DNA of 37,259 nucleotides, taken from the IMG/VR virus record IMGVR_UViG_3300037200_000153, positions 1-37,259 of that record, one strand, 5' to 3'. This document shows positions 1-37,259 of this stretch, piece by piece (position 1 is the stretch's first letter; each line of letters begins with the position of its first letter). Under the pieces are notes generated by a model, which did not search any database, was not told the DNA's origin, and saw only the letters and a list, made by a program, of their open reading frames with translations. Source of the stretch: a virus. The position numbers and the translations under genes were made by a program.

Positions 1-463
1 TGGTTACGCTTCCGCTTCCTACTGTCACATTCCCGCCAATAATACTCAGGGAACTCCACCCGGTGGGAGGGACGTGTCCGTTTACACTTCCGACTGCTCC
101 GACAACCGAACCTACCGATCCGGTTACGTTTCCATTGACGTTGCCGGTCACTGTCGTTACGCTTCCGCTTCCGACCGTAACATTTGCCGTGACGCTTCCG
201 ACTGCTCCGACAACCGAACCTACGGAGCCAGTAACACTTCCGGTCACGTTGGTGATGTTCCCAGAACCTACCGTGACGTTAGTTGTTACGCTGTTTACAG
301 ACCCTGCCACGTTTCCATTGACATTGCCGGTCACTGTGGTTACGCTTCCGCTTCCTACTGTCACATTCCCGCCAATAATACTCAGGGAACTCCACCCGGT
401 GGGAGGGACGTGTCCGTTTACACTTCCGACTGCTCCGACAACCGAACCTACCGATCCGGTTAC
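1..463. repeat. 127-bp exact direct repeat in fibre gene
   Basis: Bases 1-127 and 337-463 are identical at a spacing of 336 bases. The repeat may extend left of the window. Shorter related units lie between them, for example the element near 192-235. The repeat encodes about 42 residues including VPPTGWSSLSIIGG. Near-perfect identity at DNA level suggests recent duplication or ongoing recombination. Confidence 0.92.
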
Positions 464-985
464 TGAACCAGTAACATTGGTAATATTTCCTGATCCCACA
501 GTTACATTGGTTGTAACGTTTCCGGTCATATTGCCTGTAATATTGCCAGACATTGTCGCTGAGATTGCACCGGTAACATTTGCGATGTTACCCGAACTAA
601 CGGTTACGTTCGCAGAGGTTAAATCGAAATTCGTAAGCTGATAGGCACTCACGCATTCAGCCATAGCATAAGTGCCGCTACTATAGCCTCCGATTGATAA
701 AACAACTGAAGCCGCTCCTGATGCTAGAGCTGCGTTTGGAATACCCACTTGATACCAACCTGGCATGTTGGTTGAATCGATTTCTTTAAATCCACCTGTA
801 GCCCAAGTCCCTAGACTCATTGTGGCAAGGGTTATGGCAACATCAGAAGAAGCCCCTTCCCGGAAATAATAAGCTCTGAGGCCGGTTGAATTATAAACGA
901 GGCCAGTGATCGGCGCACCCGTGACGTCCTGAAGGAACATCTGGAGCATTTTAGAGGTGGTCCCGGCGGTGATGAGCTGACCCAT
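1..985 (-). CDS. Repeat-rich tail/baseplate fibre protein, 3' end beyond window
   Basis: The reading frame starts at 985 and stays open to the window edge, so at least 328 residues are present and the C-terminus is missing. Residues 1-120 form a globular-looking N-terminal domain that begins MGQLITAGTTSKMLQMFLQD. The rest is low-complexity Gly/Val/Thr/Ser/Asn sequence with motifs such as GNVTVGSGSVTTVTGNVNGN and TGSVGSVVGAVGS, a type of beta-repeat common in environmental phage fibre proteins. The start codon overlaps the stop of the upstream gene (TAATG), so it belongs to the same late operon. Two 127-base stretches within it are identical. Plus-strand ORFs over 63-641 and 74-466 are shadows of the repeat. 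I infer a fibre or appendage role from repeat type and position after J; no receptor or enzyme motif is seen. Confidence 0.75.
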   Translation of the reverse strand, partial: MGQLITAGTTSKMLQMFLQDVTGAPITGLVYNSTGLRAYYFREGASSDVAITLATMSLGTWATGGFKEIDSTNMPGWYQVGIPNAALASGAASVVLSIGGYSSGTYAMAECVSAYQLTNFDLTSANVTVSSGNIANVTGAISATMSGNITGNMTGNVTTNVTVGSGNITNVTGSVTGSVGSVVGAVGSVNGHVPPTGWSSLSIIGGNVTVGSGSVTTVTGNVNGNVAGSVNSVTTNVTVGSGNITNVTGSVTGSVGSVVGAVGSVTANVTVGSGSVTTVTGNVNGNVTGSVGSVVGAVGSVNGHVPPTGWSSLSIIGGNVTVGSGSVT

Positions 986-2088
986 TAATAATTACCTCGG
1001 AAGTGGTTGAAAGGCGTATAGGTAGGGTTAAAAGGAGAATAAGCGTTACATATTAAACCACCAACAGGGACTTGAGTTGCAACTTTAGTCCAAGTACTAC
1101 TCGCCAAGTAAACTTCCTCCAAAGTCCCATTAAATGGCTTTAATGCCTGGCTATTTGTGTCCGATAACCAAGACATGGTCATAATTTCATACATATTGCC
1201 ACTCGATCCCCCTGAGCAAGCTATTGTGAGATAAAGAGGTGTTAGGGGAGGGACGATTAAATCGGGACTGCTAGCGGGAAAGTACAACGGCGTAAATAAT
1301 TCAGACTGACTACCATATGCATAGGCGTTTGTTTGCCCTAAAAGAGTTGGAGAGCTTGAGTTTACTGCGTTATAAAGCTTATAAGAGACGTTTCCGGCGG
1401 GAGTGCCAGTAGAAGTGATCTCCATCCAGGCGCCTGATATTTGGAGGTAGCCATTCGCAGGAGAGGTAAAAGCCAAACCAACTTCATTCGTGCCGCCATA
1501 GGCTCCGTGAGATGTATCATTCCCAACCGCTGTATAAGGGATTCCATCATAGGAGCCATCTGAAAATTGTAATCGCATCGGCGGCATAATTGATTGATAG
1601 CTTCCAGCTACCCATGTACTACCGGAGTTGGTTGAGGCGTAAATAGGATTCCATGCTGCCTGGGTTAGAGGACCGGCCCCGGAGCCTCCTGAAAACATTG
1701 GCGAAAAATAATTACTCGCCGGAGTGCCTTGCACGTTTTTGAGAACAAACCAAATTGGGACACCATCGGTCATTGCGTACGATAACCCAGTAAACTCTAC
1801 CATGTTTGGCAAATTGGTCGGTACCGCTGTTATTGTTTCGGTATTAGCTTGACTAGTTCCTGGTAATCCGCTCGTATCGTTATAGATATCACAACGAAAC
1901 CCGCTTATAGTCATAGTCCCGGTAAGACTCTGGACACAAAATTGTACTTTAGAGACAGTTTTAGAACTTTGAGGTAGGTACCTAAAAGCTAGATAAGTTG
2001 TAGAAGCATTTAGGCCGTAGGACGTCACGCCAGTATTAAGGTAAACTTGCATCCCTAGTGCTGTGTGGGATAAAATCGCTCTTGTCAT
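985..2088 (-). CDS. Putative tail fibre protein, 367 aa
   Basis: A 367-residue protein rich in Ser, Thr, Gly, Asn and aromatic residues, with few charges, as in beta-sheet fibre or adhesin proteins. It has no signal peptide, membrane segment or catalytic motif that I recognise. Its start overlaps the stop of the 80-residue gene upstream as TAATG, and its own stop overlaps the start of the repeat-rich fibre gene in the same way, so all three are probably translationally coupled. Position at the distal end of the late operon after J and the lysis genes supports an adhesion or appendage role. Identity as a fibre is inferred from composition and context only. Confidence 0.6.
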   Translation of the reverse strand: MTRAILSHTALGMQVYLNTGVTSYGLNASTTYLAFRYLPQSSKTVSKVQFCVQSLTGTMTISGFRCDIYNDTSGLPGTSQANTETITAVPTNLPNMVEFTGLSYAMTDGVPIWFVLKNVQGTPASNYFSPMFSGGSGAGPLTQAAWNPIYASTNSGSTWVAGSYQSIMPPMRLQFSDGSYDGIPYTAVGNDTSHGAYGGTNEVGLAFTSPANGYLQISGAWMEITSTGTPAGNVSYKLYNAVNSSSPTLLGQTNAYAYGSQSELFTPLYFPASSPDLIVPPLTPLYLTIACSGGSSGNMYEIMTMSWLSDTNSQALKPFNGTLEEVYLASSTWTKVATQVPVGGLICNAYSPFNPTYTPFNHFRGNY

Positions 2089-2330
2089 TAGTATTTATAT
2101 AATGTATTGTTAACATACGTAGATATACCGGCTGTATCACTAGGGTCTATATTTTGTAAGGCAATAGAGGCGCCGATATTCCTTAAAAGATGCCCAGGAT
2201 CAGGTTGTGCATTATTTATTACGTCAGTTAAGGCTTTAATTGGAAAATTCCAACTCCAGCCGTTAAATTCTAAATTTACAATGCCTGCTTCCGGAAAGCT
2301 GATCATCACGTTTGTTGTAGTGTAGCTCAT
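2088..2330 (-). CDS. Small hypothetical protein in fibre cluster, 80 aa
   Basis: 80 residues, not recognised. The sequence is neutral to acidic with an aromatic GWSWNF patch and no membrane segment. It starts within the stop codon of the 49-residue gene upstream (ATGA) and ends within the start of the 367-residue fibre gene (TAATG). Such tight coupling argues that it is translated. A small fibre-associated or chaperone role is possible but not shown. Confidence 0.55.
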   Translation of the reverse strand: MSYTTTNVMISFPEAGIVNLEFNGWSWNFPIKALTDVINNAQPDPGHLLRNIGASIALQNIDPSDTAGISTYVNNTLYKY

Positions 2331-2476
2331 GACTTATTCCCAGCCAGCAAAAGAGCATGGGCGATATCTTGGTCTCCATAGCCATTATTAATCATAAACT
2401 GGTTCTGCCATGTGCTCCAGGCGCTTGAAAGATAAGTATCTGCCCAAGTGTTAGCTGGTCCGTAGGTTGTTGTCAT
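2327..2476 (-). CDS. Small hypothetical protein, 49 aa
   Basis: A 49-codon ORF that begins MTTTYGPANTWADTYLSSAW and fills what would otherwise be a gap between 2331 and 2472. Its start overlaps the stop of the 167-residue gene upstream (ATGA), and its stop overlaps the start of the 80-residue gene downstream (ATGA). The perfect double overlap is the main evidence that it is a gene. It is Trp/Tyr-rich and has no recognisable motif. Confidence 0.6.
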   Translation of the reverse strand: MTTTYGPANTWADTYLSSAWSTWQNQFMINNGYGDQDIAHALLLAGNKS

Positions 2477-2976
2477 TTCTTATAATACCCTAACTCACTC
2501 GCTGTATTAAAAAATGGTTCATTGGCAATAATAAGTGTATCGTGGATGACAATTGTTATTTTTGCCGACCCGTTATTCTCCACCCCAATTGTATCACCAT
2601 TCTTGAAGGTATTTAGAAACTTAGTATTTAATCCTGTAATATCTCTAGCCCCTTTATTAATTGATACCGTCCCAGGGGTCTCGGCCCCGTAATCCTTCGG
2701 TCTTTCAATCTTTTTAAAGGTATCGCTTGCCACTACTGTATTAATTACTGCCATTGGTTTATCAATATGCTGCTGAATCACCTGGTGGGCAATAATTAAT
2801 TTCTGAGTGGGGGTAGGAGCCGGAGTGGGTGCTGGTTTCACTACCGATATAGGCGACTCGGGTTTAGGGGGCATCTGTGCTTTAATATCCTGAATAATAC
2901 CAACACTCTCTTTGATAACCGCCAAGATTTGGGGCAAGTATTTCAGGAATTTTAAGAGTTGCAAAACAAAATTCAT
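2473..2976 (-). CDS. Hydrophobic helix + Pro-rich linker + tail-type beta domain, 167 aa
   Basis: I place the start at the ATG at 2976, which overlaps the lysin stop as ATGA. An in-frame ATG 30 bases upstream lies inside the lysin gene. Residues 1-38 form a hydrophobic or amphipathic helix beginning MNFVLQLLKFLKYLPQ. Residues 40-60 are Pro/Ala/Thr-rich (KPAPTPAPTPTQ). The C-terminal ~70 residues contain GTVSINKGARDITGLNTKF and GDTIGV segments, resembling the small beta modules of phage tail appendages. It follows the lysin directly. It could be an accessory lysis protein tethered to a membrane, or a small virion protein. Function is unknown. Confidence 0.55.
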   Translation of the reverse strand: MNFVLQLLKFLKYLPQILAVIKESVGIIQDIKAQMPPKPESPISVVKPAPTPAPTPTQKLIIAHQVIQQHIDKPMAVINTVVASDTFKKIERPKDYGAETPGTVSINKGARDITGLNTKFLNTFKNGDTIGVENNGSAKITIVIHDTLIIANEPFFNTASELGYYKK

Positions 2977-3410
2977 GCCATCACCGCATTTAACCGATTC
3001 ATCCAACCTGCCTCAAATTCTTTAAGGTGTGGGTTATGTGCAATTAGATTTAAATAATACTGCTTTCTCAGCTCATAATATTCATTCAATCGGGCTGGGT
3101 TGTTATCGGTATAATTCCCCCCGATTTGCCGGGTCATATGTAACGCTGTTGACACCCCGCAGTTGACCGCAGTGTCCATATTGATTCGGGCCATTTTAGG
3201 ATTGGTAAACTTATCACTCTGCGATGGGAGCCAGTAATATTGATGATAGATTTCAGAAGCTTCTTCTTTGGTAAGTTCCCTGATATCCAAGTGAGGAAAG
3301 GACGCCTGACTAATCCCCATGTTGGTTAATTTACCAGGATCATTCGGATTATCAACCAAACCGCCTTCCCAGTGGAAGATAAACGCCATTGCGTAATCAA
3401 AGTTTGTCAT
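2973..3410 (-). CDS. Endolysin, GH108-type N-acetylmuramidase
   Basis: A 145-residue protein with the N-terminal signature of glycosyl hydrolase family 108: FHWEGGLVDNPNDPGKLTNM, with the likely catalytic Glu at residue 15. This family cleaves peptidoglycan glycan strands and serves as phage endolysin. There is no signal peptide or SAR-type N-terminal membrane helix, so export should need a holin. The length suits the catalytic domain plus a short C-terminal part; a typical separate binding domain is not obvious. The gene overlaps the single-TM protein gene upstream by 14 bases and the following gene by ATGA, which forms a lysis cassette set within tail fibre genes. Confidence 0.85.
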   Translation of the reverse strand: MTNFDYAMAFIFHWEGGLVDNPNDPGKLTNMGISQASFPHLDIRELTKEEASEIYHQYYWLPSQSDKFTNPKMARINMDTAVNCGVSTALHMTRQIGGNYTDNNPARLNEYYELRKQYYLNLIAHNPHLKEFEAGWMNRLNAVMA

Positions 3411-3663
3411 TAACCATATCCTTTATTTCGTTAATAATTCGATCAGCTTCATCATGTAGCTCACCCCGTCTGATAAAATCCTTCTCCATGGTGATTTCCA
3501 GAGTACATATCTTGGCTCTCAGTTCATTCACAATGGTATAAAAATCTGTACTGGATACAAACACCTTCAACCCTGTCAGCATGGGAATGATGTAGACCAC
3601 AACGATCCCGGCCAACAGGATTGCCCCGGCGGTAATAGCGATTGATAAATATTGAAAGTTCAT
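3397..3663 (-). CDS. Single-TM small protein, candidate holin or inner-membrane spanin
   Basis: The start is the ATG at 3663 (MNFQYLSIAITAGAILLAGI), preceded on the minus strand by AAAGGA. A longer in-frame start at 3792 would overlap the upstream gene and adds unrelated sequence. Residues 6-32 form one strong transmembrane helix. Residues 40-88 are charged and likely helical or coiled coil. It lies directly upstream of the lysin and overlaps it. Holins of this size often have one to three helices; i-spanins have one N-terminal helix and a periplasmic coiled coil. Context makes a lysis role likely, but which one cannot be decided from sequence. Confidence 0.6.
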   Translation of the reverse strand: MNFQYLSIAITAGAILLAGIVVVYIIPMLTGLKVFVSSTDFYTIVNELRAKICTLEITMEKDFIRRGELHDEADRIINEIKDMVNDKL

Positions 3664-3706
3664 ATTCGGGAGTCCTTTTTTATACAATCTAAAAATCCAT
3701 TGAGGC

Positions 3707-4054
3707 TCATGAAGGGAAGCAAGCAAGCATTTGGGTTTGAATATCAGGACTGTCTGACGGGGGGGCCAGTGATTGCAAATACGCTTTAGCATCTCCCATA
3801 GAATCTACAGGGTCTGTCTGTAGAATTGCTTCAATGGTTGCCCTGGCTGGTGCAAATGCAATCCGATCACTTTGGGTCATGCTGAGGAAAAGCGCCATGA
3901 GTTCTGTGGCGATGGTAGGAACCACATAAGCTGGCATTCCTGCCGGAGGCGTTCCCTCGGTCCAGGTGAAACCAGTAGGCGCAGGGAAGGGTGGGTTTTC
4001 AGGATAATCCGCAGCATCACTAAAAGCAGTTCCGTTTGTGAGATAAAGTTGCAT
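3707..4054 (-). CDS. Hypothetical protein, 115 aa
   Basis: 115 residues, not recognised. The first 40 residues are rich in Pro, Thr, Gly and aromatic residues (PPFPAPTGFTW), followed by a helical region rich in Ala, Met and Leu. It follows the 592-residue tail fibre gene with an 11-base gap. Small proteins in this position in other phages are often fibre-associated or fibre-assembly factors, but I see no specific family motif. Confidence 0.55.
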   Translation of the reverse strand: MQLYLTNGTAFSDAADYPENPPFPAPTGFTWTEGTPPAGMPAYVVPTIATELMALFLSMTQSDRIAFAPARATIEAILQTDPVDSMGDAKAYLQSLAPPSDSPDIQTQMLACFPS

Positions 4055-4065
4055 AAGAAGCCTCC

Positions 4066-5844
4066 TTAAGGGACTAAATTGACGTAGAAACCATTTACAA
4101 GGGCAGTAAGACTTCCCCCGCTGGAAGTTTTATAATAAAAAGCCTGCGAACTGGTTAGATAGACATCTGCATAAGCCACAATATTTTGATAATCAGCACC
4201 TGCATTGTCTTGGATGAGATGCCCCGTGCCACTTCCGGTTGTATCCCAGTATGTATAAATACTTCCAGATGATCCAGTTCCAGCAAAAAAGACAATATTT
4301 GCGATCGTCGAAATAGGTGGGATATAAGAGGCGCAAGAGACACTCGTGAAGGACGATTGAGTTCCAGCGCTTAAAACAGAATACTGTGTGTCTCTGTAAC
4401 CAATGAATGGCGCAACACCTGGTTTGACATAAAACGGGATAATATGACTTGAGCTATCTGTCAGGAATGCAAAAGGTAATTGCTGATAATAGGTATACCC
4501 AGATGGAAGCGGAGGGACTGGGCCGCCTCCAGCCACATTAAAGTCAGAAGCAAGCAGACCAGTCCCAGAAGTGCCCTGTATGGCGTAGAGATAGTAAAAA
4601 TGATTCGGCGCTAACCCTCCATTTCTATAGGCAGCTCCTGTTCTGGATGTTCCACTGAAATTCGTAGTCAGCGTAATAGAAGTGTTTGAGTTTATGGTAC
4701 CAATAACCCCAACTGTAACACTATTGGTTGAGTCATAAACCACATTCCCAACATCGTAAACTGTTCCAAAGATGCTACTTGAGCCAGTTACCGAGGCACT
4801 TCCGTTTGTGTACGACATCGTACCAGGAGCCGTTCCGTTCTGCGCAATTCCGTTAACAGCTCCCAAAGTGCCCGTTGAAAATGTGATAGAGCTTTTGTTA
4901 ATCATTGGATAGGCGTTGGTCGAGTCCATACAGACAATATTTGCAACTGTGAAACTTGAGGTTGATACATATACGGGCGGTGCTGACGCTTGATAATAAG
5001 GTGGGTATAATGACGCTGCGGCTCCCCGCTGGGTAAAATAATTAGTACCATTCGAGAAAATACGATACCCTTGATTCTGAGTCAATGTAATATTAGATGC
5101 CCCGTCAATCGTAGATGTGGTGGGAGTGATGGTAACAACCCCAACACCCGTATTTTGAACATCAAAATAGAATCCATCTTCAAATCCAGAGCCGGCCTGG
5201 GATAATGTAACGCCAAAAGCCCCTGAGTTACTAAACGTCAACAACGCACCCCTGTCTGTAGTCAAAACTGTGTAGGTTGAGGATATGGCGTGAACTTGAG
5301 AGGATTGAGCCAAGCCACCCAACACCTGCATGTTGGTGCCATCATATTGGACGATCAATAAGCTTGAGGTTAGAATATCTCCTTTTTCAAGGTTATTTTT
5401 TTTATTCTTTTTAAGCGTAACAGCCCCCAAGGCATTAACATTCAGGGTACACGCTGAAGCTACGGTGTTGGTATTGGCATGTGCCGCTTTGAAGGTAAAT
5501 ACTTGTCCCGCCACCAATGCTGCGGGAGCTGGGTTTAAAGTGATGGCATAGACATTTGCTGAACCTGTATCAATTGCATAATTACCCTGAGCGTTGTTAG
5601 ATTGAGTCCAAACGTGAGTTGAGGTATTATAATTTCCGATTAATAAATCACTGGTGCCGTCATAAAGATTTACCAGAATATTAGGTGATCCGCTATTGTT
5701 AGCCCACATCATCCCTGTCACAACATAGGATGGCCTGCTCGATCCACTGTGCATCGAAATAATAGCAGCCAACGCATTATTATCATCTGTTCTGTATTGC
5801 GTCCCTGATTGATTAGCGGGAATAATATTTGTGGCTTGTGACAT
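4066..5844 (-). CDS. Tail fibre protein, 592 aa
   Basis: A 592-residue protein rich in Ser, Thr, Gly, Asn and Tyr. Residues 188-280 form a recognisable phage beta module, with VLTTDRGALLTFSNSG, GVVTITPTTSTIDG and QGYRIFSNGTNYF, typical of fibre proteins that carry tandem beta domains. No peptidase or glycosidase motif is seen. It sits directly downstream of J, the normal place for side-tail-fibre genes. The start at 5844 is preceded by a purine-rich AGAGAGTGAGAGTAG leader. An A8 run within the coding strand at 5396-5403 encodes KKNKKNN. I am confident of a fibre role and not of its receptor. Confidence 0.75.
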   Translation of the reverse strand: MSQATNIIPANQSGTQYRTDDNNALAAIISMHSGSSRPSYVVTGMMWANNSGSPNILVNLYDGTSDLLIGNYNTSTHVWTQSNNAQGNYAIDTGSANVYAITLNPAPAALVAGQVFTFKAAHANTNTVASACTLNVNALGAVTLKKNKKNNLEKGDILTSSLLIVQYDGTNMQVLGGLAQSSQVHAISSTYTVLTTDRGALLTFSNSGAFGVTLSQAGSGFEDGFYFDVQNTGVGVVTITPTTSTIDGASNITLTQNQGYRIFSNGTNYFTQRGAAASLYPPYYQASAPPVYVSTSSFTVANIVCMDSTNAYPMINKSSITFSTGTLGAVNGIAQNGTAPGTMSYTNGSASVTGSSSIFGTVYDVGNVVYDSTNSVTVGVIGTINSNTSITLTTNFSGTSRTGAAYRNGGLAPNHFYYLYAIQGTSGTGLLASDFNVAGGGPVPPLPSGYTYYQQLPFAFLTDSSSHIIPFYVKPGVAPFIGYRDTQYSVLSAGTQSSFTSVSCASYIPPISTIANIVFFAGTGSSGSIYTYWDTTGSGTGHLIQDNAGADYQNIVAYADVYLTSSQAFYYKTSSGGSLTALVNGFYVNLVP

Positions 5845-5877
5845 TATCTACTCTCACTCTCTAAATTAATTATATCT

Positions 5878-8800
5878 TTAAAAACCATTTGATGTCCAGC
5901 TATAATTACGAGCAACGCCTGTGTTACTTGAATTAAAAAACTGTATTGTAAATCCAGTGGACGACAAGCTGGTAATGGTCCAATAATCCCCCTGCTCAAG
6001 ATTATTACCCGTTATGCCAACACTGGGTGTATTATAATAAATCTGAGTAAAATCTACTACCGAGCCTCCGGCACTAGAGGTTAAATTTGCCGCCCCGTCA
6101 AACTTATTGGGAAGATTAATAATAATTTGGCATTGACTAACAATGGGGGAAATCCCAACTTGAGCTGAGGTTAAGGCTAACCTGAACTGAAAAGCCCGAC
6201 AAGTATAATCGCCATTATAAAAATTCATCCACCCGCTCCATGTAGGAATTCCGCTATTGGGGTTGTCTGGGGTGGTTCTCACCTGAAGTTGAATTCCCCA
6301 CTCACTCGGATCTCCTCCATCCCAATCTGCAACCAAGTCAGTATTGGTCCAAAGATCCACATTGGAATACAGATCAGATCCAAAGGCTATGATGTTTGAA
6401 ACAACATTCATAGTAAATACGCCCTCAGCGTCAAAACTCGCCCCCAGCGTTGACCCACATCCTGTGAATGTATAGGTTCCACTCCCTGTAATTCCGTCGT
6501 TTCCGATATCCCAATTCAGAACATTATCAATATTCGGCCAACTATCTACCGTGTCGGCCCCTGTTAATTGCAACGAACCTCCTAACACGGCGCAGCTTGA
6601 AAATGTCCCTCCATAAGCTGGGTCTTCTTCTACTGTGTGTAAGACCTGCATTCCCAACACGTTACCAATGTTGGTTTCCGCAAAATCTGCATTGGCGCTA
6701 TAAACACCCTGTGACGTTATAGCCTTGATGCTATATGTCCCTATCATAGATTGGATTGGAATACTGTTTAGTGACGGTGATACATTCCCATAGAGGACTT
6801 GTGAACCACCCCATGTTATGCCCGCTCCAACTTGTGGCGTGTATCTGATTTCATAATGATCCAGGTTCAGAGAGGCTACAGTACTCCATTGTAAATAAGC
6901 ATTCCGGTTCAACACCTGAACCCCGAATGCGGTAACATCCGGTGGAGTCTCATATAAACCAACAGCTTCATAACTGGCGCTCACGGTAGGGGAATTTAAA
7001 TTCAGGGTAGCGGATACCGCTATAATCTGTACCAGATATAACCCAGGGAAAGTATTATCCAGTGTAAAGCTTGTGGTGGGAGTAGTCCCCGCTAATGCGT
7101 AGCCTGTGGCGCTTGGGGATTGGACATAGACGTTATAATAAGATACCCGTAAGTCTGTAGATGCCGACCATGATATTTGTAATGCAGATTGGATATTAAC
7201 CCCAGCCTGATACAAATACTCCATAAAGGTCACACCCGCAGGCGGTAATAAAGCCCCTGTGGGGAGGATTGAATATGTCGGCTGAGCCACTGTGATATTT
7301 TGTTCAATTTCCTCATATTTTCCAACATAATGTAATAAGGCTGTGACCTCAAACAGATTTTTAGCGGTTTCCCTGACACTAATAACCCGATATGGCACCG
7401 GAGCGACATTGGAGGCTGTCACCACAAACATAGCCCCATTGATGGGGGTTTGAGTTAACACCCCAGCCAGATTTAGCATTGTGGTTGTAGACCCACTGTT
7501 GGTTATCGCAAAAGATGAACTGATTGTTCCGTCAGGATAAACGCATGAGAATGAATAGGTTTCATCCGACAAGAACTCAATCGGCGAATCTATGGTGACT
7601 TCATTACCAGCCGTGACGCTGGTAATTCTGCCACCCATCCGGACCCCGGCATAATAAGGATCTGCAATACTGATAATATCCCCTGGCCGCAAATCCGCCT
7701 GATCAAAAGAACATGTATAGGTTACGGTCTGAGTTTGATAGCGCTCGGTAAAAAGTAACCATTTTCCGGTTCTGACGGCCTGCCCGTGAGAGGTGCATCC
7801 TAAAGCAACAATTCTGGTCTCTCTGTAGCCAAACTGTTGAATCATCTCAGTATCTTCAACCAAAGTGGCTGTAGCGTTATAAAGTAGCTCAGGATCATTC
7901 CATGTCACTATAACTGCCGTGTGTCTGGATTTTATGGCGGTCCCACTATAATTAAAAGTTCCATTCTGAACATTGGCGGGTGTCACTAATTTAACAGCAT
8001 CCGCATCAATATCCTGGGAGAATGTTACCATCCCAGATCCCCAATAGCACATTGTATTGAATACGGCAGTGATAGCCTGAATGGTAGAATAAGCATCATT
8101 CAAGTTATTGAGTATACCATTAAATGTATACCGAGGCTCCATACCCCCCTGACCATCAGGAACCGACACATCACAAAATTGTCCAATGGTATACAGGGTG
8201 TATTTGTCAATTTGAGCTGCATCAATCCATTGCCCAAGGCCGTAGCGGGTTGAGGTCAACAAATCATATAAAACCCAAGCGGGGTTATTGGAGTAAGCCA
8301 TCTGAAACGTTCCATCCCATATTCCAGTATAGGCTCTTGTTGTTGGGTTATAGTTGGATGGGACTTGGATTATAAGCCCCTCAATATCATAAGAGCGGCT
8401 AGGAATGCCCAGGTTGAAATATTGAGCATTCAGATATATCCCGCAGATGGCGGAGTTCATGTAATTCATTTTTGTATAAATAATTTGCGTTACTCGTGAA
8501 ACATAGGTGGCACCAATATATTCAGCATTAGCATAGCCAATCTCCCCTGAGTCGCCACTGACTCTCGTAACCATTATATTCCAAGGCGCACCTCCCACCG
8601 GTAGGTTTACTGTATAAGCCTGCTCAAACGTACTGGATGCCTTACCACTGATAGAGATTGGATTTGAGTTTAATCCTGGGAAGTTGACAATTGAGTAGGT
8701 TGAGGCACCATTAGATTGTAAAGATATTGTGAATGACACGGTTGTATCATTGATGTTCCCATTAGATTCAGCATAATACAAAGCTGGGATTTGGATTGTA

Positions 8801-9183
8801 ACTCGAAAAGCGTCCAAATCTGGATCATCGACCGTAAAAACTAAAGGGGTCTCCTGAAAGACTTGTAGGCCTACCGTAATCTCATCGTCTACCTCTCCAA
8901 AACCTAAGATAGGAAGCTGATCAGCGGTACCATTTAGAAAGCTGGCCCCAATCCCATATTGGGTATTGAAGGGGGATTGTCCTGTCGCCTGATCAATCAA
9001 TGGGGTTCCATTAATATATATTGAGCTAGAACCGTTTGCCAATCCTTGGATTTCCCCTTCACAAATCAGATCGATAATCCTGGCTGTTGAGTCTGACTGT
9101 AGTGAGTCTGGTTGAATAACTGGGGCTGGGTTTGTTCCGCTACCACCACCCCCATCCCCTGAACCATGAATATTATTAATCAT
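5878..9183 (-). CDS. J: Tail tip protein, lambda gpJ-like
   Basis: 1101 residues, close to lambda gpJ (about 1130). The N-terminus has a Gly-rich segment followed by DSLQSDSTARIIDLICEGEI, a characteristic start of J-type central tail tip proteins. The middle holds the tail-hub domains. From about residue 655 there are two fibronectin type III-like beta sandwiches (for example VSYYNVYVQSPSATGYALAG and ASLNLDHYEIRY), then a variable C-terminal region that would carry receptor contact. The start overlaps the stop of the I gene as ATGA. J forms the tip that contacts the host receptor and closes the tail initiator complex with I, K and L. Confidence 0.92.
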   Translation of the reverse strand: MINNIHGSGDGGGGSGTNPAPVIQPDSLQSDSTARIIDLICEGEIQGLANGSSSIYINGTPLIDQATGQSPFNTQYGIGASFLNGTADQLPILGFGEVDDEITVGLQVFQETPLVFTVDDPDLDAFRVTIQIPALYYAESNGNINDTTVSFTISLQSNGASTYSIVNFPGLNSNPISISGKASSTFEQAYTVNLPVGGAPWNIMVTRVSGDSGEIGYANAEYIGATYVSRVTQIIYTKMNYMNSAICGIYLNAQYFNLGIPSRSYDIEGLIIQVPSNYNPTTRAYTGIWDGTFQMAYSNNPAWVLYDLLTSTRYGLGQWIDAAQIDKYTLYTIGQFCDVSVPDGQGGMEPRYTFNGILNNLNDAYSTIQAITAVFNTMCYWGSGMVTFSQDIDADAVKLVTPANVQNGTFNYSGTAIKSRHTAVIVTWNDPELLYNATATLVEDTEMIQQFGYRETRIVALGCTSHGQAVRTGKWLLFTERYQTQTVTYTCSFDQADLRPGDIISIADPYYAGVRMGGRITSVTAGNEVTIDSPIEFLSDETYSFSCVYPDGTISSSFAITNSGSTTTMLNLAGVLTQTPINGAMFVVTASNVAPVPYRVISVRETAKNLFEVTALLHYVGKYEEIEQNITVAQPTYSILPTGALLPPAGVTFMEYLYQAGVNIQSALQISWSASTDLRVSYYNVYVQSPSATGYALAGTTPTTSFTLDNTFPGLYLVQIIAVSATLNLNSPTVSASYEAVGLYETPPDVTAFGVQVLNRNAYLQWSTVASLNLDHYEIRYTPQVGAGITWGGSQVLYGNVSPSLNSIPIQSMIGTYSIKAITSQGVYSANADFAETNIGNVLGMQVLHTVEEDPAYGGTFSSCAVLGGSLQLTGADTVDSWPNIDNVLNWDIGNDGITGSGTYTFTGCGSTLGASFDAEGVFTMNVVSNIIAFGSDLYSNVDLWTNTDLVADWDGGDPSEWGIQLQVRTTPDNPNSGIPTWSGWMNFYNGDYTCRAFQFRLALTSAQVGISPIVSQCQIIINLPNKFDGAANLTSSAGGSVVDFTQIYYNTPSVGITGNNLEQGDYWTITSLSSTGFTIQFFNSSNTGVARNYSWTSNGF

Positions 9184-9827
9184 AGCAAGACATCCCCAGC
9201 TGATAAGACAGGGCTATTTGAAATCTCAGCATCAATCCCAACCGACACAACAATAGAACCAACAATCATTCGCCCGTAGACTACTGGGACCGGCACTCCT
9301 TGTTGAGTAGAGTTGGAAGCCCCCTGAAATAAAAATGAAGGTTCAGCATTATGAACCACCTTTGGGGATAAGAGCCGACTGATCCCCGTGATTGTCATAG
9401 TGGTTCCTAAGGCTCCAAGGGTTCCCCAGAGTGCGGCTGCTCCTGGAAAAGCTGTTGCCCCTGAAAAAAAAATCGTCCCAACAACGGCTACTGCCATCAA
9501 GGTAATTCCCACCACGGTTTTAAGGATACCTCCAGAGGTGCTACCATCCTTTGCCCCAACGATTTCTGGTATCAGATGAAATTCTTTTTGGCTGCCGAGC
9601 TGGAAATCTAATTCGGTCTCGTCCAGAGATACTGAGGCGTCTCCCAACACCCCGTCAGGTGTTGGGGCTTTGCCAACCACAAGATGCCACCGACCTTCGT
9701 TTATACGCTTTCTGAATCCAGGTAATTGATTAATAAGGGCGGACATGACGTGCTGAGGGGTAGTGGCCGAAAACTCGTAACACTCCCCAAATTCCTTAAG
9801 TCCCCCATGCAGGTAGACTTTAATCAT
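9180..9827 (-). CDS. I: Tail assembly protein, lambda gpI-like
   Basis: The start is the ATG at 9827, which overlaps the stop of K as ATGA; a start 33 bases upstream lies within K. It encodes 215 residues. The N-terminal ~100 residues (MIKVYLHGGLKEFG, FHLIPEIVGA) match the I-type ubiquitin-like region. Residues 108-150 are strongly hydrophobic (VVGITLMAVAVVGTIFFSGA). The C-terminus has the QGVPVPVVYGRMIVGS motif typical of the family. gpI is needed for tail initiator assembly. Lambda gpI has a similar length. It is flanked by K and J in the canonical order. Confidence 0.88.
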   Translation of the reverse strand: MIKVYLHGGLKEFGECYEFSATTPQHVMSALINQLPGFRKRINEGRWHLVVGKAPTPDGVLGDASVSLDETELDFQLGSQKEFHLIPEIVGAKDGSTSGGILKTVVGITLMAVAVVGTIFFSGATAFPGAAALWGTLGALGTTMTITGISRLLSPKVVHNAEPSFLFQGASNSTQQGVPVPVVYGRMIVGSIVVSVGIDAEISNSPVLSAGDVLL

Positions 9828-10561
9828 TGTGGGTCGTACCTCAGGCAGTGCGTAACGCATTTTTTATAGACGTTGACGTTATCCCGACGACTTAACCTAT
9901 TTGTTAAGTGATGCAAAAACGTGCCATCTCCTAAATAAATCCCGGCATGATTAGGAACCTTGGACATAATTTGCGCCAGGGCGACATCCCCTTTACGCAT
10001 TTCGCTCATCTCAATTCGCCTGAAACCTGCGTTTTGGAAATTATCCCGATACATATCGCCACCATTAATCCACCACTCATTATCCCTTGGATATTCTGGG
10101 AGGATTATCCCCATCTCCATCTCATAATAATCCTTAACAAGTGCGTAACAGTCACCACCATTATCAGATATGGATGATGGCCCCCATCTGAATTTCCGTC
10201 CAATTAATGGGGGGTGAGGGAGGCCTGTTCCCCAATACAAGATGGGTGAGACTGAGAAGCGCTTCTCCTCATAAAGCCAATTGATTGTAAAAACCCCCCA
10301 GGGGATATTCATATCCAGTTGGCCTTGCATATCGCACCGGCTTGGCTCCAATGCCTTCATTTCTGGATGGGAGTGTATTAATCTATCCGGGCTAGGAAAC
10401 CTCATATAATCCTTGCTAGCCACTTCAAATTGACTTCGGGGTGAATCGGAAATGTTAGTCAACGGAATGTACTCATTATTGACCACAAACCCAACAGATT
10501 CATAAGGATGGCAGGATTTAGCGTGTTCGATTGCGTCTAATTCATATTGATGAAGGATCAT
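9824..10561 (-). CDS. K: Tail tip protease, JAMM + NlpC/P60, lambda gpK-like
   Basis: The start is the ATG at 10561, overlapping the stop of L as ATGA. This gives 245 residues; an upstream in-frame start lies within L. Residues 1-100 form a JAMM/MPN metalloprotease-like domain with all expected ligands: Glu21, His63 and His65 in HSHP, Ser74 and Asp77. Residues 120-245 form an NlpC/P60 cysteine peptidase domain with Cys138 in GGDCYALVKDYY and His205 in NHAGIYL. This two-domain layout is that of lambda gpK, which takes part in tail tip assembly and possibly in peptidoglycan breaching during entry. Both active sites look intact. Confidence 0.92.
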   Translation of the reverse strand: MILHQYELDAIEHAKSCHPYESVGFVVNNEYIPLTNISDSPRSQFEVASKDYMRFPSPDRLIHSHPEMKALEPSRCDMQGQLDMNIPWGVFTINWLYEEKRFSVSPILYWGTGLPHPPLIGRKFRWGPSSISDNGGDCYALVKDYYEMEMGIILPEYPRDNEWWINGGDMYRDNFQNAGFRRIEMSEMRKGDVALAQIMSKVPNHAGIYLGDGTFLHHLTNRLSRRDNVNVYKKCVTHCLRYDPQ

Positions 10562-11268
10562 ATTATCTGTCCCACTCCCGGCATTTGCCATGTTGGTAAC
10601 GTTCCAGTCTGCCCAAATCGAGAGATGCACGAGGATAGATGCTTGCCGCAAGTGTCGTTAGCGGCGCTTAATTGGGGGGTGTCATTCGTATCAAAATAGG
10701 ATGTCCCGGTATAGGGACATGATGCTTTGGTGTAATCAAAATCTGAGCCATCCCAAAAACGATACGTGTGTGAACACACATCCCGCAATATAATCCGACT
10801 CGGTAAATATCGACCCTCTTGATCCATTGCGGCTGACAGCTGCCATTCGATAAAAACCTTGTTATGATTTACTTTTTGCTCAACATTATAAACATCAGGG
10901 ATAAATTGAGCGTTGGAATCTGGATTTAACCCGGTATCCAGGAATTGGGCAAATGTCCGTATTCGGGTCAAGACCGCCCCGACTAAATCATTGAGGGTGA
11001 TAACCGCAGCACTCAGCACAAGGGTGGTGTTGGCTATTTTGATGTGCGGTGTGGGTAGCGTCCCTGTGCCTGAGTATTCAAATCCAGTAGCTTCAATGTC
11101 AATGGGAGTATAGCTTATACCACCATAAGCGATAGGACCATAATTATTGGAGGAGGCTGTAAAATAATAAATCGAACCCCCCAAGCTGGTGGTATCCAAT
11201 TGAAATAATTCAATCAGAGTCCCTGGTGCGAAAGATTGTGTGACTGCGGCTAAGTTTGAATCTGTCAT
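10558..11268 (-). CDS. L: Minor tail protein, lambda gpL-like
   Basis: 236 residues between M and K, as in lambda. The C-terminal half contains cysteines in DVC, ASCPY, DTCGKH and SSC contexts, matching the four-cysteine arrangement that in lambda gpL binds an iron-sulphur cluster. The N-terminal half (APGTLIELFQLDT, YTPIDIEATGFEYSG) is the typical beta-rich L domain. The start at 11268 directly abuts the end of the second M paralogue. It should form part of the tail tip ring between the tube and J. Confidence 0.9.
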   Translation of the reverse strand: MTDSNLAAVTQSFAPGTLIELFQLDTTSLGGSIYYFTASSNNYGPIAYGGISYTPIDIEATGFEYSGTGTLPTPHIKIANTTLVLSAAVITLNDLVGAVLTRIRTFAQFLDTGLNPDSNAQFIPDVYNVEQKVNHNKVFIEWQLSAAMDQEGRYLPSRIILRDVCSHTYRFWDGSDFDYTKASCPYTGTSYFDTNDTPQLSAANDTCGKHLSSCISRFGQTGTLPTWQMPGVGQII

Positions 11269-11691
11269 TTAAGAATACCCCGTTAATGAATAGGGTGCGG
11301 CATAATCAGTCCAAGCGTCATAAAAAGTTGAAGGGGGAATATCAAACACTTCTTCGATTTGGATCTGAATAGCATAATAACCATTTCCATTATTATAAGT
11401 CCGTTTATAAGATTGAGGAACAGTTACCCAACACCGGGTTGTCGACTCATCGGGTAATTGATAATAAAAAGGATTTAGCCAATCCAACCCTTGTACAAAA
11501 TTCTCAATATAGTTGGCATCGGATGCTGTCATGACATCCCATGATAATGTCGCCATGCGTTTATAGCAATTAAGGTCGTCTGACGCCCGTGTCATCCCCT
11601 GCCCAAAATCAGGCCGCAGGAGTCTGGCTTGAATCGTTTTCTGAGAGCTAATGTTAGGATTGTAGGTTGGGGCAAAAGTAGCGAAGCTCAT
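11269..11691 (-). CDS. M: Minor tail protein, lambda gpM-like, second copy
   Basis: 140 residues of the gpM type. It shares with the preceding gene the motifs YKRM, ANYIE, PFYYQ, PDESTTR, PQSY-RTYN and EEVFD, so the two genes are paralogues. This copy has a longer C-terminal tail (PPSTFYDAWTDYAAPYS). The start overlaps the stop of the first copy by ATGA. Lambda has only one M. The two proteins may stack as successive rings below the tape measure terminus or form a hetero-ring. Confidence 0.82.
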   Translation of the reverse strand: MSFATFAPTYNPNISSQKTIQARLLRPDFGQGMTRASDDLNCYKRMATLSWDVMTASDANYIENFVQGLDWLNPFYYQLPDESTTRCWVTVPQSYKRTYNNGNGYYAIQIQIEEVFDIPPSTFYDAWTDYAAPYSLTGYS

Positions 11692-12053
11692 GATAGCGTG
11701 TCAAATACCTCCTCAAACTTCACCTGGATAGTATAAAACCCAACACCGTCGTTATAGGTGCGCTGGTAGGACTGTGGATCAGCGATCCATTTACGGGTTG
11801 TAGACTCATCCGGCATCTGATAATAGAAGGGGAGTTCCCATAAGCTTGTTTGCAAAAACTCTTCAATATAGTTGGCGTTCGCCAATGTCAACGCACCCCA
11901 TATAAGCGTTATCATTCGCTTATAATTGTTTAAGCCAACATTACACCGCTGGGTATACCCATCTCCAAAATCACAACGTAACACATTGGCTTGAATATCC
12001 TTTTCAGAATTGATACCAGGGGTGATGGCGGGTGAAAAAGTTGCTAACGTCAT
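11688..12053 (-). CDS. M: Minor tail protein, lambda gpM-like, first copy
   Basis: 121 residues, gpM-type, directly downstream of the tape measure gene as in lambda, overlapping it by ATGA. It ends at EEVFD, where its paralogue continues with an extra tail. The conserved FGDGYTQRCNVGLNNYKRM core and the PDESTTR motif are shared with the next gene. By analogy it caps the tape measure and starts the tail tip complex. Confidence 0.85.
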   Translation of the reverse strand: MTLATFSPAITPGINSEKDIQANVLRCDFGDGYTQRCNVGLNNYKRMITLIWGALTLANANYIEEFLQTSLWELPFYYQMPDESTTRKWIADPQSYQRTYNDGVGFYTIQVKFEEVFDTLS

Positions 12054-15000
12054 CCTCTTGGACCATAAGCGTTATACAAAGCACCTCCGGGCCGCTGTTG
12101 GTTATTTAACTCATCCATAACCATAGCCCTGGCTGCGGCTGTAGCTTGATCTGAAATCTGTTGTGCCATCGCTGCATTTTGACCCTCGGTAGCACCTGCC
12201 GCTCCCTGGACATTCACAGTGACACTATGATTGAATACAAGGGGTGATTGAGTGTTGCTTCCCCCTGAAGTTTTAACACCCAACACACCATTAACACGAG
12301 TAAGAGGTAGCACCGCCTCAGGGCCTGCCTCACCAGCAACTACGTTTGCCCCACCAGCGCCAGCTCCAGGGAACATTGTGGGTGAGTTAAGGATCCCACC
12401 CGAAGCCATTCCAACAGCTGCTGCAATACCGGCGCTTAAACCACCACTGGTAGCACTAGCTCCACTAAAGATAGAATCCAAACCACTAAATATAGATGAT
12501 GTACCAGAGAGGGCTGTGATACTATTAGGCATTGTATTAACCAGAGATCCACTTAGGTGGGATTCTGAACCGTAAAGGGCCTGATGGTTAGAGGTTATAA
12601 TTCCATACATTCTATTCATTGCTGAACTAGCAGCAGAGTTAATACCATTACTATTAGCCCCAAAAGAAGTTTGTACCGAAGAAGCCCCTGCGGTTAATGT
12701 CAAATTCTGTGCATTGATAGTAATTTGGTTGGTGTTATTACTAAACACACCAAGGTCACTATTTGCCTGAATGTTCATATTTGAATTCGTGCTGCTTATA
12801 TTACCAGGTTGGCCACCAGGGCTTGTTGCACTAGGGTTTAATCTATTATTCAACTCTTGCTGATATGGCGTCATAGGGGGCATGTTGGCTGGGGCGTGCC
12901 AAGGGGTTACAGGGTTTGTTGCGCCGGGGCTATTAACCCCCATCTGATGCAATAGCCACATAATGCCACCGTTAGCCCCGGCGTTTATTGGCTTCATAAT
13001 CGTTTGATTAAAAATGCTTTGTCCGGCGTTCATCAAAGTATCAGACATCATCTTTTTGAAACTACGCCAATGATGTTCCCAATCTCGATAATGGAAAACA
13101 ATCTGATCCAATACCTCATTAATGCTATCGGTAATGGTTTTAGCGATTTGCATGTTGGCATTGATAGACTCTGTTAAATCTTTCTCTTTTTGTTTATAAT
13201 CCAATTGCTGAGCATATACCTCAAGTAGTTTTTGCGCCCTAATCCCAGCAGCGTCATTCTGATCAGGATCACCTACGGTATTTCTTAATTCGTTTTTCTC
13301 TTTGTCTAAATCAAGTTGACGCCTCAATGCGTCATATTTCATTTTACCCGTGACACTATCAATGTTACCGCCGGTTGAAACCAACAGGTTGTATTCAGCC
13401 TGCGCCTCATTGAGTTGTGTTTGCATCTCTTTTAATTGGCGCTTGTTTTCATAATCTTTAATAGTCTCATCATTTGCAAATATTTGACCACCAAGCCCCT
13501 GAACTTCAGCCTCTTGTTTTTCAGGAGACATCGTTTTCCATGCGCTATTTTTCTCATGCTCAAGAATATATCTAGCCTGAATTAAGGCGTTCGCCTTAGC
13601 AGTCGCTGTATTGTTTAAATCCTGAGAATGGGTTAATTCATCAATTTGTTCTTTTTGTTTATTTAAAATATCATTTATTTTTATATTAAGCTGATCATAT
13701 TGTTCTATATCGTACATTTTTGTCTGATCAGAAATATATTTATTTCTATCTTTCGTTCCTGGCATTAAGGCGTTTTTATCCGCTGTGGCGTTAAATTCCT
13801 GAATTGCCTGAGCTCGTTCAAACATAGCCATGTCAGCGGGTGTGGCATTTGCCTTGATAAGTTTAGAATTTTTTACCGTAGCGTTTAATTTCTCCTCAGC
13901 CTCAGCCAACAGTAGGTCTTGCTTGGTTGTTAGCTCCGCTTGAGCTTTCTTCTGCTTAAGTACTTCTAACTGATTTTTCCAAGCCTCTTTATATTTCTCA
14001 GTTTTAGAGCTATCTGTAATACCGGCATCACTTAATGCTTTAGCTCGTTCGTAGCCAGCCACTCCACCAGTATGTAAGGTATTTAATAAATCTTGCTGTT
14101 GGGCTAAGGCTGCTTTAGCATTGTTTAAATCAGCCGCAAAGTTTTGTTCCGGAGTACGTTTTACCGCTTTTTCTTTAGGGGGCTTAGGCGGTAATGGTGG
14201 ACCAGGCAAGTCCCAATTCATTCGTCCATCCATGAAATCTACAAATTTTTGCTGTTGATCAAGGGTTACTGGCTTTGGCATATGATAGCCAGGCTTTTCA
14301 GGCTCTAACCAATCTGAAGGCATGTCTTGATGGTTGGGCCAATATTCTTGTGAATAAATGCTTCGCACTTTATCCTTATCAAAACCACGTTCTTTCATGA
14401 TAGTCCGGAGACGCTGGCCTAATCCTTGAGCCTTTTCCCTTTCTGTTTTATCCCGCAGATTTTGCATTGCGCCTTGTAATCCAAGTATTTTTTCCTCAAG
14501 TTGGCCAGCCCAATCGATTGCCTTTTTAAACCATGTTGCCGCAGGCCCCATCGCATCAGCAAAAGCCTGTCCTATATTATGGACGGAATCAGCGATTCCC
14601 CCAAAAGCAGCATGTGCTATATCGCCAAAATTAACACAGGTTGCCCCATCCTTTTTAAGTTCTTGCTCAAATTGATGCCCAGCCAACGCTGCTGCTGCAG
14701 CTCCAGCGGCTATTAAAGCTAATCCCGCAACAACCTCAGGGTTAGCCGCCAGGAATAGAAGGGTGGCACCCGTAGCCATTTTTATAGATCCGGTTAAATT
14801 TCCAAATGAGCCAATCAGCGCTGTAACGCCTGGTATAACACCGGCTTCCATGGCAATGGCTAAATTTACAAAACCCTCACTTACAAAGTTGATAGTTGTG
14901 GCAAATCGTTGTAAATTCAGAACTGTAATTACCCCAGCTAAAGCGATCAGCCCTGCAATCAATTCACCTATGTGGGATTTCCAGAAATTAAAGGCGCTTC

Positions 15001-15886
15001 CTATGGCCTGCACTCCTCGTGCCATATTATCAAGGAAGTGAGTACTGTTATTGACGCTCCCCATAAAGCTCATCACGGATGTTTTAAGGCCGGCAAGTGC
15101 CCTAGCTAATGAGGGCGGTAGCCCCATAAACTTCATGGCAATAACATCGGCTTCTTTCATCAGGGCTTGAAATATTCCCTCAGATGTCACCTTGCCAGCG
15201 TCAGCCATTTGCTTAAGTTTGCCAACCGACACGCCGTAGCCATCCGCAATTGTTTGGACTGCTGCTGGCATTGATCGCATCAACATATTGAATTGCGTCC
15301 CTTTAACATGGCCCTGCTCAAACATCCTGATGATGGTGTTGGTTGCCATACTGAATTGCTTTTCATTGGTGCCACTCAGAATCCCAAGCTCTTGGAAAGA
15401 ACCTGTTAATTTGACCATCTGAGCATTTGAGGCACCTAAATCCTTGGCAGCCAATTGAAATTTTTGAAACATATCAACAGTTGTTTTTAATGAGACCCCA
15501 TTTTTTTCAGAGGTCTGAGTCAATGCTTGCATTACACCTTTAAAATCGCCTGTAGCCGCCGTGAGCATTTTTACACGAGCACTAAGCTGGTTGTATTGAT
15601 CAGTAAGAGTAACCAATTGCCCAACGCCGTACAAAGCCGCTAACCCAACCAGTGCTGATTTTAGTTGATTGACAAATCCGATCTGCTCTTTATAAGTGTT
15701 CGATAATTTAGCGTTTGCAGCTGCCGCCGTCGCAGCCCGTTTAGCTAACCGCTCATTAGCATCCACCACATTGTTGGTTGCGGTTACAGTTTTTTTGCTT
15801 TGCTCCCCCAAATCAGCTAAAGCCTTGGTTCCTTTTTCAAGGTCAGAGCTGTCAACGGCAATTGCTATTTTGGCGATATCGGTCAC
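12050..15886 (-). CDS. H: Tail tape measure protein
   Basis: 1278 residues starting at GTG 15886 (GTGACCGATATC), whose GTGA overlaps the stop of the GT frame. The N-terminal region (residues ~40-270) has the tape-measure signature ALVGLAALYGVGQL and NEKQFSMATNTIIRMFEQGH. Hydrophobic segments lie at about 305-400 (IGELIAGLIALAGVITVL, GLALIAAGAAAAALAGH). Long charged coiled coils span about 560-960, then a Ser/Asn/Gly-rich C-terminal region with AGEAGPEAVLPL, a common tape measure end motif. It sets tail length and is ejected with DNA. At roughly 0.15 nm per residue the tail would be near 190 nm long (inference). Confidence 0.92.
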   Translation of the reverse strand: MTDIAKIAIAVDSSDLEKGTKALADLGEQSKKTVTATNNVVDANERLAKRAATAAAANAKLSNTYKEQIGFVNQLKSALVGLAALYGVGQLVTLTDQYNQLSARVKMLTAATGDFKGVMQALTQTSEKNGVSLKTTVDMFQKFQLAAKDLGASNAQMVKLTGSFQELGILSGTNEKQFSMATNTIIRMFEQGHVKGTQFNMLMRSMPAAVQTIADGYGVSVGKLKQMADAGKVTSEGIFQALMKEADVIAMKFMGLPPSLARALAGLKTSVMSFMGSVNNSTHFLDNMARGVQAIGSAFNFWKSHIGELIAGLIALAGVITVLNLQRFATTINFVSEGFVNLAIAMEAGVIPGVTALIGSFGNLTGSIKMATGATLLFLAANPEVVAGLALIAAGAAAAALAGHQFEQELKKDGATCVNFGDIAHAAFGGIADSVHNIGQAFADAMGPAATWFKKAIDWAGQLEEKILGLQGAMQNLRDKTEREKAQGLGQRLRTIMKERGFDKDKVRSIYSQEYWPNHQDMPSDWLEPEKPGYHMPKPVTLDQQQKFVDFMDGRMNWDLPGPPLPPKPPKEKAVKRTPEQNFAADLNNAKAALAQQQDLLNTLHTGGVAGYERAKALSDAGITDSSKTEKYKEAWKNQLEVLKQKKAQAELTTKQDLLLAEAEEKLNATVKNSKLIKANATPADMAMFERAQAIQEFNATADKNALMPGTKDRNKYISDQTKMYDIEQYDQLNIKINDILNKQKEQIDELTHSQDLNNTATAKANALIQARYILEHEKNSAWKTMSPEKQEAEVQGLGGQIFANDETIKDYENKRQLKEMQTQLNEAQAEYNLLVSTGGNIDSVTGKMKYDALRRQLDLDKEKNELRNTVGDPDQNDAAGIRAQKLLEVYAQQLDYKQKEKDLTESINANMQIAKTITDSINEVLDQIVFHYRDWEHHWRSFKKMMSDTLMNAGQSIFNQTIMKPINAGANGGIMWLLHQMGVNSPGATNPVTPWHAPANMPPMTPYQQELNNRLNPSATSPGGQPGNISSTNSNMNIQANSDLGVFSNNTNQITINAQNLTLTAGASSVQTSFGANSNGINSAASSAMNRMYGIITSNHQALYGSESHLSGSLVNTMPNSITALSGTSSIFSGLDSIFSGASATSGGLSAGIAAAVGMASGGILNSPTMFPGAGAGGANVVAGEAGPEAVLPLTRVNGVLGVKTSGGSNTQSPLVFNHSVTVNVQGAAGATEGQNAAMAQQISDQATAAARAMVMDELNNQQRPGGALYNAYGPRG

Positions 15887-16616
15887 TTTGTTTTTTCTCC
15901 GTATACCCTTAAGAAGATGACATCCATTTGCTTTAACACCTGTACTTCCCAGCGGTCAATATCAATATTTAATAATCGGGACCATTCTCCTATCTCATTA
16001 TACGATAGAGGCTCAGGGCCAAAGCCATTATTTCGACGACCGCCATTTAATTCCATGAACCATTTTAGTAAATAACTTAGCTCTGGTCTGAACGAGGTTG
16101 TAATTAAATCTTCCGGCGCTTCACCCGTTTGCTCCGCAACCTGTTCAAGATGTTGTTTAAGCGTACCGCCTTTTTCATCCCTGAGGGACAGTCTTGTCTC
16201 TTCCTCAAGGTGTAAATACAGCTCGTTTATGATTTCTCGAAAAAATTCGTACGGTCTTTTACAAAGTCTTCAATCTGATCTCGGATCGGGGGATAAGCCT
16301 TCAATAGCTGAATTGCATTATCATTTGTAAAGGCGTAAGGTTCACCGTTGTAGACTAAACCGCTCCAACCAACAATGCACGCTGCTGTCATCGCCAGCGA
16401 ATCAGCGTCTATTTCCTCCATAGACTGTGTAAAGCGACCATTAAATTTCTGTAACCGCTTCAGTTTTTTGTTATCTTCTTTGCGCTTGTAAGCCAAGAAC
16501 TGATCACTGTCTTGACCAATAACTCTGAACTTCATATCGGTTGGCAGATTGGTTATAGGGTCATTAAAAATAAATTCTATCGGCTCATTTAAAAGTGTCA
16601 ATTCGCTTAAATCCAT
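15883..16616 (-). CDS. GT: Tail assembly chaperone GT, -1 frameshift product
   Basis: At T TTT TTC near the 3' end of the G gene, a -1 shift leads into an open frame that runs to the TGA at 15885-15883. Reading after the shift gives REIINELYLHLEE..., 118 residues with charged helical character, ending ...DVIFLRVYGEKTK. The fusion is 126 + 118 = 244 residues. The T frame has no good start of its own, and its stop overlaps the GTG of the tape measure (GTGA). This is the layout of lambda gpG/gpGT, in which a small fraction of ribosomes shift and the ratio of the two chaperones matters for tail assembly around the tape measure. Without the shift, 15887-16226 would be an unexplained 340-base gap. 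Confidence 0.88.
16227..16616 (-). CDS. G: Tail assembly chaperone G
   Basis: 129 residues directly downstream of the tail tube gene and upstream of the tape measure. It is acidic and helical (EDNKKLKRLQKF, YPPIRDQIEDFVKDRTNFF), of the length and position of gpG-type chaperones, which coat the tape measure during assembly and are absent from the mature tail. It terminates a few codons after the slippery heptamer (FFEKS, stop TAA). Start 16616 is preceded by AGGAGTTAGAGAGTT. Confidence 0.85.
   Translation of the reverse strand: MDLSELTLLNEPIEFIFNDPITNLPTDMKFRVIGQDSDQFLAYKRKEDNKKLKRLQKFNGRFTQSMEEIDADSLAMTAACIVGWSGLVYNGEPYAFTNDNAIQLLKAYPPIRDQIEDFVKDRTNFFEKS
16239..16245 (-). promoter_or_regulatory. 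-1 ribosomal slippery site in G/GT
   Basis: On the minus strand the zero-frame codons are AAT TTT TTC, which gives the heptamer T TTT TTC (X XXY YYZ). Both tRNA positions can re-pair after a -1 slip. The -1 frame is open for 118 codons beyond it, and the zero frame stops three codons later. No stimulatory hairpin was worked out by eye. Confidence 0.85.
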
Positions 16617-16631
16617 AACTCTCTAACTCCT

Positions 16632-16672
16632 AAAAAATTACTATTAGGCTTTTTACACCCAATAGTAATTTT
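16632..16672 (-). terminator. Rho-independent terminator after tail tube gene
   Basis: Reading the minus strand, a 12-base perfect stem (arms 16661-16672 and 16634-16645) extends by three further pairs including one G-U, around a loop TGTAAAAAG. It is followed by a run of six T. It lies between the stop of the tail tube gene and the Shine-Dalgarno of G. It should cut transcription into G and the tape measure, giving far more tube protein than chaperone or ruler. Confidence 0.8.
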
Positions 16673-16692
16673 AATACTACAAACCCTATGTG

Positions 16693-17601
16693 TCAATTAT
16701 GAGTAATTTTTAACTCGGTCCCTGTGGATGGATCTCTGAGTGCTATAAAGTCCATTGTCAACATCCTTGACTGTTCGGTAGAGACTGGGGATTTCAAGGT
16801 TGAGTATTTTACCTGAGGGAAGAGGAATGTGTAATGATGCCCTGAGGTCCCATCGTACAAAGTACAAGAGATGGTGGTGATGGTTTCATTGATGAATTTG
16901 TTCATCAATATAGCGTTACTGAAGTACGCTTGTAAGCTACCTGTAATCTTAGCTCGCCCGTACTCCATATAAGGAGTGGTGTTTTGACCAATAATAAAGG
17001 TTGGCCGAACGCTGTTATCAATTGTAAATTCAAGATCAGTAATAACCCCAAGTGTGGAGTTATTCTCTAAGATAGACCCCGTATAAGAATCATAAGGGCT
17101 AAATCCGGCACCTGCCACCAGCGGGATGGATGAGGCGGAGCTGGATGCAATTGCCATATCTGATCCAGCAAAACTGAAAGTGGTTGAAATCATAGCGTTG
17201 GGCTTGATACTCATTTTCATAGAGGTAATCATGCACCCTGTAAAGAGTCTGTATTGCCCAATATCTAATTGTTGGTCTTCGATAGATGCTGAGTAGGAGG
17301 TTGTACCCACGGTTAGGGTGCTGGTACTCCAAGCATTAAACATTGCCATTTTTAGCAAAGTATCATAATCCGCATCTCGGAAATCAACGACAATATCCCC
17401 AGAGATTTGCTTGTTCCCATGTCGATATACGGCAGTTTGTCGGTCACTTCTAATATCCGCGGACTCTAGTGAAGACACACTTAAGTCAAGTGTATTCTGA
17501 CCACGGGGGATATCTGCAAAGTGAGGGGTGGAAGGGGTAATACCATAACTCGATTCTAATATAAATCCTATTCCTGATCGGGAGCCTTGTGCGAATGCCA
17601 T
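16693..17601 (-). CDS. V: Major tail tube protein
   Basis: 302 residues. The sequence is beta-rich with a start SRSGIGFILESSYG and motifs SSLESADIRSDRQ, ISGDIVVDFRDADYD and YGRAKITGSLQAYF, characteristic of the phage tail tube family that includes long gpV-like proteins. It forms the hexameric tube of the non-contractile tail. It precedes G/GT and the tape measure as expected. Its leader contains AAAAAGAGAGAGTTAG. It is followed by a terminator hairpin. It is divergent from the plus-strand connector block, so it either has its own promoter within 17602-17673 or relies on read-through from the distant upstream late genes. Confidence 0.9.
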   Translation of the reverse strand: MAFAQGSRSGIGFILESSYGITPSTPHFADIPRGQNTLDLSVSSLESADIRSDRQTAVYRHGNKQISGDIVVDFRDADYDTLLKMAMFNAWSTSTLTVGTTSYSASIEDQQLDIGQYRLFTGCMITSMKMSIKPNAMISTTFSFAGSDMAIASSSASSIPLVAGAGFSPYDSYTGSILENNSTLGVITDLEFTIDNSVRPTFIIGQNTTPYMEYGRAKITGSLQAYFSNAILMNKFINETITTISCTLYDGTSGHHYTFLFPQVKYSTLKSPVSTEQSRMLTMDFIALRDPSTGTELKITHN

Positions 17602-17659
17602 ATATCTAACTCTCTCTTTTTAATTTATACCCTAACCTAAATTTTATCACGGGAAGCCT

Positions 17660-17665
17660 TATAAT
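17660..17665 (+). promoter_or_regulatory. Candidate -10 element for connector block
   Basis: TATAAT lies eight bases upstream of the ATG at 17674. There is no clear Shine-Dalgarno before that ATG and no good TTGACA-like -35 at normal spacing. If it is used, the transcript would be leaderless or nearly so. The sequence is AT-rich, so chance is possible. Confidence 0.35.
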
Positions 17666-17673
17666 TAATAATT

Positions 17674-18033
17674 ATGGACCTCATATCGCCAACAGATGTT
17701 TATAATATCATAAAGCAAGCTGACAGAACGATACAGCTTGTTCATGTGACTGATGGCGCTTATGTACCTGGCACAGGTAAAACTCAGACTACATCAACTT
17801 ACAATTTGTTGGGATTAATTATTAATTCTGTTGACATGATGGCTTCAGACGATAGGATCGTTGAAGATGGCAAGCGTCGGTGTATTATCCAAGCATTAAA
17901 TATTCCCAAGGTCCCCCTGAAAAAGGATTTTATAATTGACCCCAACAATAACCTTCAGTATCAAATAACGGATGTTCATCCCATCTACTGCGGAACAAGC
18001 GTATTGTATTACCAATTAGATATCCAAAGCTAA
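17674..18033 (+). CDS. Head-tail stopper/closure-like protein
   Basis: 119 residues on the plus strand, opposite to the surrounding structural genes. The sequence (DLISPTDVYNIIKQADRTIQ, KKDFIIDPNNNLQYQITDV) has the short beta-barrel character of head-closure or stopper proteins (lambda gpFII / SPP1 gp16 type). It is followed, with a 1-base overlap, by the tail completion gene, the usual partner. The stopper plugs the portal-adaptor channel and offers the tail docking surface. The family call rests on size, composition and neighbours. Confidence 0.55.
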   Translation: MDLISPTDVYNIIKQADRTIQLVHVTDGAYVPGTGKTQTTSTYNLLGLIINSVDMMASDDRIVEDGKRRCIIQALNIPKVPLKKDFIIDPNNNLQYQITDVHPIYCGTSVLYYQLDIQS

Positions 18034-18575
18034 TGGCGAATGAGAAGTTTTTACAGGCAATCGAAGCCTACATAGATGAAACAGAAATGAAGATGGATAC
18101 ATTTTTACGATTCTTCTGTTCAGGACTTCAGCGTGAGATTATGCGTCGTAACCCTGTGCTGACTGGATTCTCAAGAGCTTCATGGTACACATCGGTTGAT
18201 AGAAGCGCCCCAGGTCCTGAGGTTGGAATGGTGGATAACCCCCATTATAAGCAAAAGTTCCCAGGAGGTGGAATAGATTACCGCAAGCAAGTTCCGGATG
18301 CCAAGGCTGCCAAAGGTCAATCCCAACGGCAAACCTACAATGAGCGCAAGAAAATCAGGGCAGGGAAAATTGTTTATATCATGAATAATTGTGTTTACAT
18401 CAGGGTGTTGGAATATGAGTCAAAACATCAAGGTTTTGTGAGAGACGCTGTTTCCTCCGCCGCTCGGATTGGACAGGAAGCCCTAGCAAAATGTACCAAT
18501 ATGAATAAATCTCAGCTTAACAGTTATGTTATCCCTACAGAGTTTGATCCCGCCACATTGCCAGATGGGGAGTAG
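18033..18575 (+). CDS. Tail completion protein, gpZ/HK97 gp10-like
   Basis: 180 residues. The N-terminal half (FLRFFCSGLQREIMRRNPVL, TGFSRASWYTSVDRSAP) matches the pattern of tail completion / minor tail Z proteins, in which a 'P..TG..R.SW' motif follows an amphipathic helix. The middle contains IVYIMNNCVYIRVLEYESKH, the conserved 'i.N...Ya..lE.G' element of the same family in a diverged form. It lies between stopper and tail terminator, the canonical position. It should act at the head-tail junction. Confidence 0.75.
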   Translation: MANEKFLQAIEAYIDETEMKMDTFLRFFCSGLQREIMRRNPVLTGFSRASWYTSVDRSAPGPEVGMVDNPHYKQKFPGGGIDYRKQVPDAKAAKGQSQRQTYNERKKIRAGKIVYIMNNCVYIRVLEYESKHQGFVRDAVSSAARIGQEALAKCTNMNKSQLNSYVIPTEFDPATLPDGE

Positions 18576-18577
18576 CC

Positions 18578-18973
18578 ATGTCCTACGCTGCTATTCGCAA
18601 CGCTCTTGAGATTCAGCTTAACACTTTAAGCGGCGCTCCTGTGATAGTCTGGGAGAATGATGATTACACCCGGACGGTTGGGACGCCTTATATTCAAGCT
18701 GGATTCCATCCGGTGATAACAGAACCGTCAGCCCTGGGGTCATCAGCCCTCACCTATTATAGTGGAAACCTGTTGGTTAATTTATATTACCCATTAAACC
18801 AAGGCCCTCAGGCTGCCGACGCTATCGCTGATCAGATTGTGGGAAGCCTGTTTAAATGGGGGACCACCTTAACAGGCGGTATTATTATCCTAGAGTCCGG
18901 GAGGGTTGAACCGCTCATCAGCGCTGAGTGGTATATGATCCCTGTTACAGTTCAATGGTACTGCTACTTATGA
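18578..18973 (+). CDS. Tail terminator protein, gpU/DUF4128-like, first copy
   Basis: 131 residues. It begins MSYAAIRNALEIQLNTLSGA and contains the motifs GTPYIQAGFHP, YSGNLLVNLYYPLNQGPQAA and DQIVGSLFKWGT, typical of DUF4128-type tail terminators that form a hexameric ring closing the tube at the head-proximal end. The C-terminus WYMIPVTVQWYCYL is the last strand. A near-duplicate follows with an ATGA overlap. Confidence 0.78.
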   Translation: MSYAAIRNALEIQLNTLSGAPVIVWENDDYTRTVGTPYIQAGFHPVITEPSALGSSALTYYSGNLLVNLYYPLNQGPQAADAIADQIVGSLFKWGTTLTGGIIILESGRVEPLISAEWYMIPVTVQWYCYL

Positions 18974-19395
18974 GTTACACGCTTATCAGAAATGCTTTAG
19001 AATTGCATCTAAGCACAATCGTATCAGCTCCCATCATTGTGTGGGAAAACGAAGATTATGATAGCAGCTCAGGGACACCTTACATTCATGCTCAATTGCG
19101 ACCTTTGGTTTGTAAGCCTGAGAGCTTAGGCCAATTGGCACTCACTCAATACGAGGGGGGTTTTCAGATTGATCTTAATTACCCATTAAATCAGGGCCCC
19201 CAGAGTGCCGACGTTATCGCCGATCAAATTGTAGGGAGTTTATTTAAATGGGGGACTATCCTAACAACCGACACCTGCCTTATCCGGGTACTCCGCTCAG
19301 AACGCTCAGGTCCGGTATTTAATGACACATGGTACAGGGTTCCAATCAGTGTGCAGTGGTACGCCTATCTAAGCAGTACCGATCCTAGCCCCTAG
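18970..19395 (+). CDS. Tail terminator protein, gpU/DUF4128-like, second copy
   Basis: I choose the ATG at 18970, which overlaps the stop of the first copy (ATGA) and aligns with its start (MSYTLIRNALELHLSTI); an upstream in-frame ATG at 18928 lies inside the first copy. 141 residues. It is clearly paralogous: IVWEN-DY, GTPYI-A, YPLNQGPQ-AD, IADQIVGSLFKWGT and VQWY-YL are shared. It has a slightly longer C-terminus. Its 3' end overlaps the convergent Rossmann-fold gene by 11 bases with no terminator visible. Two terminators could form two rings or a mixed ring. Confidence 0.75.
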   Translation: MSYTLIRNALELHLSTIVSAPIIVWENEDYDSSSGTPYIHAQLRPLVCKPESLGQLALTQYEGGFQIDLNYPLNQGPQSADVIADQIVGSLFKWGTILTTDTCLIRVLRSERSGPVFNDTWYRVPISVQWYAYLSSTDPSP

Positions 19396-20059
19396 ATTGA
19401 TTATGTGATACCTTTTTATTACGGCTACGCTTAAAGTCTTGCTGATCCTCATATAGAGATTCTGGCTCGACAAACACAAAGTTACGGATGGCACTTTTAA
19501 GATTACAATTCACAACCAACATATCCCTCAAGAAACATTGAGCCGCAATAATTTCTGCTTGCTTTACCCATCTGATATAATCACCGTTGGCAAGATGCCC
19601 GTCAAACCAGCAATATCCATTGTGCCAGTGATAGTGGGCCGGTGATAGGTTCATATCGAATCCGATGAGGATTATGACCTTGGATTGTTTTAGATAGGCT
19701 AGATTCATCGCTCCGTAGCCACTGTTGCCACAGGTAATAGTATCAGGGCTGTCTGACATCTTACCTTGCCATGAGGCCAATTTTAAATAGTTTACCCCTG
19801 GGATAAAGTCTGTGTAATTTGGTGGAACGGCTAACCACCTCTCCCCTGGGAATTGCTGAATTTCATGGCGTCGATTTTTAATCCAAGGACCGTCCATCGA
19901 AAATAAAATGTCGCATGGCGTATGGAATGCGGAGTCATTAACCCCGATCTTTAAGCCGTTGATACGGTTAAAGTCAACGCTACTAGCCGAAGAGCCTCCA
20001 CCAATAATAATGACCTTTTCTGATGGCCAATCTTGGGTGGTGGAGGTTTCTGTAAACAT
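19385..20059 (-). CDS. Rossmann-fold DUF115/GT42-like protein
   Basis: 224 residues. The N-terminal EKVIIIGGGSSASSVDFNRI is a Gly-rich nucleotide-binding loop, followed by IGVNDSAFHTPCDILFSMDG and later CGNSGYGAMNLAYLKQSKVI and LIGFDMNLS. This pattern is that of a family of phage proteins related to DUF115 (MptE/Maf) and sialyltransferase-like Rossmann folds. Activity is unproven; a glycosyltransferase or nucleotide-sugar role is possible. It follows the adaptor gene in the late operon and converges on the inverted block. Its Shine-Dalgarno AAGGA is part of a small palindrome (20061-20073) that could partly sequester it. Confidence 0.6.
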   Translation of the reverse strand: MFTETSTTQDWPSEKVIIIGGGSSASSVDFNRINGLKIGVNDSAFHTPCDILFSMDGPWIKNRRHEIQQFPGERWLAVPPNYTDFIPGVNYLKLASWQGKMSDSPDTITCGNSGYGAMNLAYLKQSKVIILIGFDMNLSPAHYHWHNGYCWFDGHLANGDYIRWVKQAEIIAAQCFLRDMLVVNCNLKSAIRNFVFVEPESLYEDQQDFKRSRNKKVSHNQSRG

Positions 20060-20084
20060 AAAGGAGGTTCCTTATGCGTGTCCA

Positions 20085-20543
20085 TCAATCGTGAAACACA
20101 TCGTCATCCATTGTTGAGTTATTCTCACCCGCCAATGGATTATTAAATTGGTTGTTACGAAATACGCTCAGCACCCGATCATTTGTACCCCTGTTAGCAA
20201 TAATATCAGATATAGAAATACCGGCAACAAATGGTATAGGTGCGGCGTTGGCTCTGGTAGCCTCTTCCCATAATTCTTCATAAAGCTTTAAATAGTGTTC
20301 AAGCTTTTGAGAGGCTGAAATACGAATGGTCTCAATAGCAGAGTCTACCAGGCGGCTATATTTAGCAGCCAACACCTTGCAGCACATTGCGGCAGCCTGG
20401 ATATTGTTATAACTGTACTTGCTTTGAACGTAGGCTATTTCGCCGTCCTGCAACTGTTGGTCGGTGGTATCGGTATCCCCGATCAGTAACCGAACCTCAT
20501 CAAGAGGTACGGTTAAAGGTGTTCCTGTATAAGTCCAGACCAT
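20085..20543 (-). CDS. Head-tail adaptor (connector) protein
   Basis: 152 residues. The opening (TVPLDEVRLLIGDTDTTDQQ, GEIAYVQSKYSYNNIQAAAM) is the typical start of phage head-tail adaptor proteins that dock under the portal ring. A helical region (KVLAAKYSRLVDSAIETIRI) follows. The C-terminus is acidic and flexible (NNSTMDDDVFHD). Position after the capsid gene and before tail genes agrees. Confidence 0.78.
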   Translation of the reverse strand: MVWTYTGTPLTVPLDEVRLLIGDTDTTDQQLQDGEIAYVQSKYSYNNIQAAAMCCKVLAAKYSRLVDSAIETIRISASQKLEHYLKLYEELWEEATRANAAPIPFVAGISISDIIANRGTNDRVLSVFRNNQFNNPLAGENNSTMDDDVFHD

Positions 20544-20553
20544 ATATCACAAT

Positions 20554-21036
20554 CTATGGGTGATAACTTGACGATGTGAGCTGAGCGCCAATAGCCAATG
20601 TATTGGGAGTGTTCATTAAATAGGCGCTGGGATAAAATCCTAGTGTTGAGGTGCTTTTAATGGATAGTCTGAACACTCCACTGGCATTCGTTTGTACCAA
20701 GGCGGCTTTACCGGATACCATCGTATCAAATATTACGCCAAGTGAACTTAAGACAGCGAATGTACTAGGAGTGGTTCCTGCCGTATAACCGACACCTGAG
20801 GATGAGTCAGACAAGAATACAAATAAGGGTTGAGGAGTCGTTACAGCATTCCCGAATTGGTCATTAACCTGAAAGGAAATGGCGCTTAATTTTGTAGCAG
20901 CGCCAGCCGCATTGGTAATAGCAATGGAGGCTGGGGGCGTATTACCCACCAACAGCTTGTTGGCGGCAAACATCGTTTTGTTAAAGGCGTCTGAACCTAC
21001 AACCTTAGCGTTATTCTCGTTCGTCGGGCCGGTCAT
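20554..21036 (-). CDS. Putative virion surface protein with Ig-like fold, 160 aa
   Basis: 160 residues. Residues 30-130 resemble an Ig-like beta sandwich (PPASIAITNAAGAATKLSAI, FQVNDQFGNAVTTPQP, VQTNASGVFRLSIK). The pattern 'v.D.fGN.v...' occurs in Big-type Ig domains of surface proteins. The start at 21036 is preceded by AGAAGGAGA and overlaps the upstream gene by 26 bases. Ig-like domains on phage heads and tails often bind surface carbohydrates weakly. A head decoration role near the adaptor is plausible, not proven. Confidence 0.5.
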   Translation of the reverse strand: MTGPTNENNAKVVGSDAFNKTMFAANKLLVGNTPPASIAITNAAGAATKLSAISFQVNDQFGNAVTTPQPLFVFLSDSSSGVGYTAGTTPSTFAVLSSLGVIFDTMVSGKAALVQTNASGVFRLSIKSTSTLGFYPSAYLMNTPNTLAIGAQLTSSSYHP

Positions 21037-21364
21037 CGGATGATTCTCCTTCTACTTCTTTTTGACTATTCTCAGTATCGGTCTCCCCATCCATGTTAGA
21101 TGGCTGTAGGGCCAAATCTTCAGGTGCTTCAATATCAGGCTCAGCATTTAAGATTGCCTCCACAATAGGAGTCTCAGCTTCAGAAGGGTGACATAATTGA
21201 TTCAGGTCAAACATCTGAGCTAAACGTCTGGTTGGAACCTTAAATTTATGATGAGGGAATGGGTCGCCAGGTTTAAAGTGACGACCATTCACATTCAAGG
21301 CTTTCCTGACCACCAAAGGCTTCTTTGGATCAAAACCTTCAGGGTAGGACTCAACACGAGGCAT
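21011..21364 (-). CDS. Small head-region protein with acidic tail, 117 aa
   Basis: 117 residues. The N-terminal half (VVRKALNVNGRHFKPGDPFP, VPTRRLAQMFDLNQL) carries a short motif found in many small phage proteins that lie between capsid and adaptor genes. From residue 60 on it is strongly acidic and probably disordered (GETDTENSQKEVEGESSDDR). Its function is unknown. It starts four bases after the major capsid gene stop and overlaps the next gene. Confidence 0.55.
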   Translation of the reverse strand: MPRVESYPEGFDPKKPLVVRKALNVNGRHFKPGDPFPHHKFKVPTRRLAQMFDLNQLCHPSEAETPIVEAILNAEPDIEAPEDLALQPSNMDGETDTENSQKEVEGESSDDRPDERE

Positions 21365-21368
21365 CGTC

Positions 21369-22343
21369 TTACGCCGTAATGGTGTTGAAGAAGTAACCCA
21401 AATCAGCAGAAATTAATTTCTGTGAGTAGGCAATCTCGCCTTCAACCCGGTCTGACCGCAACCATTCCATTCTGAATTTAGAAATTCGAGTCCCTTGAGC
21501 CGAAGCACCAAGATATCCAGTCCAGCTAAACGTATAACCTGCGGCTGGTGTCATCAATCCGGGAGCTGGGGGAACGTAAGCCAGCAGGGCTGACTTACCA
21601 ATAATCCAAGATTCGGAATCAGTAGCACCCTCAATACCCGTGTTTTGGATACCAGCGGCAACTTCGATTCGATCTAGTTCAAGCAACGCAGCGACAGCTT
21701 CACGAGTAACCATTGCTGGTTTACCAACACCGGATTGACCATATTTTACCCGGTCAACGATATCGGGGTGATCAGCCAGGATGGACCAAACAGGACGGCC
21801 CATAACCAACACGTTAGGCCGGTAACCCGTTAATTGCTCAACGGTATCCATCCCTAAACGAATAGCGGTAATCGGATCACTATTGGTATAATCTGACCAC
21901 TGGCTTGATCCTGAGCCTGAGATACCATTCGTCCAAAGGCCTGTCGTCATGAAGTTGGTTGCAAACGAAACTTCTCGTTGAATCAATAATAATTGAGTAA
22001 CATAGATGGTAGCCTCTCTGTCAGGGTCAAGCACAGCATCACTGTTATCCCGAATCTGATCAGGAATATCTTTATGGTACGCAATGACATCGCAGAGGTA
22101 ACTAGAGTTGTTGGTTAGTCTATAACCTCCGCCGGCAGATTCAGTTCCGGGCGCCCGTTTCTGTGCCTGGTTTCTGTTGAAGTCCCCACGGTTATAAGCG
22201 TAGAAGACATCAGATTGTTTTGGCACAGGAACATTGGCAAATACTCTTTGCGCAACGAATTTAGTTTCGTCTTGAATATAAGCAATACTTATATTCGACA
22301 AAGGTTGGTTTACATGGACATCTGAAACTGTGGGGTTTGGCAT
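21369..22343 (-). CDS. Major capsid protein
   Basis: 324 residues, of the lambda gpE-like HK97-fold class. Indicators are a start PTVSDVHVNQPLSNISIAYI, then VFANVPVPKQSDVFYAYNRG, a repeated use of DREATIYVTQLLLIQREVSF in the spine-helix region, and a C-terminal TRISKFRMEWLRSDRVEGEI. It follows a decoration-type gene and scaffold. A purine-rich AGAGAGAGAGTAGAGAGAA leader precedes the ATG, which suggests very strong translation. Confidence 0.9.
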   Translation of the reverse strand: MPNPTVSDVHVNQPLSNISIAYIQDETKFVAQRVFANVPVPKQSDVFYAYNRGDFNRNQAQKRAPGTESAGGGYRLTNNSSYLCDVIAYHKDIPDQIRDNSDAVLDPDREATIYVTQLLLIQREVSFATNFMTTGLWTNGISGSGSSQWSDYTNSDPITAIRLGMDTVEQLTGYRPNVLVMGRPVWSILADHPDIVDRVKYGQSGVGKPAMVTREAVAALLELDRIEVAAGIQNTGIEGATDSESWIIGKSALLAYVPPAPGLMTPAAGYTFSWTGYLGASAQGTRISKFRMEWLRSDRVEGEIAYSQKLISADLGYFFNTITA

Positions 22344-22373
22344 TTCTCTCTACTCTCTCTCTTTCTAATAAGT

Positions 22374-22745
22374 CTATGCGGCTGCGCCACTAGGGATGAG
22401 GGCAATTGCGATAATCTGACCACTTGCTGTTGACGCTTCAAGGGCAATACCTACTTTTTGGAAGCCGGTAGTTGCATGGACAGCTTTACCAACAGCGTTT
22501 GTTCCAACGTATTGGCCTATGGATATGCTTCCGCCAGCCACAACCTTTGTAGTGCCTAAGATGGCTACTTCAGAGGCGGTCCCGATATTGGCATTATTAT
22601 CTTGGACAACACCCAACACCTGAACCGTAGAAGCTGTGGGCGCTGTCAAACCTAATGTCGATACATTTACAAACGTGTATTGCAATGATGCAAAACTAAT
22701 TGCTGTATTGACAGAAAGTCGTAATTGTTGATTTTCAAAAGACAT
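22374..22745 (-). CDS. Head decoration protein, DUF2190-like
   Basis: 123 residues, neutral, rich in Ala, Val, Thr and Gly. The segments VQVLGVVQDNNANIGTASEV, VAGGSISIGQYVG and GQIIAIALIP match the small beta-barrel of DUF2190-type capsid decoration proteins, which trimerise on the capsid and stabilise it after expansion. It sits directly upstream of the major capsid gene, the same place as lambda gpD. Confidence 0.78.
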   Translation of the reverse strand: MSFENQQLRLSVNTAISFASLQYTFVNVSTLGLTAPTASTVQVLGVVQDNNANIGTASEVAILGTTKVVAGGSISIGQYVGTNAVGKAVHATTGFQKVGIALEASTASGQIIAIALIPSGAAA

Positions 22746-22758
22746 CTTCGGCTATCCT

Positions 22759-23784
22759 CTATGGCTGTGCTGACTTAAGTGTTTCTTTGGTGTATTGCGC
22801 ATAAGCAGCTTTCCCTTCAGGGGTTTGCATTACCGCATCATAAGCTTTGGTGAATGGAATGCTGTGCTTTTCAGCATAAGCTTTAGCCATTACATCAAGT
22901 TGATCGGCACCCTTAGAAATAACCACAGTGCCATGACCAATCTCAGACATTGATTTTTTCAAGGCTTCATTTTGAGCCGCCATGCTTTTCAGCATTACTT
23001 CTTGCTGCTCTTTAGGCATTGAGTATACAGATTTTAAAATTTGAGCTTTTTCAGCAGAAGTTCCCGGAATGTTAGGAAACTCAGAATCAGCTTGTTTTTC
23101 AAGCCTGGTTAACTCTAAGTGATCATTCAGTTTTTTAATTTCAGATGCCTGTGTTTCAGCTTGTTTTTGTAACACCTCGATAGTGTCATGAGATTTTTTT
23201 AAAGCCTTGGCAACTTCGTCACCGTCCACATCTTCGTCACCGTCCACATCATCGTTACCATCAGTCTTGGCTTTAGGTTTTTTAGCATCAGTTTTGGCTT
23301 TTTTAGCATCAGCTGCAGCTTTGTCAGCATCCCGCTTGGCAATATCTGCTTTTAACGCTTCATTTTCAATTAAAGCCTTTTCTAGTGTTGCTTTGATGTC
23401 TTCAGTTGTCATTCCTAACTCTCCCTTTTCAATATCTGAAATAATTGTATCATTATTTTTGTAGAAACTAACTTTTGCAAATTGATTTGCAGGCGACGGT
23501 ACTAAAGATACTTCTCTAACCGACATATCCTTAATACGACTACGAGACTTTTTAGCTTGTATCGGGGAATTAACATGAACCGAACTTAAGCTAGGATCAA
23601 TCTTATGAATAAACTCTTTTGCATTATGTGCAAATTGAGCCATTTCTCTGACATCGGCATCTTTGCTTTTTAATGACTCGGTAATAAAATCAGGTTTTAT
23701 CGTCCCATCTTCATTCAGTCCGTCATGCTTAGATGCGTAATCATGAAATTTTCCGGGGTGTTTTATATCAATATTTTTTGCCAT
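22759..23784 (-). CDS. Scaffold protein with protease-derived N-terminal segment
   Basis: 341 residues. Residues 82-110 read RIKDMSVREVSLVPSPANQF and onwards, the C-terminal signature that usually ends XkdF/prohead-type proteases, not a scaffold. Residues 120-260 are Lys/Ala/Glu-rich coiled coil interrupted by an Asp-rich stretch (DDVDGDEDVDGDE). The C-terminal part (~280-341, ADQLDVMAKAYAEKHS, YDAVMQTPEGKAAY) resembles the capsid-interacting end of scaffolds. It probably nucleates procapsid assembly and is cleaved by the protease. Shine-Dalgarno AAGGAG is clear. The N-terminal 80 residues are unassigned. Confidence 0.7.
   Translation of the reverse strand: MAKNIDIKHPGKFHDYASKHDGLNEDGTIKPDFITESLKSKDADVREMAQFAHNAKEFIHKIDPSLSSVHVNSPIQAKKSRSRIKDMSVREVSLVPSPANQFAKVSFYKNNDTIISDIEKGELGMTTEDIKATLEKALIENEALKADIAKRDADKAAADAKKAKTDAKKPKAKTDGNDDVDGDEDVDGDEVAKALKKSHDTIEVLQKQAETQASEIKKLNDHLELTRLEKQADSEFPNIPGTSAEKAQILKSVYSMPKEQQEVMLKSMAAQNEALKKSMSEIGHGTVVISKGADQLDVMAKAYAEKHSIPFTKAYDAVMQTPEGKAAYAQYTKETLKSAQP
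23215..23250 (-). repeat. 18-bp tandem repeat in scaffold gene
   Basis: Two perfect 18-base units (23215-23232 and 23233-23250) and a partial third one encode the acidic DVDGDE repeat. It is an in-frame low-complexity linker. Confidence 0.85.
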
Positions 23785-23947
23785 TTCTAAGCTCCTTATA
23801 GAAGTTTATGTAAGGGTTTGGAGAATAAATGATATCCCATACTGATTTAACAGGCGGTAATACTACCGGCCTATGTTGCAATTCATTATGGATTTGTTGG
23901 ACTGGGGTTAATGTTAATATCACAGCCAATAGGGGGTTGATTATCAT
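23768..23947 (-). CDS. Small overlapping ORF between protease and scaffold, 59 aa
   Basis: The ATG at 23947 overlaps the protease stop (ATGA) and the frame runs to a TGA inside the scaffold start region, 59 residues. It begins MIINPLLAVILTLTPVQQIH, a short hydrophobic stretch like a signal or weak membrane segment, then VVLPPVKSVWDIIYSPNPYI. It explains an otherwise empty 160-base gap and overlaps the scaffold gene by 17 bases. No family is recognised. Coupling geometry is the best evidence that it is translated. Confidence 0.45.
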   Translation of the reverse strand: MIINPLLAVILTLTPVQQIHNELQHRPVVLPPVKSVWDIIYSPNPYINFYKELRNGKKY

Positions 23948-25113
23948 GCGACAGCCTCCCGAATACCGTCACCGCCGATTGAGAAGGCTTTATAAACACC
24001 TTTTTTAACCATATCCCAAACCGTTGAATCGTTGACCTTATATCCGATATACCAGCCGACTTGCCCCAGATCAATCGCAAGAGCATCTTGCAATTGTTTG
24101 GTAAAAACCACAGACTCAACAATCTCGCCTGTTTGCTTACCCCAGTGCAGCTCATGACCTTCACGGTATTGCCTCATAAAGTCATGGGCGGCCTTAACCA
24201 ACATATCCTCATCATCAATAACATCGCCTTGAAGATCCACTACAGGCTTACCGTCTTTTTCTATAACTGAGGCATAGCCATAGACCATTTGTTTTTCTTC
24301 ATTGGACTTTTGTAGGCTAAATTTTAAGACAGGTAAGGGATTATCTAGTTGAACAGTTTTTTTACCCTCTAAGGTTAATGATGACGGTAATGGCTTAACT
24401 TGCTCAGGGTCCAGCATTATTTCAAAATGTGGGATGTCTAATGTAGCGATATCAAAGCTCATCGGGCAATCATAACTCAATGTAATGTGTAGGTTATGAT
24501 CATCAAAGTCCCATGATGCACCTATATTCAACGCTTGCCAAAACTGATCTGCAAGTTTATCATTATTAAAGCATAATGCCAGACATTCTTTGTTCTTACC
24601 TAATCTACGCAAGAAATAATTGCATTGAGGCACGCCGCAATAACTAATACTGCGGGGGGTTAAAATAGTCATATCATTGATTGGTTTATAACCACCAACC
24701 TGCTCTTTTGAATACAAGATTGTGCAATGAAGCTGATCTGCCGGTACGGGGTTTGGGATTTTGAAAGACTGCATCCAGGCTGTTAATAGGTCAGCACTAT
24801 GAGTATTTACAGGACAAGATGAATACATCCCACCGGGGGGCGGGGCGTTTTCTGATCGCTCATCATCATTATCGTTAATCTCAACATCCAACTCCATTGC
24901 TTGAGCCAGCTGTTCTAAGAGGAATATATCACCAGAATTAGATTTGGTATAAACACCGTCCTGGTGGGTATACCCAGCTTTATCTAAGGCATCCCACGCC
25001 GTGATATAGCGTACAGGGGGATAATTAGATCCGCATTCATTAAATGCCTTTCTAAAAATATCACGACCATGTGACGATGGAATTGCAAGCTTAATATTTT
25101 GTGGTAAATCCAT
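23944..25113 (-). CDS. ChaB-like + 2H phosphoesterase + XkdF head protease fusion
   Basis: 389 residues with three segments. Residues 3-57 (IPSSHGRDIFRKAFNECGSN, AWDALDKAGYTHQDGVYTK) match the ChaB domain pattern. Residues 105-240 show two HxT motifs 80 residues apart, LHCTILYS at 128-135 and LHITLSY at 208-214, the active-site hallmark of 2H phosphoesterases, which include RNA 2'-5' ligase/CPDase enzymes and phage Acb1 anti-CBASS nucleases. Residues 262-389 (MVYGYASVIEKDGKPVVDLQ, AIDLGQVGWYIGYKV, KAFSIGGDG) match the XkdF-type prohead protease. It lies between MuF and scaffold, the normal protease position. The leader is AGGAGAGAGTTAATT. The protease call is firm, the 2H call good, and the anti-defence role is an inference. 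Confidence 0.78.
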   Translation of the reverse strand: MDLPQNIKLAIPSSHGRDIFRKAFNECGSNYPPVRYITAWDALDKAGYTHQDGVYTKSNSGDIFLLEQLAQAMELDVEINDNDDERSENAPPPGGMYSSCPVNTHSADLLTAWMQSFKIPNPVPADQLHCTILYSKEQVGGYKPINDMTILTPRSISYCGVPQCNYFLRRLGKNKECLALCFNNDKLADQFWQALNIGASWDFDDHNLHITLSYDCPMSFDIATLDIPHFEIMLDPEQVKPLPSSLTLEGKKTVQLDNPLPVLKFSLQKSNEEKQMVYGYASVIEKDGKPVVDLQGDVIDDEDMLVKAAHDFMRQYREGHELHWGKQTGEIVESVVFTKQLQDALAIDLGQVGWYIGYKVNDSTVWDMVKKGVYKAFSIGGDGIREAVA

Positions 25114-25140
25114 AATTAACTCTCTCCTATTGATATTTTA

Positions 25141-26163
25141 TCACGCCTCGTAGTAGACTGCGCACCTACAGTTACAGACGTCAGCGGGGAGGCCTTCAGG
25201 GTCTCCGGGGTACATTAATTCACCCAATCCTGTTTTAAATGGTTGGTTTATAGGATAACCTCCATTGGAGTTAGATAAAAGCTCAGCCTCAACGTGTGAA
25301 TCCCTTACCCTTTCATCATTAGCGGTCATCCAATATTTTCTAACATCCTTTTCATCAACCAAGCCCTCATCAATCATATCCTTCCACACCTGTTGGTTGG
25401 ACATATTAAGCATTCTGATACTATCTGTTCTGGCAATCGTAGTAGCTCGGTAGCGTAAATATCGCTCTCGGTAACGTTGAACCATCTTGTCAATTGTCGC
25501 CTGAGGAATAGCGTTTTGATTCTGAAAAGCGCTAATAACACTTCTGTCAAACCGACCATCTGCTAAAGCCCTGCTTAAAATTTCATTCTTATCCGTAAGG
25601 GTGAGCTTGGGGTTAGAAAGCATATTTTTATAATTCAGAACGGCTCGCTCTTGAAACGGAGTCAATCCAAACGAATCTTTTAATTCGGTGGTGATAGTCC
25701 TGGCTGCCACCGCCGGGTTCTGGCCCCCTGAGATTTGATTGGTAATAATACCCCTGACATTGGCTTGTAGCTCATTAGAAAGCTTGGCTTTAAAGTTGGT
25801 GACATAATCTTGAAAAGCATCCATTAATTTGGGGTTGGCGACGTCAAACCGAACCTGAACATGTAAACCGTTAGAAAGGGTGGGCACTGAAGGGACGAGA
25901 GTAGCGTTGAATTTACCACCGAGTACATAAATATCCCCCAATTTTTCCCCGTACTCATCGAAGGCGCTATTGACGTTATAGGGCGATACCATTCCCAAGG
26001 CAAGATCTATGCGTCCTTCTGAGATATAGGCGGCCATTTGATCAAAATCTAATTCGGTTTTCAGCTTCTTGATTCCACTCAGAAAGGCACGTGTTAGTTG
26101 TGCGTCAAACTTGTTTAAGAGTTGGCGTATCTGTTCAATCTGAATGGGGGTAAGCTTAGCCAT
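25141..26163 (-). CDS. Minor head protein, Mu gpF / SPP1 gp7-like
   Basis: 340 residues. The C-terminal domain has the Phage_Mu_F signature: RATTIARTDSIRMLNMS at 239-255, MTANDERVRDSH at 279-290, and MYPGDP ... VCNCRCAVYYEA at the end. The Cys and His residues of this domain probably bind metal. Such proteins enter the procapsid with the portal and may be ejected. It is located directly after the portal, as expected. The N-terminal 230 residues are helical. Confidence 0.87.
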   Translation of the reverse strand: MAKLTPIQIEQIRQLLNKFDAQLTRAFLSGIKKLKTELDFDQMAAYISEGRIDLALGMVSPYNVNSAFDEYGEKLGDIYVLGGKFNATLVPSVPTLSNGLHVQVRFDVANPKLMDAFQDYVTNFKAKLSNELQANVRGIITNQISGGQNPAVAARTITTELKDSFGLTPFQERAVLNYKNMLSNPKLTLTDKNEILSRALADGRFDRSVISAFQNQNAIPQATIDKMVQRYRERYLRYRATTIARTDSIRMLNMSNQQVWKDMIDEGLVDEKDVRKYWMTANDERVRDSHVEAELLSNSNGGYPINQPFKTGLGELMYPGDPEGLPADVCNCRCAVYYEA

Positions 26164-26211
26164 TACTTATTAATAAACCTATGGCATTAAAAGCAAAAAT
26201 GGCTGATTTCA

Positions 26212-27627
26212 TTAAAGGGTCACAGGGCCGTCATCCCCTACTGAGTCTGGCGTGACCTGGTAAGGGGACATATTTTCACCTGTGGGAATATCTGCGGCAT
26301 CCAACAAATAATCAATAGCCTCTGTATTATCCCCAAAAATGATGCCTGCTGAGGCCAATTGCTGGACAAAGAGACCCAACTGCGTCAAGTCTGGAGGCGC
26401 TATCTGGCCCGGCTTGAGCTTTGGCATTGTTTCAGGAGAGAATCCGTTTAGCCTCCAAAGGGTTGGGATTAAACCCCGGTTGATAACAGCCGCAATATTA
26501 TTAAGATAGCCTTCTATCGAGCGCAAGAATAAATCTGTTTTTGACTTAGACAGGGCGAACGATCCTCTAGAGTTGGACCCTAGAATCAAGAAGTCAGCCA
26601 ACACTGTCCTGGCAATGGCAGAGCTGTAACGGTTGATAATAACGTTTGTATCAATATGGCGGCTCCCTTGTGCAGATATTAATTTAATATCCACCATCGG
26701 AATATTGGTTGGCTTCCCCATCCCATCCATATAAGTGTTGGATGGGATGATAAGGGCGGCTTGTTCGTTAAATTTCATATCACGGGCAACCTTTTGGTAA
26801 GCTGCATAAACCGCTTGCTGCTGTGGATCTTGGCTATTCATAATCTCAGATGGTAATGTAATAATTGGCATCCCGGCCAACTCCCGCTCAATGGCGATAG
26901 ACTCGACAATCTGTAGGTTCTTCTTATAGTAATAACTAACATAAGCATTCCTGAGAAGGCTGTACCCCTCAGGGTTGTTTTTCCGGGACTTAGTACGGAA
27001 AAGTAAAGCCTTGTCAATCGGGATAAATCGGGTTACACCTCCCTGAGGAGGCAACTGCCAGAAACCCAACACGTCGCCCGCATCTGACATTTCCCATCGG
27101 ATTAAGGTTTCTTGCGCTCTGGGGGCTAGTTTTCTGATGCCTATCTTACCATCTGAGAATCGACTGACATTCTCTAAGTTGGGGCAGTATAGACCGTCCC
27201 TGCGTTTATAAACGGTCTCGAAATAGGCAAACCCAAATGTTAAATAGGTCAATACCTCGCAAATGAAATCCTCAAAGGTGTGATCCATATCCGCCAGGCA
27301 TTCTTCAAAAAACTGAGCGCCCTTTTTTGCTTCGGATGCTGAGCCTGATTTTGATGGTTCTACATTCCAGTCGGCGGCTCTGAGCATGCTTTCAATCGCT
27401 GTTAGAACAGCCCCGATAACATCATCGTTATCGCACATTTCTCTAAATATCCGGCGACCTCTTATTCCTTGAAGCTCAGTTAAAAATTCTTCGTAAACAT
27501 ACCCGGAGGCGACTCTGACACCCGACACCCCCAGTTCATCAGAGGGCTTAACCTGGCCTGGTGTTGGAAGCTGGACGATGGTTGCATCGTCTTGTCTAAC
27601 ACTTCTAAAAAAATCAAAAACTCCCAT
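26212..27627 (-). CDS. Portal protein, DUF935 / Mu gp29-like
   Basis: 471 residues, close to the usual length of DUF935 portals. Typical elements are MCDNDDVIGAVLTAIESMLR, AADWNVEP, FEDFICEVLTYLTFGFAYFE, and a later FALSKSKTDLFLRSIEGYLN. The portal forms the dodecameric DNA channel at one capsid vertex and binds terminase. It is flanked by large terminase and MuF, the usual order. The C-terminus is short and flexible. Confidence 0.9.
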   Translation of the reverse strand: MGVFDFFRSVRQDDATIVQLPTPGQVKPSDELGVSGVRVASGYVYEEFLTELQGIRGRRIFREMCDNDDVIGAVLTAIESMLRAADWNVEPSKSGSASEAKKGAQFFEECLADMDHTFEDFICEVLTYLTFGFAYFETVYKRRDGLYCPNLENVSRFSDGKIGIRKLAPRAQETLIRWEMSDAGDVLGFWQLPPQGGVTRFIPIDKALLFRTKSRKNNPEGYSLLRNAYVSYYYKKNLQIVESIAIERELAGMPIITLPSEIMNSQDPQQQAVYAAYQKVARDMKFNEQAALIIPSNTYMDGMGKPTNIPMVDIKLISAQGSRHIDTNVIINRYSSAIARTVLADFLILGSNSRGSFALSKSKTDLFLRSIEGYLNNIAAVINRGLIPTLWRLNGFSPETMPKLKPGQIAPPDLTQLGLFVQQLASAGIIFGDNTEAIDYLLDAADIPTGENMSPYQVTPDSVGDDGPVTL

Positions 27628-27642
27628 AATAAAAATTATAAC

Positions 27643-29097
27643 CTATCGGTAAGGATTGTGGGTGATACCTTGATTGTGACGAAATGATTCAAATGAACTT
27701 ATAAATGCCGGAGTTGTTTGTACGTTTACAAATGGATCGTTGGCTGAGAATGCCGCACAAATATTGGTGGGAGTGGTTATTGCGTCGTTAAGGTTTAAGC
27801 GACGGGAGAGAGCCTGGGACATGGCGTCTGTGTCGTCGTCATGCCTTACGGCGGGGAAAGCGCACCATTGGTCTATTGTATCTCTAGTCCATTCTTGATT
27901 AGCTTTAACGAATACTTTTCCAGCCTCAAAAAGAGTTGAAACAAAATTAACACGCTCTATTTTAGAGGATGCTTCATTCTTTCCTGGCATCATTGCAATT
28001 ACTGGCATTATTGATGCGGCTTTAAAGTCCTGTATAAGCTGCTGACCACTGCTTTTATCTTCTATTAGTACCTCTCTGGCTGGATATAAGGCATATAAAG
28101 ATTCAACTTTTTGTTTAAGAATTGGATACGGTACCTTCCCCCGCCAACTGAAAGTAAGATAATACCCATTGGCGCAACAGGCCCATAGTTGAGCGACACT
28201 GAAATCTGACTCCTGTTTTTCCTTGATAGCACTATCTATAGACCACCAATAATATTTAACTTCTGGAAGTTCCGTGTAGAGCTGTATCCACTCTTTTTTA
28301 ATAATTCCACCCTGTTCAGAGATGAGCCAATTTCCCGACAGTAGGCGCTCCCGCTCAATCAGAGGTAAGGCTAAAAGCTTTGCCCTATAACCTGGATCTT
28401 TTTCCATAAGTATCTTATTGTCAGCCAGCATGGCACTTATGAAAGTAAAGCTTATTGGCGGTATATCAGGGTGCGCTTCTCTAGCTTCAGCCTCACTGTC
28501 AAACCATATAAAATCTTCATTTAATACAACAAACCAACGAATAACTCCTGATCGCTCTGAAATAGGCAGTCCTGTATCAGGGTCGATCCACCAATCAATA
28601 ATCTCCTTAACCCAAGATCCACTATCAGGATTGCAGGTTGCTCGCATATAGGGCTTAACGCCACAGGTTGATCGATTTCTGGACATCAGATACATAAACT
28701 GCTTTTTGGTAAAATGTACCAGCTCATCAAAAATTATGAGGGGGTATTCTCCCCCTTGGTGATCGTAGCAGTTACTCTCATGCTCGAGGTGCTGGAACTT
28801 AATTTTTGCACCAGATGGGAACCTCCAGAGAAATTTATGCTCAATAGCCTTTGCCCCAAGCTGTGGATAGATAGATGATGAGGCGTCCCATAAGCCACCA
28901 GGGGCTGAAATCATAGTGCCTACCCTACGAAACACAATTGCAGAGAAGTTCGGATTCGCTACATTCCTTAAACACTCTAGCAGAATGGCGAAAGTTTTGC
29001 CACTACCTGCTGATCCCCCATATAGCACGATATTTGCCGAATTCTCTAAAAATTTCTGTTGTGGGCCTTGTTGAGCAACTATATCATTAAATGGCAT
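27643..29097 (-). CDS. terL: Terminase large subunit
   Basis: 484 residues. ATPase: Walker A GGSAGSGKT at 27-35 and Walker B LIIFDE at 120-125. Nuclease (RNase H-like): Asp288 in SIDSAIK, Glu346/Asp347 in LIEDKSSGQQL and Asp421-424 in HDDDTDAMSQAL form the expected acidic cluster. The motor packages DNA into the procapsid and cuts it. Both active sites look intact. It precedes the portal gene with a 15-base gap. Packaging mode cannot be told from sequence alone. Confidence 0.93.
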   Translation of the reverse strand: MPFNDIVAQQGPQQKFLENSANIVLYGGSAGSGKTFAILLECLRNVANPNFSAIVFRRVGTMISAPGGLWDASSSIYPQLGAKAIEHKFLWRFPSGAKIKFQHLEHESNCYDHQGGEYPLIIFDELVHFTKKQFMYLMSRNRSTCGVKPYMRATCNPDSGSWVKEIIDWWIDPDTGLPISERSGVIRWFVVLNEDFIWFDSEAEAREAHPDIPPISFTFISAMLADNKILMEKDPGYRAKLLALPLIERERLLSGNWLISEQGGIIKKEWIQLYTELPEVKYYWWSIDSAIKEKQESDFSVAQLWACCANGYYLTFSWRGKVPYPILKQKVESLYALYPAREVLIEDKSSGQQLIQDFKAASIMPVIAMMPGKNEASSKIERVNFVSTLFEAGKVFVKANQEWTRDTIDQWCAFPAVRHDDDTDAMSQALSRRLNLNDAITTPTNICAAFSANDPFVNVQTTPAFISSFESFRHNQGITHNPYR

Positions 29098-29120
29098 AAT
29101 ATTTAAAACTCGTCTGGTGG

Positions 29121-29429
29121 CTAACCCTCATAAAAAGTCAAATACGTACTCGTGGCGCTTGAGATGGCATAAGTGGAACACTGAGGGCATGTAGTTCCCG
29201 TCGAAAACGTGAATGATGTTCCGGCGGCAATATTAAAACAAGTAGAGTTGGCGACAGCGGCGCTATTGAAAGCAATATATATAGTCGCAGATGCATGAGT
29301 GTTGGTTACGGTAAAACTACGTCTCAAAGGATTGGCGGCCAACGCCATAATACTGACCGTCGATACCCGTTTACTGGTTAGTGTCGGTGTATTAAAACTT
29401 TGTCGCTCTCTATTGCCTGCTGAAACCAT
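29121..29429 (-). CDS. Small beta-rich protein, 102 aa
   Basis: 102 residues, rich in Ser, Thr, Ala and Asn. It contains ANPLRRSFTVTNTHASATIY and AGTSFTFSTGTTCPQCSTYA, a beta-strand pattern found in small virion proteins of other phages where 'NP.R.s..v.N.s...vyv...' recurs. Three Cys are present, two in CPQC. A minor virion or packaging accessory protein is possible. It sits between the terminase accessory genes and terL. Confidence 0.5.
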   Translation of the reverse strand: MVSAGNRERQSFNTPTLTSKRVSTVSIMALAANPLRRSFTVTNTHASATIYIAFNSAAVANSTCFNIAAGTSFTFSTGTTCPQCSTYAISSATSTYLTFYEG

Positions 29430-29438
29430 TTTAGTCTC

Positions 29439-29621
29439 CTATACTATTTTTAAATGACACTCTTTCTTTTTATAAAATCCGCAATTTTGAACAGTCATCT
29501 CTCCATCTAATAATAACACACCGAGGGCCAACCCCTCCATTACAGGACATGTTAGCTGATGTTGACACATCCAACACTGATCGTCTTTCTCGATGTGGAT
29601 TGCGCCTTCGTGTTCGTACAC
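29439..29621 (-). CDS. Small Cys-rich protein, 60 aa
   Basis: 60 residues with five cysteines: CWMC at 16-19, then C25, C47 and C55. The spacing could form a small zinc site or a redox/iron site. It starts immediately after the stop of the HTH-metallophosphoesterase and runs up to the next gene, so it belongs to the terminase operon. The family is not recognised. Confidence 0.5.
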   Translation of the reverse strand: MYEHEGAIHIEKDDQCWMCQHQLTCPVMEGLALGVLLLDGEMTVQNCGFYKKKECHLKIV

Positions 29622-31214
29622 TTATAATCTCCATCGGCCATTAATAATATAAATCAAGGTTCTTTTGCCATTAGGGTAGATAATGCAATGACAATGCATC
29701 CATGAGCTGTAACCTTGATTATATTCCAGTTTAAGCAAACTTGAAGTGCCGACACGATACGCCCCCTTTTCAATCTTGGGCGAATGCCCATGACCCGTCA
29801 CCGATTTACGACCGCTGCGGGCAAACGCCTGGACGCTCCCCCTAGCCCCATTTATCCCAATATCCCCGTGTTGGGATAAGTCGATATCAAACAATTCAAC
29901 CTTATCGTCACGCTTATGAAAGATCGTATTATTGGGATTAACAATACGAGGCATCACATATAATGCAAGCGGATTGGGGATTGCTGCACCTGAAGGGGTC
30001 ATGGTAGTATTACTCAATACCTCAACCATTAACTTGTGATAAATAAGTGCATTTTCAGGATCTTGTTTAGGGTCTGCGGATTGGAGCCATTTCGTTAATG
30101 CTAAATTATGATTACTCTCAATATAATGATAAGTTGCCGTTGAGTCAGACCAGATTTTGTTATGGCAAGCCACCAGTCTATCCAACTCCCGCTGGACATT
30201 ATGAGCCCCAGCTTGATGCTTGGCGTAACGAACCAACTGATTATCCTTATGGTGATGATTCGCAGAATAAAAATCCAGAGCGTCGTGAATATAGTGATGC
30301 TCCGGGCGGCAGATTGACGTTATTGATGTAGGAGATTCCCATGTGGCATCCCGTACCTGTTGGTCCATGGAGTCGATATGACTATCACCGTACACTATTC
30401 CTGAAGCCCGGTGGCCAGAATCGGGAGGCTGTGCTGGTTGATATAACGTGTCGAGATCGTAAAATGAACCGTCTTGTGTGGGACTTAACTGCCGCACATA
30501 AAACTCCCCCTGATCCCCCAACTCAACCAACAATGCCCCTAATGAATGATGGAACTTAGCCAATGCACCCTGTTTTGAAGATGAATAGTTCTCTACTGAG
30601 ACGGAGCCTGTGGTCAATAACATTCGTGGATGCTCGTGGTGCGGTGTGGGAATCACCTCCATTGCAACCTGATGGTGCCCAAATATTGCTGACTTGTTAC
30701 CAGCCACGGGACCGATACCTGAAAGTGGGTTCAATGCGGTTGCGGCAATGTTAAAACCCCCCATCAGCATAAGTCGGGGACAGAGCTCAATATCAGAATT
30801 AACATAGAATTGATGAAGCTCAGAAGGCCATTGAACCGTGTATTGATCCGTAGGGCAATACGCATTGACATTTTTATAGCGAATGGGCAACACGACCAAC
30901 TGACACTGGTTGTGTTGGCAGTAACTCAGGAGGCTATTTAGAAACGCCGTGTGTACCTGCGTATTATTTTGAGCGCAGGTTATTACAAAGCGCTGGGAGT
31001 GTGGGTTGAGATGGTTGTTTGGCGGTTCATCTGTAGGGGTTGGTATTAAAAATTTCTCAGGTTTATTAAACCAGTCCCACACGGTCGTTTTAGCAACTCC
31101 AAGGGCTTTGGCGGCCTTAAGAAGATTATTATCAGCATCTTTAGCAGTTTGGATTATTTGCTCTGTTGTAAACTTATTCCTGATAGACCCCTTCCGAAAC
31201 GTGTTTCCACTCAT
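29622..31214 (-). CDS. HTH + calcineurin-like metallophosphoesterase, 530 aa
   Basis: 530 residues. Residues 16-50 (TEQIIQTAKDADNNLLKAAK, VAKTTVWDWFN) form a helix-turn-helix like that of small terminases and Fis/resolvase-type DNA binders. Residues 273-480 contain the metallophosphoesterase motifs in order: GDSHID (276-281), SNHN (367-370, the NH of GNH[D/E]), HGD (449-451) and GHGHSP (474-479, the GH.H motif). The region 72-260 is unassigned and contains HHEHP and other His-rich stretches. It lies between small and large terminase genes, so it may act on DNA during packaging, host DNA degradation or regulation. Substrate is unknown. Confidence 0.72.
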   Translation of the reverse strand: MSGNTFRKGSIRNKFTTEQIIQTAKDADNNLLKAAKALGVAKTTVWDWFNKPEKFLIPTPTDEPPNNHLNPHSQRFVITCAQNNTQVHTAFLNSLLSYCQHNQCQLVVLPIRYKNVNAYCPTDQYTVQWPSELHQFYVNSDIELCPRLMLMGGFNIAATALNPLSGIGPVAGNKSAIFGHHQVAMEVIPTPHHEHPRMLLTTGSVSVENYSSSKQGALAKFHHSLGALLVELGDQGEFYVRQLSPTQDGSFYDLDTLYQPAQPPDSGHRASGIVYGDSHIDSMDQQVRDATWESPTSITSICRPEHHYIHDALDFYSANHHHKDNQLVRYAKHQAGAHNVQRELDRLVACHNKIWSDSTATYHYIESNHNLALTKWLQSADPKQDPENALIYHKLMVEVLSNTTMTPSGAAIPNPLALYVMPRIVNPNNTIFHKRDDKVELFDIDLSQHGDIGINGARGSVQAFARSGRKSVTGHGHSPKIEKGAYRVGTSSLLKLEYNQGYSSWMHCHCIIYPNGKRTLIYIINGRWRL

Positions 31215-31263
31215 TCGGAATCATCCTACATTACCAACCTACTTATATTATATATTGCCTTTT

Positions 31264-31770
31264 TTAAATTGAGTCGGTAGAATTAAATTGAACACCAACA
31301 TCACTGCCATCCTCATCAAGAAGCTCTCCCTCAATCGGGAGGGCTTCTTTAGATTCCAGTAATAATTGCTCCTGGGTAACAAGGGGGGTAAATCCATTCA
31401 CCACGGATTCATATCCGTTTGATGGGAGAAGAACTCTGACCTGGTGTTGAATAGTAGCGTTAGCATCTATCTGAACCTGCTGCTTATCATGCCATTGGAA
31501 TAATTGAGCCATAAATAATTTATACGTCTGCTCTCTGAATACCTTAGTTTTGCCGTTTAACCCAGCCAATCCATAGCGCTCCCATTGAGCCAAGCATGCC
31601 GCTTCACCAATCTCCCTGGCTTCTTGAAGCTCAGGGTGTTCCTTACACCATTTGTTGAGCGTACTAACCGACACCTTGATGACGCCTGCAAACGTATTAT
31701 ACATTTGCCCGACAGCCATGTGTTGGATGAGCATATCTGGGAAATCGTCGCTGTAAAAAACCTTATTCAT
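31264..31770 (-). CDS. terS: Terminase small subunit
   Basis: I choose ATG 31770 (MNKVFYSDDFPD), 168 residues. In-frame starts at 31779 and 31836 exist; the latter overlaps the divergent gene. Residues ~15-60 hold a helix-turn-helix, FAGVIKVSVSTLNKWCKEHP, followed by the ELQEAREIGEAACLAQWERY helix, a pattern common in phage small terminases. The C-terminal region is acidic and flexible. It recognises packaging sites and feeds DNA to TerL. No Shine-Dalgarno precedes the start; a TATAAT lies 7 bases upstream, so the mRNA may be leaderless. Confidence 0.75.
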   Translation of the reverse strand: MNKVFYSDDFPDMLIQHMAVGQMYNTFAGVIKVSVSTLNKWCKEHPELQEAREIGEAACLAQWERYGLAGLNGKTKVFREQTYKLFMAQLFQWHDKQQVQIDANATIQHQVRVLLPSNGYESVVNGFTPLVTQEQLLLESKEALPIEGELLDEDGSDVGVQFNSTDSI

Positions 31771-31777
31771 AAATATC

Positions 31778-31787
31778 ATTATATAAT
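31778..31787. promoter_or_regulatory. Palindromic bidirectional -10 element
   Basis: The ten bases ATTATATAAT are a perfect palindrome, so TATAAT occurs on both strands (31778-31783 minus, 31782-31787 plus). It lies between the divergent terminase operon and the plus-strand gene block. On the minus strand a TTGGAT at spacing 18 is a weak -35; on the plus strand no good -35 is seen. It fits the idea of a bidirectional promoter with a shared -10. Confidence 0.5.
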
Positions 31788-31807
31788 AATCTTTGGAGGT
31801 AATCCAA

Positions 31808-31969
31808 ATGTTTACAGTGAGCGCTATCGATCTCAAAACAAATAGTTGTTTCCAGCAAGGTATCTTGGCCGATTCTATGGAAAACGCCTTGCGAGTCTTT
31901 AGAGATAAATTTCCTCATTGTGAGATTATAAACTTGGCCCGTGACAATATGAAAGGTCTATATGATTGA
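31808..31969 (+). CDS. Small hypothetical protein, 53 aa
   Basis: 53 residues starting MFTVSAIDLKTNSCFQQGIL. The Shine-Dalgarno TTTGGAGG at 31791-31798 is strong. The stop overlaps the TTG start of the DUF1003 gene (TTGA). The sequence (MENALRVFRDKFPHCEIINL) suggests a small alpha/beta domain. The family is unknown. Confidence 0.65.
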   Translation: MFTVSAIDLKTNSCFQQGILADSMENALRVFRDKFPHCEIINLARDNMKGLYD

Positions 31970-32292
31970 AAGGCGCAGGCGATCAACTTTCAGATTGGAT
32001 CACCAGGTTTTGCGGAACCTGGACGTACATTCATTGGCTTAACTTTGGAACTGTTGGGTGGATTATCATGAATGATATATCTAAGCATCCACTAGACCCC
32101 TATCCTCACAATTTTCTTACCTTGGTTATGAGTTGGGCGGCGTTGGTGATTGGTGGCGTAATAATGATGGCACAAAACCGTCAGGCTAACCGGGATAGAC
32201 AAAGAGATGAGCGGGTAGAGTTTATTATTACGGAAGCTTCCAAGCAAATTAAGGTTATTGTCGATCTTGCTCATTCTGAAGAAATGCAATAG
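31966..32292 (+). CDS. DUF1003-like membrane protein, 108 aa
   Basis: 108 residues starting at TTG 31966, which overlaps the stop of the previous gene; the preceding in-frame codon is a stop, so no earlier start exists. The protein matches the DUF1003 pattern: LSDWITRFCGTWTYIHWLNF, WIIMNDISKHPLDPYPHNFL, a second helix LVMSWAALVIGGVIMMAQNR and a charged C-terminal helix. It has two transmembrane helices. Function of the family is not established; when phage-borne it may affect the host envelope. Confidence 0.78.
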   Translation: MKGAGDQLSDWITRFCGTWTYIHWLNFGTVGWIIMNDISKHPLDPYPHNFLTLVMSWAALVIGGVIMMAQNRQANRDRQRDERVEFIITEASKQIKVIVDLAHSEEMQ

Positions 32293-32303
32293 GATATAAT
32301 GTA

Positions 32304-32480
32304 ATGCCAAGAACTTACGCTTATTTCTGGGGAGAACCAAAAGGTGAATCCCAACATGTTCGGTTGACCCCAACAGCGGTGGCTTGGCTAGATAAGTATC
32401 ACCTAACCTGTGGTGACGTAGTTGAAATGTTATGTCGCAATATGAGCTTACCGGATGGGACAAATGCAAATAAGGATTAA
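32304..32480 (+). CDS. Small hypothetical protein, 58 aa
   Basis: 58 residues (MPRTYAYFWGEPKGESQHVR ...), with an AGGA eight bases upstream of the start. It overlaps the next gene by 26 bases. No family is recognised. Its region WLDKYHLTCGDVVEMLCRNM looks helical, perhaps a small DNA- or protein-binding module. Confidence 0.5.
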   Translation: MPRTYAYFWGEPKGESQHVRLTPTAVAWLDKYHLTCGDVVEMLCRNMSLPDGTNANKD

Positions 32481-32706
32481 CGGTAATGAGTTTCAAGTCA
32501 CCTATGAGGAAATAGGTACGTTTAACCCTAAGTACAAGGCGGAGTTTGCAAACTACTGGGAGTGTGAGTATCAGATTGCGGTACGACCTATCAAAATGGA
32601 TTATTTAATCTTGCTTCAGCGCCATGATGGATCGTTTGTACTGAAGCAGCGGCATTCAGCTCGTGTTATGACCGACCATTGCCAGGTGGAATTTATTAAT
32701 GCGTAG
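32455..32706 (+). CDS. Hypothetical protein, 83 aa
   Basis: 83 residues, or 80 if the second ATG at 32464 is used. The sequence RINGNEFQVTYEEIG, KYKAEFANYWECEYQIAVRP, YLILLQRHDGSFVLKQRHSA suggests a small beta-rich domain. No family recognised. It overlaps its neighbours on both sides, as is usual in this block. Confidence 0.5.
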   Translation: MGQMQIRINGNEFQVTYEEIGTFNPKYKAEFANYWECEYQIAVRPIKMDYLILLQRHDGSFVLKQRHSARVMTDHCQVEFINA

Positions 32707-32869
32707 TCTTGAATACTTGAATGATCTAAGGGAACTGTTGAATGAGGCACGTCTTACAAAAATGCCAAAGGCTGAGGTTGAGGGGCGGCTTCACCAACTA
32801 AGAGTTAAATACGAGGAGGAGCATAAGAATGTCATTAAAAGAAGTCCAGGCAGACCTCGCCGTTATTGA
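32699..32869 (+). CDS. Small helical protein, 56 aa
   Basis: 56 residues (MRSLEYLNDLRELLNEARLT ... KRSPGRPRRY). It is a charged helical protein with a basic C-terminus (PGRPRR, similar to an AT-hook core). The start overlaps the stop of the previous gene and the 3' end overlaps the next gene by 41 bases. Confidence 0.45.
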   Translation: MRSLEYLNDLRELLNEARLTKMPKAEVEGRLHQLRVKYEEEHKNVIKRSPGRPRRY

Positions 32870-33032
32870 GGAGTGCCTCAGAATGTCGGTTGAGATGACA
32901 TGGTATAAACCAGCGATGCTTAACAGCCTGAAAGACAGGTTGGAAAAAGGCCGCACATTAACGCAGGGTCAAAAAGTAACACTACGCAACGCATTGATAT
33001 TGATTGAAAAAAACTATTATAAGGATAAATAG
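32829..33032 (+). CDS. Small helical protein, 67 aa
   Basis: 67 residues, start preceded by GAGGAGGAG. It is all-helical in character (LKEVQADLAVIEECLRMSVE, LNSLKDRLEKGRTLTQGQKV). No family recognised. Confidence 0.6.
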   Translation: MSLKEVQADLAVIEECLRMSVEMTWYKPAMLNSLKDRLEKGRTLTQGQKVTLRNALILIEKNYYKDK

Positions 33033-33034
33033 CT

Positions 33035-33262
33035 ATGAGGATAGAAATTTGTCAAGAATCAAAAACTGAGATGGCGTTGGCTGATATTAAGCTCTTGAAG
33101 GCTGCATTAGATCGTCTTGAATATAACATCAGGAGAGTGAATAATAACAAAGGTTTAAAACGATCAATATACCAACAATGGAAGTCAATTGGATACCATC
33201 ATTTGGAACTGCAAATATATGTCAGAGATCTAATCAGAAGGGATAAAACGTGTGGACTATAA
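33035..33262 (+). CDS. Hypothetical protein, 75 aa
   Basis: 75 residues, basic and helical (ADIKLLKAALDRLEYNIRRV, LELQIYVRDLIRRDKTCGL). It starts two bases after the previous stop. No family recognised. Confidence 0.6.
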   Translation: MRIEICQESKTEMALADIKLLKAALDRLEYNIRRVNNNKGLKRSIYQQWKSIGYHHLELQIYVRDLIRRDKTCGL

Positions 33263-33405
33263 ATTTTGATGAGATGGGGCAAGTAGTTGCTCTACTAGAC
33301 AGTAAAGGATGTGTTGTCCTTGGTAAAACTTGCTGTAGCCGGAATGATATTATGCTATTTAAAGCGATAGCAGACGGTTTAAATGAAATCAATTATATAT
33401 GTTGA
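33250..33405 (+). CDS. Small hypothetical protein, GTG start, 51 aa
   Basis: An ORF of 51 codons from GTG 33250, preceded by the good Shine-Dalgarno AGAAGGGA. It overlaps the previous gene by 13 bases. The product (MWTINFDEMGQVVALLDSKG ... KTCCSRNDIMLF) has four cysteines. The TGA stop lies within the -35 hexamer of the downstream promoter. No family recognised. Confidence 0.45.
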   Translation: MWTINFDEMGQVVALLDSKGCVVLGKTCCSRNDIMLFKAIADGLNEINYIC

Positions 33406-33430
33406 CACATTTAAGATCATCCATTAGGAT
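33402..33430 (+). promoter_or_regulatory. Sigma70-like promoter
   Basis: TTGACA at 33402-33407, a spacer of exactly 17 bases, then TAGGAT at 33425-33430. The -35 is perfect and the -10 matches four of six. Transcription would begin near 33437, about 40 bases before the ATG at 33479, and would run through the structured non-coding region after it. Confidence 0.7.
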
Positions 33431-33478
33431 GAGATTACAGGGCCAACATAGAGTCCTGGAATGCGAAGGATAAAAAAG

Positions 33479-33712
33479 ATGAGTGAAACACTTAGTCAAT
33501 TAGATGCCGTTATTGCGGCTATCGGCACTGCTGTAACACAGGTTGCGGATGACATTTCTGCTCTATTGGGTAGAATTGGGCAAAACCCTGATTATACCAA
33601 TGAGGTGAATGCCCTGAATTCAAGCTTAAGTGCATTGCAAGCAGCTCACACTTCAGCAGCAGAAGCCAACACTGATGCTGGTAGCGCACCACCGGCACCT
33701 CCGTCTGCTTAA
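33479..33712 (+). CDS. Small coiled-coil protein with Pro-rich tail, 77 aa
   Basis: I choose ATG 33479 (MSETLSQLDAVIAAIGTAVT), preceded by GAAGGAT; an in-frame ATG at 33461 is possible. Residues 1-60 form heptad-like helices rich in Ala, Ile, Val and Leu; residues 62-77 are Ala/Pro-rich (PPAPPSA). Small proteins of this kind recur in phage genomes, function unknown. It is served by its own strong promoter and followed by a hairpin, so it may be the most highly expressed gene of this block. Confidence 0.65.
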   Translation: MSETLSQLDAVIAAIGTAVTQVADDISALLGRIGQNPDYTNEVNALNSSLSALQAAHTSAAEANTDAGSAPPAPPSA

Positions 33713-33747
33713 TACATATTCAGACAACAAGTAACTGCGTTTTATTA

Positions 33748-33781
33748 CCCGCTTTTTGTCGCAACAAAAATAAAAAGCGGG
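33748..33781. other. 10-bp hairpin after small coiled-coil gene
   Basis: Perfect arms CCCGCTTTTT (33748-33757) and AAAAAGCGGG (33772-33781) with a 14-base loop. No T-run follows on either strand, so it is not a canonical terminator. It could protect the mRNA end or be the first hairpin of a longer structured RNA. Confidence 0.75.
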
Positions 33782-33785
33782 GCCT

Positions 33786-33858
33786 GGGGAAGTAAAAGAT
33801 TTCGACGACTAAACCGAAAGGCTGACGTTCGGAAGTGGGGGCAGTACCCACCTTCTCC
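33786..33858 (+). ncRNA. Candidate structured RNA with tRNA-like acceptor and T-arm
   Basis: GGGGAAG (33786-33792) pairs with CTTCTCC (33852-33858): seven pairs, one G-U. Directly inside the 3' strand is a 5-7-5 arm, GTGGG (33835-33839), loop GGCAGTA, CCCAC (33847-33851), which reproduces tRNA T-arm/acceptor geometry. Before it CCGAA (33814-33818) and TTCGG (33828-33832) form a second hairpin with a nine-base loop. The D-arm region has no proper stem but contains GATTTCGACG, reminiscent of the tmRNA D-loop. The T-loop lacks the TTC consensus, the loop between is not a normal anticodon loop, and the variable region is two bases, so it is not an ordinary tRNA. Part of the 3' side can alternatively pair as a simple bulged hairpin. 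Confidence 0.4.
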
Positions 33859-33919
33859 ATATGTACATTAGCGTGTTTATCGTGGTAGAGCAGCCAGGTA
33901 CGGAAATGAGGATAGAAAG

Positions 33920-34138
33920 ATGACACGGTTTCACTATATACCTGTTGAAGATGTTCAAATTGATCTTGAGGAATGGCGTGATGACTTTGAGGAAGAATAT
34001 GGTTATGACAACATTAAAGATATGTTGGTTGACGCCATAACCGTGTTTGAGCATTTTGCTAATCCTGCGGCTGAAAATGGAAGCCCGGCATGGTTGGCCT
34101 GGCAGTTGATGCATCAAACAAAAAGAATGTGTCTATAG
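33920..34138 (+). CDS. Acidic hypothetical protein, 72 aa
   Basis: 72 residues, strongly acidic in the first half (EDVQIDLEEWRDDFEEEYGY). The start is preceded by GAGGATAGAAAG. Small acidic phage proteins sometimes mimic DNA or bind host factors, but no motif identifies this one. Confidence 0.6.
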   Translation: MTRFHYIPVEDVQIDLEEWRDDFEEEYGYDNIKDMLVDAITVFEHFANPAAENGSPAWLAWQLMHQTKRMCL

Positions 34139-34168
34139 AAAAGTTAGTAATGAAGGAACAAGAAAATA

Positions 34169-34645
34169 ATGAAGATAACACTTGAAGGTAATGATATGGC
34201 TGAAATTTCAGCCATGGTGGAAATGTTTAAAACCAAAACCAGTCCTGAGGCGGCGGTGCCCAAGTTTACCAAGGTTGGGATTTATCGATTCCCAACAGAA
34301 TGGCTTGGGGTTGTGCAGATGTTGGTTGATGATTTCGTCACCTTTACCATGAAAGATTTGGATGTGTTTATTGGGGAGGGGGCAACCGTTGCTCAAAAGA
34401 CTGGGTTGGCAACCTACATTAAAACCCAGTTGAAAGACTCGATTATTGTTGAACAGGGGGCCTTGGTAGGGCGGTCGTATCTATTTACGCCTTACCGGGT
34501 GGAAAATGGGGTTCAGGTTTTGGCTACAGCCAGAATGATACGATCAGCCAACACTGTGCGAAGCGGGGGTGCTAAGACTGTGCGGCTACGCTATGATGAT
34601 AGGGATGGCGATGTTATTTCAGATGCGATGAGGACTGTCAGATGA
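34169..34645 (+). CDS. Hypothetical protein, 158 aa
   Basis: 158 residues. Start preceded by GAAGGAAC. The middle (VGIYRFPTEWLGVVQMLVDD, FVTFTMKDLDVFIGEGATVA) looks like a folded alpha/beta domain, the C-terminus is basic (SANTVRSGGAKTVRLRYDDR). The stop overlaps the ThyX start by 4 bases, so it is co-translated with ThyX. The short internal ATG at 34196 is a less likely start. Family not recognised. Confidence 0.6.
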   Translation: MKITLEGNDMAEISAMVEMFKTKTSPEAAVPKFTKVGIYRFPTEWLGVVQMLVDDFVTFTMKDLDVFIGEGATVAQKTGLATYIKTQLKDSIIVEQGALVGRSYLFTPYRVENGVQVLATARMIRSANTVRSGGAKTVRLRYDDRDGDVISDAMRTVR

Positions 34646-35337
34646 ATGTTGATTATATTGATCACATGGGGACGGATTTGACGGTTGTGAATGCCGCAAG
34701 AGTCTCACTAGCTAAACATCATGAGGTGATGGATGAAAGCGATGTGAGGCTGATTAAACATCTGGCTACACATGATCACTGGAGTCCTTTCAGTCATTGT
34801 CAGGTCCAATTTAGAATAACGGCCCCTCTGTTCGTCGCCAGGCAGTTGTGGAGAAGTCATGTAGGATTGTCGGGTGGGGATTGCGGCTATATGGGGTGGA
34901 ATGAGGTCAGTCGCAGATACGTCGATGAAGAACCTGAATTTTATGTACCGGATGAATGGCGAGGGAGACCACCGGGTTCGATAAAGCAGGGAAGTGGGGA
35001 CGAGGTTATTGTGGATAAAGTTGCCATTAAAGGGTTTGGTCATAAACTCACGCCTCACGAATGGTACGATTTAGCGATAGATAATATGGCAAGTATCTAT
35101 AACGGTCTAATAGGGGTTGGTATCGCCCCTGAGATGGCTAGGATGGTATTACCAGCGAGTGTTGAGACCTCCTGGTATTGGACAGGCTCCCTGGCGGCAT
35201 GGGGGAGGATCTGTAAACTAAGACTCGACCAACACGCCCAAAAGGAAAGTCGGGTAATCGCTGAACGGATAGCTGAGGAGTGTAGGCGATTATTCCCAGT
35301 AAGCTGGGAGGCACTGATAAATGGAAGGCGTAATTGA
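34642..35337 (+). CDS. thyX: Flavin-dependent thymidylate synthase ThyX, variant motif
   Basis: 231 residues. ThyX converts dUMP to dTMP using methylenetetrahydrofolate, FAD and NADPH. Support: IDHMGTDLTVVNAARVSLAK at the N-terminus, HDHWSPFSHCQVQFRI, ARQLW at 66-70, NEVSRRY at 87-93, and SVETSWYWTGSLAAW with QHAQKE near the C-terminus. The usual RHR-type signature is replaced: residues 67-73 are RQLWRSH, and about eight extra residues (SGGDCGYM) precede WNEVSRRY, compared with the phage form in which VGL runs almost directly into NEVSRRY. Catalytic competence is therefore uncertain, though length and other motifs look complete. Confidence 0.88.
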   Translation: MNVDYIDHMGTDLTVVNAARVSLAKHHEVMDESDVRLIKHLATHDHWSPFSHCQVQFRITAPLFVARQLWRSHVGLSGGDCGYMGWNEVSRRYVDEEPEFYVPDEWRGRPPGSIKQGSGDEVIVDKVAIKGFGHKLTPHEWYDLAIDNMASIYNGLIGVGIAPEMARMVLPASVETSWYWTGSLAAWGRICKLRLDQHAQKESRVIAERIAEECRRLFPVSWEALINGRRN

Positions 35338-35596
35338 TGATATAGCTACCCAGTATATGAGCCGGGTGGCTAAGTTGACAAAACATCAAAGAAAGATTTT
35401 GATGATGCATGGTGAGGGTTTGAGCCATAAAGCAATGGCTCAGCGGCTAGTAATAGCCATATCCACGCTCAAAACCAACATTAACGCCCTATACTTCAAG
35501 CTGGGGTTTCCGACGGATAAGGACCATAAAGCGTTTTGCCACGCGGCGATGTGTGGGGTGATTGCAGAAAGGTTGAGAGCTAATGGGGGACCATAG
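35321..35596 (+). CDS. LuxR-type HTH protein, 91 aa
   Basis: 91 residues. Residues 19-65 match the GerE/LuxR DNA-binding domain: LTKHQRKILMMHGEGLSHKA, MAQRLVIAISTLKTNINALY, FKLG. There is no receiver or ligand-binding domain. GGGAGG precedes the start, within the 3' end of thyX. It could regulate the phage genes around it or host genes. Stand-alone LuxR HTH proteins occur in several phages. Confidence 0.8.
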   Translation: MEGVIDDIATQYMSRVAKLTKHQRKILMMHGEGLSHKAMAQRLVIAISTLKTNINALYFKLGFPTDKDHKAFCHAAMCGVIAERLRANGGP

Positions 35597-35625
35597 TCCG
35601 GTAAACCCGGAGAAAGGAGAGTAGA

Positions 35626-36204
35626 ATGACGCTAGAAACCACACTTGATACTATAGCGGCGTATAAGCCCTGCGAGTCAGGCTGGGATAAACTCGTTGCG
35701 GGAATTGGCGACATTAAACGGAATAAACCGTTTGCGCTGTCAAGGATTATAGAGATAAACGATATTCAAGATACACTTTGGGCGCTGAAACATACGCAGC
35801 CGTTAGAGGTGTTTAGTCGCATTGTGGTCACTTTTGCCTGCGATTGTGCTGAAAGAGTGCTGCCGGTTTATGAAGCGAAATATCCAGAGAATAAAGCACC
35901 TCATGAGGCTATTCGGCAAGCAAGGCTATTTCTAGAACCTGATTTTTATGCAGCCGATGCTGCCGATGCTGCCAATGCTGCCTATGCCGCAGCCGATGCT
36001 GCCAAGGCTGCCTATGCCGCAGCCGATGCTGCCGATGCTGCCAATGCTGCCTATGCCGCCTATGCCGCTGCCTATGCCGCTACCAGGGCTGCCGATGCTA
36101 CCGATGCTGCTGCCTATGCCGCTGCCAAGGCTGCCTATGCCGCAGCCGATGCTGCTGAAATTGAGTGGCAGAAAGCCCGATTAAAGGAGTTGCTAGATGC
36201 CTGA
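35626..36204 (+). CDS. Imm5-like protein with Ala-rich repeat tail, 192 aa
   Basis: 192 residues. Residues 65-108 (VVTFACDCAERVLPVYEAKY, APHEAIRQARLFL) match the pattern of the Imm5-like immunity domain, where a conserved CDCAER-VLP...PREAI-AAR run precedes an Ala-rich helical part. Residues 108-178 are almost pure Ala/Asp/Tyr/Asn repeats (AADAANAAYAAADAAKAAYA), most likely one long helix. The DNA of this part contains exact repeats. Shine-Dalgarno AAGGAGA. Imm5 proteins in bacteria neutralise polymorphic toxins; whether this one does is unknown. Confidence 0.65.
   Translation: MTLETTLDTIAAYKPCESGWDKLVAGIGDIKRNKPFALSRIIEINDIQDTLWALKHTQPLEVFSRIVVTFACDCAERVLPVYEAKYPENKAPHEAIRQARLFLEPDFYAADAADAANAAYAAADAAKAAYAAADAADAANAAYAAYAAAYAATRAADATDAAAYAAAKAAYAAADAAEIEWQKARLKELLDA
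35950..36156 (+). repeat. Ala-codon repeat array
   Basis: Imperfect trinucleotide-phase repeats built of GCTGCC-GAT, GCTGCC-AAT, GCTGCC-TAT units. A 41-base stretch at 35950-35990 recurs exactly at 36019-36059, and a 35-base stretch around 35998 recurs at 36121. Length can vary in frame by slippage. Confidence 0.85.
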
Positions 36205-36595
36205 ACGATTGGAAGAAGCGCTGAGGCTGTTAAAGACAATATGCACGATTCCGCATTGTCAGGACGTTAGACCAAACGCAGAAGCTGCAATAAAGCTCAT
36301 TCAAGCTGAAATCGAGCGGCTGAAGAATCTAAAAACCGGTAATGACCAACTCAAATATGAGGCCTATAGTTTACGAAAGGACTGGCAACCACTTCCGGTG
36401 CCACCAGTCGATGGCAAGGGGGGTGCGGTAATGGCTCAACGACTAACACCATTACAGGCGGACGCTGTCTATTGCTTCGTTAATAAAATTCTGCATGGGG
36501 ATTCTAAGCATCGTAGATGGCTAATTGAGGCCGCAGCTAAATTTTGCGAAGGGGAACCAATCCCAAAGGAACCAGAAGAAGGAGATCGAGAATGA
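36197..36595 (+). CDS. Hypothetical protein, 132 aa
   Basis: 132 residues. The N-terminal half is helical (LEEALRLLKTICTIPHCQDV, EAAIKLIQAEIERLKNL). The C-terminal half (LTPLQADAVYCFVNKILHGD, KHRRWLIEAAAKFCEGEPIP) may be a small separate domain. It overlaps both neighbours by 4-8 bases. No known function. Confidence 0.6.
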   Translation: MPERLEEALRLLKTICTIPHCQDVRPNAEAAIKLIQAEIERLKNLKTGNDQLKYEAYSLRKDWQPLPVPPVDGKGGAVMAQRLTPLQADAVYCFVNKILHGDSKHRRWLIEAAAKFCEGEPIPKEPEEGDRE

Positions 36596-36849
36596 GTAGC
36601 CTGGATGAGATACGGATAAATACCTACGTATATCACTCTATTAGAGGAGCAGAGGGTCATTTTTTCGAGTTTAGTAGAGGGCGTGATGATTTAAAGTACC
36701 TCCTCACCCTTATCGACACGATGAAAGCGGATTGTGAGACGATGGCCGAGTTTGTGTTAGCTGAGGCAACACAGGAGCTTTGTGGAGATTCGTACATTCA
36801 ACAGATCGCCCAAAAGTACCAGCAAGCAAAAGAAGGAGGCCGAGAATGA
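36592..36849 (+). CDS. Hypothetical protein, first of tandem paralogues, 85 aa
   Basis: I choose ATG 36592, which overlaps the previous stop (ATGA) and matches the start of its paralogue. 85 residues, MSSLDEIRINTYVYHSIRGA ... YLLTLIDTMKADCETMAEFV. It shares start, Shine-Dalgarno region and the LTLIDTMK motif with the next gene. Confidence 0.62.
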   Translation: MSSLDEIRINTYVYHSIRGAEGHFFEFSRGRDDLKYLLTLIDTMKADCETMAEFVLAEATQELCGDSYIQQIAQKYQQAKEGGRE

Positions 36850-37103
36850 GTGGCCTGGATGAGATACGGGAAACATCTAAAAATTTCGAATATGAGAATA
36901 GGATTCAATGTGAAATTGATATTCGTTACCTCTTCACCCTCATCGACACGATGAAGACGGCGCTGGAGTTTTATGCGGAGGGTCGGCATTTTAAACCAAC
37001 AGGGTTGAAAATCGTAAAAGAGATGCACGCTGAAGATCATCCGGGCGAAACTGCTCGCAAAGCGTTAGAGGTGTTGGAAAAAGGAGAAACGAAAAATGTT
37101 TAA
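36846..37103 (+). CDS. Hypothetical protein, second of tandem paralogues, 85 aa
   Basis: ATG 36846 overlaps the previous stop (ATGA). 85 residues, MSGLDEIRETSKNFEYENRI ... YLFTLIDTMKTALEFYAEGR. The same length and the LDEIR and TLIDTMK motifs show duplication; C-terminal halves have diverged. Confidence 0.62.
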   Translation: MSGLDEIRETSKNFEYENRIQCEIDIRYLFTLIDTMKTALEFYAEGRHFKPTGLKIVKEMHAEDHPGETARKALEVLEKGETKNV

Positions 37104-37245
37104 ACGAAAAATAAAGGTTATTTCTAAGGGATCCCCGTTTAAATATGACGGATGCCCTGCATGTGGAGGGCTGGTTAATAGCCGATCTATTCAGGAATGG
37201 CCGCAAGCCAAAAGGTGCCGTTTTAAGGAAAGTTATTTTTTTTGA
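37096..37245 (+). CDS. Small zinc-ribbon-like protein, possibly frameshifted, 49 aa
   Basis: 49 residues from ATG 37096 with Shine-Dalgarno AAGGAG. It contains CPACGG, half of a zinc ribbon. The frame stops at TGA directly after a run of eight T (37236-37243). One fewer T would continue the frame as YFFDCAGS beyond the window, which would supply a further Cys. It may be a complete short protein, a frameshifted gene, or a sequencing artefact in a homopolymer. Confidence 0.4.
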   Translation: MFKRKIKVISKGSPFKYDGCPACGGLVNSRSIQEWPQAKRCRFKESYFF

Positions 37246-37259
37246 TTGTGCGGGGAGCA

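Follow-up and report, generated by a model that had tools for sequence, protein, structure and literature searches.

Genes and features of the locus

The window, i.e. the whole stretch of DNA analyzed here, is a 37,259-base metagenomic phage record that consists of a single virus contig (IMGVR_UViG_3300037200_000153). All of its virion genes, from the tail fibre/tip to the terminase, are encoded on the minus strand, with the exception of four consecutive plus-strand ORFs that occupy positions 17674-19395 (Table 1). By profiles and homologues, this block was located between the head-tail adaptor and the tail tube genes, and it is oriented opposite to the latter. The first-pass annotation of this DNA had placed four junction genes on the plus strand and the other structural genes on the minus strand, and the ORF coordinates are as it gave them. 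To the right of the Rossmann-type gene that adjoins the block, the minus strand carries the adaptor gene and, at a greater distance, those for the major capsid protein (MCP), scaffold, protease, head morphogenesis, portal and terminase genes.

Table 1. Features in and around the plus-strand block, with the profile match or other basis for each.
Feature	Position	Strand	Basis
Tail tube protein (Phage_tube_2), adjoining the block on the left	16693..17601	-	PF18906 5.9e-42, phrog_290 4.1e-68
Left edge, divergent gap between the tube and stopper starts	17602..17673		72 nt, 75% A+T
Head closure/stopper (Hc1; lambda FII position)	17674..18033	+	phrog_161 7.6e-5
Tail completion/Neck1 protein (lambda Z position)	18033..18575	+	phrog_169 2.1e-9
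Tail terminator 1 (lambda U position)	18578..18973	+	PF13554 2.8e-19, phrog_179 1.3e-23
Tail terminator 2, tandem paralogue	18970..19395	+	PF13554 1.6e-19, PHROG tail terminator 4.4e-23
Right edge, where the ends of terminator 2 and the Rossmann gene converge and overlap	19372..19395		sequence
Rossmann-type/sialyltransferase-like gene, between adaptor and block	19385..20059	-	phrog_4603 4.8e-22
Head-tail adaptor, adjoining the Rossmann gene on the right	20085..20543	-	phrog_1732 9.2e-24 (PHROGs names no function)

All four plus-strand ORFs were named as connector genes by PHROG or Pfam profiles; these independent matches agree with the earlier identification of a stopper, a completion protein and two terminators. 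The stopper was the weakest of the assignments by sequence (8e-8 by blastp against the positional homologue in related locus L049), and its structure was checked. The AlphaFold2 model (pLDDT 82) matched phage stopper and neck proteins with Z-scores of 8-10.5, among them the stoppers of 812, Pam3, Chi, T1 and SPP1 and the lambda neck, and almost all structural matches with Z of 8 or more were neck proteins. The identity of the completion protein is weaker than the other assignments: it has the support of its PHROG profile and of blastp (2e-8 against the positional homologue in L035), and of the fold only weakly, as the sole fold match to its model (pLDDT 81) was the tail completion protein of SaPI1 (Z 7.4; Foldseek E 4.5). 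Both terminators matched the Pfam family Phage_tail_terminator_5, their profile matches the solved terminator protein gp14 in the PDB, and the two are 58% identical in alignment. The start of terminator 2 was mechanically called at a GTG at 18928; translation more likely begins at the ATGA overlap (18970-18973). The completion and terminator 2 genes each start in an overlap with the gene before them, and a good ribosome-binding site precedes terminator 1. At its C-terminus, terminator 2 extends 7 residues (SSTDPSP) beyond most homologues, into the right edge of the block.

Other features of the contig were recorded in passing. An ORF in the head operon (23944-25113, minus strand) carries an Acb1-type anti-CBASS domain (PF23474, residues 95-243, 8e-23) fused to the head maturation protease (Peptidase_S78_2, residues 267-383, 3e-17); judged by these profile matches, a counter-defence domain is joined here to a virion protease. 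At 15890-16616 (minus strand) there is a lambda G/GT-like arrangement, in which the chaperone ORF ends AAT TTT TTC GAG AAA TCA TAA; this end contains a T TTT TTC slippery site, and the -1 frame is open as far as the tape measure gene. Between the adaptor and Rossmann genes, positions 20060-20080 (AAAGGAGGTTCCTTATG) form a near-palindromic, perfect plus-strand ribosome-binding site with an ATG, preceding a plus-strand ORF that is very short and lies upstream of the start of the Rossmann gene. The right-arm genes at 34642-36204 (plus strand) encode ThyX, a sigma-70 region 4/GerE HTH protein and an Imm5-like immunity protein.

Gene order and orientation in relatives

Related loci were fetched using the tube, a tube alignment, the MCP and a terminator alignment, and annotated phages were added. 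A six-frame profile search of the resulting 183 loci found both tube and terminator in 163, which were dereplicated by near-duplicate tubes to 50 distinct groups. The starting profiles included the window's own proteins; loci were chosen by similarity, orientation was no criterion, and matches on the opposite strand would have been counted. Among the matches close to a tube in the 163 loci, co-orientation with the tube was seen for the terminator in 163, completion in 160, the stopper in 143, the adaptor in 103 and the MCP in 82, with zero exceptions; the isolated phages CRP-6, Bhz54, PaMx28, V07 and PMBT28 are included in this set. In addition, genome contigs yielded 12 tube relatives, in which the terminator, where detected, was also co-oriented with the tube. 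A weak completion-like match after the tube in L104, on the same strand, is doubtful. A search of related phages for both orientations, as had been proposed, thus returned 163 collinear loci of 163, and the flipped orientation is unique to this contig in the sample. Tandem terminators were likewise found in none of the 163.

When the block is re-inverted, the order becomes adaptor - Rossmann gene - stopper - completion - terminators - tube. This is the order found in the relatives, and the claim that re-inversion restores it held for all of them. The profiles and the gene order of the relatives also support that the block occupies the place of lambda FII-Z-U. Positional homologues of the adaptor comprise 50 ORFs in the relatives, with identities up to 42%. 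Homologues of the Rossmann gene directly follow the adaptor in L041 and L036 and are also present in L021, and by these positions the gene is a member of a variable cargo slot. Because the adjacency of adaptor and Rossmann-type gene recurs in L041 and L036, only the four-gene block is displaced, which puts one junction between the cargo slot (Rossmann gene) and the stopper and the other between the terminator and the tube. The head-to-tail cargo slots themselves (L041:1775-5622, L036:4368-8674, L021:1206-7860) hold genes that were named by eye as sugar-, sulfotransferase- or methyltransferase-like; they precede the stopper in L041 and L036 and the adaptor in L021.

The relatives are distant. 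The tube is 47% identical to those of L013-L015, and the connectors of the block share 27-37% identity with their counterparts. No DNA-level relatives were found in phage records, terminator 1 or the adaptor alone retrieved no close relatives from viral contigs, and the terminase retrieved matches of only 30-32% there. With a tube identity of only about 47% even to the nearest of them, there is no sister genome in which the flip could be seen, nor a means of dating it.

The connectors are therefore more diverged from the relatives than is the tube, and such a difference could point to replacement, in which the native connectors were lost and a connector cassette from another phage was inserted in reverse at the cargo slot by the Rossmann gene. 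That L041 and L036 have variable cargo separating the adaptor from the stopper, and that no relative has tandem terminators, is in line with that history. However, the block supplies exactly the genes that are missing, in exactly the native position where they are missing, its fourfold-site G+C (0.40) is that of the flanking genes (0.38-0.41), and faster divergence of connectors than of tube need not imply another origin. We regard replacement as improbable.

Edges of the block

At the left edge, the gap between block and tube is 72 nt, compared with a median terminator-tube distance of 16 nt in the relatives; the excess was counted in favor of inversion. The convergent ends at the right edge share 11 nt; here, terminator 2 and the Rossmann gene both take their stop codons from CTAGCCCCTAG. 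Given these shared stops and the 7-residue extension of terminator 2, a stop codon acquired at the junction probably ends one of the two genes, terminator 2 or the Rossmann gene. A terminator scan found no intrinsic terminator between the convergent ends. The palindrome at the right edge was considered as an inverted repeat; it accounts for the overlapping stops, but a partner at the left edge is absent.

Both edges spare every gene; in this gene-packed region, the chance that two random cuts would do so is 0.0027. The longest exact inverted match between the edges (300 x 300 nt) was 7 nt, against a background of 7-11 nt, in agreement with the earlier by-eye impression that long inverted repeats are missing there. 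Since this similarity is within background, an assembler would have met no misleading repeat there. For the same reason, no invertible switch is indicated. The first-pass annotation had raised the idea of an invertible segment, and a phase-variable element that switches connector expression would account for a defined segment that has a candidate promoter region at one of its edges. In addition to the background-level repeats, no DNA invertase or integrase domain was present among the window proteins scanned (a subset of the ORFs, such that an enzyme encoded elsewhere could act), the collinear state was not found, and an off state of essential junction proteins would abolish virions. This idea is accordingly disfavored, and we consider it very improbable.

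Composition and origin of the block

G/C skew at fourfold sites was calculated on the plus strand. The left-arm genes (+0.107) and the right-arm genes (+0.088) are G-rich, and the block is C-rich (-0.131). Because the plus strand is G-rich over both the minus-coded left and the plus-coded right genes, the bias follows the physical strand. The skew of the block is based on 99 G/C sites (binomial p of 0.02), and 0.4% of left-arm runs were equally extreme. The block thus has a composition that suggests it was on the minus strand until recently, which fits a recent inversion and equally well an artefact of zero age.

The main rival of inversion is indeed such an artefact, in which the flip seen in this contig was produced by misassembly or by a chimeric molecule (e.g. 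one generated during whole-genome amplification). The arrangement is known from a single contig and is shared with none of the relatives, the composition of the block is unadjusted, and an exact search with the tube start found no near-identical contig among the accessible records. An artefact would nevertheless need two independent wrong joins, both of them gene-sparing (approximately 0.003), at edges with no misleading repeat. In addition, the block corresponds exactly to one functional unit, headed by a candidate promoter. On this evidence, we judge an artefact unlikely.

The arrangement probably arose by a natural, in-situ and probably recent inversion that turned about 1.75 kb of the minus-strand morphogenesis operon. 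Of the “clean local inversion” proposed earlier, the gene identities, the order and the edges have been substantiated; the arrangement itself is seen in one contig, with an artefact as the chief competing explanation, and the proposal is thus partly supported. Arguing against inversion are the reliance on one metagenomic contig, the absence of a second example among the relatives, the distance of the nearest of these, a composition that suits an artefact equally well, and the lack of a Shine-Dalgarno site for the stopper and of a good -35 element, both described below.

Predicted transcription of the plus-strand block

The 72-nt gap is a candidate divergent promoter. On the plus strand, a perfect -10 hexamer, TATAAT (17660-17665), is located at -14 of the stopper, 8 nt ahead of its ATG. 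On the minus strand, an extended -10-like site, TGATAAAAT, is located upstream of the tube and faces it. A promoter scan found no good -35 for the putative plus-strand promoter, and no Shine-Dalgarno site was found near the stopper start. The proximity of the hexamer to the ATG, together with the missing Shine-Dalgarno site, leads to the guess of a near-leaderless stopper message. Promoter and terminator scans of the window overall were near shuffled expectation, with promoter-like sites near chance frequency, and claims about promoters are for this reason tentative.

Under the inversion, the four genes would now form a plus-strand unit of their own, with transcription starting in the AT-rich divergent gap; our most specific guess is that the near-leaderless stopper message arises from the hexamer named above. 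Late minus-strand transcripts would cross the block antisense and read through to the tube and the downstream tail genes, and a minus-strand promoter in the same gap may serve as an alternative or additional supply for the tube genes. Connector proteins are low-copy per virion and assemble in trans, so modest plus-strand transcription could be enough. It is conceivable, though we hold it only as a tentative proposal, that a viable siphovirus lineage has uncoupled its connectors from the late operon in this way, with their own divergent antisense transcript and independent control of low-copy supply.

Comparison with known systems

The order and direction of siphovirus virion genes belong to the best conserved features of tailed phages, and they are often attributed to coupled expression or to assembly. 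If the flipped genome is viable, the connectors need not be co-transcribed with the late operon, and the genome would offer a natural test of why gene order is conserved. A limited search of the literature for siphoviruses with flipped connectors returned no clear precedent, which is weak evidence. In large phages such as T4, virion genes are spread over several segments.

The lambda-type FII-Z-U-V block has the same functions in the same relative positions as the present block once the latter is re-inverted. It differs in that the block here is inverted relative to the operon and has the U function twice. Roseobacter phage CRP-6 (MK613348) and related marine siphovirus contigs share the tube family (39%), the terminator (33%) and the stopper, and have the same adaptor, stopper, completion, terminator and tube order as the re-inverted block; in contrast to the present contig, they have all of these genes on one strand, have a single terminator and lack the Rossmann-type gene in the slot. 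The IMG/VR contigs L041 and L036 are alike in having the adaptor and a homologous Rossmann-type gene followed by stopper, completion, terminator and tube, and the MCP of L036 is 46% identical to that of this contig. They differ in having several more sugar-type genes in the slot and connectors that are collinear with the operon. Opposite-strand genes among virion genes also occur in Rhizobium phage RHph_N28_2 and in Synechococcus phage Ssp-JY42. The latter was considered as a precedent for reversed connectors and rejected, as its reversed ORF is an HNH endonuclease. In these two phages, the flipped genes are inserted uncharacterised or homing-endonuclease ORFs, whereas here they are the connectors themselves.

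Follow-up and report, generated by a model that had tools for sequence, protein, structure and literature searches.

A predicted head maturation protease with an embedded Acb1-type domain in an uncultivated phage, and other Acb1 fusions to phage head proteins

Why would a phage build an enzyme that may destroy a bacterial defence signal into the protease that matures its own head? The question is raised by a single open reading frame of the window, that is, the whole stretch of 37,259 nucleotides of IMG/VR virus record IMGVR_UViG_3300037200_000153 analysed here. An earlier note, made from the letters of this DNA, had described one chain of 389 residues at 23944-25113 with two HxT motifs, HCT at residues 129-131 and HIT at residues 209-211. 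The chain was confirmed and could be assigned to the minus strand (25113 to 23944), no strand having been named before, and both motifs stand exactly at those residues of the translated ORF. The frame is open over all 389 residues and is preceded by AGGAG approximately 10 bases 5′ of its ATG; the plus strand of the same interval contains many stops. An AlphaFold2 model built from 71 sequences reached a mean pLDDT of 83, with values in the 90s over the greater part of the Acb1 domain; confidence is low in linker residues 61-70, 75-89 and 248-256, which are predicted to be disordered. The gene (23944-25113, minus strand) encodes, in order, a ChaB-like fold (residues 1-59; 24937-25113), a linker (residues 60-94; 24832-24936) that includes the first two of these low-confidence stretches, an Acb1-type 2H phosphoesterase domain (residues 95-243; 24385-24831) and an XkdF head protease domain (residues 267-383; 23965-24315). 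PADLOC returned no model matching the 389-residue protein.

The middle domain was identified by sequence and by structure. The Pfam family Acb1 (PF23474) matches residues 95-243 with an E value of 8.2e-23 (81.2 bits against a curated cut-off of 27). Among solved structures the top sequence match is Acb1 itself (7t26, E 5e-11), followed by the Pam3 portal (8hds), which is matched in its C-terminal part at E 0.018, or 0.011 when the domain alone is used. Superposition of the model on crystal FBB1 Acb1 with VIA-align gave a Z score of 18.2 (1.9 Å over 135/137 residues), against 14.5 for the runner-up family, approximately 11 for LigT, approximately 11 or less for CPDase and approximately 10 for Usb1. 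The 2H phosphoesterase that had been proposed is thus borne out by the Pfam match and by the fit to crystal Acb1, and the reading can be sharpened, by profile, alignment and superposition, from a generic 2H fold to Acb1 specifically. The Pam3 portal, though matched by sequence, was absent among the structural matches listed; perhaps the map does not show its Acb1 domain.

In FBB1 Acb1 the catalytic tetrad consists of H44, T46, H113 and T115, and E141 contacts the adenine (PMC9117128). The first motif of the window protein, HCT (24721-24729, minus strand), supplies H129 and T131, and the second, HIT (24481-24489, minus strand), supplies H209 and T211; these align with the FBB1/T4 tetrad in that order, and E237 (24403-24405, minus strand) aligns with E141. 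Y97 and F203 are the equivalents of Y12 and F107, the position of W147 reads L246, and W74 was not placed in the alignment. The geometry of the HxT residues in the model rests on the superposition with Acb1. The motifs alone are weak evidence, because an HxT/S pair 60-100 residues apart also appears in 6% of shuffles of the window protein, and the pair was dropped as a sole diagnostic. It is the profile and structure matches that carry the identification. When T4 Acb1, portal-Acb1 and solo Acb1 proteins were aligned, the invariant columns included both histidines, the first threonine and the late glutamate. Across the 120 other Acb1 domains that we collected, the first histidine is kept in 119, the first threonine and the second histidine in all 120, the second threonine in 114 (serine in the other 6) and the glutamate equivalent to E141 in 115. 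Both HxT motifs are retained in nearly all homologues, and the catalytic tetrad in 119/120, the majority of which are fusions. The window copy departs from its relatives at two positions: leucine replaces a near-invariant proline preceding the second HxT, and leucine also stands where most Acb1 homologues have the lid tryptophan W147.

The C-terminal domain matches Peptidase_S78_2/XkdF (PF14550) over residues 267-383 (E 2.8e-17, 63.3 bits against a curated cut-off of 24), and its H323 and S378 are invariant in the alignments. A separate model of this part found the T4 gp21 capsid protease as its top VIA-align match (100 residues, 3.7 Å) with a Z score of 7.5, below 8, followed by herpesvirus assembly proteases; the score is moderate and the list coherent. 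Foldseek alone matched no fold to the XkdF part. The XkdF-type protease of the earlier note is upheld by the above-threshold Pfam match, the conserved histidine and serine and the position of the gene in the head operon. At the other end of the chain the sequence signal is weaker. Pfam found no ChaB (PF06150) in the window protein at E≤1, and for this reason the N-terminus is named ChaB-like only; the PDB entry 1sg7 was matched at E 0.24, and a profile of relatives at 8.4 bits. The fold nevertheless lends some support, with residues 1-59 superposing on ChaB 1sg7 at a VIA-align Z score of 7.0 (57 residues, 2.2 Å, 32% identity), and two relatives, L211 and L234, carry a clear ChaB domain in the same place (E 3.5e-13 and 3.1e-8).

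The position in the operon is that of a head protease. The minus-strand order runs from the terminase large subunit (27643-29097) through a Mu-type portal protein without an Acb1 domain (26212-27627), a MuF-type head morphogenesis protein (25141-26163; phrog_3517, E 4e-62), the fusion gene, a scaffold-like ORF (22759-23784) and a decoration-type ORF to the major capsid protein (21369-22343; phrog_1005, E 2e-87). The fusion gene thereby occupies the usual head-protease slot, between MuF and the scaffold and capsid genes. Its XkdF ORF terminates just past the motif FSIGG. In the scaffold-like ORF, the sequence VREVSLVPSPANQ resembles the C-terminal region of S78 proteases and gives a weak match to positions 126-155, the last part of the S78 profile (E 0.024). 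In L211, L234 and L186 the next ORF begins with similar stretches. A strand from the next protein may complete the window protease. However, an 'EISxVxxPA' protease strand was found downstream of XkdF ORFs in 13/98 cases, and a general claim of split proteases is therefore not made.

Four plus-strand ORFs (17674-19395) interrupt the otherwise minus-strand head and tail operon, so that the structural genes do not share a single strand. A 224-residue ORF without a Pfam match (19385-20059, minus strand) lies on the opposite strand to these preceding ORFs, and a 530-residue ORF, also without a Pfam match, lies near the terminase gene (29622-31214, minus strand). Elsewhere in the window are a ThyX thymidylate synthase (34642-35337, plus strand, E 6e-44) and an alanine-rich repetitive protein matching models of Imm5-like immunity proteins (35626-36204, plus strand, E 4e-8), which is odd for a phage.

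Relatives of the whole protein are hard to find. A single-sequence scan of viral contigs recovered no close relative, and a diverse Acb1 alignment was needed to find relatives at all. No record among 50,697 from phages spans 80% of the window protein; annotated phage collections likewise gave no match covering 80% of any head-protease fusion tried, and do contain portal-Acb1 fusions. Alignment-based scans yielded 80 Acb1 loci, 80 XkdF loci and 9 genome loci; another viral scan confirmed at least 539 relatives, and the 80 best were used. Genomes proved a poor source of relatives: 385 of them, all from one class, gave only 2 matches above cut-off when searched for the family. The resulting 165 Acb1 loci reduced to 120 non-redundant Acb1 ORFs, 83 of which exceed 230 residues. 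Pfam partners were counted in the 73 non-redundant Acb1 fusions shorter than 1200 residues; as the set is biased by the query, the counts represent what was found and not frequencies. Portals were the commonest partners (Phage_portal_3 in 35, Portal_Mu in 15, the PF04860 portal in 2), the others including XkdF (5), DUF2213 (3), MuF (3), S78 protease (2) and ChaB (2). DUF2213 proteins carry the annotation head maturation protease in RefSeq phages, and Acb1 is joined in all to three head-protease families and several portal families. Larger Acb1 proteins add portal, MuF, ART, NUDIX, LPD38 or nuclease domains.

The domain order of the window protein was found in two IMG/VR contigs, L211 (ChaB 23-80, Acb1 85-225, XkdF 269-384) and L234 (ChaB 9-66, Acb1 70-210, XkdF 222-336). 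Five further distinct proteins join Acb1 to XkdF. Three have the order Acb1-XkdF (L027, L258 and one protein found as L024, L026 and L186), and in L187 approximately 420 residues separate Acb1 from XkdF. The fifth, L224:2620-5148, is a single chain of 843 residues in which a Mu-type portal is followed by Acb1 and then the XkdF protease. A cultured bacterium, Xanthobacter autotrophicus DSM 432 (L178), encodes an Acb1-S78 protease directly before a capsid-type gene; the Pfam assignment was taken from L065, which carries the same protein in IMG/VR. The region before XkdF hosts other enzymes too, L128:2778-5396 being an 873-residue fusion of histidine phosphatase, ChaB and XkdF.

Several Acb1 matches annotated as prohead protease (DSS3P8, ZHS and Rhizobium/Agrobacterium plasmids) were excluded from the fusions because their ORFs span just 138-199 residues. 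On the Acb1-sized proteins of DSS3P8 (L011:3989-4441) and vB_EpM_ZHS (L012:2116-2715) this label is probably a misannotation. The vB_EpM_ZHS gene sits between terminase and portal, and on the Agrobacterium plasmid pEL101-131 a 168-residue Acb1-matching 'phage prohead protein' (L014:2929-3435) overlaps a gene of the protelomerase family. The N-terminal extension of L007 was considered ParB-like, but Pfam did not bear this out and the reading was set aside.

A tree of 121 Acb1 domains placed the window copy in the half that contains the T4-type solo proteins (support 98/96), and the other XkdF fusions alongside those to portals and other virion proteins in the second half (98/96). The XkdF label requires 7 changes on this tree, at least 4 of them gains or losses made necessary by supported branches. 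From the split and these forced changes it would follow that the fusion of Acb1 to XkdF probably happened more than once, and the ChaB-Acb1-XkdF order possibly arose twice. The window copy is the most divergent of the set, with a branch of 1.86, and this very long branch makes its exact place uncertain.

What the fused enzyme would do can be judged from its family. T4 Acb1 and nine further homologues cleave 3′3′-cGAMP and cAAA (PMC9117128), and since family members cleave these CBASS signals, we infer that the window domain hydrolyses 3′3′ cyclic di- and trinucleotides of CBASS, of which these two are examples. On balance we favour the reading that the 389-residue protein is a head maturation protease carrying a predicted anti-CBASS nuclease, although the long branch of this copy and its leucines at the near-invariant proline and the lid tryptophan count against it. 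Such a fusion would tie the production and location of Acb1 to head assembly, a stage that CBASS reportedly senses, so that the signal could be destroyed at the place and time at which head proteins trigger it. The flexible linkers would permit the protease to release the Acb1 domain, and part of the fusion protein might be packaged too. The activity of T4 Acb1 begins approximately 15 min into infection, matching the late onset of CBASS (PMC9117128), and, according to a review, the prohead protease of phage Bas13 is reported to interact with a CBASS sensor (PMC12409349, citing Richmond-Buccola et al. 2024). Given this timing and the reported sensing of a prohead protease, an Acb1 tied to the head would be present when head assembly is sensed. 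That Acb1 occurs on head proteins of many unrelated phages suggests a repeated tactic, one that arms either the particle or the assembly site against CBASS. We put forward more tentatively, as a possibility we would not yet bet on, that Acb1 on head-assembly proteins (head protease, portal, MuF) is a recurrent and convergent counter-defence, in which the trigger would carry its own silencer because the enzyme that destroys the CBASS signal sits on the very proteins whose assembly CBASS senses, and that the particle may also deliver Acb1 to the next cell.

The recurrent attachment of Acb1 to head proteins and to polyvalent proteins makes both ideas of delivery, release by self-cleavage and packaging with injection, plausible. 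Head proteases work within the prohead (T4 gp21 and HK97 gp4 are examples). The Acb1 part could accordingly be built into the prohead, released by the protease and ejected with the DNA to act before early genes, and the flexible linkers on either side of the domain are in keeping with this. The same is true of its presence in large polyvalent proteins that also bear ART, MuF, LPD38 or nuclease domains, a kind thought to be injected (PMC5512222). However, CBASS acts late (PMC9117128), which would make early delivery unneeded. A late role at the assembly site fits the commonest fusions, those to portals, at least as well as injection does. In tailed phages the portal stays in the particle and is not ejected, and as it is the partner in approximately 50 of the 73 fusions, injection would not be the general reason for them unless the domain is cut off. 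Packaging and injection is, overall, a somewhat unlikely explanation.

Most of the remaining alternatives concern what the domain acts on, if anything. An Acb1 directed at other signals, either the cAAA of type III CRISPR or the nucleotides of other defences that use cyclic signals, is suggested by the cleavage of cAAA by T4 Acb1, whose authors raised possible action on type III CRISPR (PMC9117128), and by a lid region in the window copy that is unlike most. The core specificity residues, however, are those of Acb1, and we regard a different target as improbable. Still less probable is a role on RNA, in which the 2H domain would act on RNA ends (2′,3′-cyclic phosphate) or serve as an RNase, either to repair RNA or to take over the host. 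The chemistry is common to 2H folds, LigT and Usb1 are among the weaker structural matches, and Iyer et al. preferred an RNase role where 2H domains are joined to MuF or portal (PMC5512222); yet both of those folds fall far below the Acb1 Z score, and the E141 glutamate of Acb1 is retained in nearly all fused proteins. Decay of the domain to a mere head-assembly module might account for the long branch and for the loss of the near-invariant proline and lid tryptophan. If the domain served structure alone, some catalytic residues should have gone, whereas this copy retains the four of the tetrad and E237, as do nearly all relatives in every fusion class, so that decay too seems a poor explanation, slightly more so than an RNA role. 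Finally, a chimera or assembly error fusing two genes, conceivable for an IMG/VR virus record for which no close relative was found, is very hard to reconcile with a single open frame that has a ribosome-binding site and the right slot of the head operon, with the recurrence of the domain order in the independent contigs L211 and L234, and with the Acb1-XkdF order of L024, L027 and L258.

The reading of a head protease that bears a predicted anti-CBASS enzyme can be set beside known systems. Acb1 was defined in 2022 and has so far been studied as a free protein. Our survey suggests that, T4-like phages apart, Acb1 occurs mostly as part of head proteins, and that it was acquired more than once by portals, by MuF proteins and by head proteases of three kinds. 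Should the fused forms act on CBASS signals, they would inform where and when CBASS is triggered, and the survey yields defined, testable proteins, including the capsid-gene neighbour L178 of Xanthobacter autotrophicus DSM 432. The open-licence papers searched contained no account of Acb1 joined to a head protease. The closest precedent is that of Iyer et al. (2017), who described 2H domains in polyvalent proteins and in fusions with MuF and portal, and who considered that these might degrade defence nucleotides but preferred a role as RNases (PMC5512222). The idea of a 2H enzyme on a virion protein, possibly degrading defence signals, is shared with the present case; their work is earlier than Acb1 and does not mention XkdF.

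With the Acb1 proteins of T4 (57B) and FBB1, the window protein has in common the fold, the HxT/HxT tetrad and the equivalents of E141, Y12 and F107. However, T4 Acb1 is a free protein of 152 residues, whereas the window Acb1 lies between the two other domains of a head protease and has leucine at the position aligned with the lid tryptophan W147. The portal-Acb1 proteins (Phage_portal_3/DUF1073 and Portal_Mu, as in Pseudomonas phage psageB2 and cyanophage Pam3) likewise carry Acb1 on a head protein of a late operon, but there the partner is the portal, Acb1 is C-terminal, and the Acb1 domains fall in the other half of the tree. XkdF (Peptidase_S78_2) proteases share the C-terminal 117 residues, the catalytic histidine and serine and the operon position with the window protein; most, however, are without Acb1 and contain other modules in their N-terminal part, ChaB, Hva1_TUDOR, DUF5824 and a histidine phosphatase being examples.
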